DNA from: Gemmatimonadota bacterium
GTDB lineage: Bacteria; Gemmatimonadota; Gemmatimonadetes; Gemmatimonadales; Gemmatimonadaceae
Length of the DNA: 64,000 nt
Assembly (NCBI GenBank): GCA_040388625.1
Contig: JAZKBK010000001.1
Span: forward strand, 248,001-312,000
Reading direction: 5' to 3'
Below, piece after piece: positions 1 through 64,000 of this stretch; positions within the stretch are counted from its first letter, which is position 1, and each line of letters opens with the position of its first letter. The position numbers and the translations under genes are program-made. Below the pieces are notes generated by a model, which worked only from the letters and a program-made list of their open reading frames with translations, was not told the DNA's origin and ran no database searches.

Positions 1-244
1 TCAGCCATCCGGCAAGCGTATCGCGACGCAACTCGAGCCCACGTTGCTGCAACGTCGGTGCGAGTACGATCACTGGTGACATGGGAAGCGGTCTGACCGG
101 AACGCGCGGAGCGACGTTCGCGATGAGCACGCCGCACGCAAGCAGCATCACCGGATAACTCAGCGGCTTTGCATTGCGCAGCCTGCGTTTGATTGCGCTC
201 GGCCGAGGGCCAGGGGTCCACGCGTCGGCAGAGTGAGGCAGCAC
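1..244 (-). CDS. N-terminal fragment of an exported or membrane-anchored protein, cut by the window edge
   Basis: An open frame runs leftwards off the window. It reads a short basic cytosolic stretch (IKRRLRNAK), then a hydrophobic segment (MLLACGVLIANV), then a proline-rich stretch and the start of a folded part (VIVLAPTLQQRGLELRRD). This looks like a signal anchor or signal peptide. The start is uncertain: a GTG at 244, a GTG at 274 and an ATG at 148 are all in frame and none has a clear Shine-Dalgarno. The layout of anchor plus a short repeat-like beta segment would suit an M23-type cell-wall peptidase, but too little is visible to name it. Confidence 0.4.
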   Translation of the reverse strand, partial: MLPHSADAWTPGPRPSAIKRRLRNAKPLSYPVMLLACGVLIANVAPRVPVRPLPMSPVIVLAPTLQQRGLELRRDTLAGWL

Positions 245-730
245 CGACAACGGACCGCAGACGACCGGGATCACAACCAGCTGTTGATCAGAGAGCGTCG
301 CAGCACGAATGTGGTGCTGACAACTTCAACAATTTGTATCGACATCTGTGCACCCCGGGTTCAAGATCCGTGGACTTGCGAAGGAGCTTCCGCACGCAAT
401 CTAATGTGAGATTGCGTGCATCGTCTGTGCATTTCCTACACATGCACAACCGATCTCTGACGCGGAATGCGTGCCACTACAAAACTGTCGAGAACATGCG
501 AATTGTCATTCGTGTGATGCTGATAATTGCGACATAATTCCCTAAAAAATGACCACTTTGGGTCACTACTGGATAACATCGCGTTAGTGGCTCACGAGGC
601 AGATGTTGCACCGTCGCATCATCACAACTGTTCTGCTGCTCTCGACCCCGTATCATGCATCGTGCCACAAGCGCATGTACGCACGATTGGGCATGCCGGC
701 GCGGGATCCTGCCATTGCCACCTCGCGCGG
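245..730. other. Intergenic region of 486 bases, relatively AT-rich in its middle
   Basis: No convincing gene is seen. It lies upstream of the leftmost minus-strand gene and downstream of the next minus-strand gene. It holds a perfect 11-bp inverted repeat at 392-402/409-419 with a 6-base loop (arm GCACGCAATCT) and a spaced palindrome TGACC-N6-GGTCA at 550-565 that could be an operator. The stretch around 480-560 is AT-rich compared with its surroundings and is the likely promoter area. Frames of 114-299 residues that cross it have low-complexity Arg/His-rich translations and are antisense to real genes. Confidence 0.4.
392..419. repeat. Perfect 11-bp inverted repeat with 6-base loop
   Basis: Arms at 392-402 and 409-419 are exactly complementary. 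It could be a hairpin terminator for the minus-strand gene at 731-1477 or an operator. No T-tract follows on either strand. Confidence 0.5.
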
Positions 731-1477
731 CTAATGACGTCTGCCGAGCGGCGTGTTGCGAAGCAGAAATCGTTTTATGTCCGGCGTGAATTCTTCGGAC
801 ACGTTGCCGGTGGCGTAACTCAGCACGCCGGCAAGCGACAACATCATGGCGTGATGCGGGCTGTGCATGCGACGCGGCTCCCAGCTGTTCACCGCGAATC
901 CCGTCACGACTGCGGCGGCAGCGCGCGACCACGCGATTCTGTGACTTCCGTCGTCGGTGCGCACGAAGAGTGTGTTGTGCAACGCATCTTCGGTGCGTGC
1001 AGTGAAGCCGTTGCGCGCGGATCGCTCGAAACGCGGATCCTCGTGCAACAACGCACCCACGCCGAACTCGACTGTGTGGCGAACGACTCCGCCGCCGTAT
1101 GCGGCTGCATCGCGTCGAGCATAACCGCTGATGCCGGTGCCCCATTCTTTGGGAGTGCGGCGCCATTGCGCGATCCCGGCAGCGTACGATGCGCCGAGTA
1201 CAGTGCGAATGGAAAACGTCCTGTCAGAATAGAACTCTGCTTTCTGCGCGAAGGTCATCGGACGCAGTGGCGCAGCGCTGTCGGTCGCTGCAGTGTCTGC
1301 GACGGTGCACGGGACGTTGCACGGGACGTTGCACGGGACGTTGCACGGGACGTTGCACGGGACGGTACGCGCGGTGCCGGAATCGGCGTTGGTTGGATTT
1401 TGTGCGCGGACTCGCGACGTCGGTAGCGCGAGACTGAATCCAATCAATAGCAGGACGCGGAGGGCGCGCGGGGGCAT
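731..1477 (-). CDS. Exported hypothetical protein with a Cys-containing tetrapeptide repeat
   Basis: 248 residues. Residues 1-26 form a signal peptide ending RVRAQ. A linker follows in which the tetrapeptide PCNV is repeated at about residues 40-58, placing cysteines at every fourth position (41, 45, 49, 53, 57). The remaining 180 residues look like a compact outer-membrane or periplasmic domain rich in Gly, Tyr and Arg (for example GTGISGYARRDAAAYGGG and LLHEDPRF). I recognise the style of this domain from uncharacterised proteins of soil bacteria but cannot assign a function. The repeat is encoded by an in-frame 12-bp tandem array, so copy-number change would lengthen or shorten the linker without breaking the frame. 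Confidence 0.7.
   Translation of the reverse strand: MPPRALRVLLLIGFSLALPTSRVRAQNPTNADSGTARTVPCNVPCNVPCNVPCNVPCTVADTAATDSAAPLRPMTFAQKAEFYSDRTFSIRTVLGASYAAGIAQWRRTPKEWGTGISGYARRDAAAYGGGVVRHTVEFGVGALLHEDPRFERSARNGFTARTEDALHNTLFVRTDDGSHRIAWSRAAAAVVTGFAVNSWEPRRMHSPHHAMMLSLAGVLSYATGNVSEEFTPDIKRFLLRNTPLGRRH
1299..1370. repeat. 12-bp tandem repeat inside a coding sequence
   Basis: Four perfect copies of GGGACGTTGCAC at 1311-1358 are flanked by two degenerate copies (1299-1310 and 1359-1370). On the minus strand each copy encodes Pro-Cys-Asn-Val. The unit is a multiple of three, so slippage keeps the frame. Confidence 0.9.
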
Positions 1478-1514
1478 CCATCAAAGGTAGCTACCCGCGC
1501 GCCATCCATCGAAC

Positions 1515-2348
1515 CTACTGCTTGGTCGGAGGTGCCGGGGGCAGTTGCGCCAGCCGGCGTTTCATCGACTGAAAGGCAGGGGAATCGGTTTGCAGCTTGG
1601 CGAGTTGCGCGGACGGAACGTTGGCGAGCATGCGCTGAATGTCAGCTATGCGGTCCTCGGTTCCGGGGTGATCCGAAAACCATGCCGCTGTCGATCCGGA
1701 GCTCCCCTGCGACTGCTCCTCGGCCAGCAGCTTCTTGAAGAAGCTCAACATTCCGGCCGGACTGATGCCCGCCCGCATTACGTTCTGGAATCCGCCGTTG
1801 TCCGCCTGCACCTCGTCCTCTCTGCTGAACTTCGCGAACACGGCCGTACCGCCGATGTTGATCGCTGTCGCGGCCGCCTGATTGTTGCACACGTTGGTGA
1901 GTGAGCACGCGATCGCGAGGCCGACATTCGCGCCTTGCTGCTGTTGCATCTGCTTCACGGAATGACGCAATACGACGTGCTCGATCTCGTGTCCCAATAC
2001 GCCGGCGAGCTCGTCCATCGTGCTTGCGTGCGCGAGAACGCCGCGATTCACGTACACGAATCCGCCTGGAAGCGCAAAGGCATTCACCACGTCGGTGTTG
2101 ACCACGGCAAAATGCCAGTCGAGATCCGCGCGGGATGTGCGCTTCGCGATCTCATTGCCGAGATCGTTGACGTACGCATTCACCTGCGCATCCTGCAGCA
2201 TCGGAAGCTGTGTGGAAATCTGTTGAGCCTCCTGCTGCCCCATCTGGACTTCCTGCTGCGTGGACACCGCGCACCCTGCGAGGAGCGCGGCGCCTGCGAG
2301 TGAAACAGCCAATGAAGTGGTTCGCATTGTGATCCCGGGGTGATGCAT
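1515..2348 (-). CDS. M48 family zinc metallopeptidase, lipoprotein
   Basis: 277 residues from the ATG at 2348, chosen because GAGG lies about 6 bases upstream; an ATG at 2327 is an alternative. A lipoprotein signal ends at LLAGC (Cys26). The zinc motif HEIEH is at 120-124, with a downstream glutamate/aspartate motif (SREDEVQAD, about 176-183) expected to give the third ligand. This is the compact periplasmic M48/Oma1-like protease type (BepA/LoiP group) that degrades misfolded envelope proteins. No TPR domain follows, so it is a short family member. Family membership is firm; the substrate is not known. Transcribed away from the divergent kinase-like gene at 2492. Confidence 0.9.
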   Translation of the reverse strand: MHHPGITMRTTSLAVSLAGAALLAGCAVSTQQEVQMGQQEAQQISTQLPMLQDAQVNAYVNDLGNEIAKRTSRADLDWHFAVVNTDVVNAFALPGGFVYVNRGVLAHASTMDELAGVLGHEIEHVVLRHSVKQMQQQQGANVGLAIACSLTNVCNNQAAATAINIGGTAVFAKFSREDEVQADNGGFQNVMRAGISPAGMLSFFKKLLAEEQSQGSSGSTAAWFSDHPGTEDRIADIQRMLANVPSAQLAKLQTDSPAFQSMKRRLAQLPPAPPTKQ

Positions 2349-2491
2349 CGTGCCCTCGCAAAGTGAGATGTTGCTCCGTAGGCATCGGAAAGGCACGAAC
2401 CGGACCACTCTGGCTGGCACGCGCGGCGTTGCCCGGCAGGGTTCTCGCAGATAAGTTGGCAGCGGACCGCGTCGAACCGGAGGGTTACCGA

Positions 2492-3154
2492 ATGCAGCCG
2501 ACCGCTGTGGATCTCGTCACTGTATCGCGGGAGTGTGGTGCTGGGGGGAGCGATTTCGCGGTCGCTCTGGGTGCTGCGTTGGGCTGGCCGGTGCTGGACG
2601 GGAATCTCCCCGAGCGCGTTGCCGCCAGATTGCACGTACAGTGTGGCGCAGTCCGGCAACGGGACGAGCAGACGCCGGGCCTGTTCGCCAGGATCGCCTC
2701 CACGTTGCTCATATCACCTCCGGAAGCTCCGATGCAGATCGAGACAAGCGATCTGCTGATGCCGGACTCCATCGCACAGGCCGCTCATGCCGAGATCGTG
2801 GAGGCCGCGGCTCATCCACCTGCCATAATCGTCGGGCACGGCGCACAGATGATCCTCCGGGAGCGGCCGGGCACGATGCACATCCGACTGGTCGGAACGC
2901 CGGAATCCCGTGTCGAGCGACTCGTCGCACGCGACGGAGGGACGCCCGAGGAAGCTGCGGCCAGCGCGCGACGCATCAACGGTCAGCGACAGGCGTACGT
3001 CCAGCGCTATTATCATCAGGACTGGGCTGACCCGCTGCTCTTCGACGTTCAGTTCAACACTGCTCGTGTCACGATCGAGCAGGCAGTAACGTGCGTCACG
3101 TCGATCATTGCCGCGCGCGGTCACGCAAATCCGGTACACGCATCGAGCAGCTGA
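2492..3154 (+). CDS. Cytidylate kinase-like family protein
   Basis: 220 residues. The ATG at 2492 is preceded by GGAGG (2479-2484); longer upstream frames are antisense to the M48 gene. The N-terminus (VTVSRECGAGGSDFA) resembles the glycine-rich loop of the cytidylate-kinase-like family, which usually has SR-x-x-GSGG. RLVGTPESRVERL and the later basic stretch resemble the LID region. Members of this family are mostly annotated on homology to CMP/dCMP kinases, and many have unknown substrates. Only 21 bases separate it from the RidA gene, so it probably heads a small operon with RidA and the dehydratase. Confidence 0.75.
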   Translation: MQPTAVDLVTVSRECGAGGSDFAVALGAALGWPVLDGNLPERVAARLHVQCGAVRQRDEQTPGLFARIASTLLISPPEAPMQIETSDLLMPDSIAQAAHAEIVEAAAHPPAIIVGHGAQMILRERPGTMHIRLVGTPESRVERLVARDGGTPEEAAASARRINGQRQAYVQRYYHQDWADPLLFDVQFNTARVTIEQAVTCVTSIIAARGHANPVHASSS

Positions 3155-3175
3155 CACTATCCAACCACGAGTCAC

Positions 3176-3577
3176 ATGAAATTCATCTCCACGCCGGACG
3201 CGCCGATACCCGCCGGACACTATTCACAGGGAGTCGTGCACGGCGGTTTTGTGTTCGTAGCCGGCCAGCTGCCAATCGACCCCAGGGATCCGTCGCGTGA
3301 GCCCGGTCCGATAGAAGACCAGACCGCGCAAGCGCTCGCCAACGTTGGCGCGATTCTAAGCGCAGCTGGAACGAGCCTCGATCGTGTCGTGCAGATGACG
3401 GTCTATGTTTCCGACGTATCGCTGTGGGGAAAGGTGAACGCTGTTTACTCGCGCGTGATGGGGAATCACCGTCCCGCGCGCGCGATCGTGCCAAGCGGCG
3501 AGCTGCGACACGGCATGCTCATCGAGATTCAGGCGATCGCTGCGGTCGAAGCGACCGGTCCGGAGGCAGCCACGTGA
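3176..3577 (+). CDS. RidA family reactive enamine/imine deaminase
   Basis: 133 residues. RidA proteins hydrolyse 2-aminoacrylate and related enamines released by PLP dehydratases. The sequence shows the family signature: VAGQLPIDP near the N-terminus, QTAQALANVGAILSAAG, and the C-terminal RPARAIVPSGELRHGMLIEIQAIA with the conserved Arg that binds the substrate carboxylate. The next gene encodes a threonine/serine dehydratase and starts inside this gene's stop codon, so enzyme and detoxifier are translationally coupled. That context supports the assignment strongly. Confidence 0.93.
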   Translation: MKFISTPDAPIPAGHYSQGVVHGGFVFVAGQLPIDPRDPSREPGPIEDQTAQALANVGAILSAAGTSLDRVVQMTVYVSDVSLWGKVNAVYSRVMGNHRPARAIVPSGELRHGMLIEIQAIAAVEATGPEAAT

Positions 3578-4548
3578 GCGACGCGACTCTCATCTCTCGC
3601 GCGGATGTCGATGCAGCGGCTGCGAGACTGCAGGGGCAGGCGGTTCACACGCCGATAATTTCGGCACTCGATCTGGCCGAGCGACTTGGAGTTGCGTGCG
3701 GTGTGAAGGCGGATTCGTTTCAGCGTACCGGCTCGTTCAAGTTCCGCGGTGCTTACAACTACATCGCGACAATGAATCCGGCTGATCGGACGCGCGGGGT
3801 AGTTGCACCGTCGTCGGGCAATCACGGGCAGGCCGTTGCATGCGTCGCGGCCATATTCGGAATTCCCGCAACTATCGTGATGCCGACGACGGTAACACCG
3901 ATCAAGCGCGCTGGTGTAGAGCGATGGGGGGCGACGGCTGTGCTCGCCGGCACTACGACGGATGATCGCATGTCCGCCGCACAAGATCTCTCTCGCACTA
4001 CTGGAGCGGCGATCGTTCCGCCATACGATGACCTCCGGATCATCGCGGGGCAGGCGACCTGCGGCCTCGAGATACTCACCGACGAGCCGGACGCGATGAC
4101 TTTCGTCGTTCCCGTCGGCGGCGGCGGATTGAGCGGAGGGATCGCGACGATCGTCAAGCTGATGCGCCCCGCTGCGCGAGTGATAGTCGTCGAGCCCGAA
4201 GGTGCGGCGAAGCTCTCGGCCGCATGGCGCGCCGGAACGCCCGTGGCGATCGACCGTGCTCGGAGCGCTGCCGACGGATTGCTGGCGGTAAAGATCGGCA
4301 CGGTCAACTTCGCGCATCTGCACCGTTACGCCGACGAGATTATCACGGTGACCGAAGACGAGATCGCGGAAGCCGCCGCCTATTTATTTCGCGAACTGAA
4401 GCTCGTCGCGGAGCCCAGTGGCGCGACTGCACTCGCCGCTCTGCTGGCGGAGAAGGTGAGGCCGAGCGGCGAGACGATCGCTGTACTGAGCGGCGGGAAC
4501 ATCTCGATGGATGCGCTGCGCGAGTTTACCGCAAATCATTCCGCATAA
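3574..4548 (+). CDS. PLP-dependent threonine/serine dehydratase
   Basis: 324 residues from a GTG at 3574 that overlaps the RidA stop (GTGA); GGAGG sits at 3562-3566. A longer frame from 3424 is only antisense/offset sequence. It is a fold-type II PLP enzyme: the lysine motif SFKFRGAYN (Lys56), SSGNHGQ for phosphate/substrate contacts, and the glycine loop GGGGLSGG. There is no ACT regulatory domain, so it resembles catabolic TdcB or serine racemase/dehydratase rather than feedback-regulated IlvA. The expected reaction is deamination of threonine to 2-oxobutanoate or serine to pyruvate through an enamine, which the coupled RidA would clear. Confidence 0.9.
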   Translation: MSDATLISRADVDAAAARLQGQAVHTPIISALDLAERLGVACGVKADSFQRTGSFKFRGAYNYIATMNPADRTRGVVAPSSGNHGQAVACVAAIFGIPATIVMPTTVTPIKRAGVERWGATAVLAGTTTDDRMSAAQDLSRTTGAAIVPPYDDLRIIAGQATCGLEILTDEPDAMTFVVPVGGGGLSGGIATIVKLMRPAARVIVVEPEGAAKLSAAWRAGTPVAIDRARSAADGLLAVKIGTVNFAHLHRYADEIITVTEDEIAEAAAYLFRELKLVAEPSGATALAALLAEKVRPSGETIAVLSGGNISMDALREFTANHSA

Positions 4549-4561
4549 GCAGTCGGCAGTT

Positions 4562-5047
4562 CTACGCCGCGCTCACTCGTGGCCGCGGAGTCCCGTTGTC
4601 GGTCCATGACACGAGCAGCCTCCGAATCGTTCCGCGCGCCGTATCCTGCGTGACGCCAGTCGCCCGCAACGCCGACGTAGTCGGATCATCGTGCACCGAA
4701 ATGATCGCGAGTAACAGGTGCTCCGTTCCGACCCGGCGATTGCCCAGCATCGCTGCTTCCTCCTCGGCGCGCCGAACGATCATTTCGAGCGAAGCCGGCC
4801 TGACCGGAAATCTGCGGAGGCGCAGATTCGCTTCGCGCTCGCGGGAAATCTGATCGGCACGGTCCAGCACCTCGTCGATGCTCACATCGAGCGCGGTGAG
4901 TACACCCCGGGCGAGTGACGGTCCGCACCCTTCGATGGCCCGCAATAGCTCCGTACTTGCCAACGCCGACGGGCGCCGCCTCAACGCGACGCTGGTAAGC
5001 CCCAGCGTATCCTCAGCCCGGTCCGTAAAGCCACTCTTCCACGACAT
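4562..5047 (-). CDS. Clp N-terminal-domain protein
   Basis: 161 residues. Two Clp-N-like repeats are visible. The second is clearest: LEMIVRRAEEEAAMLGNRRVGTEHLLLAI, matching the ClpA/ClpC N-domain helix pattern; the first (FTDRAEDTLGLTSVALRR) is divergent. There is no AAA+ ATPase module, so this is a stand-alone adaptor-type domain like ClpS-independent N-domain proteins of unknown role. It ends 13 bases from the dehydratase gene's end in convergent orientation. Confidence 0.75.
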   Translation of the reverse strand: MSWKSGFTDRAEDTLGLTSVALRRRPSALASTELLRAIEGCGPSLARGVLTALDVSIDEVLDRADQISREREANLRLRRFPVRPASLEMIVRRAEEEAAMLGNRRVGTEHLLLAIISVHDDPTTSALRATGVTQDTARGTIRRLLVSWTDNGTPRPRVSAA

Positions 5048-5212
5048 GACGCACCTCCATATCCTTGCCCGCTCCGCAACGGCGGGCTGATATCACATGT
5101 GTCACGCCCTCGCGACAGACGGTTTGCGCGGAACAGCGGCTGATCGCGGATAGGCGCCGAGGTTGACGCCGTGGGAGGCCGAGGGGTATTCTCCCGCTCC
5201 ACCAGAGCCCCC

Positions 5213-6952
5213 ATGCTTCAGCCCCTACCCATTCCCACGCAGGCGAACGCAGCCGATCGGCGGGGCGGGGTGCGTCCAACCCCCTGGTGGCTGGACCTGC
5301 TGCTGGTGCTGTTCGTGGCAGCCATCGCGTTCGGGATCGCGCGCGCGGCGGCGCGCTGGAGCTCGCCACTCTCGCCGAACGTGCGAATCGATACGTCGAT
5401 CGCGCTGCTCCCGATGTACGCGGGCCTGTCCACGTTGCGCATGGCCGTGGCGTATGTGGTGTCGCTCGTATTCAGCCTCGTCTATGCGCGCGCCGCGGCC
5501 GCGAGCAGGACCGCCGAACGCATCATGCTCCCGGTGCTGGACATACTCCAGAGCATTCCGATTCTGTCGTTCATGCCAGGTGTCGTGCTTGGACTCGCTG
5601 CCGCTTTCCCGGGCCGCACGCTGGGGCTCGAACTCGCCGCGATTCTGCTCATCTTCACCAGCCAGGCGTGGAACCTCGCCTTCAGTTTCCATCAGTCGCT
5701 CACGACGATTCCCCGCGAGCTCAACGAGGCCGCCGACGTGTACCGACTGGGACTCTGGCGCCGTTTTACGCGGCTGGAGCTGCCGTTCGGCGCAATCGCG
5801 CTGATCCAGAACAGCATGATGAGCTGGGCGGGAGGCTGGTTCTTCCTCATGGCGTCGGAGCAATTCGTGCTCGGCAGCAACAACCTCCGTCTCCCGGGTC
5901 TGGGCTCGTATCTCGCCGCAGCCTCGGAAGCGCGCGACACGCGCGCGATAATATGGGGAATCGTCGCCCTCGTTACGGTTATCGTACTGCTGGATCAGAT
6001 ACTCTGGCGCCCGCTGGTTGCGTGGTCGGACAAGTTCAAGTTCGAGCAGTCCGGCGGTGACGCTTCGGAATCGTGGATGCTGGACTTGCTGCGCAACTCC
6101 TCGCTCGTGGCGTGGCTGCACGATCATACAGTAGCTCCGATAGAGAAGTCGCTGGATCGGCCCCGTGAGCCGCGCAAGCGCTCCATTCCGATAGTTCCGC
6201 GATGGATGCGTGTGCTCGCGGGATTGCTCCTCGGACTGGCGGCGGTAGCGATCGTCATCTGGGGTGGTTTCGCCGCGTTCCACGCGGTGTCGGGTCTGAC
6301 CGGAAGAACATGGTGGACGATACTCGTCGCCACACTCGCGACGTTCGGTCGCACGCTCGCAGCGTTGATCATCGCGACGGCGTGGACGGTGCCATTCGGT
6401 GTCGCCGTCGGGATGAGCCCCAAATGGTCGCGCAGGTTGCAGCCGGTGGTGCAGGTCATCGCGTCGATCCCCGCAACTGCACTGTTCTCCGTTCTTCTGC
6501 TCATACTGCTGTCACTTCCGGGCGGCCTCAACATTGCCGCCATCGCCCTGATGGTGCTGGGTACACAGTGGTATGTTCTGTTCAACGTGATTGCCGGAGC
6601 AATGGCGATCCCGTCCGATCTCAAGGAAGCGGCTGGTGTATACGGGCTCACGGGCTGGCGTCGATGGAAGCTGCTGATCATACCGGCGATCTTTCCGTAC
6701 CTGGTCACAGGGTTGATCACCGCGACCGGCGGCGCGTGGAATGCGAGCATCGTTTCCGAGTACGTGATATTCGCGGGCCACAAGATAAGCACCGTCGGGT
6801 TGGGCGCGTTGATCGCGGAAGCCGCCGACGCGCAGAACTTTCCGCTACTTCTGGCGTCCACGCTCGTGATGGCGGCGGTCGTGATACTCGGGAATAGACT
6901 CGTGTGGCGCAGGTTGTATCGCATCGCACAATCGCGTTATCGTCTGGAATGA
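5213..6952 (+). CDS. ABC transporter permease, two fused NitT/TauT-type permease domains
   Basis: 579 residues from ATG 5213; a GTG at 5171 preceded by no clear site is possible. Two BPD_transp_1 membrane domains are fused. Each has an EAA loop: ELNEAADVYRLGLWRRF in the first half and DLKEAAGVYGLTGWRRW in the second. About 12 hydrophobic helices are split by a soluble linker around residues 285-330. This makes an importer pore from one chain, and the ATPase follows 10 bases downstream. The family moves sulfonates, nitrate or similar small anions, but no substrate-binding protein lies in the window, so the cargo is unknown. Confidence 0.9.
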   Translation: MLQPLPIPTQANAADRRGGVRPTPWWLDLLLVLFVAAIAFGIARAAARWSSPLSPNVRIDTSIALLPMYAGLSTLRMAVAYVVSLVFSLVYARAAAASRTAERIMLPVLDILQSIPILSFMPGVVLGLAAAFPGRTLGLELAAILLIFTSQAWNLAFSFHQSLTTIPRELNEAADVYRLGLWRRFTRLELPFGAIALIQNSMMSWAGGWFFLMASEQFVLGSNNLRLPGLGSYLAAASEARDTRAIIWGIVALVTVIVLLDQILWRPLVAWSDKFKFEQSGGDASESWMLDLLRNSSLVAWLHDHTVAPIEKSLDRPREPRKRSIPIVPRWMRVLAGLLLGLAAVAIVIWGGFAAFHAVSGLTGRTWWTILVATLATFGRTLAALIIATAWTVPFGVAVGMSPKWSRRLQPVVQVIASIPATALFSVLLLILLSLPGGLNIAAIALMVLGTQWYVLFNVIAGAMAIPSDLKEAAGVYGLTGWRRWKLLIIPAIFPYLVTGLITATGGAWNASIVSEYVIFAGHKISTVGLGALIAEAADAQNFPLLLASTLVMAAVVILGNRLVWRRLYRIAQSRYRLE

Positions 6953-6962
6953 GGCAAGCAGC

Positions 6963-8378
6963 ATGACAACGGCCATATCTGCACCACCGGCGAACGAGCG
7001 CGGCGCGGTAATACTCGAAGCACGCGCGGTGGACAAGTATTACGGCGACGACCGCACACCCGTGCTGGATCACGTCAGCGTTGCGTTGCACGCTGGCGAA
7101 TTCGTCGCGCTGCTCGGCCCGTCGGGATCCGGCAAATCGACGTTGCTGCGTTTGCTGTCGGGACTGATGCCGCCGTCTTCGGGGCGCGTGCTGTCCCACG
7201 GCGAGGATCTCACCGGAATCAATCCGAACGTCGCGATCGTGTTCCAGAGTTTTGCGTTGTTTCCATGGCTCACCGTTCTGCAGAACGTGGAGCTCGGTCT
7301 GCTCGCGGCTGGGGTTCCGTCCGACCAACGCCGGGAACGCGCGATTGCCGCGATCGACCTCATCGGACTCGACGGTTATGAGGAAGCGTTTCCGAAAGAG
7401 CTTTCCGGCGGCATGAAGCAGCGCGTCGGTTTCGCGCGCGCACTGGTGGTCCAGCCGGAAGTGCTTTTCATGGACGAGCCGTTTTCCGCTCTTGACGTGT
7501 TGACCGGTGAGACGCTGCGCGCCGAGCTGCAGGAGCTGTGGAGCTCTCGCTCGATGCCCACCAAGGCGGTGCTGCTCGTCACGCACAACATCGAGGAAGC
7601 AGTGACGCTCGCCGATCGCATTCTCGTGTTCGGCGCGAACCCGGGGCACATCCGGATCGAGCTGCCGGGACTACCGGCGCACGAGCGAGCGCATCACGGT
7701 CCAGCGAGGCAGCATCTCGTCGACGCGATCTATCGCGTGATGACAAACCCGGGTGAGGACGCATCGAAGCTCGTCGGCCGCCCGAGTACTCCCACACGGG
7801 CGGAGCGTCCGCGCCGCTATCAGGTGCTGCCCGACGTCGGGATCGACGATCTCACAGGATTCGTGCAGTACCTCTCGACGATGGGCGGCCGTGCGAACGT
7901 GCACGATCTCGCGCGCGATCTTCAGCTCCGCAGCGACGACGTGCTCGCCATCGTCGAAGCCACCGACCTGCTTGGCTTTGCCGACCTCCAGGATCGCGCA
8001 GTCGTCATCACACAACCGGGAATCGAGTTTGCCGACGCCGATCTCGACATCGAGAAGGCGATGTTCCGGCGTTATGCCCTGGCTCACGTGTCGCTGCTGC
8101 GACACATAGTGCGCGAACTGGACGCGTCTCCGTCAGGCACGCTCGACTCGGACCGCCTCATGGAGGAGCTGGAAGAAGCTTTCTCCGGTGGCGAGGCACG
8201 TCGTCAGTTCGAGACGGTCGTCGACTGGGGTCGATACGCCGAGTTGTTCTCGTACGACGATGCAAGCGGCGAGCTGCGGCTGGACCCGGAGACCGGCGTC
8301 GGAGCGGCCGATGCACTGCGTGAAGCGATGACCGCAGGCGGCTCCGCGACCTGGTCGGTGGACGGGGACGAGAACTAG
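6963..8378 (+). CDS. ABC transporter ATP-binding protein with C-terminal AAA-associated domain
   Basis: 471 residues. The ATPase half carries Walker A GPSGSGKST (52-60), Q-loop VFQSFALFPW, signature LSGGMKQRV and Walker B VLFMDEPF, closest to the NitT/TauT/SsuB group. The C-terminal 170 residues (about 290-440) resemble the AAA-associated domain found on some of these ATPases, with a winged-helix-like start (LTGFVQYLSTMGGRANVHDLA). That domain may sense a regulator or substrate. It is cotranscribed with the fused permease. The two genes give a full inner-membrane importer except for the binding protein. Confidence 0.92.
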   Translation: MTTAISAPPANERGAVILEARAVDKYYGDDRTPVLDHVSVALHAGEFVALLGPSGSGKSTLLRLLSGLMPPSSGRVLSHGEDLTGINPNVAIVFQSFALFPWLTVLQNVELGLLAAGVPSDQRRERAIAAIDLIGLDGYEEAFPKELSGGMKQRVGFARALVVQPEVLFMDEPFSALDVLTGETLRAELQELWSSRSMPTKAVLLVTHNIEEAVTLADRILVFGANPGHIRIELPGLPAHERAHHGPARQHLVDAIYRVMTNPGEDASKLVGRPSTPTRAERPRRYQVLPDVGIDDLTGFVQYLSTMGGRANVHDLARDLQLRSDDVLAIVEATDLLGFADLQDRAVVITQPGIEFADADLDIEKAMFRRYALAHVSLLRHIVRELDASPSGTLDSDRLMEELEEAFSGGEARRQFETVVDWGRYAELFSYDDASGELRLDPETGVGAADALREAMTAGGSATWSVDGDEN

Positions 8379-8397
8379 AGGGGATTTCCCGGATGGC

Positions 8398-8423
8398 GTC
8401 GTCCCCGCGACCGCAGGGACGAC
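8398..8423. terminator. Hairpin between convergent genes
   Basis: Perfect 8-bp arms GTCGTCCC/GGGACGAC with a 10-base loop, between the ends of the ABC ATPase (+) and the gene at 8436 (-). No T-tract is present, so termination is inferred from position. Confidence 0.5.
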
Positions 8424-8435
8424 GATCCCGTGTGC

Positions 8436-8912
8436 CTACTTCCTTATAGCCCCACAAACCGCCGCGTAAGCCTTGCCGGCGCTGCTTCCCGGCGGCCGTT
8501 TGGCCCAATCGATCTGCACCAGCTGCGAATCCGGCGTATCGTAGCCGGCGACCGGCTTCCCGTTGACGTCATATGTTTGCGCCGAAACGGGCTTTATTCC
8601 CTGCGTAGTGCAGTCGATCATCTTACGATCGACCATCGTGCGGTAGGCGTGCTTGCTTCCGATCATCTGGTTCGTCGCGTACTGCCAACGGAGTCGCACG
8701 CGATACGTGCCGTCGGGCGCGCGCTTGGTCTGGGTTGTGTCGAGCGCGACTCTTACCGTGGCGTCGTTATAGACGCTGCGCCATGCGCCGGATGGCCCCG
8801 AGCTGCTGGTCCTGGTCTTCGCCGTCGTGTGTCGCGGCGCCTTCTGGGCGCCGGCAGAAACGGCCAATACTGCCACGGCGAGCAGCGCCGGAATGAGTTT
8901 GCTATGCACCAA
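8436..8912 (-). CDS. Exported hypothetical protein, surface-adhesin-E-like
   Basis: 158 residues with a signal peptide ending VSAGAQ. The mature part starts with W-RSVYNDATVRVALDTTQ and continues YRVRLRWQYATNQ, a pattern like the small surface-adhesin-E type domain (Trp near the start, a V-x-hydrophobic-D strand, then a charged strand). A cysteine pair (Cys in MIDCTTQG and in YAAVCGAI) could form a disulfide. No function can be assigned. It lies 6 bases from the stop of the following gene on the same strand and may be cotranscribed with the amine oxidase. Confidence 0.6.
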   Translation of the reverse strand: MVHSKLIPALLAVAVLAVSAGAQKAPRHTTAKTRTSSSGPSGAWRSVYNDATVRVALDTTQTKRAPDGTYRVRLRWQYATNQMIGSKHAYRTMVDRKMIDCTTQGIKPVSAQTYDVNGKPVAGYDTPDSQLVQIDWAKRPPGSSAGKAYAAVCGAIRK

Positions 8913-8918
8913 CTGACC

Positions 8919-10292
8919 TCACTGGTTTGGAATGGGTTCTTGCCCCAAAGCTTGGAGCACTCCTTGTGCCGCTCGCAATCCGGTGGCCAGCGCGCCTTCG
9001 ACAGTGCCGCTGCGACCTTCCGTGTTCGTGGCCTCTCCAGAGAAGAATACTGTCTGTTCGATGGGTCTTGAAAGCTTCCTCGCTGATCCGCTGCCGCCGA
9101 CCACCGCGTAGCTGTAGGCCCCGCGCGAGAACGGATCGTGCTCCCAGTTATGCATCCAGCTTGCGGTCACCAGACCGGCCAGCCGCTCATAAGTCGTACC
9201 GAGGTGTGCCGCCAGATCGTGCAGCGCGATTCGCTCGATTTCCGCGTCCGGCATGGCGCACAGGGCCGCCGCCGGCGGACCGCCGACCCACCCTACGAGA
9301 ATCGGGGCGCGCACCGGAAACTGGGTCCACCAGACGGGAAAATCAGCCCCCGGACTGTGCAGGAAGCTGAGTGACATAAGCCCGCTCCCGCCGTGCGCGG
9401 GGGCGTTTCGTAGCCCCATTTCCCAGAAGCGTTCACGAAACGCGAAAACCGTTCGGAGCACGCTACCCATTGCGAGACCATCCACCGCCCCCGTCACCGC
9501 CGGAATTTCGGGCTCGAACGTGATCGCGCCCGGCGCCGGTGCCACGGCCTGCAGCACACCGATGGGCACCGTGACTATCACCGTCCGTCCCGACACCGCG
9601 CGGAGCTCGCCCGCGGCGTTCTGGCAGCTCACGACGACCTTTCCGCGCTTCCACTCGACTCTCGTCACCACGGTATTGAGCTCGATCGCGTCGTAGACGT
9701 CGCGCGCGAGCCACGCCGACACACGGTCGTAACCATCCACCACGCGCCCCGTCCGTTCATCCTCGGGGCTCGCGGCAGGGTCACCACCCTTGGCAAGCCA
9801 GCGCTCGCTCACGAGTGATATGTCGGCAGCGTGAAATCCCTGCACGAATTCGATCGCACTGATCCGCGCACGCGCGTCTTTTGGCTTGCGCTTCCGCGCC
9901 GCTCGTTCCGCCAGGTAATCCCTGAAGCTCCGGTCCGGCGTACGGTGCTCGTCCAGCTTCCCGAGCACCTTTTCTATCCGCTTCCAGAAATCGACCTGCC
10001 TGAAAGTTCCTTCGCGCGCTTGCCAGTGCTCGCCCACCACATCGAATGCTGTCAACCCTGCGGCGTCGATTATCGTATCAGTGTTGGGAGTGGCGCCGTG
10101 TAAAAATTCGGCACCAAGCTCGATCGGAACTACCACTGAAGGGTCGCGGTATGTGAAGATTCGGCCACCGACGCGGCCGCGCGCCTCCAGGACGATGACG
10201 CTACGCCCGTTTGCGCGCAGCTCCTTTGCCGCGGCGAGGCCAGCCGCACCCGCTCCGATTATTATCGCGTCGACCACGTCAGCCTGATCCAT
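8919..10292 (-). CDS. FAD-dependent amine oxidase family protein
   Basis: 457 residues from ATG 10292. The N-terminus has the dinucleotide fold (IIIGAGAAGLAAAKELR, then VLEARGRVGGRI, the GG motif of the monoamine oxidase/polyamine oxidase superfamily). Near the C-terminus VFFSGEATNTEGRSGTVEGAL is the second FAD motif. It probably oxidises an amine or polyamine, but closely related flavoproteins include amino acid oxidases and demethylases. I chose 10292 because a TATAAT box lies 9 bases upstream, which would place longer starts (10322, 10328) outside the transcript. Confidence 0.88.
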   Translation of the reverse strand: MDQADVVDAIIIGAGAAGLAAAKELRANGRSVIVLEARGRVGGRIFTYRDPSVVVPIELGAEFLHGATPNTDTIIDAAGLTAFDVVGEHWQAREGTFRQVDFWKRIEKVLGKLDEHRTPDRSFRDYLAERAARKRKPKDARARISAIEFVQGFHAADISLVSERWLAKGGDPAASPEDERTGRVVDGYDRVSAWLARDVYDAIELNTVVTRVEWKRGKVVVSCQNAAGELRAVSGRTVIVTVPIGVLQAVAPAPGAITFEPEIPAVTGAVDGLAMGSVLRTVFAFRERFWEMGLRNAPAHGGSGLMSLSFLHSPGADFPVWWTQFPVRAPILVGWVGGPPAAALCAMPDAEIERIALHDLAAHLGTTYERLAGLVTASWMHNWEHDPFSRGAYSYAVVGGSGSARKLSRPIEQTVFFSGEATNTEGRSGTVEGALATGLRAAQGVLQALGQEPIPNQ

Positions 10293-10301
10293 TCGGACTG
10301 A

Positions 10302-10328
10302 ATTATACACGGCAATTCGCATATGCAA
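10302..10328 (-). promoter_or_regulatory. Predicted promoter for the amine oxidase gene
   Basis: On the minus strand TATAAT (10307-10302) is preceded by TTGCAT (10328-10323) with a 15-base spacer. The -10 box ends only 9 bases before ATG 10292, so the transcript would be nearly leaderless. The -35 overlaps the start codon of the divergent SCO gene. Confidence 0.4.
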
Positions 10329-10934
10329 CGTTTTGTACCCGGATCACTGTCAAGGAATGCCGCGGCCCTGCTTGCGGCGAGCTGTTTCGTCATGCTCGCT
10401 GCCGGCTGCAGGCCTGCGTCGTTTCACGGCACTGCCTACGAGCCGCCCGAAGCCGCGCCGTCGGTCGTGCTGCAACGGGCCAACGGCGCCAAATTCTCGC
10501 TCGCAGACCAGCACGGCTCCGTCGTGCTGCTGTACTTTGGCTACACGCACTGCCCTGACGTCTGCCCGACGACGCTCTCCGACTGGAAGCGCGTCAAGGA
10601 AGGGCTCGGCCGCGATGCATCGCGCGTTCGTTTTGTCTTTATCTCGGTCGATCCCGATCGCGACGATCCTGTCACATTGCAACATTTCGTGTCACGCTTC
10701 GATCCGGAATTCATCGGCGCAACAGCCGATTCAGCGACACTCGCCGGAATCGAGCATTCCTTCCACGTAAATTCATCACGAGAGGAATCCACATCCGCCG
10801 GCGGCTACTCGGTGACCCATCCGTCGCAGACATTCGTGGTGGACAAGAGCGGCAATCTCCGCCTTCTATACTCTTTCGGAATGTCGACGAGCGACATGGT
10901 ATCCGACATTCGTCAGCTGCTGCGCGGCGCATGA
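10323..10934 (+). CDS. SCO1/SenC family copper chaperone, lipoprotein
   Basis: 203 residues with a lipoprotein-like signal ending LAAGC (Cys29). The thioredoxin-like fold carries the copper ligands Cys77 and Cys81 (CPDVC) and His166 (SVTHPSQTF). SCO proteins deliver copper to, or reduce the thiols of, the CuA site of cytochrome c oxidase in the periplasm. The downstream PCuAC gene overlaps by 4 bases (ATGA), making the usual copper-delivery pair. Confidence 0.93.
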   Translation: MQRFVPGSLSRNAAALLAASCFVMLAAGCRPASFHGTAYEPPEAAPSVVLQRANGAKFSLADQHGSVVLLYFGYTHCPDVCPTTLSDWKRVKEGLGRDASRVRFVFISVDPDRDDPVTLQHFVSRFDPEFIGATADSATLAGIEHSFHVNSSREESTSAGGYSVTHPSQTFVVDKSGNLRLLYSFGMSTSDMVSDIRQLLRGA

Positions 10935-11377
10935 GGGCGTCGGTTTTGCGAACGCTCACATTGATGTCCACGCTCGCCGGACTCGCCGCATGCCATCGCG
11001 ACGCACCGTTGTCGGCGACGACTTTCGAGCTTCATGACGCATGGGTCCGCGCCACGCCGGACTCAGGCTCGACGACGGCGGGTTACATCCGATTCGTCAA
11101 CGGCACTGCGGATACGGTCTGGGTATCGCGCTTCTCATCCGACGACGCAGCCACGGTCGAGCTGCACCAATCGTCCGACGTCGCGGGCGAGATGCACATG
11201 GCGATGCTCGATTCACTCGCCGTCGCGCCGAATCACAGCGTAACGATGCGTCCTGGCGGCTATCATCTGATGCTGATCGGCGCAACGCACGCACTCGTAC
11301 CGGGTTCGATGGTGCGAATCGTGATGCATCTCTCTAACGGCGCCGTCGTTTCCACGTCCGCGAGAGTGAAGAGCTGA
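10931..11377 (+). CDS. PCu(A)C periplasmic copper chaperone
   Basis: 148 residues with a lipoprotein-type signal ending LAAC (Cys21). It contains the exact family copper motif H-x10-M-x21-H-x-M: His79, Met90, His112 and Met114. PCuAC hands Cu(I) to the CuA centre of cytochrome oxidase together with SCO. It overlaps the SCO gene by 4 bases and ends just before the convergent kup gene. Confidence 0.93.
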   Translation: MRASVLRTLTLMSTLAGLAACHRDAPLSATTFELHDAWVRATPDSGSTTAGYIRFVNGTADTVWVSRFSSDDAATVELHQSSDVAGEMHMAMLDSLAVAPNHSVTMRPGGYHLMLIGATHALVPGSMVRIVMHLSNGAVVSTSARVKS

Positions 11378-11430
11378 GTTGATTCCTGAGTGAATTCCCG
11401 ACGCATCGAGCGCTACGTCGGGCGCGTGCG

Positions 11431-13368
11431 TCAGATCTCCAGCTGCGCGCCGAGCTCCACCACCCGATTCGGCGGAAGGCCAAAGAAGGCCGTAGCTGGC
11501 AGTGAATTTCGCGCCATGAATGCATACAGCTTCTTGCGCCATCGGGCCAGCTTCGTGCTTCCAATCGGAAGCAGCTGTTCGCGGCCGAGATAGTAGGTCG
11601 TCTCCATGCGCTGCGCACGCACCCCGAATGCGCGAGCGGATGCAAGCAGCCGTTGTGCATCCGGCGCTTCCATGAACCCGTACTGTGCAACCACGCGCCA
11701 GAACCCGAGTGGAAGCTTGGTCACCGTCATTCGCTCGGCGTCGTTCACCTCAGGTATCTCCTTCACCTGTATCGTGAGCAGAATCACCTCTTCGTGCAGC
11801 ACCTTGTTGTGCTTGAGATGATGCAACAGCACCATCGGTGCACCGCTCGAGTCGGCGGTCATGAAGACCGCTGTGCCCGGGACACGCACGACGTGCGTCT
11901 CTGCCAGACTCTTCAATAGCGCATCGAGCGGGAGGCTCGCGTTACGCAGCAGCGTGCGCGTGATCCTGCGACCGGAATGCCACGTCGTCATCAGCGTGAA
12001 GATCGCGCCTGCGATGGCGAGCGGTACCCAGCCACCCGATTCGATCTTGACCATGTTCGAAGCTGCGAACCCGAGATCGATGATCAGGAAGAAGGCGGCA
12101 AACGAGATGTACTGCCAAGGCTTCCAGTTCCACTTCATCTGTGCGAGCTGAGTGAACAACAGCGTGGTGATCACCATCGTGCCCGTCACGGCGATGCCGT
12201 ACGCCGCACTGAGTGCCGCAGACGACCCGAAGCCCAGCACCATGATCACGCAACCGATCATGAGCGCGTTGTTCACTTCCGGCACGTAGATCTGACCCGC
12301 TTCCTCGCCGGACGTGTGGATGACGTTGAAACGCGGGCTGTATCCGAGTTGCACGCACTGATGCGTGAGCGAGAACGCACCCGTGATGAGCGCCTGCGAT
12401 GCGATGACGGCGGCGATGGTCGCGAGCGCGATCAGCGGATAGAGCATCGCGTGCGGTGCGAGTGCGAAGAATGGATTTTCCACGCTCGGCGGGTTCTCCA
12501 GTACGATGGCGCCCTGGCCGAAATAGTTGAGCGCCAGAGACGGAAGCACCAGCGCGAACCATGCGATACGGATCGAACGCCGCCCAAAGTGCCCCATGTC
12601 GGCGTACAGCGCTTCCGTCCCGGTGACAGCGAGCACGACCGCGCCGAGCAGGAGGAACGCGGTACGTCCGTCGTTCAGAAATAGCTGCACACCGTACATC
12701 GGACTTATCGCGAGGAGAATGTGCGGGTGCTGCATGATCGAGTAGGCGCCAAGCACACCGATCGTGCCGAACCAGAGCAGCATCACCGGGCCAAACACCC
12801 ATCCGATATTGGCGGTCCCGTGTCTCTGGACCAGGAACAGCAGAACGAGGATGACTACCGAGAGCGGGACGACGAGATGGCTGAGCGTCGGCGTGACTAC
12901 TTCGAGTCCCTCGACGGCGCTCAGCACGGTGATCGCGGGTGTGATCACGCCGTCGCCGTAGAGCAGGGCAGCACCGATCAGCCCCGTCATGACGAGAATG
13001 ACGCGCCATCGTTTGGATAATCGGTCGCGCTGCTGCAGGATCAGCGCGAGGAGGGCAAGGATTCCGCCTTCACCGCGATTGTCGGCGCGCATGATGAAGA
13101 CGATGTACTTGATGCTCACCGTGAGGATGAGCGCCCACAATATGAGCGACACCACGCCGTAAACGTTGTCCGGCGTCCGTGCGAGCCCGTATTCCGCACG
13201 GAACGACTCGCGGAACGCATACAGCGGACTCGTACCGATGTCGCCGAAGACGACGCCGAGTGCGAGCAGCGAAAGCTTGCCGAGTCTGCGACCGGTCGGC
13301 TCTTCTACAGGTGGCCGTTCCGAGATTGCCGGGGCCGACACTAGGCCGTGATCCTCACGGCCAGCCAT
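11431..13368 (-). CDS. kup: Kup low-affinity potassium transporter
   Basis: 645 residues, full length for the family. The first membrane segment has the hallmark GVVFGDIGTSPLYAFRE. Then come about 12 membrane helices and a C-terminal cytosolic domain of about 170 residues (VVRVPGTAVFMTADSSG onwards). It imports K+ with protons at the inner membrane. The start is ATG 13368. The 300-base upstream region has structured DNA, so leader control is possible. Confidence 0.95.
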   Translation of the reverse strand: MAGREDHGLVSAPAISERPPVEEPTGRRLGKLSLLALGVVFGDIGTSPLYAFRESFRAEYGLARTPDNVYGVVSLILWALILTVSIKYIVFIMRADNRGEGGILALLALILQQRDRLSKRWRVILVMTGLIGAALLYGDGVITPAITVLSAVEGLEVVTPTLSHLVVPLSVVILVLLFLVQRHGTANIGWVFGPVMLLWFGTIGVLGAYSIMQHPHILLAISPMYGVQLFLNDGRTAFLLLGAVVLAVTGTEALYADMGHFGRRSIRIAWFALVLPSLALNYFGQGAIVLENPPSVENPFFALAPHAMLYPLIALATIAAVIASQALITGAFSLTHQCVQLGYSPRFNVIHTSGEEAGQIYVPEVNNALMIGCVIMVLGFGSSAALSAAYGIAVTGTMVITTLLFTQLAQMKWNWKPWQYISFAAFFLIIDLGFAASNMVKIESGGWVPLAIAGAIFTLMTTWHSGRRITRTLLRNASLPLDALLKSLAETHVVRVPGTAVFMTADSSGAPMVLLHHLKHNKVLHEEVILLTIQVKEIPEVNDAERMTVTKLPLGFWRVVAQYGFMEAPDAQRLLASARAFGVRAQRMETTYYLGREQLLPIGSTKLARWRKKLYAFMARNSLPATAFFGLPPNRVVELGAQLEI

Positions 13369-13584
13369 CGGTCACTGAATATGGATAGTGCTCGCGTGAG
13401 CGGAGAGTGCATAACTAACTAAAAGGAAGCCGGGTACTCTGCCGGCCGTAGCTGCCCTGGCAACCGCCAGCGCAACCGGAGAAACATATAGCAAGCGGCC
13501 GGCCGATTGGCCGTTCCGCGTGAATCGGGTGCAACCTACTCAGTTTCGGCACTGAGAGGTGCCCCCGTGTGTCAATTCACTTAC

Positions 13585-13599
13585 CTTTATGGCATAAAG
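13585..13599. promoter_or_regulatory. 15-base palindrome just upstream of the -35 box, candidate operator
   Basis: CTTTATG-G-CATAAAG is a perfect inverted repeat with one central base. It ends 3 bases before the TTGACT box of the next promoter, a place where activators or repressors commonly bind. Confidence 0.45.
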
Positions 13600-13602
13600 T
13601 AC

Positions 13603-13630
13603 TTGACTGAATCGTGGACTCTGCTAGAAT
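13603..13630 (+). promoter_or_regulatory. Sigma70-type promoter for the DUF4173 gene
   Basis: TTGACT at 13603-13608 and TAGAAT at 13625-13630 with a 16-base spacer. The predicted transcription start near 13637 gives a 5' leader of about 35 bases to ATG 13673. Confidence 0.6.
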
Positions 13631-13672
13631 TCCGGAATATGGCCGGCATCGACCGCGGCCGGTCGTCGACTC

Positions 13673-15184
13673 ATGGCGCACGCAATCGGGCGGTCACCCA
13701 TCACACTCATCATGCGAATCGGACTTCTCTGGACCCTCGCCGCGATCGCCGGAGCATTAGGCGCCATCCTCCTGTTCGACGCACTTCCCGGAATTAACTG
13801 GGCCATCTGGGTCGTCGCTGCGATCGCAGGCCTCCTGGTCTATCGCCGACCGGACCGGCAGACTCTTCGCGTAATCGCAACGCCACTCGGCTTTGCCGTC
13901 ATTCTTGCCGCAGGGGCCGCGGTAACGACGACGCCGATCCTGCGCGTCGCTATAGTCGCCATAGTAGCGTCACTCATGGCGCTCGCAGTGGTGCTGGCGA
14001 GCGAACACGGGACTGCACTGGATTATGGCCCCCTCGAGATAATAACGGCTCCCGTTCGCGCGCTCGCGCGCACTGTACGCGGCGCGATCTCATCGGTTGC
14101 AGAAACCTTCGATTCGATCGGCTCGGCGCATGAGCGGCCTGCACTGCGTGGCGCTGTGATCGCGGCGCCGGTCGTGCTCGTGCTGATGCTGCTGTTCGCG
14201 AGCGCGGATCCCGTTCTTGCACGAGGCCGTGACGCCATTTACGGCGTGTTCAGCAACTGGGGTGACATGCCACGCATCGTGTTCGGACTGTTGCTCGGGT
14301 TGTTCGTACTGGGAGCATACGCGGCGACACGCGCGGTACGCTCGTCTTCCGCATCCGCGCCACTGCTGTCGTCGACCGGCGTCGAGCGGATTGGATTGAC
14401 GGAGCGGCGCATCGTGCTCGCTGCTGCGGCGACGGTGTCGTGGTTGTTCGTGCTGTTGCAGCTCAGTTACCTCTTCGGCGCGTCACCCGCGGTCGCCGGC
14501 TCTGGCGTGACGTTCGCGGAGTACGCGCACCGCGGATTCGGTGAGCTTACAGTGGCCGCGACGATAGCCGCGCTCCTCATAATTGCAGCGCACGACAACG
14601 TGAGAGCCGTGCACGATAGTCAGACGCGGAACGCGATCACATGGCCCTCACTGGCACTCCTCGCAGCCGTCGCCTGCATCCTTATCTCTGCGTTCCATCG
14701 CATCATGCTCTACGAGGACGCGTACGGCTACACCACGACGCGCGTGTACGTGCAGGCGTACATGCTGCTGGCACTCGCGATTCTGTTCGTCCTGGCGTGG
14801 CACGTGTGGCGCAAGTTCGACGTGCGCGCACTTTCGCGGCAGATAATGACGGTCGCGCTCGCGACATTGACATTTCTCGTCTTCTGGAATGGTGACGAGT
14901 GGGTTGCCCAGGCGAACCTCGATCGGTATTCACATACCGGCAAGCTCGACGTTCAATACCTCACTCGCGGTCTTTCACTGGATGCGTATCCCGCTCTGGT
15001 CCAGGCGCTTCCGGGCGTGACGGAGCCTGAGCGCGCGCAGCTTTCGCTGGCCCTCGCGCGGGAATATGCGCGCAGATCCGAGCTGCACGGCACGAAAGCC
15101 TGGTACGAGTGGAATCTGCGACGGGAGAGAGCACGCAGCTTCGTCGTGATCACCCATCCCGCGAATATTCCGCCGTCGTTATAG
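13673..15184 (+). CDS. DUF4173 (DUF4153-like) multi-pass membrane protein
   Basis: 503 residues; ATG 13673, with ATG 13712 as an alternative. About 11-12 hydrophobic segments are present. The conserved family region is near the C-terminus: MLYEDAYGYTTTRVYVQAYM, followed by hydrophobic helices and a soluble tail beginning NGDEWVAQANLDRY. The family is uncharacterised, found in the inner membrane, and often near signalling or transport genes. A good sigma70 promoter and a palindrome lie directly upstream. The ChdC gene follows 22 bases downstream and may be cotranscribed. Confidence 0.8.
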   Translation: MAHAIGRSPITLIMRIGLLWTLAAIAGALGAILLFDALPGINWAIWVVAAIAGLLVYRRPDRQTLRVIATPLGFAVILAAGAAVTTTPILRVAIVAIVASLMALAVVLASEHGTALDYGPLEIITAPVRALARTVRGAISSVAETFDSIGSAHERPALRGAVIAAPVVLVLMLLFASADPVLARGRDAIYGVFSNWGDMPRIVFGLLLGLFVLGAYAATRAVRSSSASAPLLSSTGVERIGLTERRIVLAAAATVSWLFVLLQLSYLFGASPAVAGSGVTFAEYAHRGFGELTVAATIAALLIIAAHDNVRAVHDSQTRNAITWPSLALLAAVACILISAFHRIMLYEDAYGYTTTRVYVQAYMLLALAILFVLAWHVWRKFDVRALSRQIMTVALATLTFLVFWNGDEWVAQANLDRYSHTGKLDVQYLTRGLSLDAYPALVQALPGVTEPERAQLSLALAREYARRSELHGTKAWYEWNLRRERARSFVVITHPANIPPSL

Positions 15185-15206
15185 CTTTCGGTCTGGAGGA
15201 GTTCAG

Positions 15207-16004
15207 ATGCCAGACCAGATAGCCGAACAGCCACCCGAAACACTCGAGGGGTGGTACGTTCTGCACCAGATATATCGAATCGACCGGGAGCGGAACACGC
15301 CCGCCGGCACCGCAGAGAGCGACGTCTTCGGACCCACGAAGGAACGGGGCCAGGGATGGAGCGAAGCGGTTGCGCTCATCGGCTCGACGTCGGATGTGAT
15401 GTTCATCCACTGCCGGCCGACGCTCGACGCGATCGGCGATGTCCAGCGCGAGCTGGCTCGGCAACCGTGGATGCGCCGGCTTGTCCCGACCTACTCATTC
15501 TTGAGTGTCACGGAGGCCGGTCTCTACCACATGACGGCCAGGATCGCCGACGAGGCGATCGCGCGCGGCGGAACGGTTGGTGATGCCGACTACGTTGCCG
15601 CAGTCAAGGCAAAGGCGGAAACCGAGCGAACCAACCCGTATGTCCAGCGGCGGCTCCATCCGCAGCGTCCCGATACGATGCCGTACGTGTCGTTCTATCC
15701 GATGTCCAAGCGCAGAGACGTCGGTCAGAACTGGTATTCGCTCCCGATCGCGGAGCGAAGCCGGTTGATGCACGAGCACGGACTGAGCGGACGGCGTTAC
15801 GCCGGTCGCGTGCAGCAAGTCATCACCGGAGCGATCGGGTTCGACGCGTGGGAGTGGGGAGTGACGCTGTTTGCCGGCGATCCGCTCGACTTCAAGAAGA
15901 TCGTATCGGACATGCGCTTCGACGTCGCGAGTGCGGAGTACGCGGAGTTCGGGCCGTTCTATGTAGGCAAGGTCGGCGCGCTCGCCGAGGTGCTGGGCGG
16001 ATAA
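15207..16004 (+). CDS. chdC: Coproheme decarboxylase (ChdC/HemQ), chlorite-dismutase family
   Basis: 265 residues with a strong Shine-Dalgarno (GGAGGAG) before ATG 15207. The heme-binding half has the ChdC signature: FYPMSKRR, then NWYSLPIAERSRLMHEHGLSGR, VITGAIGFDAWEWGVTLFA and MRFDVASAEYAEFGPFYVG. This is the HemQ branch, not the chlorite-degrading branch. ChdC uses H2O2 to decarboxylate coproheme to protoheme, the last step of the coproporphyrin-dependent pathway. The other heme genes of the window are about 16 kb away on the opposite strand. Confidence 0.93.
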   Translation: MPDQIAEQPPETLEGWYVLHQIYRIDRERNTPAGTAESDVFGPTKERGQGWSEAVALIGSTSDVMFIHCRPTLDAIGDVQRELARQPWMRRLVPTYSFLSVTEAGLYHMTARIADEAIARGGTVGDADYVAAVKAKAETERTNPYVQRRLHPQRPDTMPYVSFYPMSKRRDVGQNWYSLPIAERSRLMHEHGLSGRRYAGRVQQVITGAIGFDAWEWGVTLFAGDPLDFKKIVSDMRFDVASAEYAEFGPFYVGKVGALAEVLGG

Positions 16005-16024
16005 CGCCGCCCTCGCACGTCCGG

Positions 16025-17431
16025 TTAGAACTGATAGTAGAGGAATGGCGAGTTCGTGCCATTCATGAATAGGTACGCGACGAGAAAGCCGGCGGCGTAG
16101 ACGCCGGCCCATCGTCGTGTAGTTCCGAATTTGAAGTTCCACGTCTCGGGCAGGAACGCGATCGCAAGCAACGCGACGCCGATCCATCCGAGAACCATCG
16201 GCGTGGCAGGCAGCGAGACGTCACGCGACAGTCCCACGGCCAACATGCTCCTGAGCCAGCCTGCGGCCATGCGCAACGACGTTGCGCGGAAGAACACCCA
16301 TCCGATGACCACTAGCGCGAAGGTCTGGGCGCGATAGACGATCGGCGGATATCGCTTGAACACGGGATGGAACCACCGGTCGATGATGAGCAACACACCG
16401 TGGTATCCGCCCCATATCACAAACGTCCAGCCTGCTCCGTGCCAGAGTCCGCCGAGCAGCATGACGATCATCACATTGACATAGGTGCGTCGCTTGCCCT
16501 TGCGATTGCCCCCGAGTCCGATGTACAGGTAATCGCGCAACCACATGGAGAGACTGATGTGCCATCGTCTCCAGAAATCCTGAATGCCGAGCGAGCGGTA
16601 CGGTGCGTCGAAGTTCTGCGGAATCCTGAGTGAGAACAGATAGCCGAGTCCCACGGCCATGTCGGAATATCCGCTGAAATCGAAATACAGCTGGCAGGTG
16701 TAGCCCAGGGCCGCGATCCACGCCTCGCCGAACGTGAGTGCGTGGATCGAGCCATTCGCGTAGGACGCGAGCAGGGGATCGATGCCGGCGCCGATGTGAT
16801 CGGCGATGATCACCTTCTTGATCAGTCCAACGACGAAGAACCCGATTCCGATCGCGATCCAGTCGCTGCGCGGCGGTCCGTCGATCTGTTCGAGGTCAGC
16901 CTCGATCTGGCGATAGCGGACGATCGGTCCCGCGACGAGCTGCGAGAACAGACTGACGTAGGTGAAATACTCCGCGATGTTGCGTGTCGCCTTGACGCGT
17001 CCGTTCGCGACGTCGACGACGTACGAGATCGTGTGGAACGTGTAGAAGCTGATTCCGATTGGAAGGACGATGTGCAGCGCAGCCGGTTGCGCGCGTACGT
17101 TTAGCCAGTCGAGCGCGATTCCAAGATTCGCGGCGACGAAATTGTAATATTTGAAGAAGCCGAGGAGTGTGAGATCGACGCTCACCGCACCGATCAGCCA
17201 GGCGCGTTTGCGGCTTCGCGATTCAGTACCATCGATTGCAAGTCCGGTGACGAAGCTCACGATGCTCGAGAAGGCGAGCAGGATGCAGAAGCGCCAGTCC
17301 CAGTAGCCGTAGAAGACGTAGCCGGCGATCGCGAGCAGGACGTAGCGCTGTTGTTTCCCTTTCGAGAGCCAGAACAGCCCGAAGACGACTGGCAGGAACG
17401 CGAACAGGAATACGTTTGAATTGAAGATCAT
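16025..17431 (-). CDS. MBOAT family membrane O-acyltransferase, AlgI-like
   Basis: 468 residues. It starts MIFNSNVFLFAFLPVVFGLFW, typical of the AlgI/DltB group, and carries the catalytic-histidine region GGLWHGAGWTFVIWGGYHG. About 11 membrane helices are predicted. Such proteins pass acyl groups across the inner membrane to acetylate polysaccharides outside. Its ATG overlaps the stop of the SGNH-like gene by 4 bases (ATGA), giving the usual two-protein O-acetylation unit. No polysaccharide polymerase is adjacent, so the acceptor is unknown. Confidence 0.9.
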   Translation of the reverse strand: MIFNSNVFLFAFLPVVFGLFWLSKGKQQRYVLLAIAGYVFYGYWDWRFCILLAFSSIVSFVTGLAIDGTESRSRKRAWLIGAVSVDLTLLGFFKYYNFVAANLGIALDWLNVRAQPAALHIVLPIGISFYTFHTISYVVDVANGRVKATRNIAEYFTYVSLFSQLVAGPIVRYRQIEADLEQIDGPPRSDWIAIGIGFFVVGLIKKVIIADHIGAGIDPLLASYANGSIHALTFGEAWIAALGYTCQLYFDFSGYSDMAVGLGYLFSLRIPQNFDAPYRSLGIQDFWRRWHISLSMWLRDYLYIGLGGNRKGKRRTYVNVMIVMLLGGLWHGAGWTFVIWGGYHGVLLIIDRWFHPVFKRYPPIVYRAQTFALVVIGWVFFRATSLRMAAGWLRSMLAVGLSRDVSLPATPMVLGWIGVALLAIAFLPETWNFKFGTTRRWAGVYAAGFLVAYLFMNGTNSPFLYYQF

Positions 17432-18483
17432 CTTGCGGCCACCGTTTCGGTGCTGCCGGTGCCTGCATCCCGCACTGCCGTCGCAAGTGAGTGAGCGACC
17501 GCGACCGCGTTTGTACTATCGAAGTGCATGCAGTCGTACCAGCCCGTGCGGCTTGGGAGGTTCGTCGTGCCGTCCTCGTCGGTCATGGTGACCAGGGGCG
17601 GTCTCGCGCGAGAACGGAGATAGGCGACCACCCGTTCATAGTTCGCGCTGATCGCCGGCTTGCCGCGAAGCGAATCGGCGAGTGCGGGGTTGAACGGCGG
17701 TATCCAGAGAACGATGTGCACTCCTCTGGCAGTCGCCTCCGATATCAGCGAGTCCAGCATCGCGCGCTTGGAGGCGGCCAGGTTGTCGTAGGTCGCGAAT
17801 TCGTTCTGCTGCACGGCGGCGCAGCCGGCGTAGTGTTGCTGCCAGTTGTACGTGCCCGCCCTGCGCTCGCGATCGGCCTTGGGGTATTGCAGGATCCCTT
17901 CGGCGCTGAACGAGTACGCCGGTTCGGGGGGATGCGCGGCGTTCCGCACTGACTTGATGACGTCGGCGAGATATGAGACCGTGAGCGCGTCGCGGTACGC
18001 TCGCGCAACGACGATCGCGCGTTTGATCTTACTGTCCACTGAACCGCTCAGCGCCGTCGAGAGGCGCGCGTTGTGTGTCAGCTCAGGGAGTGGTCCGATG
18101 TGCGCGTCGAACGACTGCGGGTCGATTCCCACGACGAGGTTGCGTAGGTTCGGTGCTTTCGCGAGCACGTAGCGCGTGATCGCGAGATCATCCTCGATCG
18201 TCGCATTGAAGACGCCAAAGTTGAAGAAGCGCTCGCCCGTGACGGACGTGAATTCGTCGGTCGGAAGATTCATCGAGCGGCTGGAGCCGATGATCACGCC
18301 GGACGGCGGCTCGTGGGCCAGACTGGAATCGAAGAGATCGCCCTTTAACTGACGCGTATTCAGCTGGAGGGCGGGGAAGCGAGTTCCTGAGAACTCCCGG
18401 CGAGGGTTGACGACCGCCAGTGCACTGAGCAGAACGCCGGTGAACAGTCCGATCCATCCCAAAAATGCCCAGAGAAATCTCAT
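17428..18483 (-). CDS. SGNH-hydrolase-like membrane-anchored protein, partner of the MBOAT enzyme
   Basis: 351 residues. An N-terminal signal anchor (FLWAFLGWIGLFTGVLLSAL) precedes a periplasmic domain. Candidate catalytic elements are the serine in GSSRSMNL and the D-x-x-H pair in WYDCMHFDS near the C-terminus, as in the DltD/AlgJ/AlgX-type SGNH proteins. It probably transfers acetyl groups supplied by the MBOAT protein. ATG 18483 was chosen; GGGGG lies very close upstream, and an in-frame TTG at 18501 is possible. Sequence similarity to a named family is weak, so function rests mainly on context. Confidence 0.7.
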   Translation of the reverse strand: MRFLWAFLGWIGLFTGVLLSALAVVNPRREFSGTRFPALQLNTRQLKGDLFDSSLAHEPPSGVIIGSSRSMNLPTDEFTSVTGERFFNFGVFNATIEDDLAITRYVLAKAPNLRNLVVGIDPQSFDAHIGPLPELTHNARLSTALSGSVDSKIKRAIVVARAYRDALTVSYLADVIKSVRNAAHPPEPAYSFSAEGILQYPKADRERRAGTYNWQQHYAGCAAVQQNEFATYDNLAASKRAMLDSLISEATARGVHIVLWIPPFNPALADSLRGKPAISANYERVVAYLRSRARPPLVTMTDEDGTTNLPSRTGWYDCMHFDSTNAVAVAHSLATAVRDAGTGSTETVAAR

Positions 18484-18613
18484 TCCCCCAAGCTTCGGCA
18501 AAAACGGCTGGCCGCTGTAACAGCAATTGCGACAACATCTTACGCCGCTGTTGTGCCGAGGTCGGTCGTGCGGTAACTTTCGGGTTCGTTATCTGGCGGA
18601 TGAGAGCCGGAAA

Positions 18614-18687
18614 CGGGATGTGGCGCAGCCCGGTAGCGCACCTGAATGGGGTTCAGGGGGTCGCAGGTTCAAATCCTGTCATCCCGA
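18614..18687 (+). tRNA. tRNA-Pro (anticodon GGG)
   Basis: 74 bases folding as a cloverleaf: acceptor CGGGATG/CATCCCG with discriminator A, D-arm GCGCAGCCCGGTAGCGC, anticodon stem CCTGA/TCAGG with loop ATGGGGT (anticodon GGG), and T-arm with GGTTCAAAT. CCA is not encoded. A terminator follows at 18715. Confidence 0.95.
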
Positions 18688-18714
18688 TTAAAGACATTGC
18701 TGATAAACGATTTG

Positions 18715-18736
18715 CGGCAGCCTAGGCTGCCGTTTT
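18715..18736 (+). terminator. Rho-independent terminator after tRNA-Pro
   Basis: A palindrome CGGCAGCCTAGGCTGCCG is followed directly by TTTT and a further TTTT after CG. It lies 28 bases past the tRNA. Confidence 0.8.
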
Positions 18737-18868
18737 CGTTTTCAGGGGGGCTTTGGTGACTATGCGCCATCCCATGCCACGGACCACACGGGATCGTCCG
18801 CCCCCTGCTGTAACCTTCCTGTCAGATTGGGACGCTAGCTTCCTCCTCGACCTTTTCAGGAACTCACT

Positions 18869-19810
18869 ATGTTCGGGATCCGCTCGCTGTTCGCTGCTGT
18901 TGCGCCTGTCTTCCTCGTCAGCACTGCTGCGATGGCGCAGACGTCCCATTATCACGTCGTGAAGACAATCGAGATCGGCGCTGCGCGCGCCGACTACATC
19001 ATCATCGATCCTGTCGGCCGCCGGCTCTACGGGCTCGGCGACAAGGTGATAGACGTCGATAACGACTCCATCGTCGGGACGGTCGAAGGTGGAGGAGGCG
19101 GCTACGCGATCGACCACGAGGACAACCGCGGCCTGGTGCGCAACGGCACTCTCTTCGATCTCAAGACCCTCGCCGTCACCGGCCACCTCGACATCAAGGG
19201 CGACGGGAGCCGCTACGATCCCGTCACTCACCGCGCGTTCGTCTGGGAGGGCAAGGACGGTTGGGTGGTCGACATGCGCACAGGCACGCTGGTCTCGAAG
19301 ACGATGATCGGGGACGGTCTCGAGTCTGCCGCGGCGGACGGGCACGGGAAGCTGTATGCCGCGATCGAGGAAAAGGGCGGCCTGGAGCAGTTCGATACGC
19401 GAACGCTGAAGATTGAAAAGACGTGGGACGTCTCCGGGTGCGGCCGCGCGCAGGGGCTCACGATGGACACACAGACGCGTCGCATTTTCATGGCGTGCGA
19501 TACCGATGTCGTCGTGCTTAACGCCGACAACGGAAGCGTCGTGTCGCGCGTCCGCGTCCCGAGCCGCGCCGATATGAACTGCTTCGATCCGACGACAAAG
19601 CTGGTGTTCAATCCGAATCGCGCCGATAGCACGTTGTCGGTGATCCACGAGGATTCGCCGTCCAAGTTCACCGTCGTCGAGAAGGTTCCAGAGGGTGGAG
19701 CAGCGCGCACCTGTGCGGTCGATGAGAAAACTCACAAGGTGTACGTGTTCTATTACGAAGGGAATCCGCGCCAGGGCGGCAAGCTGCTCGCGTCCGTGCT
19801 GGCGCCGTGA
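18869..19810 (+). CDS. Exported YncE-like beta-propeller protein
   Basis: 313 residues with a signal peptide ending AAMAQ. The mature chain has repeated blades of about 40-45 residues with motifs like RRLYGLGDKVIDVD, HRAFVWEGKDGWVVDMRTG and RRIFMACDTDVVVLNADNG. This matches the YVTN/YncE class of secreted seven-bladed propellers. The role is unknown. It is enclosed between an intact tRNA-Pro and a degenerate copy of that tRNA's 3' part, and its stop codon lies 13 bases before that copy, suggesting it came in as a small insert at the tRNA. Confidence 0.8.
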   Translation: MFGIRSLFAAVAPVFLVSTAAMAQTSHYHVVKTIEIGAARADYIIIDPVGRRLYGLGDKVIDVDNDSIVGTVEGGGGGYAIDHEDNRGLVRNGTLFDLKTLAVTGHLDIKGDGSRYDPVTHRAFVWEGKDGWVVDMRTGTLVSKTMIGDGLESAAADGHGKLYAAIEEKGGLEQFDTRTLKIEKTWDVSGCGRAQGLTMDTQTRRIFMACDTDVVVLNADNGSVVSRVRVPSRADMNCFDPTTKLVFNPNRADSTLSVIHEDSPSKFTVVEKVPEGGAARTCAVDEKTHKVYVFYYEGNPRQGGKLLASVLAP

Positions 19811-19822
19811 CGCGCTGCCGTC

Positions 19823-19872
19823 GCACCTGAATGAACTTCCCGTGATCGCAGGTTCAACTCCCGTGATCCCGA
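19823..19872 (+). pseudogene. Degenerate copy of the 3' part of tRNA-Pro
   Basis: These 50 bases align without gaps to 18637-18686, close to the 3' end of the tRNA-Pro, with 40 of 50 positions identical. The conserved blocks are GCACCTGAATG, TCGCAGGTTCAA and ATCCCGA. Differences cluster in the anticodon arm, so it cannot work as a tRNA. Weaker likeness to the D-arm continues upstream. This is the pattern left by integration or duplication at a tRNA gene. Confidence 0.75.
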
Positions 19873-19879
19873 CGTCGTA

Positions 19880-19922
19880 ATTCAAAGCCCCGTCAACGAT
19901 GTGCGTTGACGGGGCTTTGAAT
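19880..19922. terminator. Long perfect hairpin, probable bidirectional terminator
   Basis: Perfect 19-bp arms (19880-19898 and 19904-19922) with a 5-base loop lie directly after the degenerate tRNA copy and after the propeller gene. There is no T-tract apart from CTTTGAAT at the end of the right arm. Confidence 0.65.
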
Positions 19923-20023
19923 CGTCAGCGGACCGTGACGGGTGGTAACTTTGCTGGCGATCGGTCAGGTGACGCGGCCGACGAATCGCGTAATCCCGGA
20001 ACCTGCCACCCGGAGCCTGAATC

Positions 20024-20485
20024 TTGCCTGACGCATTTCAAATTCGCCCTGTGCGACGCTCGGATCTGGCCCGGTGGCTGCCGCTCTGGGATGGATACAA
20101 CGCCTTCTACGGACGCAGCGGCGAGACGGCGCTCGATCCGGAGATCACTCGCGTAACGTGGGAGCGATTCTTCGATGACAGTGAGCCGGTGCATGCCATG
20201 GTTGCGGAGAGTCGCGATACGCTGATCGGGCTGGTCCACTACCTTTTCCATCGCAGCACGATCATGACCGGACCGAACTGCTATCTCGCCGATCTCTTCA
20301 CGATCGAAGGCGCGCGCGGCAGGGGAGTGGGACGTGGTCTGATCGAAGCGGTGTATGATCGTGCGGCGAACGCAGGATGCAAGCGCGTGTACTGGCAGAC
20401 GCACGAGACGAATCTGACGGCGATGAAATTGTATGACGGAGTCGCCGAGCGATCAGGGTTCGTTGTTTACAGGAAGATGTTGTGA
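20024..20485 (+). CDS. GNAT family N-acetyltransferase
   Basis: 153 residues from a TTG at 20024 with GGAG 8 bases upstream. It has the acetyl-CoA binding motif RGRGVGRGLIEAV preceded by the strand NCYLADLFTIEGAR, and a C-terminal YWQTHETNLTAMKLYD as in GNAT motif B. It transfers acetyl groups from acetyl-CoA to an amine; the substrate is unknown. Similar proteins are often annotated as RimI-like or small-molecule acetyltransferases. Confidence 0.88.
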   Translation: MPDAFQIRPVRRSDLARWLPLWDGYNAFYGRSGETALDPEITRVTWERFFDDSEPVHAMVAESRDTLIGLVHYLFHRSTIMTGPNCYLADLFTIEGARGRGVGRGLIEAVYDRAANAGCKRVYWQTHETNLTAMKLYDGVAERSGFVVYRKML

Positions 20486-20541
20486 AGTGCGGTAACGTGC
20501 ATGCTCGCCTTCTGTCAAACCATCAACAAGGAGAAAGATTG

Positions 20542-21171
20542 ATGAAAGGTTACATCTCCGGTGCAGCTATCGCGGCTTTGCTCGCGGTTGCCATCGCGCC
20601 CGTGACCAGTGCGCAACAAGCTCCGCCGCCGCCCGCGACCGAAGCTGGCGCGGCGCTGCTGGCGATTCCGAATCTGCCGGCGAAATCCGGTGCCAGGCTG
20701 ACGGTGAGCAGTCCCGCGTTCGCGCCAGGCGACGACATTCCGTTCGAGAACACCTCGTACCGCGGAAATGTCTTTCCCGGTCTGAAGTGGTCCGCCGGAC
20801 CGGCTGGCACAAAATCATACGCGGTGATAATGCAGGACGGCGACGCAATGTCGCGTGGCGCGCCGATTCTTCACTGGACGATGGTGAACATCCCATCGAC
20901 GATGACGCAGCTCGATGCAGCGATGAGCGAGCCGCCAGCCGGCGCGCAGTACGGTCCCAACATCCGCGGGCCGGCGCACGCATACATGGGCCCGCACACG
21001 CCTCCGGGGCCGAAGCATCGCTATCACCTGCAGGTCTTCGCACTAGACACGTCGCTTCCCGCTGAATCGCTCGCCACCTACGCCGATCTTACCGCGGCGA
21101 TGAAGGACCACGTGCTCGCGAGCGGCGAAGTCATCGGTCTCGGTCAGGCGCCGCCTGCCACGACACCATAA
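20542..21171 (+). CDS. Exported PEBP family protein (YbhB/YbcL type)
   Basis: 209 residues from ATG 20542 with AAGGAGAA just upstream. The signal peptide ends VTSAQ. The body shows the phosphatidylethanolamine-binding fold motifs: SPAFAPGDDIPFENTSYRG, SYAVIMQDGDAMSRGAPILHWTMVNIP, and the late block GPHTPPGPKHRYHLQVFAL. Bacterial YbhB/YbcL proteins are of uncertain function. The export signal shows a periplasmic location. Confidence 0.88.
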   Translation: MKGYISGAAIAALLAVAIAPVTSAQQAPPPPATEAGAALLAIPNLPAKSGARLTVSSPAFAPGDDIPFENTSYRGNVFPGLKWSAGPAGTKSYAVIMQDGDAMSRGAPILHWTMVNIPSTMTQLDAAMSEPPAGAQYGPNIRGPAHAYMGPHTPPGPKHRYHLQVFALDTSLPAESLATYADLTAAMKDHVLASGEVIGLGQAPPATTP

Positions 21172-21417
21172 GGGCGGCGCGGTCCACAGCCGCCGCGCGT
21201 GGACATGCGCGGCCCGGGGCTGGTGTCCTGCGTCAGAATGTCTCATGTTAGTCCCTGTCGCTGGTAAATCGGCCGTGTCGCGTGGAACGATTGTTCGATA
21301 AACCGACGACGGCAGCAACATCGCTCGGAAGAGAGTAAGCGTAGGGATGTGAGGCAGCCGGTTGCGTTTGGGGCCGATGACATGTCGATGAAATGACGCG
21401 TCCGACCCGCGCGCGGC

Positions 21418-24009
21418 TTGCCGGTTCAGCCGGAAGTTCCTGAAAGCGAAGGTGACCTGCAAGATGATGACGAACGACCGCATTCCAATCAGTCACGGCG
21501 CTGCGATAGGCTGCAGTGCCGCTCTCGCCTGTTCGGCGCCCTGGCGGCTGTTTCGGGCGTGATAGCGCCCCACGCCCCGATCGCCACGCTCCAGACCGTC
21601 CTCCTGGACAGTCCTGGGCACACGGTAAAGCTTACGGGACTCCCCGCGCTTGCGCTGATCCTGGGAGTGGTTGCCGCTGTCGCGGCGTTCGTCATCCGAT
21701 TCATCAGGCTTCGCCGCCACGCCAGAGTTGCGACGAAGGCCAGAGGTGCCGCGGAGGCGGAGCTGCAGACGCTATTTGCGGCGATGCAGGATGTGGTGTT
21801 CGTGATCGATAGAGATGGAAGATATACGCGCGTGCCATACACCGACGCGAACGCGCTCTACCGTCCCGCTCCAGAGGTTGTCGGCCGCCATGTGAGCGAT
21901 GTGCTTCCCGCCGACGCAGCGGCAACCATCTCCAACGTATCGGCACAGGTCGTCGATACACAACGAACGGTTCAGACCGAATTCAGGATCCAGCCGGACG
22001 GCAGAGTAGTCTGGTTCGCCGCCACTGCGTCGCCGTTCGATGGACGCGCCGTGCTCTGGGTTGCGCGCGACATCACGGAGACGAAAGTCGCGCGCGATGC
22101 TCTTGCGCACAGCGAGCGTCGCTACCGTCTGCTGTTCGATCGCAATCCGTGCGCGATGTGGGTGTACGATTACGACACGCGACAGATTGTGGACGTCAAC
22201 GACGCCGCGGTGACCCAGTACGGCTACAGTCGAGACGAATTCGCACGGATGAAGCTGGATGATCTGCGCGCTCCCCATGATATCCCGCAGTTGTCACGCC
22301 TGCTCGCCGAGATGCCGAGCGATGAGCCGCGCGTTCACACTGTAAAGCACAGGAAGAAGGACGGCACTGTAATCTCCGTCGAAGCGCGTGGCCATCCACT
22401 CGGGATTCCCGACCGGCGTCTGCGGCTGGTGGTCATCACCGACATTACGGAACGGCTCGCCGCCGAGCGCGTCGTGCTCGAGGCGGAAGAACGAGCAATG
22501 GCAACCAGTCTGATGCTGCAGACTCTGATCGATGCTGCTCCGCAGGCGATGATCGTGCTGGACGCGGAGTGGAATGTCACGCGCTGGAACGATGCGGCGG
22601 AGGTGCTGTTTGGCTGGAGTGCAAGCGAAGTCATCGGTGGCCCGGTGCCTTTCATTCCTGCCGACCAGCGCGATCACGTCGATAAATGGCGCGGAACGCT
22701 GGGGCACGGCGGTACCGAGAAGCCGATAGAAGCGGTGCGAATGCGGAAGGACGGCCGCCATGTCGATGTCATGCTGGCGGTCGCGCCGTTGCTGGATGCC
22801 GAGGAACGGCCGACAGCATTCATCGGCGTGTATATGGACATCACAGAACGCAAACAGCTCGGAGAGCAGCTTCGGCAGTCGCAGAAGATGGAGGCGATCG
22901 GTACGCTCGCTGGCGGAGTGGCACACGACTTCAACAACATCCTCACCGTCATATCCTCGTACGCTGCCATGCTGATTGCGGACGATCGGTATCCCGACAT
23001 TCGCGCGGACATCGAGGAGATAAGCAGCGCAGCACGACGCGCAACCGGTCTCACGCGCCAGCTGCTCACGTTCAGCCGGAAGGCGATCGTTCAGTTGCAG
23101 ACAGTGGACATCAACGGCATCGTCGAAGAGATGCAGCCGATGCTGCGGCGGCTGCTGATGGAGCACATAGAGTTGATCGTCAAGCCGAGCGGCGTCGCAA
23201 GCAATTTGACTGCGGACGTGAGTCAACTCGAGCAGATACTGCTCAATCTCACGGTCAATGCCGCGGACGCGATGCCCGAAGGCGGAAGCCTCGTGATCGA
23301 GACGCACAACGTGTGGCTGGATGACGCGTACGCGGAGATGCACACCAACGTCGTGCCAGGTCCCTACGTGTTGCTTGCAGTGACCGACTCCGGCATAGGA
23401 ATGGACGCCGACACCCTTCGCAAGATCTTCGAGCCCTTCTTCACCACCAAGGAAATCGGTCGCGGCACTGGACTAGGCCTTGCCACGGTCTATGCAATCG
23501 TCAAGCAGCTCGGCGGCCACATCTGGGTGTACAGTGAGCCGCACCAGGGTGCCACGTTCAAGATCTATCTCCCGCGCGACATGTCGTCCGCGCCGACGGA
23601 AGTTGCACCGGTGCAGCAGCTGTATTCGGCCGTGAGCGGCACTGTTCTTCTCGTCGAGGATGACAGCGCGGTCCGCCGCGCGGCGCGACGGATGCTGGAA
23701 AAGGTGGGGTTCAGCGTCATCGAAGCGCAGGACGGGGAGGAGGGATTGTCGGTCGCCTCCGGTTACGACGGCGAGATCGCGGTCGTGGTGACGGACCTCA
23801 TGATGCCGAAGATGAACGGCGGCGATTTCGCACGAGCTCTGGCAGCGAGCAGGCCTGGATCGCGCATCGTATTCACGTCGGGTTATACAGATGACGCAGT
23901 TCTGCGCAAGCGACTCGTCGCGTCCACACACACGTTTGTTCAGAAGCCATTCACCGGCGATCAACTTGTTCGGACCATAACGTCGGTGCTTGCTGAGCCT
24001 GCATCCTGA
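21418..24009 (+). CDS. Hybrid sensor histidine kinase: TM, three PAS, HisKA, HATPase, receiver
   Basis: 863 residues in the longest frame. One clear membrane helix ([22 protein letters not shown], about residue 70-92) is followed by three PAS domains (about 113-225, 235-350 and 370-480), a dimerisation domain with phospho-acceptor His503 in [11 protein letters not shown], an ATPase domain with DSGIGMD and [15 protein letters not shown], and a C-terminal receiver with Asp793 ([11 protein letters not shown]). The start is doubtful: the TTG at 21418 has no clear ribosome site, and the first 35 residues are polar and unlike a leader. No response regulator is adjacent, so the output partner is elsewhere. 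Confidence 0.88.
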
Positions 24010-24115
24010 GCAGACAGCTGGATCACAGTAGTTAACGTAGTTGCGAAGTCTCCGTCAAACTGGATGCGTGCGCTCAGGCCGCGCTGGCAGTGCCCTTCTC
24101 ACGGAGACTCAGGTA

Positions 24116-24385
24116 ATGATCCGCATGACGTCACTGATGCATGGCGTTCCCCTCGCAGCCGCGATGCTTGTCTCGGCTGGTTTCACGATGGCGTGCTCGC
24201 CAACACGCAACGTTTACGATTCGTCGTACAACGACAACCATCGCTGGGACAGACGTGAGGATGCGGCGTACCGGCAGTGGGAGGCGGAGCAGCATCTTCG
24301 CCACCTCGCCTACGAACAGCGCCAAATCGACGAACAGCGGGCATACTGGACGTGGCGTCACGATCATCCCGATGATCGCGAGTAG
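24116..24385 (+). CDS. Small lipoprotein, charged and Gln/Arg-rich
   Basis: 89 residues from ATG 24116 with GGAG about 9 bases upstream. The signal ends AGFTMAC (lipid Cys about residue 27). The mature part is hydrophilic and probably helical, with repeated WxxEQ-like segments (YRQWEAEQHLRHLAYEQRQIDEQ) and ends HDHPDDRE. I do not recognise a family. It may be a small envelope-bound coiled-coil protein. Confidence 0.65.
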   Translation: MIRMTSLMHGVPLAAAMLVSAGFTMACSPTRNVYDSSYNDNHRWDRREDAAYRQWEAEQHLRHLAYEQRQIDEQRAYWTWRHDHPDDRE

Positions 24386-24420
24386 CCCGGCCGGAGCCAG
24401 ACGGGAACCGATTAAGATAT

Positions 24421-24801
24421 GTGAGTATGGGATCTGCGGCGACTTGCGACGAAACGAATCCAGGCGGGCGCCCCGAGGTCCGCGGAGTGAGCGTCGACGG
24501 AAAGACACGCTGTGCACACTATCACAGCGAAGTTGACGTAGTCGCTATCAAGCTTCATTGCTGTTCCGAGTATTACGCCTGCAAGGATTGCCATGACGAG
24601 CTGGCAGACCACGGTCTGGTCCCGTGGCCACGCGAGTCTTTCGAAACGCGCGCGGTCATGTGCGGCGCGTGCGGCGTCGAGCTGACCATCAACATGTATC
24701 TTGCGTGTGAGAGCCGCTGTCCTGCCTGCGGATCGGCATTCAATCCGGCGTGCAGCAAGCACCATCATTTCTATTTTTCGATTTCGGAACCGGCCGCCTG
24801 A
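24421..24801 (+). CDS. CHY-type zinc-finger protein
   Basis: 126 residues from GTG 24421, with ATG 24427 possible. Eleven Cys and several His form the CHY zinc-finger array: TRCAHYHSEVD, LHCCSEYYACKDCHDELADH, CGACG, then CPACGSAFNPACSKHHHFYF. CHY fingers occur in Hot13-like proteins that act in zinc or redox handling. The bacterial versions are uncharacterised; here it is a single-domain protein in the cytosol. Confidence 0.85.
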   Translation: MSMGSAATCDETNPGGRPEVRGVSVDGKTRCAHYHSEVDVVAIKLHCCSEYYACKDCHDELADHGLVPWPRESFETRAVMCGACGVELTINMYLACESRCPACGSAFNPACSKHHHFYFSISEPAA

Positions 24802-24974
24802 GCTCGGTTTGAGCTGGCGCGGAAGTCGGACTATTCGAGATCGCGGAGACCGCGCCGTAGCCCGCGGTGACGAGACAGCCTGCGTGGATGGCGCAGACGG
24901 TCCCGCCCGTGCGGATCCAGTCGGCCACTAGCGGCAGCCCACTGGCGAGCCGGCTCGGGACTGTTTAACATACT

Positions 24975-24989
24975 GGTAAGTTTATTACC
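24975..24989. promoter_or_regulatory. Palindromic operator candidate upstream of tetR
   Basis: GGTAA-GTTTA-TTACC is a perfect 5+5 palindrome with a 5-base centre, 49 bases before the TetR start codon. Its place and size fit TetR-family autoregulation. Confidence 0.5.
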
Positions 24990-25038
24990 CGCCGGCGCGC
25001 ACTGGGTCGGCCTTTTTTCGCCAGGACGCTGAACGTAA

Positions 25039-25707
25039 ATGGCCGCCACTAAATCGTTGCGATGGGAACGCCGTCCCGACACCAGACCGCAGGAGTTGCT
25101 CGATGCTGCGATCGGCGTGTTCGCAGAGCGCGGCTATCGCAACACGCGCATCGACGACGTCGCCGAAGCGGCCGGTGTCACGAAGGGCGCGGTATATCAC
25201 TATTTCGCGACGAAGGAAGATCTGCTGCTGCGCGCGATCGAGCACTATCATGACCGCGCCTTCGGACAGATCGACCAGGTGCTGCGTCACGCGCGCGGCC
25301 CTGCATCGGCCCGCATACGGCTGATGATGCGGAAGGCGTTCGGCGGTGCCGATCCCACGGGGCGAAAGATGACGCTCGCGCTGATCCTGCAGAGCGCACG
25401 GCACGACCTGCCGGAAGCGCACCGGCGGTGGTTGCGGGGCGGACCGATCAAGGGCTGGCGTCTGCTCGCCTCGCTGATCGAGGAGGGAATGCGCGCCGGC
25501 GAGTTTCGCGCCGACGCCGACGCGGAGGTCGCAGCCCGCGTGACGATCTCGGGGCTCATCACCCAGATCGTCTGGCAACCCCTCGCGGTCGATGTGCCTG
25601 AGCTGCTGATTGACGACGACAGGCTCATCGATTCGGCCGTGGAGCTGCTGCTGCACAGTCTCTGGCCGGCCCTGGTCGTCAACACGACAGACACCAAAGA
25701 GAACTGA
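25039..25707 (+). CDS. TetR family transcriptional regulator
   Basis: 222 residues. An N-terminal helix-turn-helix (residues 17-63: LLDAAIGVFAERGYRNTRIDDVAEAAGVTK with GAVYHYFATKEDLL) is followed by an all-helical ligand domain. It sits 107 bases ahead of an MFS drug exporter on the same strand, so it probably represses itself and the exporter and is released by the pump's substrate. The palindrome at 24975-24989 is the likely binding site. Confidence 0.92.
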   Translation: MAATKSLRWERRPDTRPQELLDAAIGVFAERGYRNTRIDDVAEAAGVTKGAVYHYFATKEDLLLRAIEHYHDRAFGQIDQVLRHARGPASARIRLMMRKAFGGADPTGRKMTLALILQSARHDLPEAHRRWLRGGPIKGWRLLASLIEEGMRAGEFRADADAEVAARVTISGLITQIVWQPLAVDVPELLIDDDRLIDSAVELLLHSLWPALVVNTTDTKEN

Positions 25708-25814
25708 TTTGAATAGCACAGTCCGCGATGCCGCGGTCCGCGCCGTCGCTTTGTTTTGCCTCGTTGCATACTCGAAAGTATGCGATGGTCGTAACTTCCT
25801 GCCGGCAGCGATCC

Positions 25815-27446
25815 ATGGCTGACGCGGTCCGCATAATCGAGCTTACCGCCGACGAGGAGCCGACGGCGGTCCTCGAGCCGATCATCAGTGAATACGAGCC
25901 GAGGAAGGGCGCCGAGCATCGGTATGTCATTGCGTTCGCCGTCGTGCTCGCCGCGATGATGCAGGTGATCGACAGCTCCATCGTCAACGTCGCGCTGCCG
26001 GACATGATGGGCAACCTCGGCGCGAGTCTCGACGACATCGCTTGGGTGTCGACCGGATATCTGCTCGCAAGCGTGATCGTCATTCCGCTGACCGGCTTTC
26101 TTGGCGATCTGCTCGGACGCAAGCGCTACTTCGTAGGGTCCATAGTTCTGTTCACCGCGTCGAGTTTCTTCTGCGGCGCGTCGCATTCACTTGGCGCGCT
26201 CGTCATGTGGCGCATCATTCAGGGAATCGGCGGCGGTGCGCTGATGACAGTTTCGCAGGCTGTGCTGTTCGAGTCCTTTCCGCTGGAAGAGGCGGGAATG
26301 GCAATGGCGCTCTTCGGACTTGGTGTTATGGTCGGTCCGACGATCGGGCCCACCCTCGGCGGCTGGCTCACCGACAATTACGGCTGGCCGTGGATCTTCT
26401 ACGTCAACATACCCGTCGGCATTCTCGCCGCGGTGATGATTGCCGGCTACGTCAATGATCCCGCACACCAGAAGCGCCCGCGTGCGATCGACTATCTCGG
26501 CATCGCGCTGTTGATCGTGAGCGTGGGATCGCTGCAGTACGTGCTGGAACATGGCGAGCGCGAAGACTGGTTCGCATCCCACTTCATCGCGTGGCTGACG
26601 GTGACGGGCGTCGTTGGCGGCGTGCTGCTCATATGGCGTGAGCTGAGAACCGAGCATCCGGTGATCGATTTTCGCGTGCTGAAACACCGGCAGATGTGGG
26701 TCGGCACCCTGCTCGGCGTGGTCATGGGAATCGGGTTGTATGCGATGTCGTTCACGCTACCCGTGTTCATGCAGGGGAACCTGGCCATGACGGCGGAGCA
26801 GACAGGATGGATCCTCATGCCCGGCGCGCTAGCAACGGCGGTGTCGATGGGCGTGGTGGGACGGATTACGAACAAGTTCGATCCGCGACTGCTGATCACC
26901 GCCGGCGCGCTGACGTTCGCGCTTGCGGCGTGGAAGCTGTCATTGATTACAGGTGCGAGCGGCGCAGAGGATTTCTTCTGGCCTCTGATTCTGCGCGGAG
27001 TAGGGCTGGGCCTGATGTTCGTCCCGCTCACGACCATCACGCTCGCAGAGCTCTCGCCGACGGAGCTCGCTCAGGGAACGGGTTTGTACAACTTCTTCCG
27101 CCAGCTTGGCGGCTCCTTCGGCATTGCCGCTATCTCGACGCTGCTGATTCGCTATACGGCGCAGAATCGTGCGAATCTCGTGTCGCACGTATCGACACTC
27201 AATCCCGTCAGCATGGCGCGCATCGAGATGATGACGCGAGGCATGATGGCGAAGGGAGCGGACTTCTGGACTGCGCAGAAGCAGGCGCTGGCTCTGATCG
27301 ACCATCAGCTCATGGCGCAGGCGAGTGTGCTGGCGTACGGCAAGATCTATGAGTTGAGTGCGGCGCTGATACTGCTGCTCATTCCGCTGCTGCTCCTCGT
27401 GCGGAAAACGAGGGGCGCCGCGGGCGCGCATGCGATACTGGAATGA
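25815..27446 (+). CDS. MFS multidrug exporter, DHA2/EmrB family, 14-helix
   Basis: 543 residues from ATG 25815. The family motifs are present: DSSIVNVALPDMMGNLGAS in helix 1, WVSTGYLLASVIVIPLTGFLGDLLGRKRYF (motif A), RIIQGIGGGALMTVSQAV (motif B) and LGVMVGPTIGPTLGGWLTDNYGWPWIFYVN (motif C of the drug/H+ antiporters). About 14 membrane helices. It probably pumps hydrophobic toxic compounds out of the cytoplasm. No EmrA-like adaptor or TolC-like channel is adjacent. Confidence 0.92.
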   Translation: MADAVRIIELTADEEPTAVLEPIISEYEPRKGAEHRYVIAFAVVLAAMMQVIDSSIVNVALPDMMGNLGASLDDIAWVSTGYLLASVIVIPLTGFLGDLLGRKRYFVGSIVLFTASSFFCGASHSLGALVMWRIIQGIGGGALMTVSQAVLFESFPLEEAGMAMALFGLGVMVGPTIGPTLGGWLTDNYGWPWIFYVNIPVGILAAVMIAGYVNDPAHQKRPRAIDYLGIALLIVSVGSLQYVLEHGEREDWFASHFIAWLTVTGVVGGVLLIWRELRTEHPVIDFRVLKHRQMWVGTLLGVVMGIGLYAMSFTLPVFMQGNLAMTAEQTGWILMPGALATAVSMGVVGRITNKFDPRLLITAGALTFALAAWKLSLITGASGAEDFFWPLILRGVGLGLMFVPLTTITLAELSPTELAQGTGLYNFFRQLGGSFGIAAISTLLIRYTAQNRANLVSHVSTLNPVSMARIEMMTRGMMAKGADFWTAQKQALALIDHQLMAQASVLAYGKIYELSAALILLLIPLLLLVRKTRGAAGAHAILE

Positions 27447-27527
27447 CCTCCAGTGATTGTCAAAGAGGCTGAAAATATTGATCACCGTTTTCTGACACTC
27501 CCGGTGCTGGTATGACCCCGTCAGCGC

Positions 27528-28751
27528 ATGCATTCTTCGATCATGACGGGCAAGGCGATGATTATGGTTCTGTCTGCTGCGGGTACGCTGGGGCTGGCCC
27601 AGGGCGTGGGCAATCCGGTAATCGATCGCGGTGGCACATTCGTCACTCTGCTCGGGCGCGACACGGTAGTCGTCGAGAGCTTCACGCGGACTGGTAACAA
27701 GCTCGACGGCAACCTGGTCGTGCGCGTTCCTGGGACGGTTCTCATTCACTACGTTGTGGATCTTGCTGCCGACGGCGCTCCGTCGCGCTCAGTGGTGGAC
27801 GTGACACCGATGGGGACGTCCGAGGTCGCGAAGAGACGCGTGACGATAGACTACGCGCGCGACTCGGTCGTGGTGGACGTTGACTCGGCGGGCCGCCAGA
27901 GCAGAGGGCATGCGGCGCTGAAACAGCCGCCGTATCCGCAGCTGATGACGGGATTCGGTCCCTCATATGGACTGTATGCTTCGCCCGTGCTGTACGAACT
28001 TTATGCGCCTCTTGCACGCGCGGCAGTCGGTGACACAGTGCGGCTTACCACGATCGATATCGTTCATGGGCGGACGTTCAAGCGTGTATTCGTGAAGCGA
28101 TCGCCGAGGGAGCTGGATGCGGACTTCTTCGGCATCGCCGCGACACGCCTTACGCTGGATGACGCCGGACGCATCACCGGCGGGGACGCGAGCGAAACTA
28201 CCGAGCAGACGCAGATGACGCGCACCGCATTTGTCGACGTATCGCCGATCGCAAGGCGATTCGCGGCTGCGGATCACGCTGGAAAGGGCGTGGGCGCCGT
28301 ATCGCCGGAGGTGGTCGCGCGCACGAGGCTCGGTGGAGCGCCGGTGGTGGTCACGTACAGCAGTCCACGCCGGCGCGACCGCGTACTGCTCGGCAAGGTA
28401 ATCCCCTACGGCAGCGTATGGCGCACCGGCGCAAACGCGGCGACGACGCTCTTCTTCGACAATGATCTGAACATCGGCGGAAAGAGGATACCTGCGGGGG
28501 TGTACAGTCTGTGGACGCTACCCAGGAGCGATGGGAGCGTCGATCTGATCGTCAATTCGCAACACGGCCAGTGGGGGACGGACTACGACGCATCGCACGA
28601 CGTCGCTCATATCCCGATGGCGGTCACGACAGCGTCGTCACCGCAGGAGGACTTCGCGATCGCCGTTGCGGACGGTACGCCGGGCAGACTGCGGATGAGC
28701 TGGGGCAAGTTCATCTGGAGCGTGCCCGTTTCGGTAGCGAAGAAGCAGTAG
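27528..28751 (+). CDS. Exported DUF2911-domain protein
   Basis: 407 residues with a signal peptide ending GLAQ. The C-terminal half is a DUF2911 domain: VVTYSSPRRRDRVLLGKVIPYGSVWRTGANAATTLFFD, then IGGKRIPAGVYSLWTLP and QWGTDY. The first 240 residues are mainly beta, with VVVESFTRTGNKLDGNLVVRVP, and no known domain. DUF2911 proteins are frequent in Bacteroidota, Acidobacteriota and Gemmatimonadota, with no known function. Confidence 0.85.
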   Translation: MHSSIMTGKAMIMVLSAAGTLGLAQGVGNPVIDRGGTFVTLLGRDTVVVESFTRTGNKLDGNLVVRVPGTVLIHYVVDLAADGAPSRSVVDVTPMGTSEVAKRRVTIDYARDSVVVDVDSAGRQSRGHAALKQPPYPQLMTGFGPSYGLYASPVLYELYAPLARAAVGDTVRLTTIDIVHGRTFKRVFVKRSPRELDADFFGIAATRLTLDDAGRITGGDASETTEQTQMTRTAFVDVSPIARRFAAADHAGKGVGAVSPEVVARTRLGGAPVVVTYSSPRRRDRVLLGKVIPYGSVWRTGANAATTLFFDNDLNIGGKRIPAGVYSLWTLPRSDGSVDLIVNSQHGQWGTDYDASHDVAHIPMAVTTASSPQEDFAIAVADGTPGRLRMSWGKFIWSVPVSVAKKQ

Positions 28752-28763
28752 CGGCGTGGCAGC

Positions 28764-29495
28764 TCAGGGTGCGAATCTGTAGCCGGCCTTGCGCGCGGTC
28801 AGAATGTGGCGCGGTTCCGCGGGATCGGACTCGAGCTTGTGACGCAGCCGCGCGACGTGCTGGTCGACGGTTCGGGACGTGAGGCCTGGTACGTAGTGCC
28901 AGACCTCATCCATTACATGCTCGCGTGAAATGATCGCCCCGTCGGCCCGCACCAGAAAGACCAGCAGCTCGTATTCGCGCGGCGTCAGCTCCACGACGGC
29001 TCCGGCGCGCGTCACGGTGCGGGTCTTGAGGTCGATCGTGACGTCACCGAACTGAATACTACCCGTGGATGAAGCATCGTTTGCAGCGGGCGATGTGCGC
29101 GGCTCGATGCGACGCAGCATCGCTTCCGCACGCGCGAGCAGCTCGAGAACACCGACAGGTTTGACGACGTAGTCGTCCGCGCCGCTTCGGAAGCCCTGCA
29201 CCTTGTCCACTTCGCCATCGCGTGCCGACAGGATCAGTACGGCCGCCGTCCCGCCATTCGCCCGAAAGCGGCGCAATACGTCGAATCCGTTGACTTTCGG
29301 CAGCATGAGATCGAGAATGACGAGATCGGGCGTGTGCTCACCCAGCCACTCCAGCGCCAGCTCTCCGTCCGCTGCCCAGTGCACGTTGTATCCTTCGAAT
29401 TCGAAGCTGGTGCGCAGTCCGAGGGCGAGTGTTTCGCTATCCTCTATTATGAGCACCGTGTGGTCGTGATGATTGTTGGCTTGAGATTCTGTCAT
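28764..29495 (-). CDS. OmpR-family response regulator
   Basis: 243 residues from ATG 29495; a longer frame is antisense read-through of the kinase. The receiver has acidic residues IIEDS, phospho-acceptor Asp62 (VILDLMLPKV), and Lys in DDYVVKPVG. The winged-helix DNA-binding domain spans about 145-243 (ELTPREYELLVFLVRADG, SRTVDQHVARLRHKLE, GYRFAP). The kinase gene ends 5 bases upstream, so they form a two-component system. Confidence 0.95.
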   Translation of the reverse strand: MTESQANNHHDHTVLIIEDSETLALGLRTSFEFEGYNVHWAADGELALEWLGEHTPDLVILDLMLPKVNGFDVLRRFRANGGTAAVLILSARDGEVDKVQGFRSGADDYVVKPVGVLELLARAEAMLRRIEPRTSPAANDASSTGSIQFGDVTIDLKTRTVTRAGAVVELTPREYELLVFLVRADGAIISREHVMDEVWHYVPGLTSRTVDQHVARLRHKLESDPAEPRHILTARKAGYRFAP

Positions 29496-29500
29496 CGTGA

Positions 29501-31123
29501 CTACTCCGCGGTCCAGCGTGGTAGAAATACGGAGATCCGCGCGCCGGTATCTGCGCCCTGTTGGATCTCCACGCGCCCGTGCATCTGCAGGATCAGTTCG
29601 CGCGCAATCGTCAGGCCAATGCCGGTGCCGGCCGTCGCGTCTTGCGGAGAATCCAGCCGCGTGAACGCTTCCCACACGCGTTCGCGATCCTTGGCCGGAA
29701 TCCCGGGGCCGGAATCCTCGACCCAGATCTGCACGTCCTGAGCGTCCGCGCGTACGCCGATGCGAATGGTCTGACCGTTCGGGCCGTATTTCACGGCGTT
29801 GTCGATGAGATTTACCAGCACCTGTTTGAGCGAGCCCGCGTCGCACGCCGCGATTGCTGGAACGGTATCGATCTCGAATTTCATGGACCGCGCGGCCGCA
29901 AGCTGCTCGCAGAGCTCAGCGGAACTTGCGACGACGTCCGACACGTCGACCGGGCCGAGCGCGATCTGCGGTCGCGTGGTGCGCACTACGGCGAGCACGT
30001 TGTCGGTGAGACGGATGAGGCGTTGCGTCTCCGTCTCGATTACCTCGATTGCCTTGTCATGCTCGTCCTGATTGCGGGCCCGCTTGAGTCGGAGAATCTG
30101 CACGAACAAGAGGATGTGTTGCAGCGGGGTGCGCAGCTCGTGCGAGATGTTCGCGAGAAACATCTCCCGCGATTCCACGAGCCTGAACTCCCTACGCATC
30201 ATCGCGAGCGTAGCGACGGCGAGCACTATGCTGCCGATCAGTAGCAGGAAAGAACCTGGGAGACGTGAGCTCGAGACACCTCCGAGTACCAGTCGGCCCG
30301 CGACCTTTGGGCGGAGCCCGACCGTGACCACTATCCCACTGATCTGCGGGATCGTATCAGTGCCGATCGCGCGTACGGGTACGCTGCGTGATGGCGCCGC
30401 GTACAGAGTGCGTCCGCGACTGTCCGCGACGACGATGCTGAGGATCGAATCCGTCGGCATGCCTTCCGTGAGAAAGGGTGGAACTATGCGTGCGACACGA
30501 TGGACCAGGGCATAGTCCCAGACATCATACGTAGCGTAACACGAGCGGTAGCCGTACACCGCTCTCACATGGCCGGCACCGTCGCGAACTGGCGTGAAGG
30601 CAACCGCTTCAGGGAAGTCGGGCGAGTCGACGAACAGATATCCAAAGTGCCAGGACGCTATCTCAGGGGTAACTGCAAGTTTGGGAATGGAATCGCGTAT
30701 CAACCGCATGGCGGCCGGAATCGGTGTCCCGCCGACGATGGTCAGCCCGCGCGAGGGAAGATCCATCCTGAAGCGATAGATCTTCCACAGCGGGGACCGC
30801 GCACAGGCTTCGCCGGTATCGGGAATCGCGGGAATGATCGTCGGTGCTGGGAGGGGCCCCGTCCATGGGTCGTCGGGTCCTAGCTTGACGAATGCCTGCA
30901 TTACTGTGCGCTCGCGCGCCATAAGGTAGATGCGAGTCACGTACAGATAGCTGGCGAAATGCGCGTACGCAGCGAGCGTGCGTTGCGCGGCCTCACGCTG
31001 CGCGCGTGCGGATCGAACCGCGTCTCGGAGCGAGAGAGCAGCCCCTCCAACGATCATCGCTAGTGTCACGCCCACGAGAATCGTCCGGATCTTCTTCAGT
31101 TTTGGCCGGGCGGTTACAAACAT
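29501..31123 (-). CDS. Sensor histidine kinase of a two-component system
   Basis: 540 residues. Two membrane helices (about residues 11-30 and 288-310) enclose a periplasmic sensor of about 255 residues with several Cys (EACARSPLWKIYRF and YGYRSCYATYDVWDY). The kinase core has His328 in ISHELRTPLQHIL, N-box NLIDNAVKYGPNG, G1 DSGPGIP and G2 GTGIGLTIAREL. No HAMP or PAS domain is evident. It pairs with the response regulator downstream. The signal is unknown. Confidence 0.93.
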   Translation of the reverse strand: MFVTARPKLKKIRTILVGVTLAMIVGGAALSLRDAVRSARAQREAAQRTLAAYAHFASYLYVTRIYLMARERTVMQAFVKLGPDDPWTGPLPAPTIIPAIPDTGEACARSPLWKIYRFRMDLPSRGLTIVGGTPIPAAMRLIRDSIPKLAVTPEIASWHFGYLFVDSPDFPEAVAFTPVRDGAGHVRAVYGYRSCYATYDVWDYALVHRVARIVPPFLTEGMPTDSILSIVVADSRGRTLYAAPSRSVPVRAIGTDTIPQISGIVVTVGLRPKVAGRLVLGGVSSSRLPGSFLLLIGSIVLAVATLAMMRREFRLVESREMFLANISHELRTPLQHILLFVQILRLKRARNQDEHDKAIEVIETETQRLIRLTDNVLAVVRTTRPQIALGPVDVSDVVASSAELCEQLAAARSMKFEIDTVPAIAACDAGSLKQVLVNLIDNAVKYGPNGQTIRIGVRADAQDVQIWVEDSGPGIPAKDRERVWEAFTRLDSPQDATAGTGIGLTIARELILQMHGRVEIQQGADTGARISVFLPRWTAE

Positions 31124-31225
31124 GAGTGCGATCCCGTTGGATCAATCAAGATACCACGGCTTGCTGCCCGCGCCCACTCGGCGATTGTATACGAATGATT
31201 CCGTACTGTTGCGGGGTGTGCCGGA

Positions 31226-31720
31226 CTAACGGTCCATCGCCACGACGAGGGGGCCTACGACGAGAATATGGTGGACGAAGTTGACCACGAAGCCACGCGA
31301 GGCCATGGGTACGTGGTGCAGCTTCGTCATCGGAAATACGATGTAGCACATGGATAACCAGATGATCGCACCAAGCACCGGTCCGACGGTTGCGACCCCG
31401 ATCCCCCCCTGTGCTGCGCGTTGCAGTGACGCCCAGTTGCGGTAGACCATGTAATACAGCGTTGCCCATGCGAACGCGACCGCAGTGTGCATTGCAAGGC
31501 CGATCAGCATGCCTTCGGTGCCAAGCGTGTAAGCTTCCTTGCCGAGCAGCGCGGCCGCCACTCCCTGGAATACACGAGCGAACGGCGGATGCCCGAAGAA
31601 GAGAAACCCAAGTGCGTACGCGCTGAACCCGTCGACGATTGCCAGTACGCAGCCCGTTCGCACGACAGTGGCCAGCTCACCGCGGCGCGTTGATGGAAGC
31701 TCCAGTGACGCAGTTGACAT
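31226..31720 (-). CDS. Small integral membrane protein, four helices
   Basis: 164 residues. Hydrophobic segments are at about 22-45, 73-97, 104-127 and 143-162. The loops hold conserved-looking FFGHPPFARVFQGVAA and KLHHVPMASRGFVVNFVHHI, with several His. This resembles uncharacterised YagU/DUF1440-type small membrane proteins, but the match is not secure. It is not part of the heme operon: a 130-base gap separates it from the hemL end. Confidence 0.65.
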   Translation of the reverse strand: MSTASLELPSTRRGELATVVRTGCVLAIVDGFSAYALGFLFFGHPPFARVFQGVAAALLGKEAYTLGTEGMLIGLAMHTAVAFAWATLYYMVYRNWASLQRAAQGGIGVATVGPVLGAIIWLSMCYIVFPMTKLHHVPMASRGFVVNFVHHILVVGPLVVAMDR

Positions 31721-31850
31721 CGTTGCGACATTCTCCTGTTTGCGATGCTGCAGGCACGAAACAGCCGCGCGGCGCTGCGCACAAGCGCAGTGCTGTCAGG
31801 GAACGGTGACGAAACTTTTCCAAAGTGCCTGCGTCGCGCAGGCGCGGAGC

Positions 31851-33158
31851 TCAGGCGAGGTTGCGGAAGGCCTGCGCTGCTGCCTTGATGGTGTGGTCTG
31901 TCTCCGCCTCGCCGTGCTGTGTGGAAACGAACCATGACTCGAATGCCGATGGCGGCGGTGAGACACCAAGATCGAGCAGCGTGTGAAAGAAGGCCGAATA
32001 GCGACGCGTGTCGGACGCGCGCGCCTGCGTGTAGTCCGTGACCGGCCGGTCCGAGAAGAACGGCGTCAGCATGGTGCCCATGTGCGGTACCTGAAGGCTC
32101 ACGCCTGCGGCTGCAGCCTCGCGCGCGAGCCCTCTGGCGAGAGCGGTCGTGGCGTCCGCCGCACGCTGCCAGACGCCGGGTCTCGCCAGCTCGCGAAGAA
32201 CTGCGACTCCTGCCGCCATCACGACCGGATTGCCGGCGAGCGTTCCCGCCTGATAAACCGGTCCGTCGGGCGCAATCTGGCGCATCAGCTCGGGACGGCC
32301 GCCGTACGCTCCGACAGGGAGGCCGCCGCCGATCACCTTGCCCAGCGTGGTAAGGTCCGGCGAAATTCCGAACAGCGTCTGAGCGCCGCCGGGATGCACC
32401 CGAAAGCCTGTCATCACTTCATCGAAGATGAGTACCGCGTCGTACGCAGTCGTTTGCCACCGCAGGGCTTCGAGGAAACCAGGAACTGGTAGTACAACTC
32501 CCATGTTGCCGGCGATCGGCTCGACGATGACAGCGGCGACCTTGTGACCGTACTCGGCGAAGGCGTTGCGTACCGCTTCGATATCATTATACGGTAGCAC
32601 CATCGTGTCGCGGGTTGCCGCAGCGGTAACTCCCGGTGAATCCGGAAGCCCGAGTGTTGCGACGCCCGATCCCGCACGCACGAGAACCGAATCGGCGTGA
32701 CCGTGATAATTGCCGTCGAACTTGATGATGAGGTCGCGCCCCGTCGCGGCGCGGGCGAGCCGGATCGCGCTCATGACAGCTTCGGTACCGGACGTCACGA
32801 ATCGCATTACCCGCATCGACGGCACGAACTGCTGAATTGCCTCTGCGAGCTCGATCTCATGCGTGCTCGGCGCACCGAAGCTGGTCCCTCGCGACGCAGT
32901 CTCGATGATCGCGTCCAGTACAACCTGCGGCGCATGACCGAGAACGTGCGGACCATAGGCGAGCAGGTAGTCCACCAGGCGATTGCCATCGGCGTCGGTG
33001 ACGTATGCGCCCTTGCCGCTCACGATGAAGCGTGGTGAACCACCGACGCCATTGAACGCACGCACCGGCGAGCTGACTCCACCCGGAAAGTACCGTCGGG
33101 CGACATCATAGAGTCGCGTGGATTCCGAGGTATCTGGCGTCGCGTCGATCGATGTCAT
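31851..33158 (-). CDS. hemL: Glutamate-1-semialdehyde 2,1-aminomutase
   Basis: 435 residues from ATG 33158, overlapping the preceding gene by 4 bases; the longer frame is antisense read-through. It has the family landmarks: [32 protein letters not shown], the PLP lysine in [18 protein letters not shown] (about residue 272), and [16 protein letters not shown]. It converts glutamate-1-semialdehyde to 5-aminolevulinate with PLP in the cytosol. It is the last gene of the operon. It appears full length. Confidence 0.96.
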
Positions 33159-34240
33159 GCCGCTTCCTCTGTTTGTCGTGCTGCAAGATATGTTACTGCC
33201 GATGCACCGGCACGCTCGCCCGAATGGATGCAATCGGGAATCCCGATCCCGTGAAAGGTAGACCCGGCGATGAAAATTCCGGGAACCGCTGCAAGCGCGT
33301 CGCCAAGCGCCGTCACGTTCTTGTCGTGGTCGGGTGGATACACCGGGATTCCAGCGGGCCACTCGTACACACGTGTGAACAGCGGCGTGGCAGTGACGCC
33401 CAGCGTAGAGGCGACTTCCGCGCGAACGAGTGAGATGGCGTCGAGTCCGCAGCCGCGAACGTATCCGCGCACAAGAACGGTCCCTCGCGGCGCATGAGTC
33501 GGGTTCTTGGAAGAGGTCCAGGTGCAGGCGCTGACTGCGGACGACGGCTCCGTCACGAGGTAGCCGGTCCCCGAAAGCGAGCACTGAACGTCGTCGGCAT
33601 TCCACGCCATCGTTACGGTGGTGGTTGCCGGATACGCGACCCCTTCCAGCGTCTTTGCCGCCGGGACTGCAAGCGATGACAACAGCATCATGGCTGCACG
33701 TGCCGGAACTGCAATGATCGTGGCGTCTGCGACCAGCGATGTGCCGTCCGCAAAGTGCGTGACCCATCGTCCGTCATCTGTACGCTGGATCGACTCGGCG
33801 ACTGCATTCGTGCGCACCGTTACGTCACTCAGCGCTGCGCAGGCAACGTCGACCAGCTCCCGCAGCCCCTCCCGGAACGTCAGCAACTCACCGTCGAACG
33901 TCGTGGGCGATTTGCAGAGCTCGCCGTCCCGACGCTCGTAGGTCGGAAGATTGTCAGGATTCACGCGAATCACGCGCGTGCCGAGCGACAGAGCATCGAA
34001 GAGGCTGGTAGTTCGCAGCTTGCTCCCGATGCACACGTCCGCTCCACCATCGACCACGCATCCATCCACAACGTCGCCCGCGATCTTGCCGCCGAACCGC
34101 GCTGCGGAGTCGGCGAGCGTGATGCCGCAGGAGTCGTTCAGCGCACGAATGCGCAACGCGGCGGCGATTCCAGCGATTCCAGCACCGATGACAAGAATCT
34201 CCGGCCTTGCATTTCGTTCGATACTGCCGCTCAGGTCCAT
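33155..34240 (-). CDS. HemY/CgoX-type porphyrinogen oxidase lacking the central domain
   Basis: 361 residues from ATG 34240, against about 450-470 for the family. The N-terminal FAD fold ([18 protein letters not shown], then [22 protein letters not shown]) and the C-terminal FAD part ([57 protein letters not shown]) match B. subtilis HemY well. Between the YERRDGELC strand and [18 protein letters not shown] only about 10 residues replace some 110-120 that hold the substrate- and membrane-binding domain. The frame is intact throughout. Family membership is sure; whether it oxidises coproporphyrinogen III is open. It overlaps hemH by 10 bases and hemL by 4. Confidence 0.85.
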
Positions 34241-35205
34241 CCGGCGTCCTGGGCCCGACGTGCGATGATGGATGCCAGCTGCTGCACGAATTGCGGATCG
34301 TCGTTCAGGGAGGGAGGGCGTTCCAGATGCATTCCCAGCTCGCGTGCAATGCGCTGTGCGTCGATGTCGATGTCGTAAAGGATCTCGACGTGGTCGCAGA
34401 CAAATCCTACAGGCACGCTGACGACGTTGCGTATGCCGCGCGCGGCAAGCGCCGCGAGATGGTCGGGGTAGGTAGGACCCAACCATGGCTCGGGACTACG
34501 GCCGGCGGACTGGTAGCTCCACGACCACCTGTCCGACGGAATTCCCGCGCTCTGCGCAACGAGCTGAGCGGTTTCATGAACCTGTGCGTCGTAGGGATCG
34601 CCGGCGCGAATGATCCGTTCGGGCAGGCTGTGCGCACTGAAGATCACATGCACCAAATCGCGGTCTGCTTCAGGCCAGCGTGCGATGCCGGCGAGCACGC
34701 GGTCGGCGAGCGCGGCAATCAGGCCGGGTGCAGTGTGATAGCTATCGACGTGCGCGAAGTCGATGTTCGTGCGGTACATGGAGAGGCCATCGGCTATCTT
34801 TGCCTGATAACGCGCGATGCTCATGCCGCTGAAGTGCGGTGCGAGGACCATGCTGACAGCGCGGTCGATTCCATCGATGCTCATCCGGCCCACCGTTTCC
34901 TCGATCCACGGTGACCAGTGGCGCATTCCGACATACACGCGGAAGCGGCGCGGCACTCCGGCGGGATTGAGCTCGCGCTCGATTCCATCAGCCTGGCGTT
35001 GTGTCAACTCGGCGATCGGGGAACGTCCGCCAATTGCTTCGTAGTTGCGTGTGATCTCGGCGAGCACGGCCGGCGTTGTAGGACGGCCGTCGCGTATGTC
35101 CGCCAGATAGCCGGGAATCTCGGCAAGCGACTCGGGCCCGCCGTACGCCATCAGCAGCACGCCAATCGGTGCGGTTTGGCCGGCGTCGTCGGGCGTGCGA
35201 GTCAA
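34231..35205 (-). CDS. hemH: Ferrochelatase, coproporphyrin type
   Basis: 324 residues from a TTG at 35205 that overlaps the hemE stop (TTGA). It carries VLLMAYGGPES at the start, the metal-site histidine in FSAHSLPERI, and the second site in VPVGFVCDHVEILYDIDIDA. There are no C-terminal cysteines for an iron-sulfur cluster. With ChdC in the window it would act as coproporphyrin ferrochelatase (CpfC), inserting iron into coproporphyrin III; that choice is inferred from context. Confidence 0.94.
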   Translation of the reverse strand: MTRTPDDAGQTAPIGVLLMAYGGPESLAEIPGYLADIRDGRPTTPAVLAEITRNYEAIGGRSPIAELTQRQADGIERELNPAGVPRRFRVYVGMRHWSPWIEETVGRMSIDGIDRAVSMVLAPHFSGMSIARYQAKIADGLSMYRTNIDFAHVDSYHTAPGLIAALADRVLAGIARWPEADRDLVHVIFSAHSLPERIIRAGDPYDAQVHETAQLVAQSAGIPSDRWSWSYQSAGRSPEPWLGPTYPDHLAALAARGIRNVVSVPVGFVCDHVEILYDIDIDAQRIARELGMHLERPPSLNDDPQFVQQLASIIARRAQDAGWT

Positions 35206-36323
35206 GGGCAGTAACCTGGTGCAGTAGCCTCATGCACGTAGTCCACGAGTCTGCGCACGTTGTCGACCGGCGTCGAGGGAAGAATGCCGTGACCGAGATT
35301 GAAGATGTGCCCGGGTCTGGAGCCGGCTCGCATCAAGACGTCATCGATCTGGGCCTTCAACTCCCGCCACGGCGCGAGCAGCGCGATCGGATCCAGGTTT
35401 CCCATGATCGAATACCTGTCACCGAGTCTCGCGCGCACCGAATCGAGTGGAGTGCGCCAGTCGATTCCCACCACGTCACCGCCGCACGCCGCGACGTCGT
35501 CGATGTATGCGCCGGTGCCGGTGCTGAAGTTGATTACGGGAACTCCGGCAGCATGGACTGCACGATAGAGCGCTGCGTTATGCGGCTGCACGTAGCGTGC
35601 ATAATCATGTGGACTGAGCGCGCCTGCCCACGAGTCGAACACCTGCAGGACATCGGCGCCTGCGCGGGCCTGCGCGACAAGGTAATCCGCAAGCACGGTG
35701 ACGAGGCGGCGCATCAGCCGTCCCCACGCTGCGGGCTCCGCGTACATGAAGCTCTTCGCCAAATCGTAACGCTGCGAGCTGCCACCCTCGATTGCGTAAC
35801 ACGCCAGCGTGAAGGGCGCACCAGCGAATCCAATCAGCGGGGTCGATGCGGGGAGCGCTTCGCGCACGAGTCGAATCGCGCCAAGCGTACCTCGCATCGT
35901 CTGCTCCGCCGGCGGAGTGCCGAGCATGTCGACGTCGCGCGACGCCCGAACCGGATTGGCGATGCGCGGACCGGCGCCTGCGACGAAGTCGAGGTCGAGC
36001 CCCATGCCAATGAGCGGCGGCAGGATGTCGGAGAAGATGATCGCCGCATCGACGCCGAGTGCCTTCACGGGCTGCAAGGTGATCTCCGCCGCGGTTGCGG
36101 GATCGCCGATCGCTTCCAGCATGGTCTGGCGCGCGCGGATCGCGCGATACTCCGGCATGTACCGTCCGGCCTGCCGCATCAGCCACACGGGAGTGTGCGG
36201 CACAACGTCTCGACGGCACGCGCGAACGAGAACGGAGCCCGCAGCCACGCTCGCGACGGGCACGTCGCCGTGCGCTGGCGGCGTTGCATGCGGACGGGTT
36301 GTCGTCGGGCGCGTTGCTGCCAT
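35202..36323 (-). CDS. hemE: Uroporphyrinogen III decarboxylase
   Basis: 373 residues from ATG 36323, one base into the hemB stop; the longer frame is antisense to hemB. Family motifs are complete: PVWLMRQAGRYMPEYR, GFAGAPFTLACYAIEG, FDSWAGALSPHDY, IMGNLDP and FNLGHGILPSTPVDNV. It removes four acetate carboxyls to give coproporphyrinogen III. It is slightly longer than usual because of an N-terminal Thr/Ala-rich tail of about 25 residues. Confidence 0.96.
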   Translation of the reverse strand: MAATRPTTTRPHATPPAHGDVPVASVAAGSVLVRACRRDVVPHTPVWLMRQAGRYMPEYRAIRARQTMLEAIGDPATAAEITLQPVKALGVDAAIIFSDILPPLIGMGLDLDFVAGAGPRIANPVRASRDVDMLGTPPAEQTMRGTLGAIRLVREALPASTPLIGFAGAPFTLACYAIEGGSSQRYDLAKSFMYAEPAAWGRLMRRLVTVLADYLVAQARAGADVLQVFDSWAGALSPHDYARYVQPHNAALYRAVHAAGVPVINFSTGTGAYIDDVAACGGDVVGIDWRTPLDSVRARLGDRYSIMGNLDPIALLAPWRELKAQIDDVLMRAGSRPGHIFNLGHGILPSTPVDNVRRLVDYVHEATAPGYCP

Positions 36324-37321
36324 CAATCCTTCAGCCACCGCGCGGCATCCTTCGCATGATATGTAATGATCATTCCGGCGCCGGCGCGGCGCATCGATGT
36401 GAGTGATTCCAGCACGACAGCGCGCTCGTCGATCCATCCTGCCGCGGCCGCCGCCTTCACCATCGCGTATTCGCCGCTCACGTTGTATGCGACGAGGGGC
36501 ACGCCGGGATGCGCCGCGCTCACGGCGCTCACGATGTCGAGATAGGCGAGCGCAGGCTTCACCATCAAGAAATCCGCGCCTTCAGCAACGTCGAGCGCAC
36601 TTTCCCGCAACGCGATCCCGCGATTCGCCGGGTCCAACTGATGCGTGCGCCGGTCGCCGAACGCAGGTGCACCACCTGCCGCGTCGCGGAACGGGCCGTA
36701 GTACGCGGAGGAATACTTCACGGCGTAAGCCATGATCGCCACATTCGCATGGCCTGCATTGTCGAGCGCGACGCGGATTGCTCCGACGGCGCCGTCGATC
36801 ATTCCGCTGGGTGCGACGACGTCTGCACCAGCCTCGGCGTGCGATACCGCAATCCGTCGCAGAGAATCGAGCGTTTCATCGTTGATGAGGTATTGCTCGG
36901 CGTCGAGAATCCCGCAGTGGCCATGTGACGTGTACTCGCACATGCACACGTCGGTGATGACGAGGAGGTCGGGTGCGTGAGCCTTGAGAGCACGGATCGC
37001 GCGCTGAACGGCGCCGCCTGACGCGTAACTCTCCTTTCCATGCGGATCCTTGCGATCCGGTGCTGGAACGCCAAAAAGAATCACCGCGAGAACACCAGCT
37101 GCGACGAGCTCGTCGGCGATGGCCGTTACACCATCGACGGACACGCGTTTGATTCCCGGCATCGATTCTATCGACTCGACGACGTTCTCGCCGTCGGTGA
37201 CGAAGATCGGTGCGATGAGATGCTCCGGCCTCAGCAAGGTCTCGCGTACCATCCGCCGAAGAGTGTCACTGGTGCGCAGCCGGCGGAGTCTCACGGTGGG
37301 GAATTGGCCGGCGTCGGTCAT
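36323..37321 (-). CDS. hemB: Porphobilinogen synthase (5-aminolevulinate dehydratase), zinc type
   Basis: 332 residues from ATG 37321, overlapping hemD by 4 bases. The catalytic lysines lie in MAYAVKYSSAYYGPFRDA and FLMVKPALAYLDIV. The cysteine cluster DVCMCEYTSHGHCG marks the zinc-dependent class. It condenses two 5-aminolevulinates to porphobilinogen. Full length and highly conserved, in contrast to HemC and the HemY/CgoX protein in the same operon. Confidence 0.97.
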   Translation of the reverse strand: MTDAGQFPTVRLRRLRTSDTLRRMVRETLLRPEHLIAPIFVTDGENVVESIESMPGIKRVSVDGVTAIADELVAAGVLAVILFGVPAPDRKDPHGKESYASGGAVQRAIRALKAHAPDLLVITDVCMCEYTSHGHCGILDAEQYLINDETLDSLRRIAVSHAEAGADVVAPSGMIDGAVGAIRVALDNAGHANVAIMAYAVKYSSAYYGPFRDAAGGAPAFGDRRTHQLDPANRGIALRESALDVAEGADFLMVKPALAYLDIVSAVSAAHPGVPLVAYNVSGEYAMVKAAAAAGWIDERAVVLESLTSMRRAGAGMIITYHAKDAARWLKD

Positions 37322-38100
37322 TGCATGCTTATTGGTGGCGCTTGCTGTGCGTTGTCGTGCGGGGCCGCGCCGAACATCCGCGAGAGCGCGGTAACGACGC
37401 CATCGAGGGTGTACACTCCCGCAACAGCCGATACCGGCAATCCCGCCTCCGTCGCCGCGTTCGCAGTAACGGGTCCGATGCAGACGATGCGGGGCGCGAC
37501 AGACGTGCCGAAGCACGCAACGAACGCGTGCACGGCTGACGGACTCGTAAACGTTATCGCATCGGCCTCCAGTATCCTGCTTCGCGTCTCATCTTGCACG
37601 GTGCGAGCGACGGTGTCGTACAGGATCAGCTCCACGACTTCGGCGCCGCGCGCGCGCAGCGTATCTGAAAGAACCGACCGTGCGCCCGCGGCCCGCGGCC
37701 AGAGAATCTTCATTCCCTTCACGTCGCCAAGTGCATCTGCCAGCGACTCTGCGACAAATTCAGGCGCAGTCACCGCCGACGTAGCGCCGAGCGCGGCAAC
37801 CGCTCGTGCAGTAGCCGGTCCAACTGCCGCGATCGCGGGATGCAGCCGGAATGCGGTCTGATCGGCGGCGTCCAGTCGAGCCCAGAACATGCGCACGCCA
37901 TTCGCGCTCGTGAAGGCGATCCAGTCGAATTCGCCGACTGCGGCAGACGCGAGTGAATCATCGCGATGGATCGGATCGATGCCGATGAGAGGAACTACGA
38001 GTGGCTCGGCGCCAGCTCGTCGGAGCGCCGTCGTGAGTGGCCCATCTTCCATCTCGAATCGCGTCACGACCACGCGGCGTCCAGCGAGCGCTGCCGTCAT
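37318..38100 (-). CDS. hemD: Uroporphyrinogen III synthase
   Basis: 260 residues from ATG 38100, overlapping hemC by 4 bases; upstream extension is antisense to hemC. The two-domain HemD pattern is visible: RRVVVTRFEMEDGPLTTALRRAGAE at the start, DWIAFTSANGVRMFW, AAVGPATARAVAALG, and the second-domain DAITFTSPSAVHAFV with IVCIGPVTANAATEAG. It cyclises hydroxymethylbilane with inversion of ring D. HemD sequences diverge widely; position between hemC and hemB supports the call. Confidence 0.92.
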   Translation of the reverse strand: MTAALAGRRVVVTRFEMEDGPLTTALRRAGAEPLVVPLIGIDPIHRDDSLASAAVGEFDWIAFTSANGVRMFWARLDAADQTAFRLHPAIAAVGPATARAVAALGATSAVTAPEFVAESLADALGDVKGMKILWPRAAGARSVLSDTLRARGAEVVELILYDTVARTVQDETRSRILEADAITFTSPSAVHAFVACFGTSVAPRIVCIGPVTANAATEAGLPVSAVAGVYTLDGVVTALSRMFGAAPHDNAQQAPPISMQ

Positions 38101-38819
38101 GACTGCATCGCCCGTAGGGATGAACTCAGCTCCGCGTCCACGGCATTGTGCAAATCGACGTCGTCGATGCGCGTCAGGATGTCCAGAGCGATCGGATCGT
38201 CGGCGCGGCACTGCACCGCGAGAGCGCCCTGGCCCGCGGCGGGCGGCATCGTCGTGAGATCGAATATCTCGGTGATGTTCGCGCGTAGTTCCAGCCGTTC
38301 GAGACCCGCGAGAGCAAGCAGCGCAGCGTCATAATCCCCCGCGAGTACCTTCGCGACCCGCGCATCCACAGTGCCGCGAATGGGTTTTACCTCGAGATCG
38401 GGACGCAGCGCGAGAACCGCCGCGGCGCGTCGCTCGCTGGACGTGCCAACGAGGGAGCCCGGCGGAAGTTCGCTCAGTCTGAGAGGACGCGCGCAGACGA
38501 GAGCTTCGCGCGGGTCGGCACGGACAGGCACCGCGGCGATCACGAGTCCGGCAGTCGCCTCGGTCGGCAGGTCCTTGTACGAGTGTACCGCGGCATCGAT
38601 CTCACCGGTGCTCAGTGCGCGCTCGATCACGTCGGTAAAGGCGTCGGCGGCCAGTTGCGGCGCGGGAACGTCGAGCATCACATCGCCGGACGTCTCGTAC
38701 TCGCGTACTTCGATGTCGAGTCGGGGATGCGCAGCGGCAAGGAGTCCGGCTACGATCGCCGTCTGTCGCAGAGCGAGCTCGGACTTCCGCGTTCCAACTA
38801 CGAAACGTCCTGTCATCAT
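38097..38819 (-). CDS. hemC: Hydroxymethylbilane synthase (HemC) lacking domain 3
   Basis: 240 residues against about 310 for the family. Domains 1 and 2 keep key residues: VVGTRKSELALRQ, the catalytic Asp motif VHSYKDLPTE, the Arg pair in GTSSERRAAAV, IRGTVDARVAKV and AAGQGALAVQCR. The chain stops after AVDAELSSSLRAM, exactly where E. coli HemC continues into GGCQVPI with the cysteine that carries the dipyrromethane cofactor. The GGKG loop of E. coli is also missing (QLAADAFTD instead). The start of hemD overlaps the stop by 4 bases, and no frame beyond the stop restores the missing domain. Confidence 0.88.
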   Translation of the reverse strand: MMTGRFVVGTRKSELALRQTAIVAGLLAAAHPRLDIEVREYETSGDVMLDVPAPQLAADAFTDVIERALSTGEIDAAVHSYKDLPTEATAGLVIAAVPVRADPREALVCARPLRLSELPPGSLVGTSSERRAAAVLALRPDLEVKPIRGTVDARVAKVLAGDYDAALLALAGLERLELRANITEIFDLTTMPPAAGQGALAVQCRADDPIALDILTRIDDVDLHNAVDAELSSSLRAMQS

Positions 38820-39982
38820 ACCCCTATCGGGCTGGCTATCCGCGCGGATTCCGACGGGCGCCGTAGTGTCGTAGCCGTCGATCGTGCGGCGAGTCGCTCC
38901 TTGAGTATCGCCAGCTCCTCGCCGATGATCCGCTCGACAGCTGGAATGACCGCGCGTCGCTCCGCATGGGCCGCTACCACGTACGGGCCCAGATCATCGA
39001 TGCCGATCAGCTTCGCACCAGCAACACTGCGGACGTTGACGTCGACATTGCGGGGCAATGAGACATCGACGAGCGTCATGGGGCGATGCGGTCTGTGGGC
39101 GAGCGCCTTGGTCACGGTGCAGCTGTCGATCAGCGGGAGTGCCGCGCGTGTTGCCGCGATCACCACGTCCGCGTCACGCAGCAGAGAGGGCAGGAGGTTC
39201 AGCGGACAGGCGTCGGCGCCGTGATGTGCACCCATCTCGACCGCTGCCTCCACTGTTCGATTCGCGATCGTGATCCTGCGCGCCCCATACGGCGCCAGCG
39301 AACGCAGCGCCAGCTCGGCGATCTCGCCGGCTCCGACCACCACGACGTTGCGGCCGGCAAGCCCGTTCGCAGCCGTCGCGGCGGCATCGACCGCCGCCGA
39401 GCCCAGACTCGCCGCTTGCAGACGGCCCCAGATCATGCCACGTGCTCGCTCTCCGGCGCGAACGGCGCTCTTGAATGCGAGCTTCAGCAGCGGCGAGGCC
39501 GCATGCACTGCAACCGATTGCCGCAGCGAGCTCGCTACCTGTCCGGTGATCTGAGCCTCGCCAATTACGACCGAGTCCAGTCCCGTGGCGACCTTGAAGA
39601 GATGCTCCGCCGCGGCCAGTCCGTGCAGCGAATAGGCGTGCGCCGCCAGTACGGATTCCGGGATTCCACACGTCGCCGACCACCATTCGAGCAGGATCTC
39701 TCGTACGTCGCGAGTGCTGGCAGGTGTTTCCGCGTACAGCTCGGTGCGATGGCACGTCGCGATTACCACCAGGCGCTCGATGCGCGGGTCGTGTCGCGCT
39801 GCGGCCAGCGCATCACGGAGCACGGACGTGGATAAACCGGCACGCTCGCGCACCTCGGACGTAGCCGTTTTGTGGCTGATTCCGAGGCAGTCTAGCCTGA
39901 GGCCGGTGTCTACGGCTATTTCAGTGACCAATGTGCGTGAGAATCCGGGGGACGGGGCGAGCTGGAAAGTTGTGAGTTCCAC
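38816..39982 (-). CDS. hemA: Glutamyl-tRNA reductase, divergent
   Basis: 388 residues from a GTG at 39982 with AGAGG upstream; a longer ATG frame (40129) runs into the divergent gene. It has RLDCLGISHKTA, the catalytic cysteine in IATCHRTELYAE (consensus TCNRTE; here His for Asn), VVIGEAQITGQV (usual GEPQILGQV) and NADPH loop VVVVGAGEIAELALRSL (usual GAGEMGE). It makes glutamate-1-semialdehyde from Glu-tRNA. First gene of the eight-gene operon, overlapping hemC by 4 bases. The substitutions suggest a divergent lineage of the enzyme. Confidence 0.92.
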   Translation of the reverse strand: MELTTFQLAPSPGFSRTLVTEIAVDTGLRLDCLGISHKTATSEVRERAGLSTSVLRDALAAARHDPRIERLVVIATCHRTELYAETPASTRDVREILLEWWSATCGIPESVLAAHAYSLHGLAAAEHLFKVATGLDSVVIGEAQITGQVASSLRQSVAVHAASPLLKLAFKSAVRAGERARGMIWGRLQAASLGSAAVDAAATAANGLAGRNVVVVGAGEIAELALRSLAPYGARRITIANRTVEAAVEMGAHHGADACPLNLLPSLLRDADVVIAATRAALPLIDSCTVTKALAHRPHRPMTLVDVSLPRNVDVNVRSVAGAKLIGIDDLGPYVVAAHAERRAVIPAVERIIGEELAILKERLAARSTATTLRRPSESARIASPIGV

Positions 39983-40063
39983 GCCCTCTACGGTATCCGG
40001 GCGACTACGGACTCCAGTCCAAACGGCAGTTCGCCCGGGAGAGTACTTTTGTAAACTTACCGA

Positions 40064-41905
40064 ATGCGAACGTTCGGACAGACCAAACAGGGGACGCCGT
40101 TGCCAGTGAAATATACCTCTCGCTATCACCTGACCGTACTCGCTCGTTCAGCTCGGCTGTCTCGCGCGGCCGGTGCCGCGACGCTCGCAGCGATGCTTGT
40201 ACTTTCAGGGTGCAAGACATCCAGCCCGAGCGCCGAGGCGCCGAGCACCGCCTCGACGCCGACGGTGCACGCAGCCTTCCCGGATGGATGGGGCAGCAAG
40301 CATCGCAGGCCGCCGACGGTCGAACAGCACGCGATGGTTGTCAGCAACAGCAATCTCGCCAGCGAAGCGGGCGCCGAGATCCTGAGGAAGGGCGGAAACG
40401 CCGTCGACGCAGCGGTGGCGACCGGCTTCGCGCTCGAAGTGACATTCCCGTTCGCCGGAAACATCGGCGGCGGCGGGTTCATGGTGATCCGGATGGCGAA
40501 CGGCGAGGCCACCGCGGTCGACTATCGCGAGACGGCTCCGCTCGCCGCAACGCGGGACATGTACATCGAGCGCGGCAAGCTGACGAACAAGAGCACCGTG
40601 GGCGGGCTCGCATCCGGCGTTCCCGGCTCCGTGGCCGGCATGGCGGCCGCGCTCGCCAAGTACGGCACGATGTCGCTGCACGACGTGATGCAGCCGGCCA
40701 TCAAGCTTGCCTCGGATGGCTTCATCGTGGACAGCGCGACGTCGCGAGGGCTGGGCGCGAGCGCGCATCTCATCAGCCAGTTCGCCGGCGCCGCGGTGTT
40801 TCTCCCAGGCGGCAAGCCACTTCCTCCGGGCACTCTTCTTCGGCAGCCGGAATTGGCGAAGACCCTGCGCCTGATTGCCGATCAGGGACCAGCTGCATTC
40901 TACACCGGCCCGATCGCCGACGAGATCGTCGCGCAGATGAAGCACGATGGCGGGATAATCACCCGGCAGGATCTCGCGTCGTACAGGCCGGAGTGGCGCA
41001 CACCGATCGTCGGCAAGTATCGCGGCTACACTCTGTACGCGATGCCGCCGTCGTCCAGCGGTGGTGTGACAACGGTGGAAATACTGAATCAACTCGAAAC
41101 CTGGAAGTCGCTCCCGCCATTCAACAGCGCGGCGTACAAGCACCTTCTGGCGGAGACGTTCCAGCGCGCCTTCATCGACCGCAACACAAAGCTCGGTGAC
41201 CCCGCGTTCGTCACGAATCCGCTCGACATGTTGACCGACAAGGCGTATGCCAGGAAGCTTGCGTCGACCATCCAGCCGGACCGTGCCACCCCGTCGCCGT
41301 CGTTCGCGGCAGCTGCCGAGCCGATGCACACCACCCACTACTCGGTGGTCGATGCATCCGGCAACGCAGTCTCCACGACGACCACGCTCAACAGTGGATT
41401 CGGGTCCGGCGTGTTCGTCGCCGATGCGGGCTTCTTCATGAACGACGAGATGGATGACTTCGCGGCCGAGCCCGGCAAGCCGAACCAGTTCGGTCTGGTG
41501 CAGGGTGAGATCAATGCGATTCAGCCCGGCAAGCGCATGCTGAGCGCCATGTCTCCGACGATCGTGCTGGATCGCAGCGGCAAGCTCCTGCTCGTAGTCG
41601 GGGCCGCCGGCGGCCCGACTATCATCACGGGAGTCACGCAGGTGATACTGAACGTCATCGACCAGCACATGTCGCTCCCAGACGCTATGTTCGCGCCGCG
41701 CATGCACGACCAGGCGTGGCCCGATGAGATCACATACGAGAAGGGCGGATTCTCACAGTCCGCGACGGATTCGCTCGTGGCGATGGGGTACAAGCTGCAC
41801 GAGGTGGGCGGTCTCACGAACGTGAACGCCGTCATGCGCGGGCCGGACGGACGCTGGGTCGGAGTGTACGAGCCACGTTCCAACGGCGGCGCCGTCGGCT
41901 ACTGA
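40064..41905 (+). CDS. ggt: Gamma-glutamyltransferase, lipoprotein
   Basis: 613 residues from ATG 40064; a TTG at 40100 has the better ribosome site (AGGGGA). A lipoprotein signal ends MLVLSGC. GGT is an N-terminal nucleophile enzyme that cuts itself before a threonine: here Thr424 in MHTTHYSVVDASGNAVSTT. Also visible are GNIGGGGFMVIR, YRETAPLAATRDMY and GAAGGPTIITGVTQVI. It hydrolyses or transfers the gamma-glutamyl group of glutathione in the periplasm. Divergent from hemA. Confidence 0.94.
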   Translation: MRTFGQTKQGTPLPVKYTSRYHLTVLARSARLSRAAGAATLAAMLVLSGCKTSSPSAEAPSTASTPTVHAAFPDGWGSKHRRPPTVEQHAMVVSNSNLASEAGAEILRKGGNAVDAAVATGFALEVTFPFAGNIGGGGFMVIRMANGEATAVDYRETAPLAATRDMYIERGKLTNKSTVGGLASGVPGSVAGMAAALAKYGTMSLHDVMQPAIKLASDGFIVDSATSRGLGASAHLISQFAGAAVFLPGGKPLPPGTLLRQPELAKTLRLIADQGPAAFYTGPIADEIVAQMKHDGGIITRQDLASYRPEWRTPIVGKYRGYTLYAMPPSSSGGVTTVEILNQLETWKSLPPFNSAAYKHLLAETFQRAFIDRNTKLGDPAFVTNPLDMLTDKAYARKLASTIQPDRATPSPSFAAAAEPMHTTHYSVVDASGNAVSTTTTLNSGFGSGVFVADAGFFMNDEMDDFAAEPGKPNQFGLVQGEINAIQPGKRMLSAMSPTIVLDRSGKLLLVVGAAGGPTIITGVTQVILNVIDQHMSLPDAMFAPRMHDQAWPDEITYEKGGFSQSATDSLVAMGYKLHEVGGLTNVNAVMRGPDGRWVGVYEPRSNGGAVGY

Positions 41906-41956
41906 TCCAGCACGTATGTTGGAGCGGCGCGCGGGGAGTCCTCCCGCGCGCCGCTC

Positions 41957-42706
41957 TTATTTTTTGGCCTCGCTCAGCTCTCGCTGGAGTTGGCATCGCG
42001 CATCTGAAATGCGCTGGCGCGTCATGTCACGGAGAGCGGGCAGGTCCGTCGCAGTGAGCCCCGCGGTTTCGATCGGCTCGAGCACTCTGCACATAGCATT
42101 CGCACGACGAAAGCTGAACGAGCCCTTTGCCATTGCGTCCCGCGTCCCTGCAATAGCGACGGGCAGGATCGCTGTTCCTGTGGAGATCGCCAGCTGAAAC
42201 GCGCCGTCCTTGAATGGTAGGAGGTCGTCGCCGCGCGACCGCGTCCCTTCGGGAAAGATCATCACCGAGACCTTCTTGGCGAGGCGATCCCTGCAGGCAT
42301 CCAGCGCCTGCTGGCCACTTCCGCGGCTGCTACGGTTGATCGGAATGTCACCGGCCATCCGCATCATCCACCCCATGACGGGAATCCTGAAGATCGTGTC
42401 CTTCGAGAGCCACTTCATCTCCCATTTCAGATGCGACATCAGAAAGATGTCGGCGTAGCTCTCGTGGTTAGCGACGACGACGTACGGCCTTCGCGGATCG
42501 TGGACGGCAACGCCGCTGGTGTGGAAGTGCCAGTACGGGTTGAGACCGGTCACAGCGACGGCAAGATGGCGGAACGCCCGGCCGGCGGCATACCGTCCCG
42601 GGTCGAATGGGGCGGTGGCGATCCAGACGATCGAGACGTAGATGAATCCGAACAGGACGATGAGAACAGTCTCCGTCCACACCCAGGCGTTGACCAGTCG
42701 TTGCAT
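41957..42706 (-). CDS. plsC: 1-acyl-sn-glycerol-3-phosphate acyltransferase (PlsC family)
   Basis: 249 residues from ATG 42706; a longer in-frame ORF reaching 43057 would run through the leader of the divergent aminotransferase gene. The N-terminal membrane helix (VLIVLFGFIYVSIVWIA) is followed by the acyltransferase motifs NHESYAD (H-x4-D), GDIPINRSSRGS and FPEGTRSRGDD. It adds the second acyl chain to make phosphatidic acid at the inner membrane. A related acyl acceptor is possible. Confidence 0.92.
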   Translation of the reverse strand: MQRLVNAWVWTETVLIVLFGFIYVSIVWIATAPFDPGRYAAGRAFRHLAVAVTGLNPYWHFHTSGVAVHDPRRPYVVVANHESYADIFLMSHLKWEMKWLSKDTIFRIPVMGWMMRMAGDIPINRSSRGSGQQALDACRDRLAKKVSVMIFPEGTRSRGDDLLPFKDGAFQLAISTGTAILPVAIAGTRDAMAKGSFSFRRANAMCRVLEPIETAGLTATDLPALRDMTRQRISDARCQLQRELSEAKK

Positions 42707-42812
42707 CCGCAAAATTTGCCAGCGCGGCGCCGTGGACGTAAGGCTGGTGCTCTGGCCGTGCCTGATGGCCGCCAATGCTGAGCGAGAAGTGATCAAGATA
42801 TTCGGCGGGACG

Positions 42813-42841
42813 TTGACAACTGCCGCGTGCCCCGATACCCT
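42813..42841 (+). promoter_or_regulatory. Predicted promoter of the aminotransferase leader
   Basis: A perfect -35 TTGACA (42813-42818), a 17-base spacer and a weak -10 TACCCT (42836-42841). The transcript would start near 42848, about 200 bases before the coding sequence. Confidence 0.45.
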
Positions 42842-42973
42842 ATGTGCGGAAGACAAACCACCATTCGCACAGATGACCACCTCCCGCTTCATGCCTTTCA
42901 GCAAGTGCAAGCCACTCTCCTCCACGGGGATCTGGTTGACGCATGCATGAAGCTGCTCGAGTTTCATTCCCGT

Positions 42974-43010
42974 GCCCGCCAGACCTTTCGTCAGGCGGGC
43001 ATTTTTTTTT
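42974..43010 (+). terminator. Intrinsic terminator inside the aminotransferase leader
   Basis: Stem GCCCGCC (42974-42980) with GGCGGGC (42994-43000), a 13-base loop, then A and nine T. No plus-strand gene precedes it within 1 kb, so it most likely controls read-through into the gene at 43050. Confidence 0.85.
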
Positions 43011-43049
43011 GCCATCAATTCACCAGCCCCACGCCAAGGACACCGATAG

Positions 43050-44282
43050 ATGCTCATAGCTGATCCGGAAGAATCGACAATGACCGCCGCGCCAGTTCAC
43101 TACCTCGACGCGATCTCGCTCGGGAAGATCGTCCAGATCCGGGAGCAGCTGCTCAAGGCCCAGGCGACCGGCATGCGGGTGTTTCGCTTCGAGTCGGGCG
43201 ACCCCAGCTTCAGCGTCGCCACTCCAGTGCTCGACGCGGTCGATGCCGCAGCGCGCGCCGGAAAGACGCACTACATCCCGAACAACGGAATCCCGCAGCT
43301 TCGCGACGCGCTCGCGGCCAAGGTGCGCAACCGCAATCACCTCGCTGGCGTGACGAGCGACGACGTTTTCGTCACGAATGGCGCGATGCACGCGCTCTTC
43401 GTCACGTTTGGCGCCCTGCTCGTTCCTGGCGACGAGGTGATAGTTCCGGATCCCATGTGGACGGAGGTTGTCGAGAACATACGGATGGCGGGCGGCGTCC
43501 CCGTCGGCGTCGAGCTCAGCGCCGCCGACGATTTCGAGTACCGTACCGATCGGATCGAGGCCGCAATCACGCCGCGTACGCGCGCAATCTTCATCAACAC
43601 GCCGCACAACCCGACGGGTGCCGTCCTTTCGGTCGAGCGGTTGAAGGAAATCGTGGAACTTGCCCGCGCCAACAACCTGTGGATCGTCTCCGACGAAGCC
43701 TACGAGGACGTGCTCTACGACCCGTGGACCCACGTCTCCATCGGATCGCTCGCAGGTGATTACGCCGATCGTGTCATCAGCATCTTTTCGTTCTCCAAAT
43801 CACACGCGATGAGCGGCTTGCGGGTCGGCTATATCGTGACACGGTCCCCGTTGATGCACGACCGAATTCCCAAGCTGCTCCGGTGCAGCATCAACGGTGT
43901 CAACAGTCTTGCACAATGGGCCGCGCTTGCGGCGGTGAACGGGCCTGAAGATCACCTGCAGGCAATGCGCAGCGAGTACGCGATACGCCGCGACATCATG
44001 CTTGGCGCGCTGTCCGGCATTCCCGGTGTCCGCGCCTTCGCGGCACGCGGTGCGTTCTACGCATGGGTCGAGCTCGACGAGTCCGCATACGAGCGCCTTG
44101 GCGTGCCCGACGCGGCGGCTTTGTCCGATCGGCTTGCAGCATCTGGAATCGGAAGCGCGCCCGGTGACGCATTCGGCGAGACGTGCGCCGGTGCGATCCG
44201 TTTCGCGTTCAGCTGCGACACGGCGATGGTACGCGAGGGAAGCGTCCTGCTTCGCGCCGCACTTTCCGAGGGGATTGCGTGA
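43050..44282 (+). CDS. PLP-dependent class I aminotransferase
   Basis: 410 residues; AAGGA lies 9 bases before ATG 43050, and ATG 43080 is possible. Fold-type I motifs: THYIPNNGIPQLRDALA, NTPHNPTGAVLS, VSDEAYEDVLYD, the PLP lysine Lys250 in FSFSKSHAMSGLRVGY, and the Arg in GAIRFAFSC. It belongs to the aspartate/glutamine-transaminase-like group. The omega-amidase gene overlaps its stop, which points to use of glutamine or asparagine as amino donor, as for MtnE in methionine salvage. Confidence 0.9.
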   Translation: MLIADPEESTMTAAPVHYLDAISLGKIVQIREQLLKAQATGMRVFRFESGDPSFSVATPVLDAVDAAARAGKTHYIPNNGIPQLRDALAAKVRNRNHLAGVTSDDVFVTNGAMHALFVTFGALLVPGDEVIVPDPMWTEVVENIRMAGGVPVGVELSAADDFEYRTDRIEAAITPRTRAIFINTPHNPTGAVLSVERLKEIVELARANNLWIVSDEAYEDVLYDPWTHVSIGSLAGDYADRVISIFSFSKSHAMSGLRVGYIVTRSPLMHDRIPKLLRCSINGVNSLAQWAALAAVNGPEDHLQAMRSEYAIRRDIMLGALSGIPGVRAFAARGAFYAWVELDESAYERLGVPDAAALSDRLAASGIGSAPGDAFGETCAGAIRFAFSCDTAMVREGSVLLRAALSEGIA

Positions 44283-45070
44283 AGTCAACCGCTGCGCCGC
44301 TGCGCGTTGCGCTCGGCGAGTACGACATCGGATGGCAGGAGACGGCTGCATCACTCGATCGCGCCTCTGCCATCGTCGCCGCCGCGGCGAGGAGCGGCAC
44401 CCGTCTCGTCGTGCTGCCGGAGATGTGTACTACCGGCTTCACCATGGATGCCGATTTTGCAGAGTCGCTGGAGGGAGAGAGCGTCACGCAGCTCTCGAAC
44501 ATGGCGTCCCAATCCAATGTATGGCTCCTTGCCGGCGTCGCGACGCGAGACCCGGATCCCCTCACACGCACTGCAAAAAACTCGGCTTTGATGTTCTCAC
44601 CCGACGGTGCCCTCGCCGCCGTGTACCACAAGCAGCGACTATTCGCGTACGCGAACGAGCAACGCTCCTACATGGGGGGCGATCAACCTGTCGTCATGGA
44701 TGTGGATGGAGTTCGCGTGAGCCCGTTCATCTGCTACGACCTGCGCTTTCCCGAGCTGTTTCGCGCCGTCGCGGCGGAGACGGATCTGATCGTCGTCATT
44801 GCGAGCTGGCCGGCGGCTCGCCGGGCGCATTGGGACGCGCTGTTGCAGGCCCGTGCGATCGAGAACCAGTGCTACGTCATCGGTGTGAATCGAATCGGCG
44901 TCGGTGATTCCATCGTGTACGACGGCGGCTCGGCGGCATACGACCCGTGGGGGATCCCGCTGGACCGATCCATTGTTCCTGGTACGGCTGACATCGCGTC
45001 CGTGTCGGTTTCACCCGGAGAGGTTGGACGGGTCAGAGGGGCGTATCCCTTCCTGGCCGATCGCCGTTAA
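44279..45070 (+). CDS. Omega-amidase/nitrilase family amidohydrolase (YafV/Nit2-like)
   Basis: 263 residues from GTG 44279 overlapping the aminotransferase stop (GTGA). The nitrilase catalytic triad is visible: Glu in VVLPEMCTTGFT, Lys in VYHKQRLF and Cys in FICYDLRFPELF. YafV/Nit2-type enzymes hydrolyse alpha-ketoglutaramate or 2-oxosuccinamate, removing the product of a glutamine/asparagine transaminase and pulling that reaction forward. Translational coupling to such a transaminase supports this role. Confidence 0.88.
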   Translation: MKSTAAPLRVALGEYDIGWQETAASLDRASAIVAAAARSGTRLVVLPEMCTTGFTMDADFAESLEGESVTQLSNMASQSNVWLLAGVATRDPDPLTRTAKNSALMFSPDGALAAVYHKQRLFAYANEQRSYMGGDQPVVMDVDGVRVSPFICYDLRFPELFRAVAAETDLIVVIASWPAARRAHWDALLQARAIENQCYVIGVNRIGVGDSIVYDGGSAAYDPWGIPLDRSIVPGTADIASVSVSPGEVGRVRGAYPFLADRR

Positions 45071-45147
45071 CGACGGTTGGGCCTCGGCGTCTATTCTCGT
45101 GAGCGTGCAGTCAACGTCGCTTTCACACTGCAGGACGGAGGATTGAC

Positions 45148-45564
45148 ATGAGGTACGGACTTGTTGCCGCAGCAGCGGCTGCCACCCTTTCCATAACCGC
45201 AATCTCGGCTGGCGCGCAGGTCGTGAGACTGACACCAGCGAACGCTGCCTGGTGTCGCGTTGACCGCGATCGCTGCGCCGATGTTCGCGACGTTCGTTAC
45301 GACAGGCGGGACACTCGCCGGGACGCTCGTGACATCGCGCAGGATCGGCGCGAAATTCGCACGGACCACCGTGCGGTACGCCGTGACGTGCGGGACGTCC
45401 GCCTGGACCGCGCGTACCACAACCCAGCTGCCGTCCGCGCGGATGAGCGCTCTGCGGCGGCAGCGCAGCGAGCCGCGAATGCAGAGTATCGCGATATCTT
45501 CGGCGATCGTCGCGATGTCAGAAACGATCGCCGCGACATCAGAAACGATCGCCGCTGGCCGTAA
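45148..45564 (+). CDS. Exported Arg/Asp-rich heptad-repeat protein
   Basis: 138 residues. GGAGG precedes ATG 45148. The signal peptide ends ISAGAQ. After a short segment with two Cys (WCRVDRDRC) the chain is built from 7-residue units like DRRDxRN/RRDVRDV, almost only Arg, Asp, Ala and Val, ending DRRDVRNDRRDIRNDRRWP. This would form a long, highly charged helix with salt bridges. I know no function for it. At the DNA level the last units are nearly identical 21-bp repeats, so the gene has grown by duplication. Confidence 0.75.
   Translation: MRYGLVAAAAAATLSITAISAGAQVVRLTPANAAWCRVDRDRCADVRDVRYDRRDTRRDARDIAQDRREIRTDHRAVRRDVRDVRLDRAYHNPAAVRADERSAAAAQRAANAEYRDIFGDRRDVRNDRRDIRNDRRWP
45505..45558 (+). 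repeat. 21-bp tandem repeat at the 3' end of the Arg/Asp gene
   Basis: Two copies of a 21-base unit (45505-45525 and 45526-45546; GATCGYCGCGAYRTCAGAAA then C) and a third partial copy (45547-45558). They differ at three positions, all silent or Val/Ile changes. Each unit encodes one heptad. Confidence 0.85.
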
Positions 45565-45573
45565 CTCCAGAGG

Positions 45574-45625
45574 GCGAATGCAAGGAGGCCGCCGAGTTTG
45601 CGCTCGGCGGCCTCCTTGCATTCGC
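45574..45625. terminator. Very long perfect hairpin between convergent genes
   Basis: Perfect 23-bp arms (45574-45596 and 45603-45625) with a 6-base loop, between the ends of the Arg/Asp gene (+) and the lipoprotein gene (-). It serves both strands. There is no T-tract. Confidence 0.75.
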
Positions 45626-45643
45626 TGATCATCGTTCTGGATG

Positions 45644-46183
45644 TTATTGCGATTGGCCGCCAAGCGCAGCCGCGATGTCGGCCTCGAGTGCGCCGGTGCT
45701 ACCGCACTGCACAGGCGCCGTCGACGAATTCTGATCCCGTGCTGTCGCCGCCAGGCTGGTCCGCACCGTCGTCCCCTTGCTGGACGGCTGAAGCTGCGTC
45801 GCGACACTGAGCCATACGTGGTAGGAGTTTGCGCGCTGCGTCCCGAATGGTGTGACACCACAATCGATGATGCGTGACATCGGTGTCTGTCCAAACCGGC
45901 CCATGAACTGCGCGTTCTGGGCCGCGACTGCGAAAGCAGCGCTGTCGCGCGCAGTCACCGGGAGCCCAAGATTGGAGTAAGCGGCATTCAGTTTCGCCCA
46001 GAGCTCAGCGGGTGTCCCCGCGACGTTCTGGCTCACGACCCGGACGTCCTGTTTGTATTGCAGTGACCCGGTGTTGCCAACCATCACCATGATCGGGTCC
46101 TGTTGCTGATTCACCAGCGATCCCGTTGCGCAGCCGGCGGTCGCAAGAACGGTGATTGTGAACAATGACCGACGTATCTGCAT
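45644..46183 (-). CDS. Lipoprotein of unknown function
   Basis: 179 residues from ATG 46183 with GGAG about 10 bases upstream; the longer frame adds a non-signal N-terminus. The signal ends LATAGC. The mature part is a mixed alpha/beta domain with AELWAKLNAAYSNLGLPV, FMGRFGQTPMSRIIDCG and SYHVWLSVATQLQ, and a second Cys near the C-terminus (VQCGSTG), possibly disulfide-bonded. The strand patterns resemble small outer-membrane-associated lipoproteins, but I do not recognise a family. Confidence 0.7.
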   Translation of the reverse strand: MQIRRSLFTITVLATAGCATGSLVNQQQDPIMVMVGNTGSLQYKQDVRVVSQNVAGTPAELWAKLNAAYSNLGLPVTARDSAAFAVAAQNAQFMGRFGQTPMSRIIDCGVTPFGTQRANSYHVWLSVATQLQPSSKGTTVRTSLAATARDQNSSTAPVQCGSTGALEADIAAALGGQSQ

Positions 46184-46262
46184 GCGACGGGCTCCATTCA
46201 GGATGAAAATACCCCGCAGAAAGTAGCCGCTCCCGGGCGCGCTGGCTAGCGCGTCCCGGAAC

Positions 46263-47042
46263 TCATCCGCACAGAACACTCCCACCGTTGACGTTGACGA
46301 TCTCTCCGGTGATGTGCCGTGCGAGCGGGGAGCACAGGAAGGCGACGGGTCCCGCTATGTCGGCCGGCGTAGCGATTCTGCCCAGAGGAATGCCATCGGA
46401 AATCCGCGCGATCCCGTGACCAGCGATGGCTCCTGCCACCATCTCGGTGTCGACCCATCCCGGTGCGACGCAGTTTACCGTAACGTCGCGCGGCGCAAGC
46501 TCCACGGCCAGTGACTTGGTGATCGAGATGACGGCGCCCTTGGTTGCGGCGTAGTCCGCGTGATACGCCTCACCTCGCTGGCCCGCAGTGCTCGAGATGA
46601 GCACGATCCTTCCACCGTCAGTGATGCTCCTCGCCACCGCAGCGCTGGTGAAGAAGATCGAATCGAGGTTTTCGCGCATCGTCCGATGCCAGCGCGCGGC
46701 GTCCATGCTGCTGAGCGGCACCTCTTCCTCCGGCCAGATCCCTGCGTTGCCGATGAAAATATCCAGACCGCCGAGCTCGCGTATGGTCGCCTGGACGAGC
46801 TGGTGTGCGCCTTCCGCCGTCGCCACGTCGGCCGCATGCACCGCGGCACGAACGCCGAAGGCGGCAGCATCCGCAGCCACAGCGCTGGCGTCGTCGTGCC
46901 GGCTGCGGTAACCAATCATGACGTCCGCGCCTGCCGCGGCTAACAGTCGTGCTGTCGCGGCCCCTATTCCGCGCGATGCACCGGTGACAAGTGCGCGCCG
47001 GCCCGCCAGATCGAGGATGCCACGTTCGTTGCTATTGACCAT
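46263..47042 (-). CDS. SDR family oxidoreductase (FabG-like)
   Basis: 259 residues. Classical short-chain dehydrogenase: cofactor motif TGASRGIGAATARLL, NAG in IFIGNAGIW, catalytic Ser in LISSTAGQ and the Tyr-x3-Lys pair in YHADYAATKGAV, then VAPGWVDTEM. The basic residue pair after strand 2 (GYRSRHD) favours NADP(H). It may be a 3-oxoacyl-ACP reductase or a sugar/alcohol dehydrogenase; the neighbours give no clue. Confidence 0.92.
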   Translation of the reverse strand: MVNSNERGILDLAGRRALVTGASRGIGAATARLLAAAGADVMIGYRSRHDDASAVAADAAAFGVRAAVHAADVATAEGAHQLVQATIRELGGLDIFIGNAGIWPEEEVPLSSMDAARWHRTMRENLDSIFFTSAAVARSITDGGRIVLISSTAGQRGEAYHADYAATKGAVISITKSLAVELAPRDVTVNCVAPGWVDTEMVAGAIAGHGIARISDGIPLGRIATPADIAGPVAFLCSPLARHITGEIVNVNGGSVLCG

Positions 47043-47129
47043 CGCACAATGTATCCGCTACACGGCTCGGGGCGGGAGGGGCGATCGATCGCCAGCCTGC
47101 GGTCGGGCAGGCGAGCGAGCGCTCGGTAG

Positions 47130-50100
47130 CTACGCGACGCGGCCCTTCATTCGGCGCCCGCGATTGACGCAGCGCGACGCATGGCCAGCGGCCCATCCAG
47201 CGACGTCGCTGCCTGGCATCGGATGCGCGAAGAAATAACCCTGACCATACTTGCAACCAAGCTCAGCCAGAATGTCGCACTGCTCCTGCGTCTCGATTCC
47301 CTCCGCAAGCGTCCGCACCTTCATCATCTCGCCCAGAGCCACGATGGTGCGCGCGAGCGCCCCGTCGCCGCCGCTGCGTGCGATTCCCTCGACGAATGTC
47401 TTGTCGACCTTCAGCACGTCGATCGGGAACCGCTGCAGGTAGCTCAGCGACGAATAGCCGGTGCCGAAATCGTCGATCGCGAGTTGAACGCCCAGTGCCT
47501 TGAGCGCGTGCAATCGCACGAGTGTTTCACTGGTGCGACGCATGAGCGTGCCTTCCGTCAGCTCGAGCACGACCCGGTCCGGGGGAGCGCCGCTGCTCTC
47601 CAGCGCCGCGGCGACGTCGCTCACGAAACTGTCCTGTTCCAGCTGCAATCCGGAGATGTTGATTCCCATGCGTAGCTCTTCGTGCAGACCTATCGCCCCA
47701 TCCGCTGCGAGCCTGTGCCACCGGCTCAGCTCGTTGCACGCGGTCTTCACAACCCATCGGCCGATCTCCACGATCAGGCCGGTATCTTCCGCGAGCTGAA
47801 TGAACTGTTTCGGGGCGAGCTCGCCGCGTGTCCGATGCGACCAGCGCACGAGCGCCTCGAATCCCTGAAGCATCCCGCTTTCCAGCGCGACGACGGGCTG
47901 AAACATGAGATGCAACTCGTTCCGCTCCAGTGCGCCGCGCAGGTCCGACTCCAGCTCCAGACGATCGACAATGGCAGCGTGCATCCGCGGCTCGAAGACA
48001 GTGTGGCGCGCACTGCCTGCTTCCTTCGAGTTGTACATGGCGACGTCCGCGTTGCGCAGTATGTCGTCCGCGGCGTCGCCAGGTGATGCGTGGGCGAGCC
48101 CGAGACTCGCCGTAACGATCACCTCGCGGCCACGCAGGCTTATCGGCGCGCGCAAGGATTCCTCCACGCGCGTAACGACATCGAGCGCCTCTTCCGCGCT
48201 CACGAGATCTTCGAGCAGGATCGCGAACTCGTCACCGCCGAACCGCGCAACGGTATCGTGGCTCCGCACAGCGCCGACGAGCCGCGAGCCGACCGCCGCG
48301 AGCAGACGGTCGCCCTCGCCGTGTCCAAGACTGTCGTTTATGGTCTTGAAATCGTCGAGATCGAGGAAGAGAATCGCTACGTGCTTCCCGCGTCCGATGC
48401 GACTGAGCGCGTGCATGACGCGGTCGCGGAAAAGGGCGCGGTTCGCGAGTCCTGTGAGGGGATCGTGGAACGCGCGGTAGGTCAGTTGTGTCTCGAGCAC
48501 CTTGCGCTCCGTAATGTCGACCGCGAGCCCGAGCGCGCCTTCGATATCGCCCGATGCCGCTCTCAGCGGTTCGACGCTGCACACGAAGCTGCGCCCAATC
48601 CACGCGAGCTCGAACGACGCCGAGTCGCCGCGCAGCGCGGATGAGATTGCGCTGGTGCCCGACACCGTCTCGCCGGCACTGCCGAAATGCTCGCTCGCAT
48701 GCATCCCGATGAGATGTTCCGGTTCGATTCCGAGTGCGTTGAGACCGGCGCCCAGTGCCGAGGTGAAGTGGCCATCCCGATCAGTGGCCCACAGAACAGC
48801 GGGTATCTGGTGCATCACGAGATGCAGCCGCGCTTCGCGATCGCGCAGCGCAGATTCGGCAGCTCGCCGCGCGGTGACGTCGCGCAACACTGTCTGCACT
48901 GCCGGTGATCCGTTGTGCTCGACAGCGACGGACAGCGCCTCGACATCCGCAATTCCACGATCCGCTGTGATTATCCGGTACTCCGATGGTTTCGTCGAGA
49001 ATTCGCCTCGCCCGCGCGAGCTAAGCGCGTCGACCAGCCGTTCGAGCGAGTCGGGATGCACGAAGGATGAAAGCGAGCGCCCAATAAATGCATCAGCATT
49101 CCCGGCACCCAGCATCGCCGCACCGGTCTTGTTGATGTAGAGGAGAGCGCCGTCGCGATGGACTATTATGGCCTCCGGAGACTGCTCCACCAGTTGACGG
49201 TACCGTTCCTCGCTGGTCCTCAGCGCACGTTCGGCGCGCACCTTCTCCGTGACATCGCGGGATACGCCGATCAATCCAATAATGTTGCCTTCGGCGTCAC
49301 GCCAGGGAGTGCGCGTCGTCACGTACTGCCGCATCACGCCATCCGCATCTCTCGCTGTGGCGTCAGTGACTACAGTCTCGCCGGCTGTTATTGCATCCAG
49401 ATCGCGGGCACGAATCAACCTTGCCGTACTTTCACCGAAGATCGACACGTCATCCGATCCGATGATGACGTGCGCCGGAACGCCGAACATGTTGGCGCCC
49501 GCGGAGTTGATCAGATGGTAGTGTCCGTCGACGGTCTTGGCCCACACCGAGTCGGAAGTGCCCTCGGTGACAGCTCGCATCGTCGCGACGTGCTGCCGGA
49601 GAATCTGCGCTGCGTGCATGCGCTCCGTGACATCGCGCACCACGGCAGTGAACACGATCCGCTCCGCGCCAGTTCGGACGCTGAGTGCCATTTCGATGAC
49701 GAAGATCGCGCCGTCCTTGCGCATGGCGCGAAGCTGCACGGTTCGCGCAGCGCCACTGGCGTCACCAGCCTGGATCCTGCGCAACGTGGCGAGATGCGCC
49801 TCACGCCGCTCCTGCGGTACGAGCATGCCGATCGACTGACCCAGCACCTCGGCTTCGGTGTAGCCGAACATCTGCGCTGCCGGCGCGTTCCAGAAGACGA
49901 TGCGCTGATCACCGTCGGATGCAATGATCGCGTCGGACACATCCTCGGCGATCGCACGGAAGTGAGCCTCGGACTCACGAAGAAATGATTCGGCAGCGGC
50001 GCGCCGATGCTCGCGGCTGCGGATGATGTACGCAGCCGTAGCCGCGGCGATCGCGGCAACCATCACCGGAATCAATCGCACTCCCCAGGGGGAAAGACCG

Positions 50101-50201
50101 GGCAGCAGCGCACGATCCGCGACCTGGAGCAGCGCGAGAGCCCCAAGGGTGCAGACACCTACGATTACTGTCGATCGGGTGATCGAGGATCGTTCGTACA
50201 T
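47130..50201 (-). CDS. PAS-PAS-PAS-PAS-GGDEF-EAL signalling protein
   Basis: 1023 residues from ATG 50201; the longer frame to 50450 is low-complexity. Two membrane helices near the N-terminus (about 11-32 and 40-62) precede four PAS segments (about 80-190, 205-320, 325-445 and 455-570). The GGDEF domain has the intact RFGGDEFAILLED site, and the EAL domain has GFEALVRW with GINISGLQLEQ and DDFGTGYSSLSYL. Both c-di-GMP synthesis and hydrolysis look possible. The target of the signal is unknown. Confidence 0.95.
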   Translation of the reverse strand: MYERSSITRSTVIVGVCTLGALALLQVADRALLPGLSPWGVRLIPVMVAAIAAATAAYIIRSREHRRAAAESFLRESEAHFRAIAEDVSDAIIASDGDQRIVFWNAPAAQMFGYTEAEVLGQSIGMLVPQERREAHLATLRRIQAGDASGAARTVQLRAMRKDGAIFVIEMALSVRTGAERIVFTAVVRDVTERMHAAQILRQHVATMRAVTEGTSDSVWAKTVDGHYHLINSAGANMFGVPAHVIIGSDDVSIFGESTARLIRARDLDAITAGETVVTDATARDADGVMRQYVTTRTPWRDAEGNIIGLIGVSRDVTEKVRAERALRTSEERYRQLVEQSPEAIIVHRDGALLYINKTGAAMLGAGNADAFIGRSLSSFVHPDSLERLVDALSSRGRGEFSTKPSEYRIITADRGIADVEALSVAVEHNGSPAVQTVLRDVTARRAAESALRDREARLHLVMHQIPAVLWATDRDGHFTSALGAGLNALGIEPEHLIGMHASEHFGSAGETVSGTSAISSALRGDSASFELAWIGRSFVCSVEPLRAASGDIEGALGLAVDITERKVLETQLTYRAFHDPLTGLANRALFRDRVMHALSRIGRGKHVAILFLDLDDFKTINDSLGHGEGDRLLAAVGSRLVGAVRSHDTVARFGGDEFAILLEDLVSAEEALDVVTRVEESLRAPISLRGREVIVTASLGLAHASPGDAADDILRNADVAMYNSKEAGSARHTVFEPRMHAAIVDRLELESDLRGALERNELHLMFQPVVALESGMLQGFEALVRWSHRTRGELAPKQFIQLAEDTGLIVEIGRWVVKTACNELSRWHRLAADGAIGLHEELRMGINISGLQLEQDSFVSDVAAALESSGAPPDRVVLELTEGTLMRRTSETLVRLHALKALGVQLAIDDFGTGYSSLSYLQRFPIDVLKVDKTFVEGIARSGGDGALARTIVALGEMMKVRTLAEGIETQEQCDILAELGCKYGQGYFFAHPMPGSDVAGWAAGHASRCVNRGRRMKGRVA

Positions 50202-50425
50202 GGGGTGGGATGGTGTTCGCGAACGGGCCGCTCGGTCGGCTCGTCCGTGCTTGAGTATCGGCGCCAGACGGGCGGCGTTGTAGCGGGCCGGTGAACTGAG
50301 TCGACCCGAATGAACACCGAATCTACCTACTTGCACTGCCTTGCGCACCCGCACGCCAGGCGTCAACCTTCCAACGCGGCAAACGCTCTCGCGTATCAGG
50401 GTTACACACTCAACCGATCCAGCTC

Positions 50426-50842
50426 GTGACAGCTTTCTTTCATCTTGCATTCCCGGTGGACGACCTCAGTGCGGCGCGCACGTTTTATGGCGACGTGCTT
50501 GGCTGCAAGGAGGGGCGCAGCGATCCCGCCTGGGTCGATTTCGACCTGTTCGGTCATCAGATCGTGGCGCACCTTCAGCCCGGTGCGGTAGGCGACCGCG
50601 CGTCGAGCGCGGTGGATGGCCACGGAGTGCCCATTCCGCACTTTGGTCTCGTCATGGAGATGCCGGATTGGGAGAATCTCGCGAGCCGATTGAAGGCGGC
50701 CGGGGTCGAGTTCGTAATCGAGCCTTACGTTCGCTTTGCCGGCCTTCCCGGCGAGCAGGCGACGATGTTCGTGCGTGACCCGGCGGGCAACGCGCTCGAA
50801 TTCAAGGCGTTCCGCGACATGTCCCAGATCTTCGCGAAATAA
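50426..50842 (+). CDS. VOC (glyoxalase/bleomycin resistance) family protein
   Basis: 138 residues from GTG 50426. The vicinal oxygen chelate fold shows [22 protein letters not shown] at the start and [16 protein letters not shown] at the end, with possible metal ligands His in FFHLAF, His in PIPHFGLVM and Glu in LEFK. This pattern fits dioxygenase or glyoxalase-like enzymes. No substrate can be guessed from the neighbours. Confidence 0.88.
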
Positions 50843-50891
50843 CCTGGGCCGTCGCCGTCGCGGTCGCCGCGAGCGGGGAAGCGACTACTCA

Positions 50892-50921
50892 CCGTCATAC
50901 CCGCTTTCGCGGGTATGACGG
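50892..50921. repeat. REP-like palindrome
   Basis: Perfect 13-bp arms (50892-50904 and 50909-50921) with loop TTTC. The core GTCATACCCGC/GCGGGTATGAC is like extragenic palindromes common in many genomes. It lies between convergent genes and may also terminate transcription. Confidence 0.7.
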
Positions 50922-50943
50922 GTAAGAGGGAACCGCTGACGCG

Positions 50944-54132
<3,189 letters not shown>

Positions 54133-54250
54133 GTCTACCTCTTGTGATCTGGATTGTAGGCGAAGCCGGCCCGTCGAGCCGACTGGTGCAACGGTTCGTA
54201 TAACAGGTCTTTGCAACGGCTCCTGCAACAACTCGTGTGACGACCGCGCG

Positions 54251-55159
54251 TCACACGCGACGGGCGAGCACAGCTGCGGCTGTGTCGTGCACCGGGGTTG
54301 GTATCCCAGTTTCGCGGCCGAAGCGCGACACCGCGCCGCTCAGCACATCGAGCTCGGTGGGCCCGCCGCGCTCCACATCCAGCAGGAAGCTCGGTTTCAT
54401 CGTCCCCGGAAGTCTGTCGATGTGATGCATCATGTCCGCCTCCTGTGACGCGGGAATCGCTACCCCACGCGCTCGTCCGACTGCGGCGATCTCACCGACC
54501 GCACGCTCTATCAATAGATGCCCGAGCTCGGTATCGCGAATGCCGGCAACATCGCTTCGCGCCATACCGCATGCCGCGGCCATCGCGCACAACATGTTGA
54601 ACTTGCGCCACAGCTCGACGATGATATTCGTCGTAGCGATCGCCTCGATGTCAGCTTCGCGCAGCGCCTCGACGAAGCGCGTCACTCGTTCCGACAACTC
54701 TCCGTTCAGCTCGCCGACCACGATGCGCTCCTTCCACAAGGCTCGCTGAATCACGCCAGGCTCGGCCTTGTAGGCACTGACATTGGTCTGCCCGCCGAGT
54801 AGTTGGGAGCGCGGAACTCCCGCCTGCTGGAGATCGTCTGCGGCTTCGACGCCGTTCAGAAGTGGAACTATGACGCTTCCGTCGAGCGCGAGTTCTCGCG
54901 CAACCGGAGCGACTTCGGCGAGGGAGTAGCTCTTGACCGCTACTATCGTGAATTCCGAGCCGCTCAGCTCATCCGGTGCATTGGTCGCGCCGATCGGGAC
55001 GGTGAAGCTCCCGTTCGCGTCCCTGACGGTTATTCCGCCGGCGCGAATTGCCGCGAGATTGTCGCCGCGCGCGTAGAGTACCACATCGTGCCCGGCACGG
55101 GCGAGGAGGGCCCCGAAGTACCCGCCAACCCCGCCCGCGCCCAGAATTGCTATTCTCAT
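54251..55159 (-). CDS. 2-dehydropantoate 2-reductase family protein
   Basis: 302 residues from ATG 55159; the upstream extension overlaps the divergent gene. The N-terminus has the NADP fold MRIAILGAGGVGGYFGALLA, then VVLYARGDNLAAI, the substrate-lysine motif VAVKSYSLAEVA and Asn in LLNGVEAAD. The C-terminal ApbA-C domain carries ELWRKFNMLCAMAAACGM and MKPSFLLDVERGGPTELD. It would reduce ketopantoate to pantoate with NADPH, but many paralogues act on other 2-oxo acids. No coenzyme A pathway gene is adjacent. Confidence 0.88.
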   Translation of the reverse strand: MRIAILGAGGVGGYFGALLARAGHDVVLYARGDNLAAIRAGGITVRDANGSFTVPIGATNAPDELSGSEFTIVAVKSYSLAEVAPVARELALDGSVIVPLLNGVEAADDLQQAGVPRSQLLGGQTNVSAYKAEPGVIQRALWKERIVVGELNGELSERVTRFVEALREADIEAIATTNIIVELWRKFNMLCAMAAACGMARSDVAGIRDTELGHLLIERAVGEIAAVGRARGVAIPASQEADMMHHIDRLPGTMKPSFLLDVERGGPTELDVLSGAVSRFGRETGIPTPVHDTAAAVLARRV

Positions 55160-55291
55160 CTTACGATCAGGTGATTGGTTCCGAAGTAAAGCAAGATGTA
55201 GCGATTTGGGCGCCGACGTGAGAGGGGCGGAGGCGATTGATGCGCGAGGCTTGTTTTTCCGCGGCCACGGTGCGAGCGTAGGCAACCAGAA

Positions 55292-56593
55292 ATGCGCCCA
55301 TCCTCGATGACCCCCCGCCACACCCGTACGGCACGGCTGGCGTACGTCGCGATCATTCTAGTCGCAACGCTCAGCAACCTCCACGCTGATCCCACCTGGG
55401 CCGACGTTCCGCCGCGCCTCGCTCGCGCACTCGATCTTACGCCTCGTCTGAGCGACGCGATCGACGCGGTACGCAACATCCTTCTCTTTGCCGGTCTCGG
55501 GGTAGTCTGGATCGCCACGAGCAGACTGCGACGCCCCGGGGCAACGCTGCTTCGCGTTGTCATAATCTCATTCCTGATGAGTGGCTGCATCGAGGCGCTG
55601 CAACTCTTCTCCCCAGTCCGCAACGCAAGTCTCATCGACGTAACCACCGATACCATCGGCGGCCTTGCTGGCGGACTCATTACGCTCGCGGCGTTTGCGC
55701 TGATGAACGACAGGGCGCAAGAGCGGTCGTATTTCGGAATTCCGTCCGCACTATTCGCCGTGAGCTATGGCGTTGCGACGATCATGGAAGCGTTCATGCC
55801 GCTCTTCCGCCAGGATCTGTTGCCGCAGCTCGGGGGCAGCATCGACGACCGCATCGCTCGAGCGATCGCCGCGATCCGTCCCGAATCGATCACCCAGATC
55901 CCGCTGATCGACGTACTCATCTTCTTTCCCGCTGGCGCATTTTGCGCGATTGCCCTGATGGAGGGCGGCGCATCCACCGTCGCTGCGACGTTCATCACGA
56001 TCTGCGTCGCCGCGGTCATCTATCCGCTCGTTGAAGTGGTGCATGGCGTCGCAGCCGAGCCGATCGTTCTTGGCGCGGCGCTCACTCACGTCGTTGCAGC
56101 GGCGTTCGGTGCCATGTGTGCCGCAGGTGCAATGGAATCGTTCGCCGCCAGATTCCCGGTACGGCAACGCGCGCGAATCGTCGCCCTCGCTTATTCACTG
56201 GCGATCGCGGTGTGGAGCTGGCGACCCTTCCGTCTCGATCTGTCCAGCGCCGCGATGGCCGATCAGTTCACATCCAGCCACCTCGTTCCTCTCAAAGCAC
56301 TCGCCGAGCGCGGAGATCTGTTCAGCGTGACGGACGTCGTAGCACAGGGAGTTCTCTTCGTGCCGCTGGGCGCACTTCTCGCCGTCTGGCCTCTGCGAGT
56401 CAAGGGGCCGTTGCGCGGCGTGCTGCCCGCGATCTATCTGGCCATACTGCTCGAAGCCGGGAAGATACCAATCGCCGAACGGTTCATGGATGTGACCCAC
56501 ATTCTGATTCAGAGTGCGGGCGCCGCGCTTGGCTTTCTTCTTCTGCGACGCGTGGGATACAAGATTCGGGGCCAGCTGACGGATACCCGCTGA
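55292..56593 (+). CDS. VanZ-like membrane protein with two repeats
   Basis: 433 residues. About 11 membrane helices. Two VanZ-like halves are seen: one with EALQLFSPVRNASLIDVTTDTIGGLAGG and one with LEAGKIPIAERFMDVTHILIQSAGAALG; between them lies EAFMPLFRQD. The conserved Glu and Asp of VanZ (E...R...D...N/G) recur in both. VanZ itself gives low-level teicoplanin resistance, but most homologues have unknown roles. It stands next to the convergent LysM gene. Confidence 0.85.
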   Translation: MRPSSMTPRHTRTARLAYVAIILVATLSNLHADPTWADVPPRLARALDLTPRLSDAIDAVRNILLFAGLGVVWIATSRLRRPGATLLRVVIISFLMSGCIEALQLFSPVRNASLIDVTTDTIGGLAGGLITLAAFALMNDRAQERSYFGIPSALFAVSYGVATIMEAFMPLFRQDLLPQLGGSIDDRIARAIAAIRPESITQIPLIDVLIFFPAGAFCAIALMEGGASTVAATFITICVAAVIYPLVEVVHGVAAEPIVLGAALTHVVAAAFGAMCAAGAMESFAARFPVRQRARIVALAYSLAIAVWSWRPFRLDLSSAAMADQFTSSHLVPLKALAERGDLFSVTDVVAQGVLFVPLGALLAVWPLRVKGPLRGVLPAIYLAILLEAGKIPIAERFMDVTHILIQSAGAALGFLLLRRVGYKIRGQLTDTR

Positions 56594-56596
56594 GCG

Positions 56597-57328
56597 CTAT
56601 TTCCCGGGACGAACCAGCAGCGTTTCGCCCGCTCGAATCCGATCACTTGCGAGATGATTCCATTCCCTGAGCTGTGCCGGCGTCGCGTTGTAGCGTGAAG
56701 CGATCACGGACAGCGCATCACCCCGCTCGACGACATAGTGCAACGGTTGTCTGAGCAGTTTCGCAAGCTGTTCCCGGAGCTCGCGGTCCTGTGCCGCCGC
56801 CGCGCGTTCCTGGATCTTGCGTTTCGTGAGATAACCAACCAGCGAATCCAGCTGCGCTTCATAACCCGATGACGCGGCGTATTGCTCCGTGCGATTACCT
56901 CGGCGGATGACCACGCCGTGCGCAGTTAGCGAGTAGACACGCTCAAGCGAAGTCGACAGAAGCGTGTCGTTCGAAAATTCGCTCGTGAGGATGGCCGCCG
57001 GAGCGTCGGCGCCCGCCAGCATGTCGCGCGGCTCGATTCCGATGAACAGCACGCGCTCGGGCGTCGCGACAAGCAGTCCGTTCGCTGCGCGGAAGTAGTT
57101 CGCCGGCCGTCGCCGGTAAACGCGGGCGATTCGTACCGGATGTTCATCGTAATGCAGCGCGCCACCATCAAGTTCGCGCGTCGCATACGCCCACGCCGAG
57201 GCCGGATCGACTTGACGCATGAGGAACAGATATCCAACTGCGGCGACGACAACTATGAGCGTTATCGTACCAACTAGCACACGCCGAATGAAGCGGCCAG
57301 CCCGGTAAAGGCCTTCGGTTTCCTTCAC
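56597..57328 (-). CDS. Membrane-anchored LysM-domain protein
   Basis: 243 residues. A single N-terminal membrane helix (RRVLVGTITLIVVVAAVGYLF, about 15-36) is followed by an uncharacterised beta-rich domain (about 60-140), a helical linker rich in Glu/Arg/Ala (165-195), and a C-terminal LysM (LHYVVERGDALSVIASRYNATPAQLREWN, 195-240). LysM binds peptidoglycan, so it links the membrane to the wall. It is divergent from the XRE/lytic-transglycosylase operon, which also acts on the wall. Confidence 0.87.
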   Translation of the reverse strand: MKETEGLYRAGRFIRRVLVGTITLIVVVAAVGYLFLMRQVDPASAWAYATRELDGGALHYDEHPVRIARVYRRRPANYFRAANGLLVATPERVLFIGIEPRDMLAGADAPAAILTSEFSNDTLLSTSLERVYSLTAHGVVIRRGNRTEQYAASSGYEAQLDSLVGYLTKRKIQERAAAAQDRELREQLAKLLRQPLHYVVERGDALSVIASRYNATPAQLREWNHLASDRIRAGETLLVRPGK

Positions 57329-57367
57329 TCGGCGGGTTCGGGCCGCTCGCCCTCTCGCCGTAAACAG

Positions 57368-57396
57368 TTGACGTATAACATCAGCATCGCTATCAT
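57368..57396 (+). promoter_or_regulatory. Strong sigma70-type promoter for the XRE/transglycosylase operon
   Basis: TTGACG (57368-57373), a 17-base spacer and TATCAT (57391-57396). The transcript would begin near 57403, giving a leader of about 30 bases. The surrounding 70 bases are AT-rich and contain ATACGTAT, a possible self-binding site of the XRE protein. Confidence 0.65.
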
Positions 57397-57432
57397 CATA
57401 CGTATAGCAGTAATGGCATTAACTAGATAAGT

Positions 57433-58008
57433 ATGGCCGTGTGGATTGGCAGGGACCTGGAGCGTCTCCGAAAGCTCCGAGGTCTGCGCCGAGAGGACGT
57501 CGCCGCTCAGTTATCGCTGTCTCCGTCAACCATACGTAACATCGAGCACGACGAGAGGTATAATGTCTCGCTCGATTTGTTGCGACAGGTAGCCGAGGTA
57601 TTGGGCGCAACGGTTCGGATCTCGATAGAGGTTCCGGAGCAGGCAGAGTTGGAAGACACGTCGGTTTCGGAGCCGGTCGTGACAGAACGTGAGGATGGTC
57701 GCCGTGTCGTTACCAACGAGCGGTTCATTCGGCTTGTGCGCGAGCGATACCCCGACTGTCCGCTTACCAATTCTCAGATTGGTCGGCGGATGTGGCAGTT
57801 CGCACACTCGCGCGGTGCCGTACTCGTAAGGGAACGTAAGCAACTGCGCCCATCGCCGGTCCCATCGACGGCGACGTATCGTGTTCCGACTACTTCGGCG
57901 GAATACGCCATGCGTGAGGGCGACATCGCTGTGCTCGACAGGTTTGCGGACCGGCTCGGGCGCGCTTTCAAGGATGGCAAGGGGCGCGTGCTGGTCCCGA
58001 TCAAGTAA
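57433..58008 (+). CDS. XRE-family helix-turn-helix regulator with unknown C-terminal domain
   Basis: 191 residues from ATG 57433. The HTH (about 8-62) reads DLERLRKLRGLRREDVAAQLSLSPSTIRNIEHDERYNVSLDLL. The C-terminal 115 residues include FIRLVRERYPDCPLTNSQIGRRMWQFA and EGDIAVLDRFADRLGRAFKDGKGRVLV, which I do not recognise. Its stop overlaps the start of the transglycosylase gene by one base (TAATG). It may regulate its own operon or the divergent LysM gene. Confidence 0.82.
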   Translation: MAVWIGRDLERLRKLRGLRREDVAAQLSLSPSTIRNIEHDERYNVSLDLLRQVAEVLGATVRISIEVPEQAELEDTSVSEPVVTEREDGRRVVTNERFIRLVRERYPDCPLTNSQIGRRMWQFAHSRGAVLVRERKQLRPSPVPSTATYRVPTTSAEYAMREGDIAVLDRFADRLGRAFKDGKGRVLVPIK

Positions 58009-58697
58009 TGGAGTCGAGTTTGGTTCAGTTATTCGATAGACGCGAGACACCGGCAGAAGTAAAATCGACGCCGCGCAGTATCGTACGATGGATCGGAACG
58101 GTAAAGTCGGTGAGCCACTTCATCGCCGCCGGCGCGCTTCTCGTCGCGGGCGTGGTATTCACCGCACAGCTGCCACCTCCCACGCTGCGACAGCCCGCAG
58201 CGGGAATCCAGATGGCCGGAGCGGTCATCGAGGCTCCGTCGTTCAGCAGGGAGGCATTCCGGCTCTCCGAAGTGCTGCAGCATTACACCTCGGATCAGGC
58301 CACCGCCGACCGGATCGCAGGCGCGATAGTCGATGAGGGAACCCGCCGCAATCTCGATCCCGCACTCCTTGCCGGAGTGCTGCTTACCGAAGACGTGACG
58401 CTGGACACGACGGCGCGCAGCTTTGTCGGCGCACGCGGGCTGATGCAGGTGATGCCGGACCATGCAGGAAAGTGGGGTTGCAGCTCATCGAATCTGTTCT
58501 CGATCGAATCCAACATCTGTCACGGCGCAAGCATCCTGCAGGACAACGTCCGCAATTCGCCCAACATGCGCACGGCACTTCTCAGATACAACGGCTGCGT
58601 TCACGGGAGCAACACGCCGGGATGCCACAGCTATCCTGACAAGGTGATGCGTGCAGCCAATCGCACCACCGCGCAGATGCTGGCGCTCGCTGAGTAG
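58008..58697 (+). CDS. Membrane-anchored lytic transglycosylase (SLT domain)
   Basis: 229 residues. A signal anchor (VSHFIAAGALLVAGVVFTAQL, about 35-55) precedes an SLT domain. Motifs are the catalytic Glu in LLTEDVTLDTTARSFVGARGLMQVMPDHAG, then ICHGASILQDN and LLRYNGCVHG with YPDKVM. The spacing from the Glu to GLMQ is one residue longer than usual. The cysteines in WGCSSS, NICHG, NGCVHG and PGCHSY may form disulfides. It cleaves peptidoglycan in the periplasm. Coupled to the XRE gene, with a long hairpin after the stop. Confidence 0.87.
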   Translation: MESSLVQLFDRRETPAEVKSTPRSIVRWIGTVKSVSHFIAAGALLVAGVVFTAQLPPPTLRQPAAGIQMAGAVIEAPSFSREAFRLSEVLQHYTSDQATADRIAGAIVDEGTRRNLDPALLAGVLLTEDVTLDTTARSFVGARGLMQVMPDHAGKWGCSSSNLFSIESNICHGASILQDNVRNSPNMRTALLRYNGCVHGSNTPGCHSYPDKVMRAANRTTAQMLALAE

Positions 58698-58737
58698 CTG
58701 GCCGAGTAGCTTGCGGTTGTAGCGGATTCATTTACAC

Positions 58738-58783
58738 GAATGCCTCCGACTGATCGACACACGTCGATCAGTCGGAGGCATTC
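58738..58783. terminator. Long perfect hairpin after the transglycosylase gene
   Basis: Perfect 21-bp arms (58738-58758 and 58763-58783) with loop ACAC, between convergent genes. Only a short TTC follows, without a T-tract. Confidence 0.75.
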
Positions 58784-58809
58784 TGCATTCATCCCAGGCA
58801 GGTCTCTGT

Positions 58810-59367
58810 TTACATCTCCGGCTTTGCGCCCCGTGCGGTAGGCGGAAGGATTCCGTTCAGGCGCAGATAGATCGCCGACGCGCCATAGTGGTCGGACCAG
58901 TCTCCGACGAGAGATACCATCGCACCACCACGCGAAATCTTTCTGCCGCCGAAGAACGGAACCATGTCGCCCATCTTCGAGTCGTCGACGGAAGCAAGTG
59001 TGGTCGTGCAGTAGTCGAATGACTGCTTGATGCGTGCAACTATGGAATCCTTGCTGGCGGTCGGTGCAAGTTTGGCTTGCTGCGGAGCCTTCGTGCCGGC
59101 GATAGTCGCGCACATGAACTCATTCGATCCGGCAACGTGCAGCATCAGCTGGCCAAAGCTCATCTGTGCCGGCGTTGGCTTGAAACCATACTTATCCGCC
59201 GGCATTGCCTCGGCGGCCGCTACGAGGTTTCGCTCCGAGCTCTTGAGCTCGTTCTTCAACGTTGTCGAGATGGGGTTCGCCTGCGTTTCCTGCGCGGCAA
59301 GCGGCAGCGTGGCTGAAACCGACAACATGCATACAGACAGCGCGATACTGGTACGAATCGAGCGCAT
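58810..59367 (-). CDS. Exported DinB-family protein
   Basis: 185 residues from ATG 59367 with GGGAAGG upstream. The signal peptide ends LPLAAQ. A four-helix DinB-like domain follows: LKNELKSSERNLVAAAEAMPADKYGFKPTPAQMSFGQLMLHVAGSN, then GDWSDHYGASAIYLRLNGI. The metal-type histidines are His in MLHVAG and His in SDHYGA. DinB proteins are mostly cytosolic thiol-linked enzymes; exported forms are seen in Acidobacteriota and Gemmatimonadota, with no known function. Confidence 0.85.
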   Translation of the reverse strand: MRSIRTSIALSVCMLSVSATLPLAAQETQANPISTTLKNELKSSERNLVAAAEAMPADKYGFKPTPAQMSFGQLMLHVAGSNEFMCATIAGTKAPQQAKLAPTASKDSIVARIKQSFDYCTTTLASVDDSKMGDMVPFFGGRKISRGGAMVSLVGDWSDHYGASAIYLRLNGILPPTARGAKPEM

Positions 59368-59541
59368 TTTTACTGCCTTCCCTTGAGAGGTGGAATTATG
59401 ACGTCCGAAGACTGCTGAAACGTGCGCTCCACGTGGCAGGGGCCGCAAGGATGAAGCTGCGAACGGCCGCGGATCGCCGCCGGACGGCGGCGCGACTCGC
59501 AGCCTCTCGAATTAACGCGCCAGCGGTGCCACGTTTGTCTC

Positions 59542-60849
59542 ATGAAAAATCTTCAATCCTCGATTCTGATCGGTGCTGCGGCCCTGTCGGTCGGCCTGGC
59601 GCCGCCGCTCTCGGCGCAGATACCTGTCAGACCGGACACTGCAACTCCCGTACTCCTGATCCCGGACCAGGTATTCGACGCCCCCGCGGGCGTCGAGCGG
59701 CCGGGCTGGGTCGTGCTGGTGCGTGGCGAGAAGATCGTGGCCGTTGGCCCGCGCGCCAGCGTCGAGGTGCCAGCCGGTACCCGTCAGATCGCGCTCGCCG
59801 GGACGACGCTCATGCCGGGCCTCATCGAAGCTCACTCGCACATGATGTTGCATCCGTACAACGAGACATCGTGGAACGACCAGGTCCTGAAGGAACCGCT
59901 GGCATTGCGTGTTGCCCGAGCCACCGTCAGCGCGCGCAACACGCTGCTCGCTGGTTTCACCACCACTCGGGACCTCGGCACCGAGGGCGCTGGCGACGCG
60001 GATGTGGGCCTCAAACAGGCGATAGAGCAGAAGATCATTCCCGGGCCGCGAATGCTCGTCGTAACGCGCGCGATCGTCGCGACTGGCAGCTACGGGCCCA
60101 AGGGATTCGATCCACGCTGGGACGTGCCGCAGGGCGCCCAGGAAGCAAGCGGCATCGACGGAGTCATGCTCGCGACGCGTGAGCAGATCAAGCACGGTGC
60201 GGATTGGATCAAGGTGTACGCCGACTATCGATGGGGTCCCCGTGGCGAGGCGGAGCCGACGTTCACGGAAGAAGAGTTGAAAGCCATCGTGGAAGTCGCG
60301 CATTCGAGCGGTAGAATGGTGACTGTGCATTCGGCGACCGCTGAAGGAATGCGCCGCTCTGTGCTGGCTGGAGTGAATACGATCGAGCATGGCGATGGCG
60401 GAACGCCGGAAGTGTTTCGCCTAATGGCCGAGCACGGCGTGGCGTTGTGTCCGACGCTTGCGGCAGGCGATGCAATCGCGCAATACGGCGGTTGGCGCAA
60501 GGGAATCGATCCGGAGCCGGCCGCGATCACCGCCAAGCGCGCGAGCTTCAAGGCTGCGCTCGCTGCTGGAGTCACGATCGTCGCCGGAGGCGACGTCGGT
60601 GTGTTCACGCACGGCGACAACGCGCGCGAGATCGAGATGATGGTGGATTACGGAATGACGCCGGTCGCTGCGCTTCAGTCCGCCACGTCAACCTCAGCAC
60701 GCGTACTTGGACTCGGCGATCGCCTCGGCGCCGTCAAGCCAGGATTGTACGCAGATCTGATTGCTGTGTCAGGCGATCCGCTCAAGGACATTCACGCGAT
60801 CCGCCAGGTCCGCATGGTCATGAAGGGCGGGGAGATATTCAAACAGTAA
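59542..60849 (+). CDS. Exported amidohydrolase (imidazolonepropionase-like)
   Basis: 435 residues. The signal peptide ends PPLSAQ. The metal-dependent hydrolase motifs are present: His-x-His in [30 protein letters not shown] with the bridging Lys in [20 protein letters not shown] and the final Asp in [12 protein letters not shown]. It should cleave a cyclic or linear amide, often a dipeptide or imidazolone; the substrate is unknown. Its stop lies 20 bases before the REP-like palindrome. Confidence 0.9.
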
Positions 60850-60860
60850 TCGGGAAAATG

Positions 60861-60926
60861 GGGAAAATGGGGTCAGAGTCGTATTTCACGCGCAAGCTCG
60901 AAATACGACTCTGACCCCACTTTCCC
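60861..60926. repeat. REP-like palindrome between convergent genes
   Basis: Perfect 19-bp arms (60869-60887 and 60900-60918) with a 12-base loop; outside them GGGAAAAT pairs with ACTTTCCC with one mismatch. The core GTCAGAGTCGTATTTC is one I know from many unrelated genomes as a scattered extragenic element. It ends next to the stop codon of the ABC transporter gene. Confidence 0.75.
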
Positions 60927-62807
60927 CTACTTGTAGCCCGCCGCCTGCATCGTGAACAGCTCGTTGTACAGACCGGCATTGGCGAGCAATTCCTCGTGCG
61001 TGCCTTCTTCTTCGAGCTGTCCGTTGCGCAGCACGAGAATGCGGTCGGCCATTCGTACGGTCGAGAACCGGTGCGATATCAGCACCGCCATTCTCCCCGC
61101 GACCAGCTCCGAGAAGCGCAGGAATACTTCGTATTCCGCGCGAGCGTCCAGCGCCGCCGTCGGCTCGTCCAGTATGAGGACCTGTGCTGCGCGAAGATAC
61201 GCGCGCGCCAGAGCGACCTTCTGCCACTCTCCACCCGACAGATCGACGCCGTTCTCGAATCTGCGGCCGAGCATCTGGCGGTATCCTTCCTTGAATCGCG
61301 GAAGCAGCGAAGCTGCGAGCGATTGTTCGGCGGCGTTCTCTATCAAGGCTGGCACGGGTTGATCCATTCCCTCCAGTGCCTGCTCGACCGCGTTGATCTC
61401 GCCGACGCCAATGTTCTCATCGAAGCGCATGTCGTAGCGCACGAAATCCTGGAAGATCACACCGATGGTCGAGCGCACCGACGCGAGATCGTACTCGCGA
61501 AGATCCTTCCCGTCGAGCAGGATGCGCCCCTCGCTCGGATCGTACAGCCGTGCGAGCAACTTTGTGACCGTCGTTTTTCCGGCGCCGTTCTCACCCACGA
61601 GTGCGATTCGCTCGCCGGGAGTGAGTGTGAAGTTCAAGCCGCGGACGGCCCAGCGCTCCTCGCTCCCGGGATACTGGAAACCAACATTTTCAAAGACGAA
61701 CCCGTCCCGAATCGGATCGGGAACCGGCGGCGCATTCAAGCGTCCGGAAATCGTGGGCTTCATGTCGAAGAATTCGAACAGATCGCGCAGATACAAGGCC
61801 TGCTCGTACACGCCGCTCGCAGCCATCAGGATGCTCTGGATCACATCGCGCCCGCGGCCGAAGGATGCGGCGAGAAATGTCAGCGTTCCGACAGTGATCT
61901 GGCCGCGCACCGCGCTCAACAGGATGATCACGTAGGCGGCGTAATATCCGACTGTGCCGAGGAACGAGAGAAGGGTACTGACGATCGCGCGGCGAACGGA
62001 GAGCTTCTTGTTCTCGTCGAAGAAACGCTGCGACAGCTCGTCGTACTTTCGCGTGAGCCAGCCGGCGAGTCCGAACATGTGGACTTCCTTCGCGGTCTCA
62101 TCGCTTGCGCCCACGTACCGCAGGTAGTCCAGCTGCCGGCGTTCCGGTGTCCAGCGGAACAGCAACGAATATCCCAGCGATGCGTAGTGCGTCTCGCCCA
62201 GGAAGCTCGGCACGATCGCGATCACGAGCAACAGGAGCAGCCACGGGCTGTTGACGACGAGCGCGCCGGCAAGAGTGAGGAGCGTAAGAAAGTCCTGGCC
62301 GATCCCCAGCAGCTGCGTGAGCAACGCGATGCGTCCGACCGTCTGGCGTCGCGCGCGCTCGAGGTGATCGTAGAAATCCGGGTTCTCGAACTGTGCGAGA
62401 TCGAGCGTCGCAGCGTGTTGCATCAACCGCACGCTCATCCTGTTCGAGAAGAGATCGCTCAGAAGACTCTCCACGAGGGCCGATACGCGCGCCATGATCT
62501 CGCCGGCCGCAACGATGGCGAGTTCCATCGCGATGTAGCGCCACAGCGCTGTGAGCGTCCCGTTGCCGGCCCGAGCCGCTATTACTCCGTCGATGATGAG
62601 CTTGCCGATCCAGAACGTCGCGACAGGTATGAACGCCCGCGCGACGCGAAGCAGGATCATGGTGAGCGCGTAGCCGCGATGTGTCTCCCACACCATCCGC
62701 ACGAGCGGCGGGACATACCTCAGAGCCGCGCGGCGCTCGGCCCACGTCGCGTTCTCGGCCTCCGCGCGGTCGCGAGCGCGTCCACCGTGGACGCCTGCAC
62801 CAGCCAT
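60927..62807 (-). CDS. ABC exporter, fused membrane and ATPase domains (type I)
   Basis: 626 residues. Six membrane helices occupy about 45-345. The ATPase half carries GENGAGKTTVTKLL (Walker A), FQDFVRYDMRF (Q-loop), LSGGEWQKVALARAYL (signature), VLILDEPTAAL (Walker B) and the switch His in ISHRFSTV. It acts as a homodimer or paired half-transporter, exporting lipids, peptides or drugs. Downstream of the persulfide dioxygenase gene on the same strand with a 1-base gap, so cotranscribed with it. Confidence 0.93.
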   Translation of the reverse strand: MAGAGVHGGRARDRAEAENATWAERRAALRYVPPLVRMVWETHRGYALTMILLRVARAFIPVATFWIGKLIIDGVIAARAGNGTLTALWRYIAMELAIVAAGEIMARVSALVESLLSDLFSNRMSVRLMQHAATLDLAQFENPDFYDHLERARRQTVGRIALLTQLLGIGQDFLTLLTLAGALVVNSPWLLLLLVIAIVPSFLGETHYASLGYSLLFRWTPERRQLDYLRYVGASDETAKEVHMFGLAGWLTRKYDELSQRFFDENKKLSVRRAIVSTLLSFLGTVGYYAAYVIILLSAVRGQITVGTLTFLAASFGRGRDVIQSILMAASGVYEQALYLRDLFEFFDMKPTISGRLNAPPVPDPIRDGFVFENVGFQYPGSEERWAVRGLNFTLTPGERIALVGENGAGKTTVTKLLARLYDPSEGRILLDGKDLREYDLASVRSTIGVIFQDFVRYDMRFDENIGVGEINAVEQALEGMDQPVPALIENAAEQSLAASLLPRFKEGYRQMLGRRFENGVDLSGGEWQKVALARAYLRAAQVLILDEPTAALDARAEYEVFLRFSELVAGRMAVLISHRFSTVRMADRILVLRNGQLEEEGTHEELLANAGLYNELFTMQAAGYK

Positions 62808-62808
62808 C

Positions 62809-63909
62809 TTACGTCGCGACAGGGTGGCCAGCTGCTTCCCACGCTGACATTCCGCCGCTCAGCTCGTGAACGTCGTCAAATCCGAATGCGTCGAGCGTGG
62901 CCGCTGCTACTGCCGATCTACTGCCGCGCTGACAGTGCAGTATGATCGCGCGGTCGCGCGGAATTTCATCGAGTCGCGTATGCAGAGTGGGAAGCGGGAT
63001 CAGTGCCGCGCCCGGAATGTGGCCGCGGCGCCACTCGTCGTCATTGCGGACGTCGATGATCACTGCGTTCGCGCTGGCGCCAAGACCGGCGATCTCATCC
63101 CCCGTCATCATGCGGGGAAGCGTGAGTCTGCGGGGCACCGCCGCGTCGCGATTGCGCGCTTTCATCGTACCGAAGTACGGCGGTGCGGGGGGTTGGCCCT
63201 CGAGAACCCGCTCGATGAACTCGGCCTCGGCCATCGGTGCCAGAGCCCAGTTGGCGACGCGCTCGTAGCCGAGCGTCGATTGCGGTGCAGAGCTCATCGC
63301 CTTGCCGCAGGCTGAGCCGGCCCCGTGGCCGGGCCAGACCTGAAGATGATCCGGGAGTTGTTTGAAGGCCTGAATCGAGGCGTACAGGGATGCCGCAGCG
63401 CTGCGCATCGTTCCCACCTGACCGGCTGCGCGCTCCAGCAAATCCGGACGGCCCACGTCGCCGACGAAGATGAAATCTCCGGTGAGCGCCCCCACCGGGA
63501 CGTCGCTCCGCGCGCGATCGGTCAGCAGGAACGTGAGGTGCTCCGGTGTATGCCCGGGCGTGTGAAGCACGTCGAGCCGCACCATTCCGATAGAAATCTC
63601 GTCACCCGCGTGCAGAATGTTCACACCAGGCTCGCGTGCGAACGAATAGTGCCACCCATCGCCTCCCTCGCCGGAGACGTACACCTGGGCCCCGGTCGTC
63701 GCGGCGAGTGCGCGCGTGCCGGATGCGAAGTCCGCGTGGATGTGTGTCTCGGTTACAGCTGTGATCCGAACACCTTCGTCGCGCGCCGCGCGGAGGTACG
63801 TCTCGATGTCCATGTTCGGATCGACTACAATCGCTTCGGAGCTGCGTTCGCAGGCGATCATGTAGCTGGCCTGGGCAAGCGAGTCGTCGTAGAATCGGCG
63901 AAAGTTCAT
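62809..63909 (-). CDS. Persulfide dioxygenase-rhodanese fusion
   Basis: 366 residues. The metallo-beta-lactamase domain (1-240) has THIHADF, HTPGHTPEH, GDFIFVGDVGRPDL and WPGHGAG. The first motif is HxHxDF, not the usual HxHxDH, as expected for a mononuclear iron dioxygenase that needs only two His and one Asp. The rhodanese domain (about 270-366) has the catalytic Cys in ILHCQRGSRS. The enzyme oxidises glutathione persulfide to sulfite and uses the sulfur-transferase part to supply or use persulfide. Confidence 0.88.
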   Translation of the reverse strand: MNFRRFYDDSLAQASYMIACERSSEAIVVDPNMDIETYLRAARDEGVRITAVTETHIHADFASGTRALAATTGAQVYVSGEGGDGWHYSFAREPGVNILHAGDEISIGMVRLDVLHTPGHTPEHLTFLLTDRARSDVPVGALTGDFIFVGDVGRPDLLERAAGQVGTMRSAAASLYASIQAFKQLPDHLQVWPGHGAGSACGKAMSSAPQSTLGYERVANWALAPMAEAEFIERVLEGQPPAPPYFGTMKARNRDAAVPRRLTLPRMMTGDEIAGLGASANAVIIDVRNDDEWRRGHIPGAALIPLPTLHTRLDEIPRDRAIILHCQRGSRSAVAAATLDAFGFDDVHELSGGMSAWEAAGHPVAT

Positions 63910-64000
63910 GATTCGTCTGGTGCGGGCAGTGGCGGGCTTTTCAGGTGTGGCATAACAAGATAAGCAGAATCAAAAAGCGGCCGGCCGGAACCTGTTTCGG
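63910..64000. other. Right-hand intergenic end of the window
   Basis: 91 bases upstream of the persulfide dioxygenase gene. It contains AAAGCGGCCGGCCG, a sequence also found in part at about 13493-13505 upstream of kup. I see no convincing promoter and no gene. Confidence 0.4.

Follow-up and report, generated by a model that had tools for sequence, protein, structure and literature searches.

Under the Islander definition, genomic islands targeted to tRNA or tmRNA genes are required to contain an integrase gene and to span at least 2 kb (PMC4383910). Additive flexible genomic islands (fGIs), which are formed by tRNA-targeted gene cassettes, have been described in Alteromonas (PMC4119200), Ca. 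Actinomarinales (PMC7771536), and Methylophilaceae (PMC10872708). Tycheposons are described in PMC10872708 as elements of 4–200 kb with a tyrosine recombinase gene. In addition, integration-derived tRNA fragments have been described as pervasive in prokaryotes (PMC9897764).

The locus reported here lies in a 64,000-nt stretch of Gemmatimonadota DNA (contig C1:248001-312000 of genome G000; hereafter, the window). The ends of Islander-type islands are marked by an intact tRNA gene and a same-strand displaced 3' fragment, and the window has the same arrangement, with the fragment downstream of tRNA-Pro(GGG). The enclosed unit lacks the tyrosine integrase and is shorter than the 2 kb of the Islander criterion, so the Islander survey method would discard it. 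We consider it very probable that this locus is an old, integrase-less, single-gene insertion (~1.2 kb) at the 3' end of tRNA-Pro(GGG), i.e., a "tRNA-targeted gene cassette."

The tRNA-Pro(GGG) locus and its contents

The features of the locus and its flanks are as follows.

15207..16004 (+), HemQ/chlorite-dismutase-family gene, conserved left flank (Pfam PF06778, E 2e-50)
18614..18687 (+), intact tRNA-Pro(GGG) (ARAGORN; Rfam tRNA, 61.9 bits)
18688..18747 (+), new 3' flank of tRNA-Pro with a terminator-like hairpin (18715-18732 plus a T-rich tract)
18808..18841 (+), putative promoter: 18-nt 7-4-7 direct-repeat box (CTGTAACCTTCCTGTCAG), 10-nt spacer, TAGCTT
18869..19810 (+), cargo gene for a YncE-like seven-bladed beta-propeller, exported (predicted)
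19822..19872 (+), degenerate copy of tRNA-Pro positions 24-74, read as a displaced att half
19880..19922 (+), 19-bp perfect hairpin (CAAAGCCCCGTCAACG hairpin), probably the terminator that tRNA-Pro originally had, now displaced
20024..20485 (+), GNAT acetyltransferase gene, right flank, order as in G002
20482..21171 (+), PEBP-family protein gene, right flank kept in G000, G001, and G002 (alternative start 20542)

The direct repeat formed by 18637-18687 and 19822-19872 spans 51 nt on the same strand without gaps, and 41 of the 51 positions (80%) are identical. The initial annotation had reported this same match one base shorter (40/50, at 19823-19872), together with the perfect 19-bp hairpin that is indeed present behind it. 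The match exceeds chance by far. Compared with the 10 mismatches of the copy, the runner-up ungapped match to the same 51 nt in the 64-kb window has 24 mismatches on the plus strand and 21 on the minus strand, and none of 100 windows of 64 kb simulated with a first-order Markov model gave a match with fewer than 21. A BLAST search against a tRNA set identified 19822-19872 as the sole tRNA fragment in the window. The copy has no tRNA-like fold and is not called as a tRNA gene by ARAGORN or Rfam. Its homology to tRNA-Pro ends at tRNA position 24 (CGCACCTGA); to the left, there is no convincing D-arm homology, and the end of the propeller gene itself occupies that place. The distance from the end of the tRNA to the end of the copy is 1,185 nt.

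Between tRNA-Pro and the copy, there are a terminator-like hairpin and a single open reading frame (18869-19810), and nothing more. This agrees with the initial annotation, which had described one exported propeller gene and a terminator with no integrase, the propeller fold being a prediction. The only PF00589 match on contig C1 is at C1:579467, and there is none near the site. The reading frame encodes 313 amino acids, and its start resembles a signal peptide. The AlphaFold2 model (pLDDT 89) has a low-confidence N-terminal leader and 28 strands, consistent with seven blades of four, and the product is predicted to be a seven-bladed beta-propeller. The best PDB match is E. coli YncE (TM 0.76), with which the predicted protein has fold and export in common. 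However, the two are only 18% identical in sequence, and the score against the NCBIfam equivalog model NF052280 (27.3 bits) is far below the cut-off of 400. The composition check suggested by the initial annotation (GC 0.627 and GC3 0.81 for the propeller gene, compared with a GC of 0.626 for the window) is uninformative on origin, since the composition of the probable donor, a relative, is similar.

The site at 18808-18841 fits the geometry of a Pho box, with an 18-nt box, a 10-nt spacer, and a -10-like hexamer. Comparable sites lie upstream of 15 other propeller orthologs (16 of 16 in all), being weakest in a few. No such promoter was found near pstS loci, which counts against the reading as a PhoB-type Pho box. 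We regard the site as a putative Pho-box-like promoter that appears to move with the propeller gene. In G002, a similar site is also found before a TonB-type receptor gene (L109, 3210-3243).

Comparison with congeners and origin of the propeller gene

The tRNA-Pro(GGG) sequence is the same in G000 and its congeners G001 and G002, and the HemQ gene precedes it in all three. The order in G002 is HemQ, tRNA-Pro, an 815-aa TonB-type receptor, propeller, degenerate copy, hairpin, GNAT, and PEBP, with an insert of ~4 kb. The order in G001 is HemQ, tRNA-Pro, two other genes, and PEBP, with neither the propeller nor the copy at this site. HemQ, tRNA-Pro, and PEBP are therefore the fixed borders of a variable site, and the insert is present or absent between close relatives at a conserved position, as in genomic islands. 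The comparison of related genomes proposed by the initial annotation thus found a congener without the propeller and the copy. None of the congeners has a clean empty site, in which tRNA-Pro would be followed directly by a hairpin of the 19880-19922 type; G001 holds other genes there. This hairpin is shared only with G002, where it also follows the copy. Apart from G002, it most closely resembles the terminators that follow intact tRNA-Pro genes in other genera. For these two reasons, it most likely represents the terminator that tRNA-Pro had before the insertion, now displaced.

The propeller proteins of G002 and the window are 99% identical, and the copy plus hairpin is 83% identical over 108 nt. 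The copies in G000 and G002 share five changes relative to the tRNA, and three of four (G000) and four of four (G002) of their diagnostic positions have genus-specific tRNA bases. The insertion therefore predates the G000/G002 split and involved a tRNA sequence of the genus type. The copy is of this type, as is the 3' half of the intact tRNA, and neither tells which of the two the insert brought. The two copies differ from each other at 10 of 51 positions and the propeller genes by 5%, as expected for an unconstrained remnant.

Between HemQ and tRNA-Pro, the window also contains a gene for an MBOAT acyltransferase and one for a 357-aa partner without a Pfam match (16025-18501, minus strand). 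These two genes have no counterpart at this position in G001 or G002, which points to a second insertion or a loss beside the tRNA.

The propeller is more similar to its homolog in G017, which belongs to another genus (89% identity), than to that of the congener G001 (68%). In contrast, HemQ has the opposite pattern (62% to G017 and 84% to G001). The propeller gene is patchily distributed, with 14 of 395 genomes of the phylum having the gene at this level. Moreover, the 60 nt behind the window tRNA-Pro best match the tRNA-Pro flanks of G068 and G017, both of genus g15 (alignment scores of 63, 63, and 60 for this genus; runner-up, 44; highest score with shuffled sequence, 34). Both the propeller gene and the left end of its insert thus indicate the same donor genus. 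These comparisons show that the propeller gene was acquired horizontally, and the identity reversal relative to HemQ, the patchy distribution, and the g15-like flank together constitute the foreign content expected of a tRNA-integrated island. No propeller gene was found in plasmids, phages, or viral contigs; the matches in plasmid DNA were to the tRNA only.

tRNA 3' ends as insertion sites in related genomes

The tRNA-Pro(GGG) gene is a hotspot across the family. The genomes compared are mostly draft assemblies, and many are MAGs. When searched with the 27-nt tRNA-Pro 3' end (at most three mismatches), at least 15 of the 148 family genomes have two or three same-strand copies on a contig, 1.4–57 kb apart; these copy counts are lower bounds because several contigs break at the repeat. 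The reversed 27-nt pattern, used as a control on the same 148 genomes, gave none among the matches listed. Contigs of G030, G046, G090, and G103 start or stop at tRNA-Pro 3' copies, i.e., at draft assembly breaks. The left edge of most downstream copies is the anticodon loop, ~43 nt from the tRNA end, which is one known crossover site of tRNA islands (PMC4383910). Among the 18 intervals listed, three have a PF00589 integrase (11.4 kb in G007; 9.0 kb in G096, with a short ORF; and 32.9 kb in G148), and the integrases of G007 and G096 are 46% identical over 130 aa. The genome-wide Pfam search, which diverged or broken integrases could escape, detected none in the other 15, and 11 of these 15 span less than 6 kb. 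In this family, the tRNA-Pro site most commonly holds a short insert that has no integrase. An insert of the same size as that in the window is found in G043, which belongs to another family: a perfect copy with its left edge at tRNA position 23 lies 1.1 kb downstream of tRNA-Pro, and the enclosed 226-aa gene has no Pfam match.

Some tRNA-Pro loci have additional repeats. In L029, L032, L040, and L139 (G044, G024, and G020), a second imperfect inverted repeat lies ~100 nt behind tRNA-Pro, past the terminator, and is followed by ~20 nt of the tRNA-Pro 3' end (TCAAATCCCGCCGTC...); in L139, a similar unit of repeat and tRNA end is found again 5 kb away. These units may belong to a repeat family in which the tRNA end is carried along. 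In L122 (G007:C15), two tRNA-Pro 3' fragments (3247 and 8650) have opposite orientations, and the stretch read contains no tRNA-Pro gene.

Three other explanations of the window locus were considered. The initial annotation had also considered a tRNA duplication that trapped a cargo gene, in which tRNA-Pro was duplicated in tandem, the propeller was captured between the copies, and the second tRNA decayed. A terminator follows the copy, and the homology, by reaching position 24, extends farther 5' than the usual anticodon-loop edge, both consistent with such a duplication. However, tRNA positions 1-23 have no homologous counterpart, and the propeller 3' end found in their place is conserved in G017 up to the third nucleotide after the stop codon. 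Furthermore, the perfect copy of G043 has a similar left edge while enclosing different genes, and all 12 fragments recovered with full-length tRNA queries on the cargo loci are 3' ends. Given these fragments and the stop of homology at position 24, a duplication is improbable. Even more improbable is that the cassettes form a self-contained family with an att motif of their own, AACGACTTACGG, downstream of the tRNA. This motif is enriched, with eight sites (at most two mismatches) after tRNA-Pro 3' ends compared with 0.1 in shuffled sequences. Yet the motif corresponds to the outer stem (AACGAC...GTCGTT) of the local terminators, and the window's genome has a related form of it at another tRNA-like 3' end, outside tRNA-Pro(GGG) (L089); its candidacy as an integrase arm site is thus largely refuted.

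The third explanation, also raised by the initial annotation, is that the unit is the remnant of a larger integrase-bearing island at tRNA-Pro, which lost most of its genes and left the propeller, with G002 keeping one more. The ~4-kb insert of G002, with the TonB-type receptor beside the propeller, is in line with this idea, as are the absence of this receptor from G000, G001, and G003 (E ≤ 1e-120) and the occurrence of integrase-bearing islands at tRNA-Pro in other genomes. On the other hand, neither G000 nor G002 has a trace of an integrase at the site, and most short family intervals at tRNA-Pro likewise lack one. In addition, the window tRNA flank resembles the tRNA-Pro flank of another genus rather than a truncated end of the G002 insert, and in G039, the propeller alone makes up a 1.25-kb unit. 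We consider this explanation possible but rather unlikely.

The propeller gene is also found at other tRNAs. The G039 propeller (69% identity) lies exactly between two 3' copies of tRNA-Lys(TTT) at that 1.25-kb spacing, with a similar terminator after each copy; an intact tRNA-Lys and another single-gene interval come before. In G024 and JAICLH010000164, it is contained in inserts of 4.1 and 4.9 kb, respectively, between the genes for tRNA-Ser(CGA) and tRNA-Ser(GGA); in the window's genome, 76 nt separate these two tRNA genes, and synteny to G024 is found on one side. In G001, the propeller gene begins 300 nt downstream of tRNA-Gly. At the other 10 of the 15 propeller loci, nothing beyond chance-level tRNA scraps lies within 0.8 kb, so the gene lives elsewhere too. 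In G024 and G010, the low-scoring tRNA-Ser or tRNA-Gly scraps located before the propeller were borderline and set aside. In L154 (G061), a tRNA-Ile 3' fragment (4869-4911) lies ~5 kb upstream of a propeller ortholog.

The first interval of G039 contains a second cargo gene, which encodes a secreted protein of 556 aa and has matches in 8 of 395 genomes, G039 included. tRNA fragments near this gene derive from Lys (G039), Phe (G041), Pro (G051), and Ile (G007). Beyond these loci, the sampling of tRNA fragments relied on searches and on 400 kb of same-phylum regions chosen regardless of tRNAs, and these 400 kb contained none. In L220 (G007:C16, 1067-11168), three tandem tRNA-Ile 3' fragments lie on one strand, and the tRNA gene is absent from the stretch; this is probably another cassette array.

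Proposed mechanism and comparison with described systems

Taken together, the congener comparison, the horizontally acquired gene, the family hotspot, and the propeller between tRNA-Lys 3' copies lend good support to the central claim of the initial annotation, namely the integration of mobile DNA at a tRNA 3' end; of its interpretation, the tRNA duplication is disfavored. In the preferred reading as a single-gene cassette, the insert would have consisted of a terminator, a promoter, and the secreted beta-propeller gene, joined at the tRNA-Pro 3' end. Recombination in the tRNA 3' half would have left a complete tRNA at the left end and shifted the other tRNA 3' copy, together with the old tRNA terminator, to the right, after which the fragment decayed. 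Because integrases sit in some longer tRNA-Pro islands and not in the window unit, we infer that the recombination would have been carried out by a larger helper element or by a tyrosine integrase provided in trans. The window's genome has integrase-family genes elsewhere that are only distantly related to those of the tRNA-Pro islands, and none of them is linked to the tRNA-Pro site. Alternatively, homologous recombination between tRNA ends may have been the route. The window unit has no integrase, no circular form of it was seen, and the copy at 19822-19872 is too decayed for an active site today.

A tentative extension, possible but less likely than not, is that one- to few-gene cassettes without an integrase circulate as a pool in Gemmatimonadota and use several tRNA 3' ends with helper integrases in trans, i.e., an integron-like system with tRNA ends as att sites. 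In such a pool, the propeller (at Pro, Lys, Ser, and Gly) and the 556-aa protein (at Lys, Phe, Pro, and Ile) would pass from one tRNA site to another and from genus to genus. In this poorly studied phylum, a tRNA fragment that can be spotted by eye marks a site of gene capture, and such sites there contain mainly small units in which no integrase was detected and which standard island finders discard by design. The recurrence of cargo behind different tRNAs makes it testable how recombinase-less genes reach tRNA sites and what ties one gene to many att sites.

Among the described systems, integron cassettes have attC sites and IntI, whereas the repeats here are tRNA 3' ends with terminators. 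Tycheposons resemble the window unit as tRNA-bordered cargo elements, differing by their recombinase gene, which the window unit lacks. Additive cassettes, as in the window and its relatives, are added behind a tRNA, have a partial tRNA repeat at the cassette end, and vary among close relatives at a fixed site, with multiple cassettes per site across relatives. The units described here differ from them in belonging to a different phylum, in being single-gene, and in having the same cargo behind several tRNAs in different genera. The class of mechanism is therefore known from genomic islands and additive cassettes, and the window adds a minimal integrase-less unit in a new phylum; the novelty lies more in the repeated occurrence of the same cargo genes next to different tRNAs.
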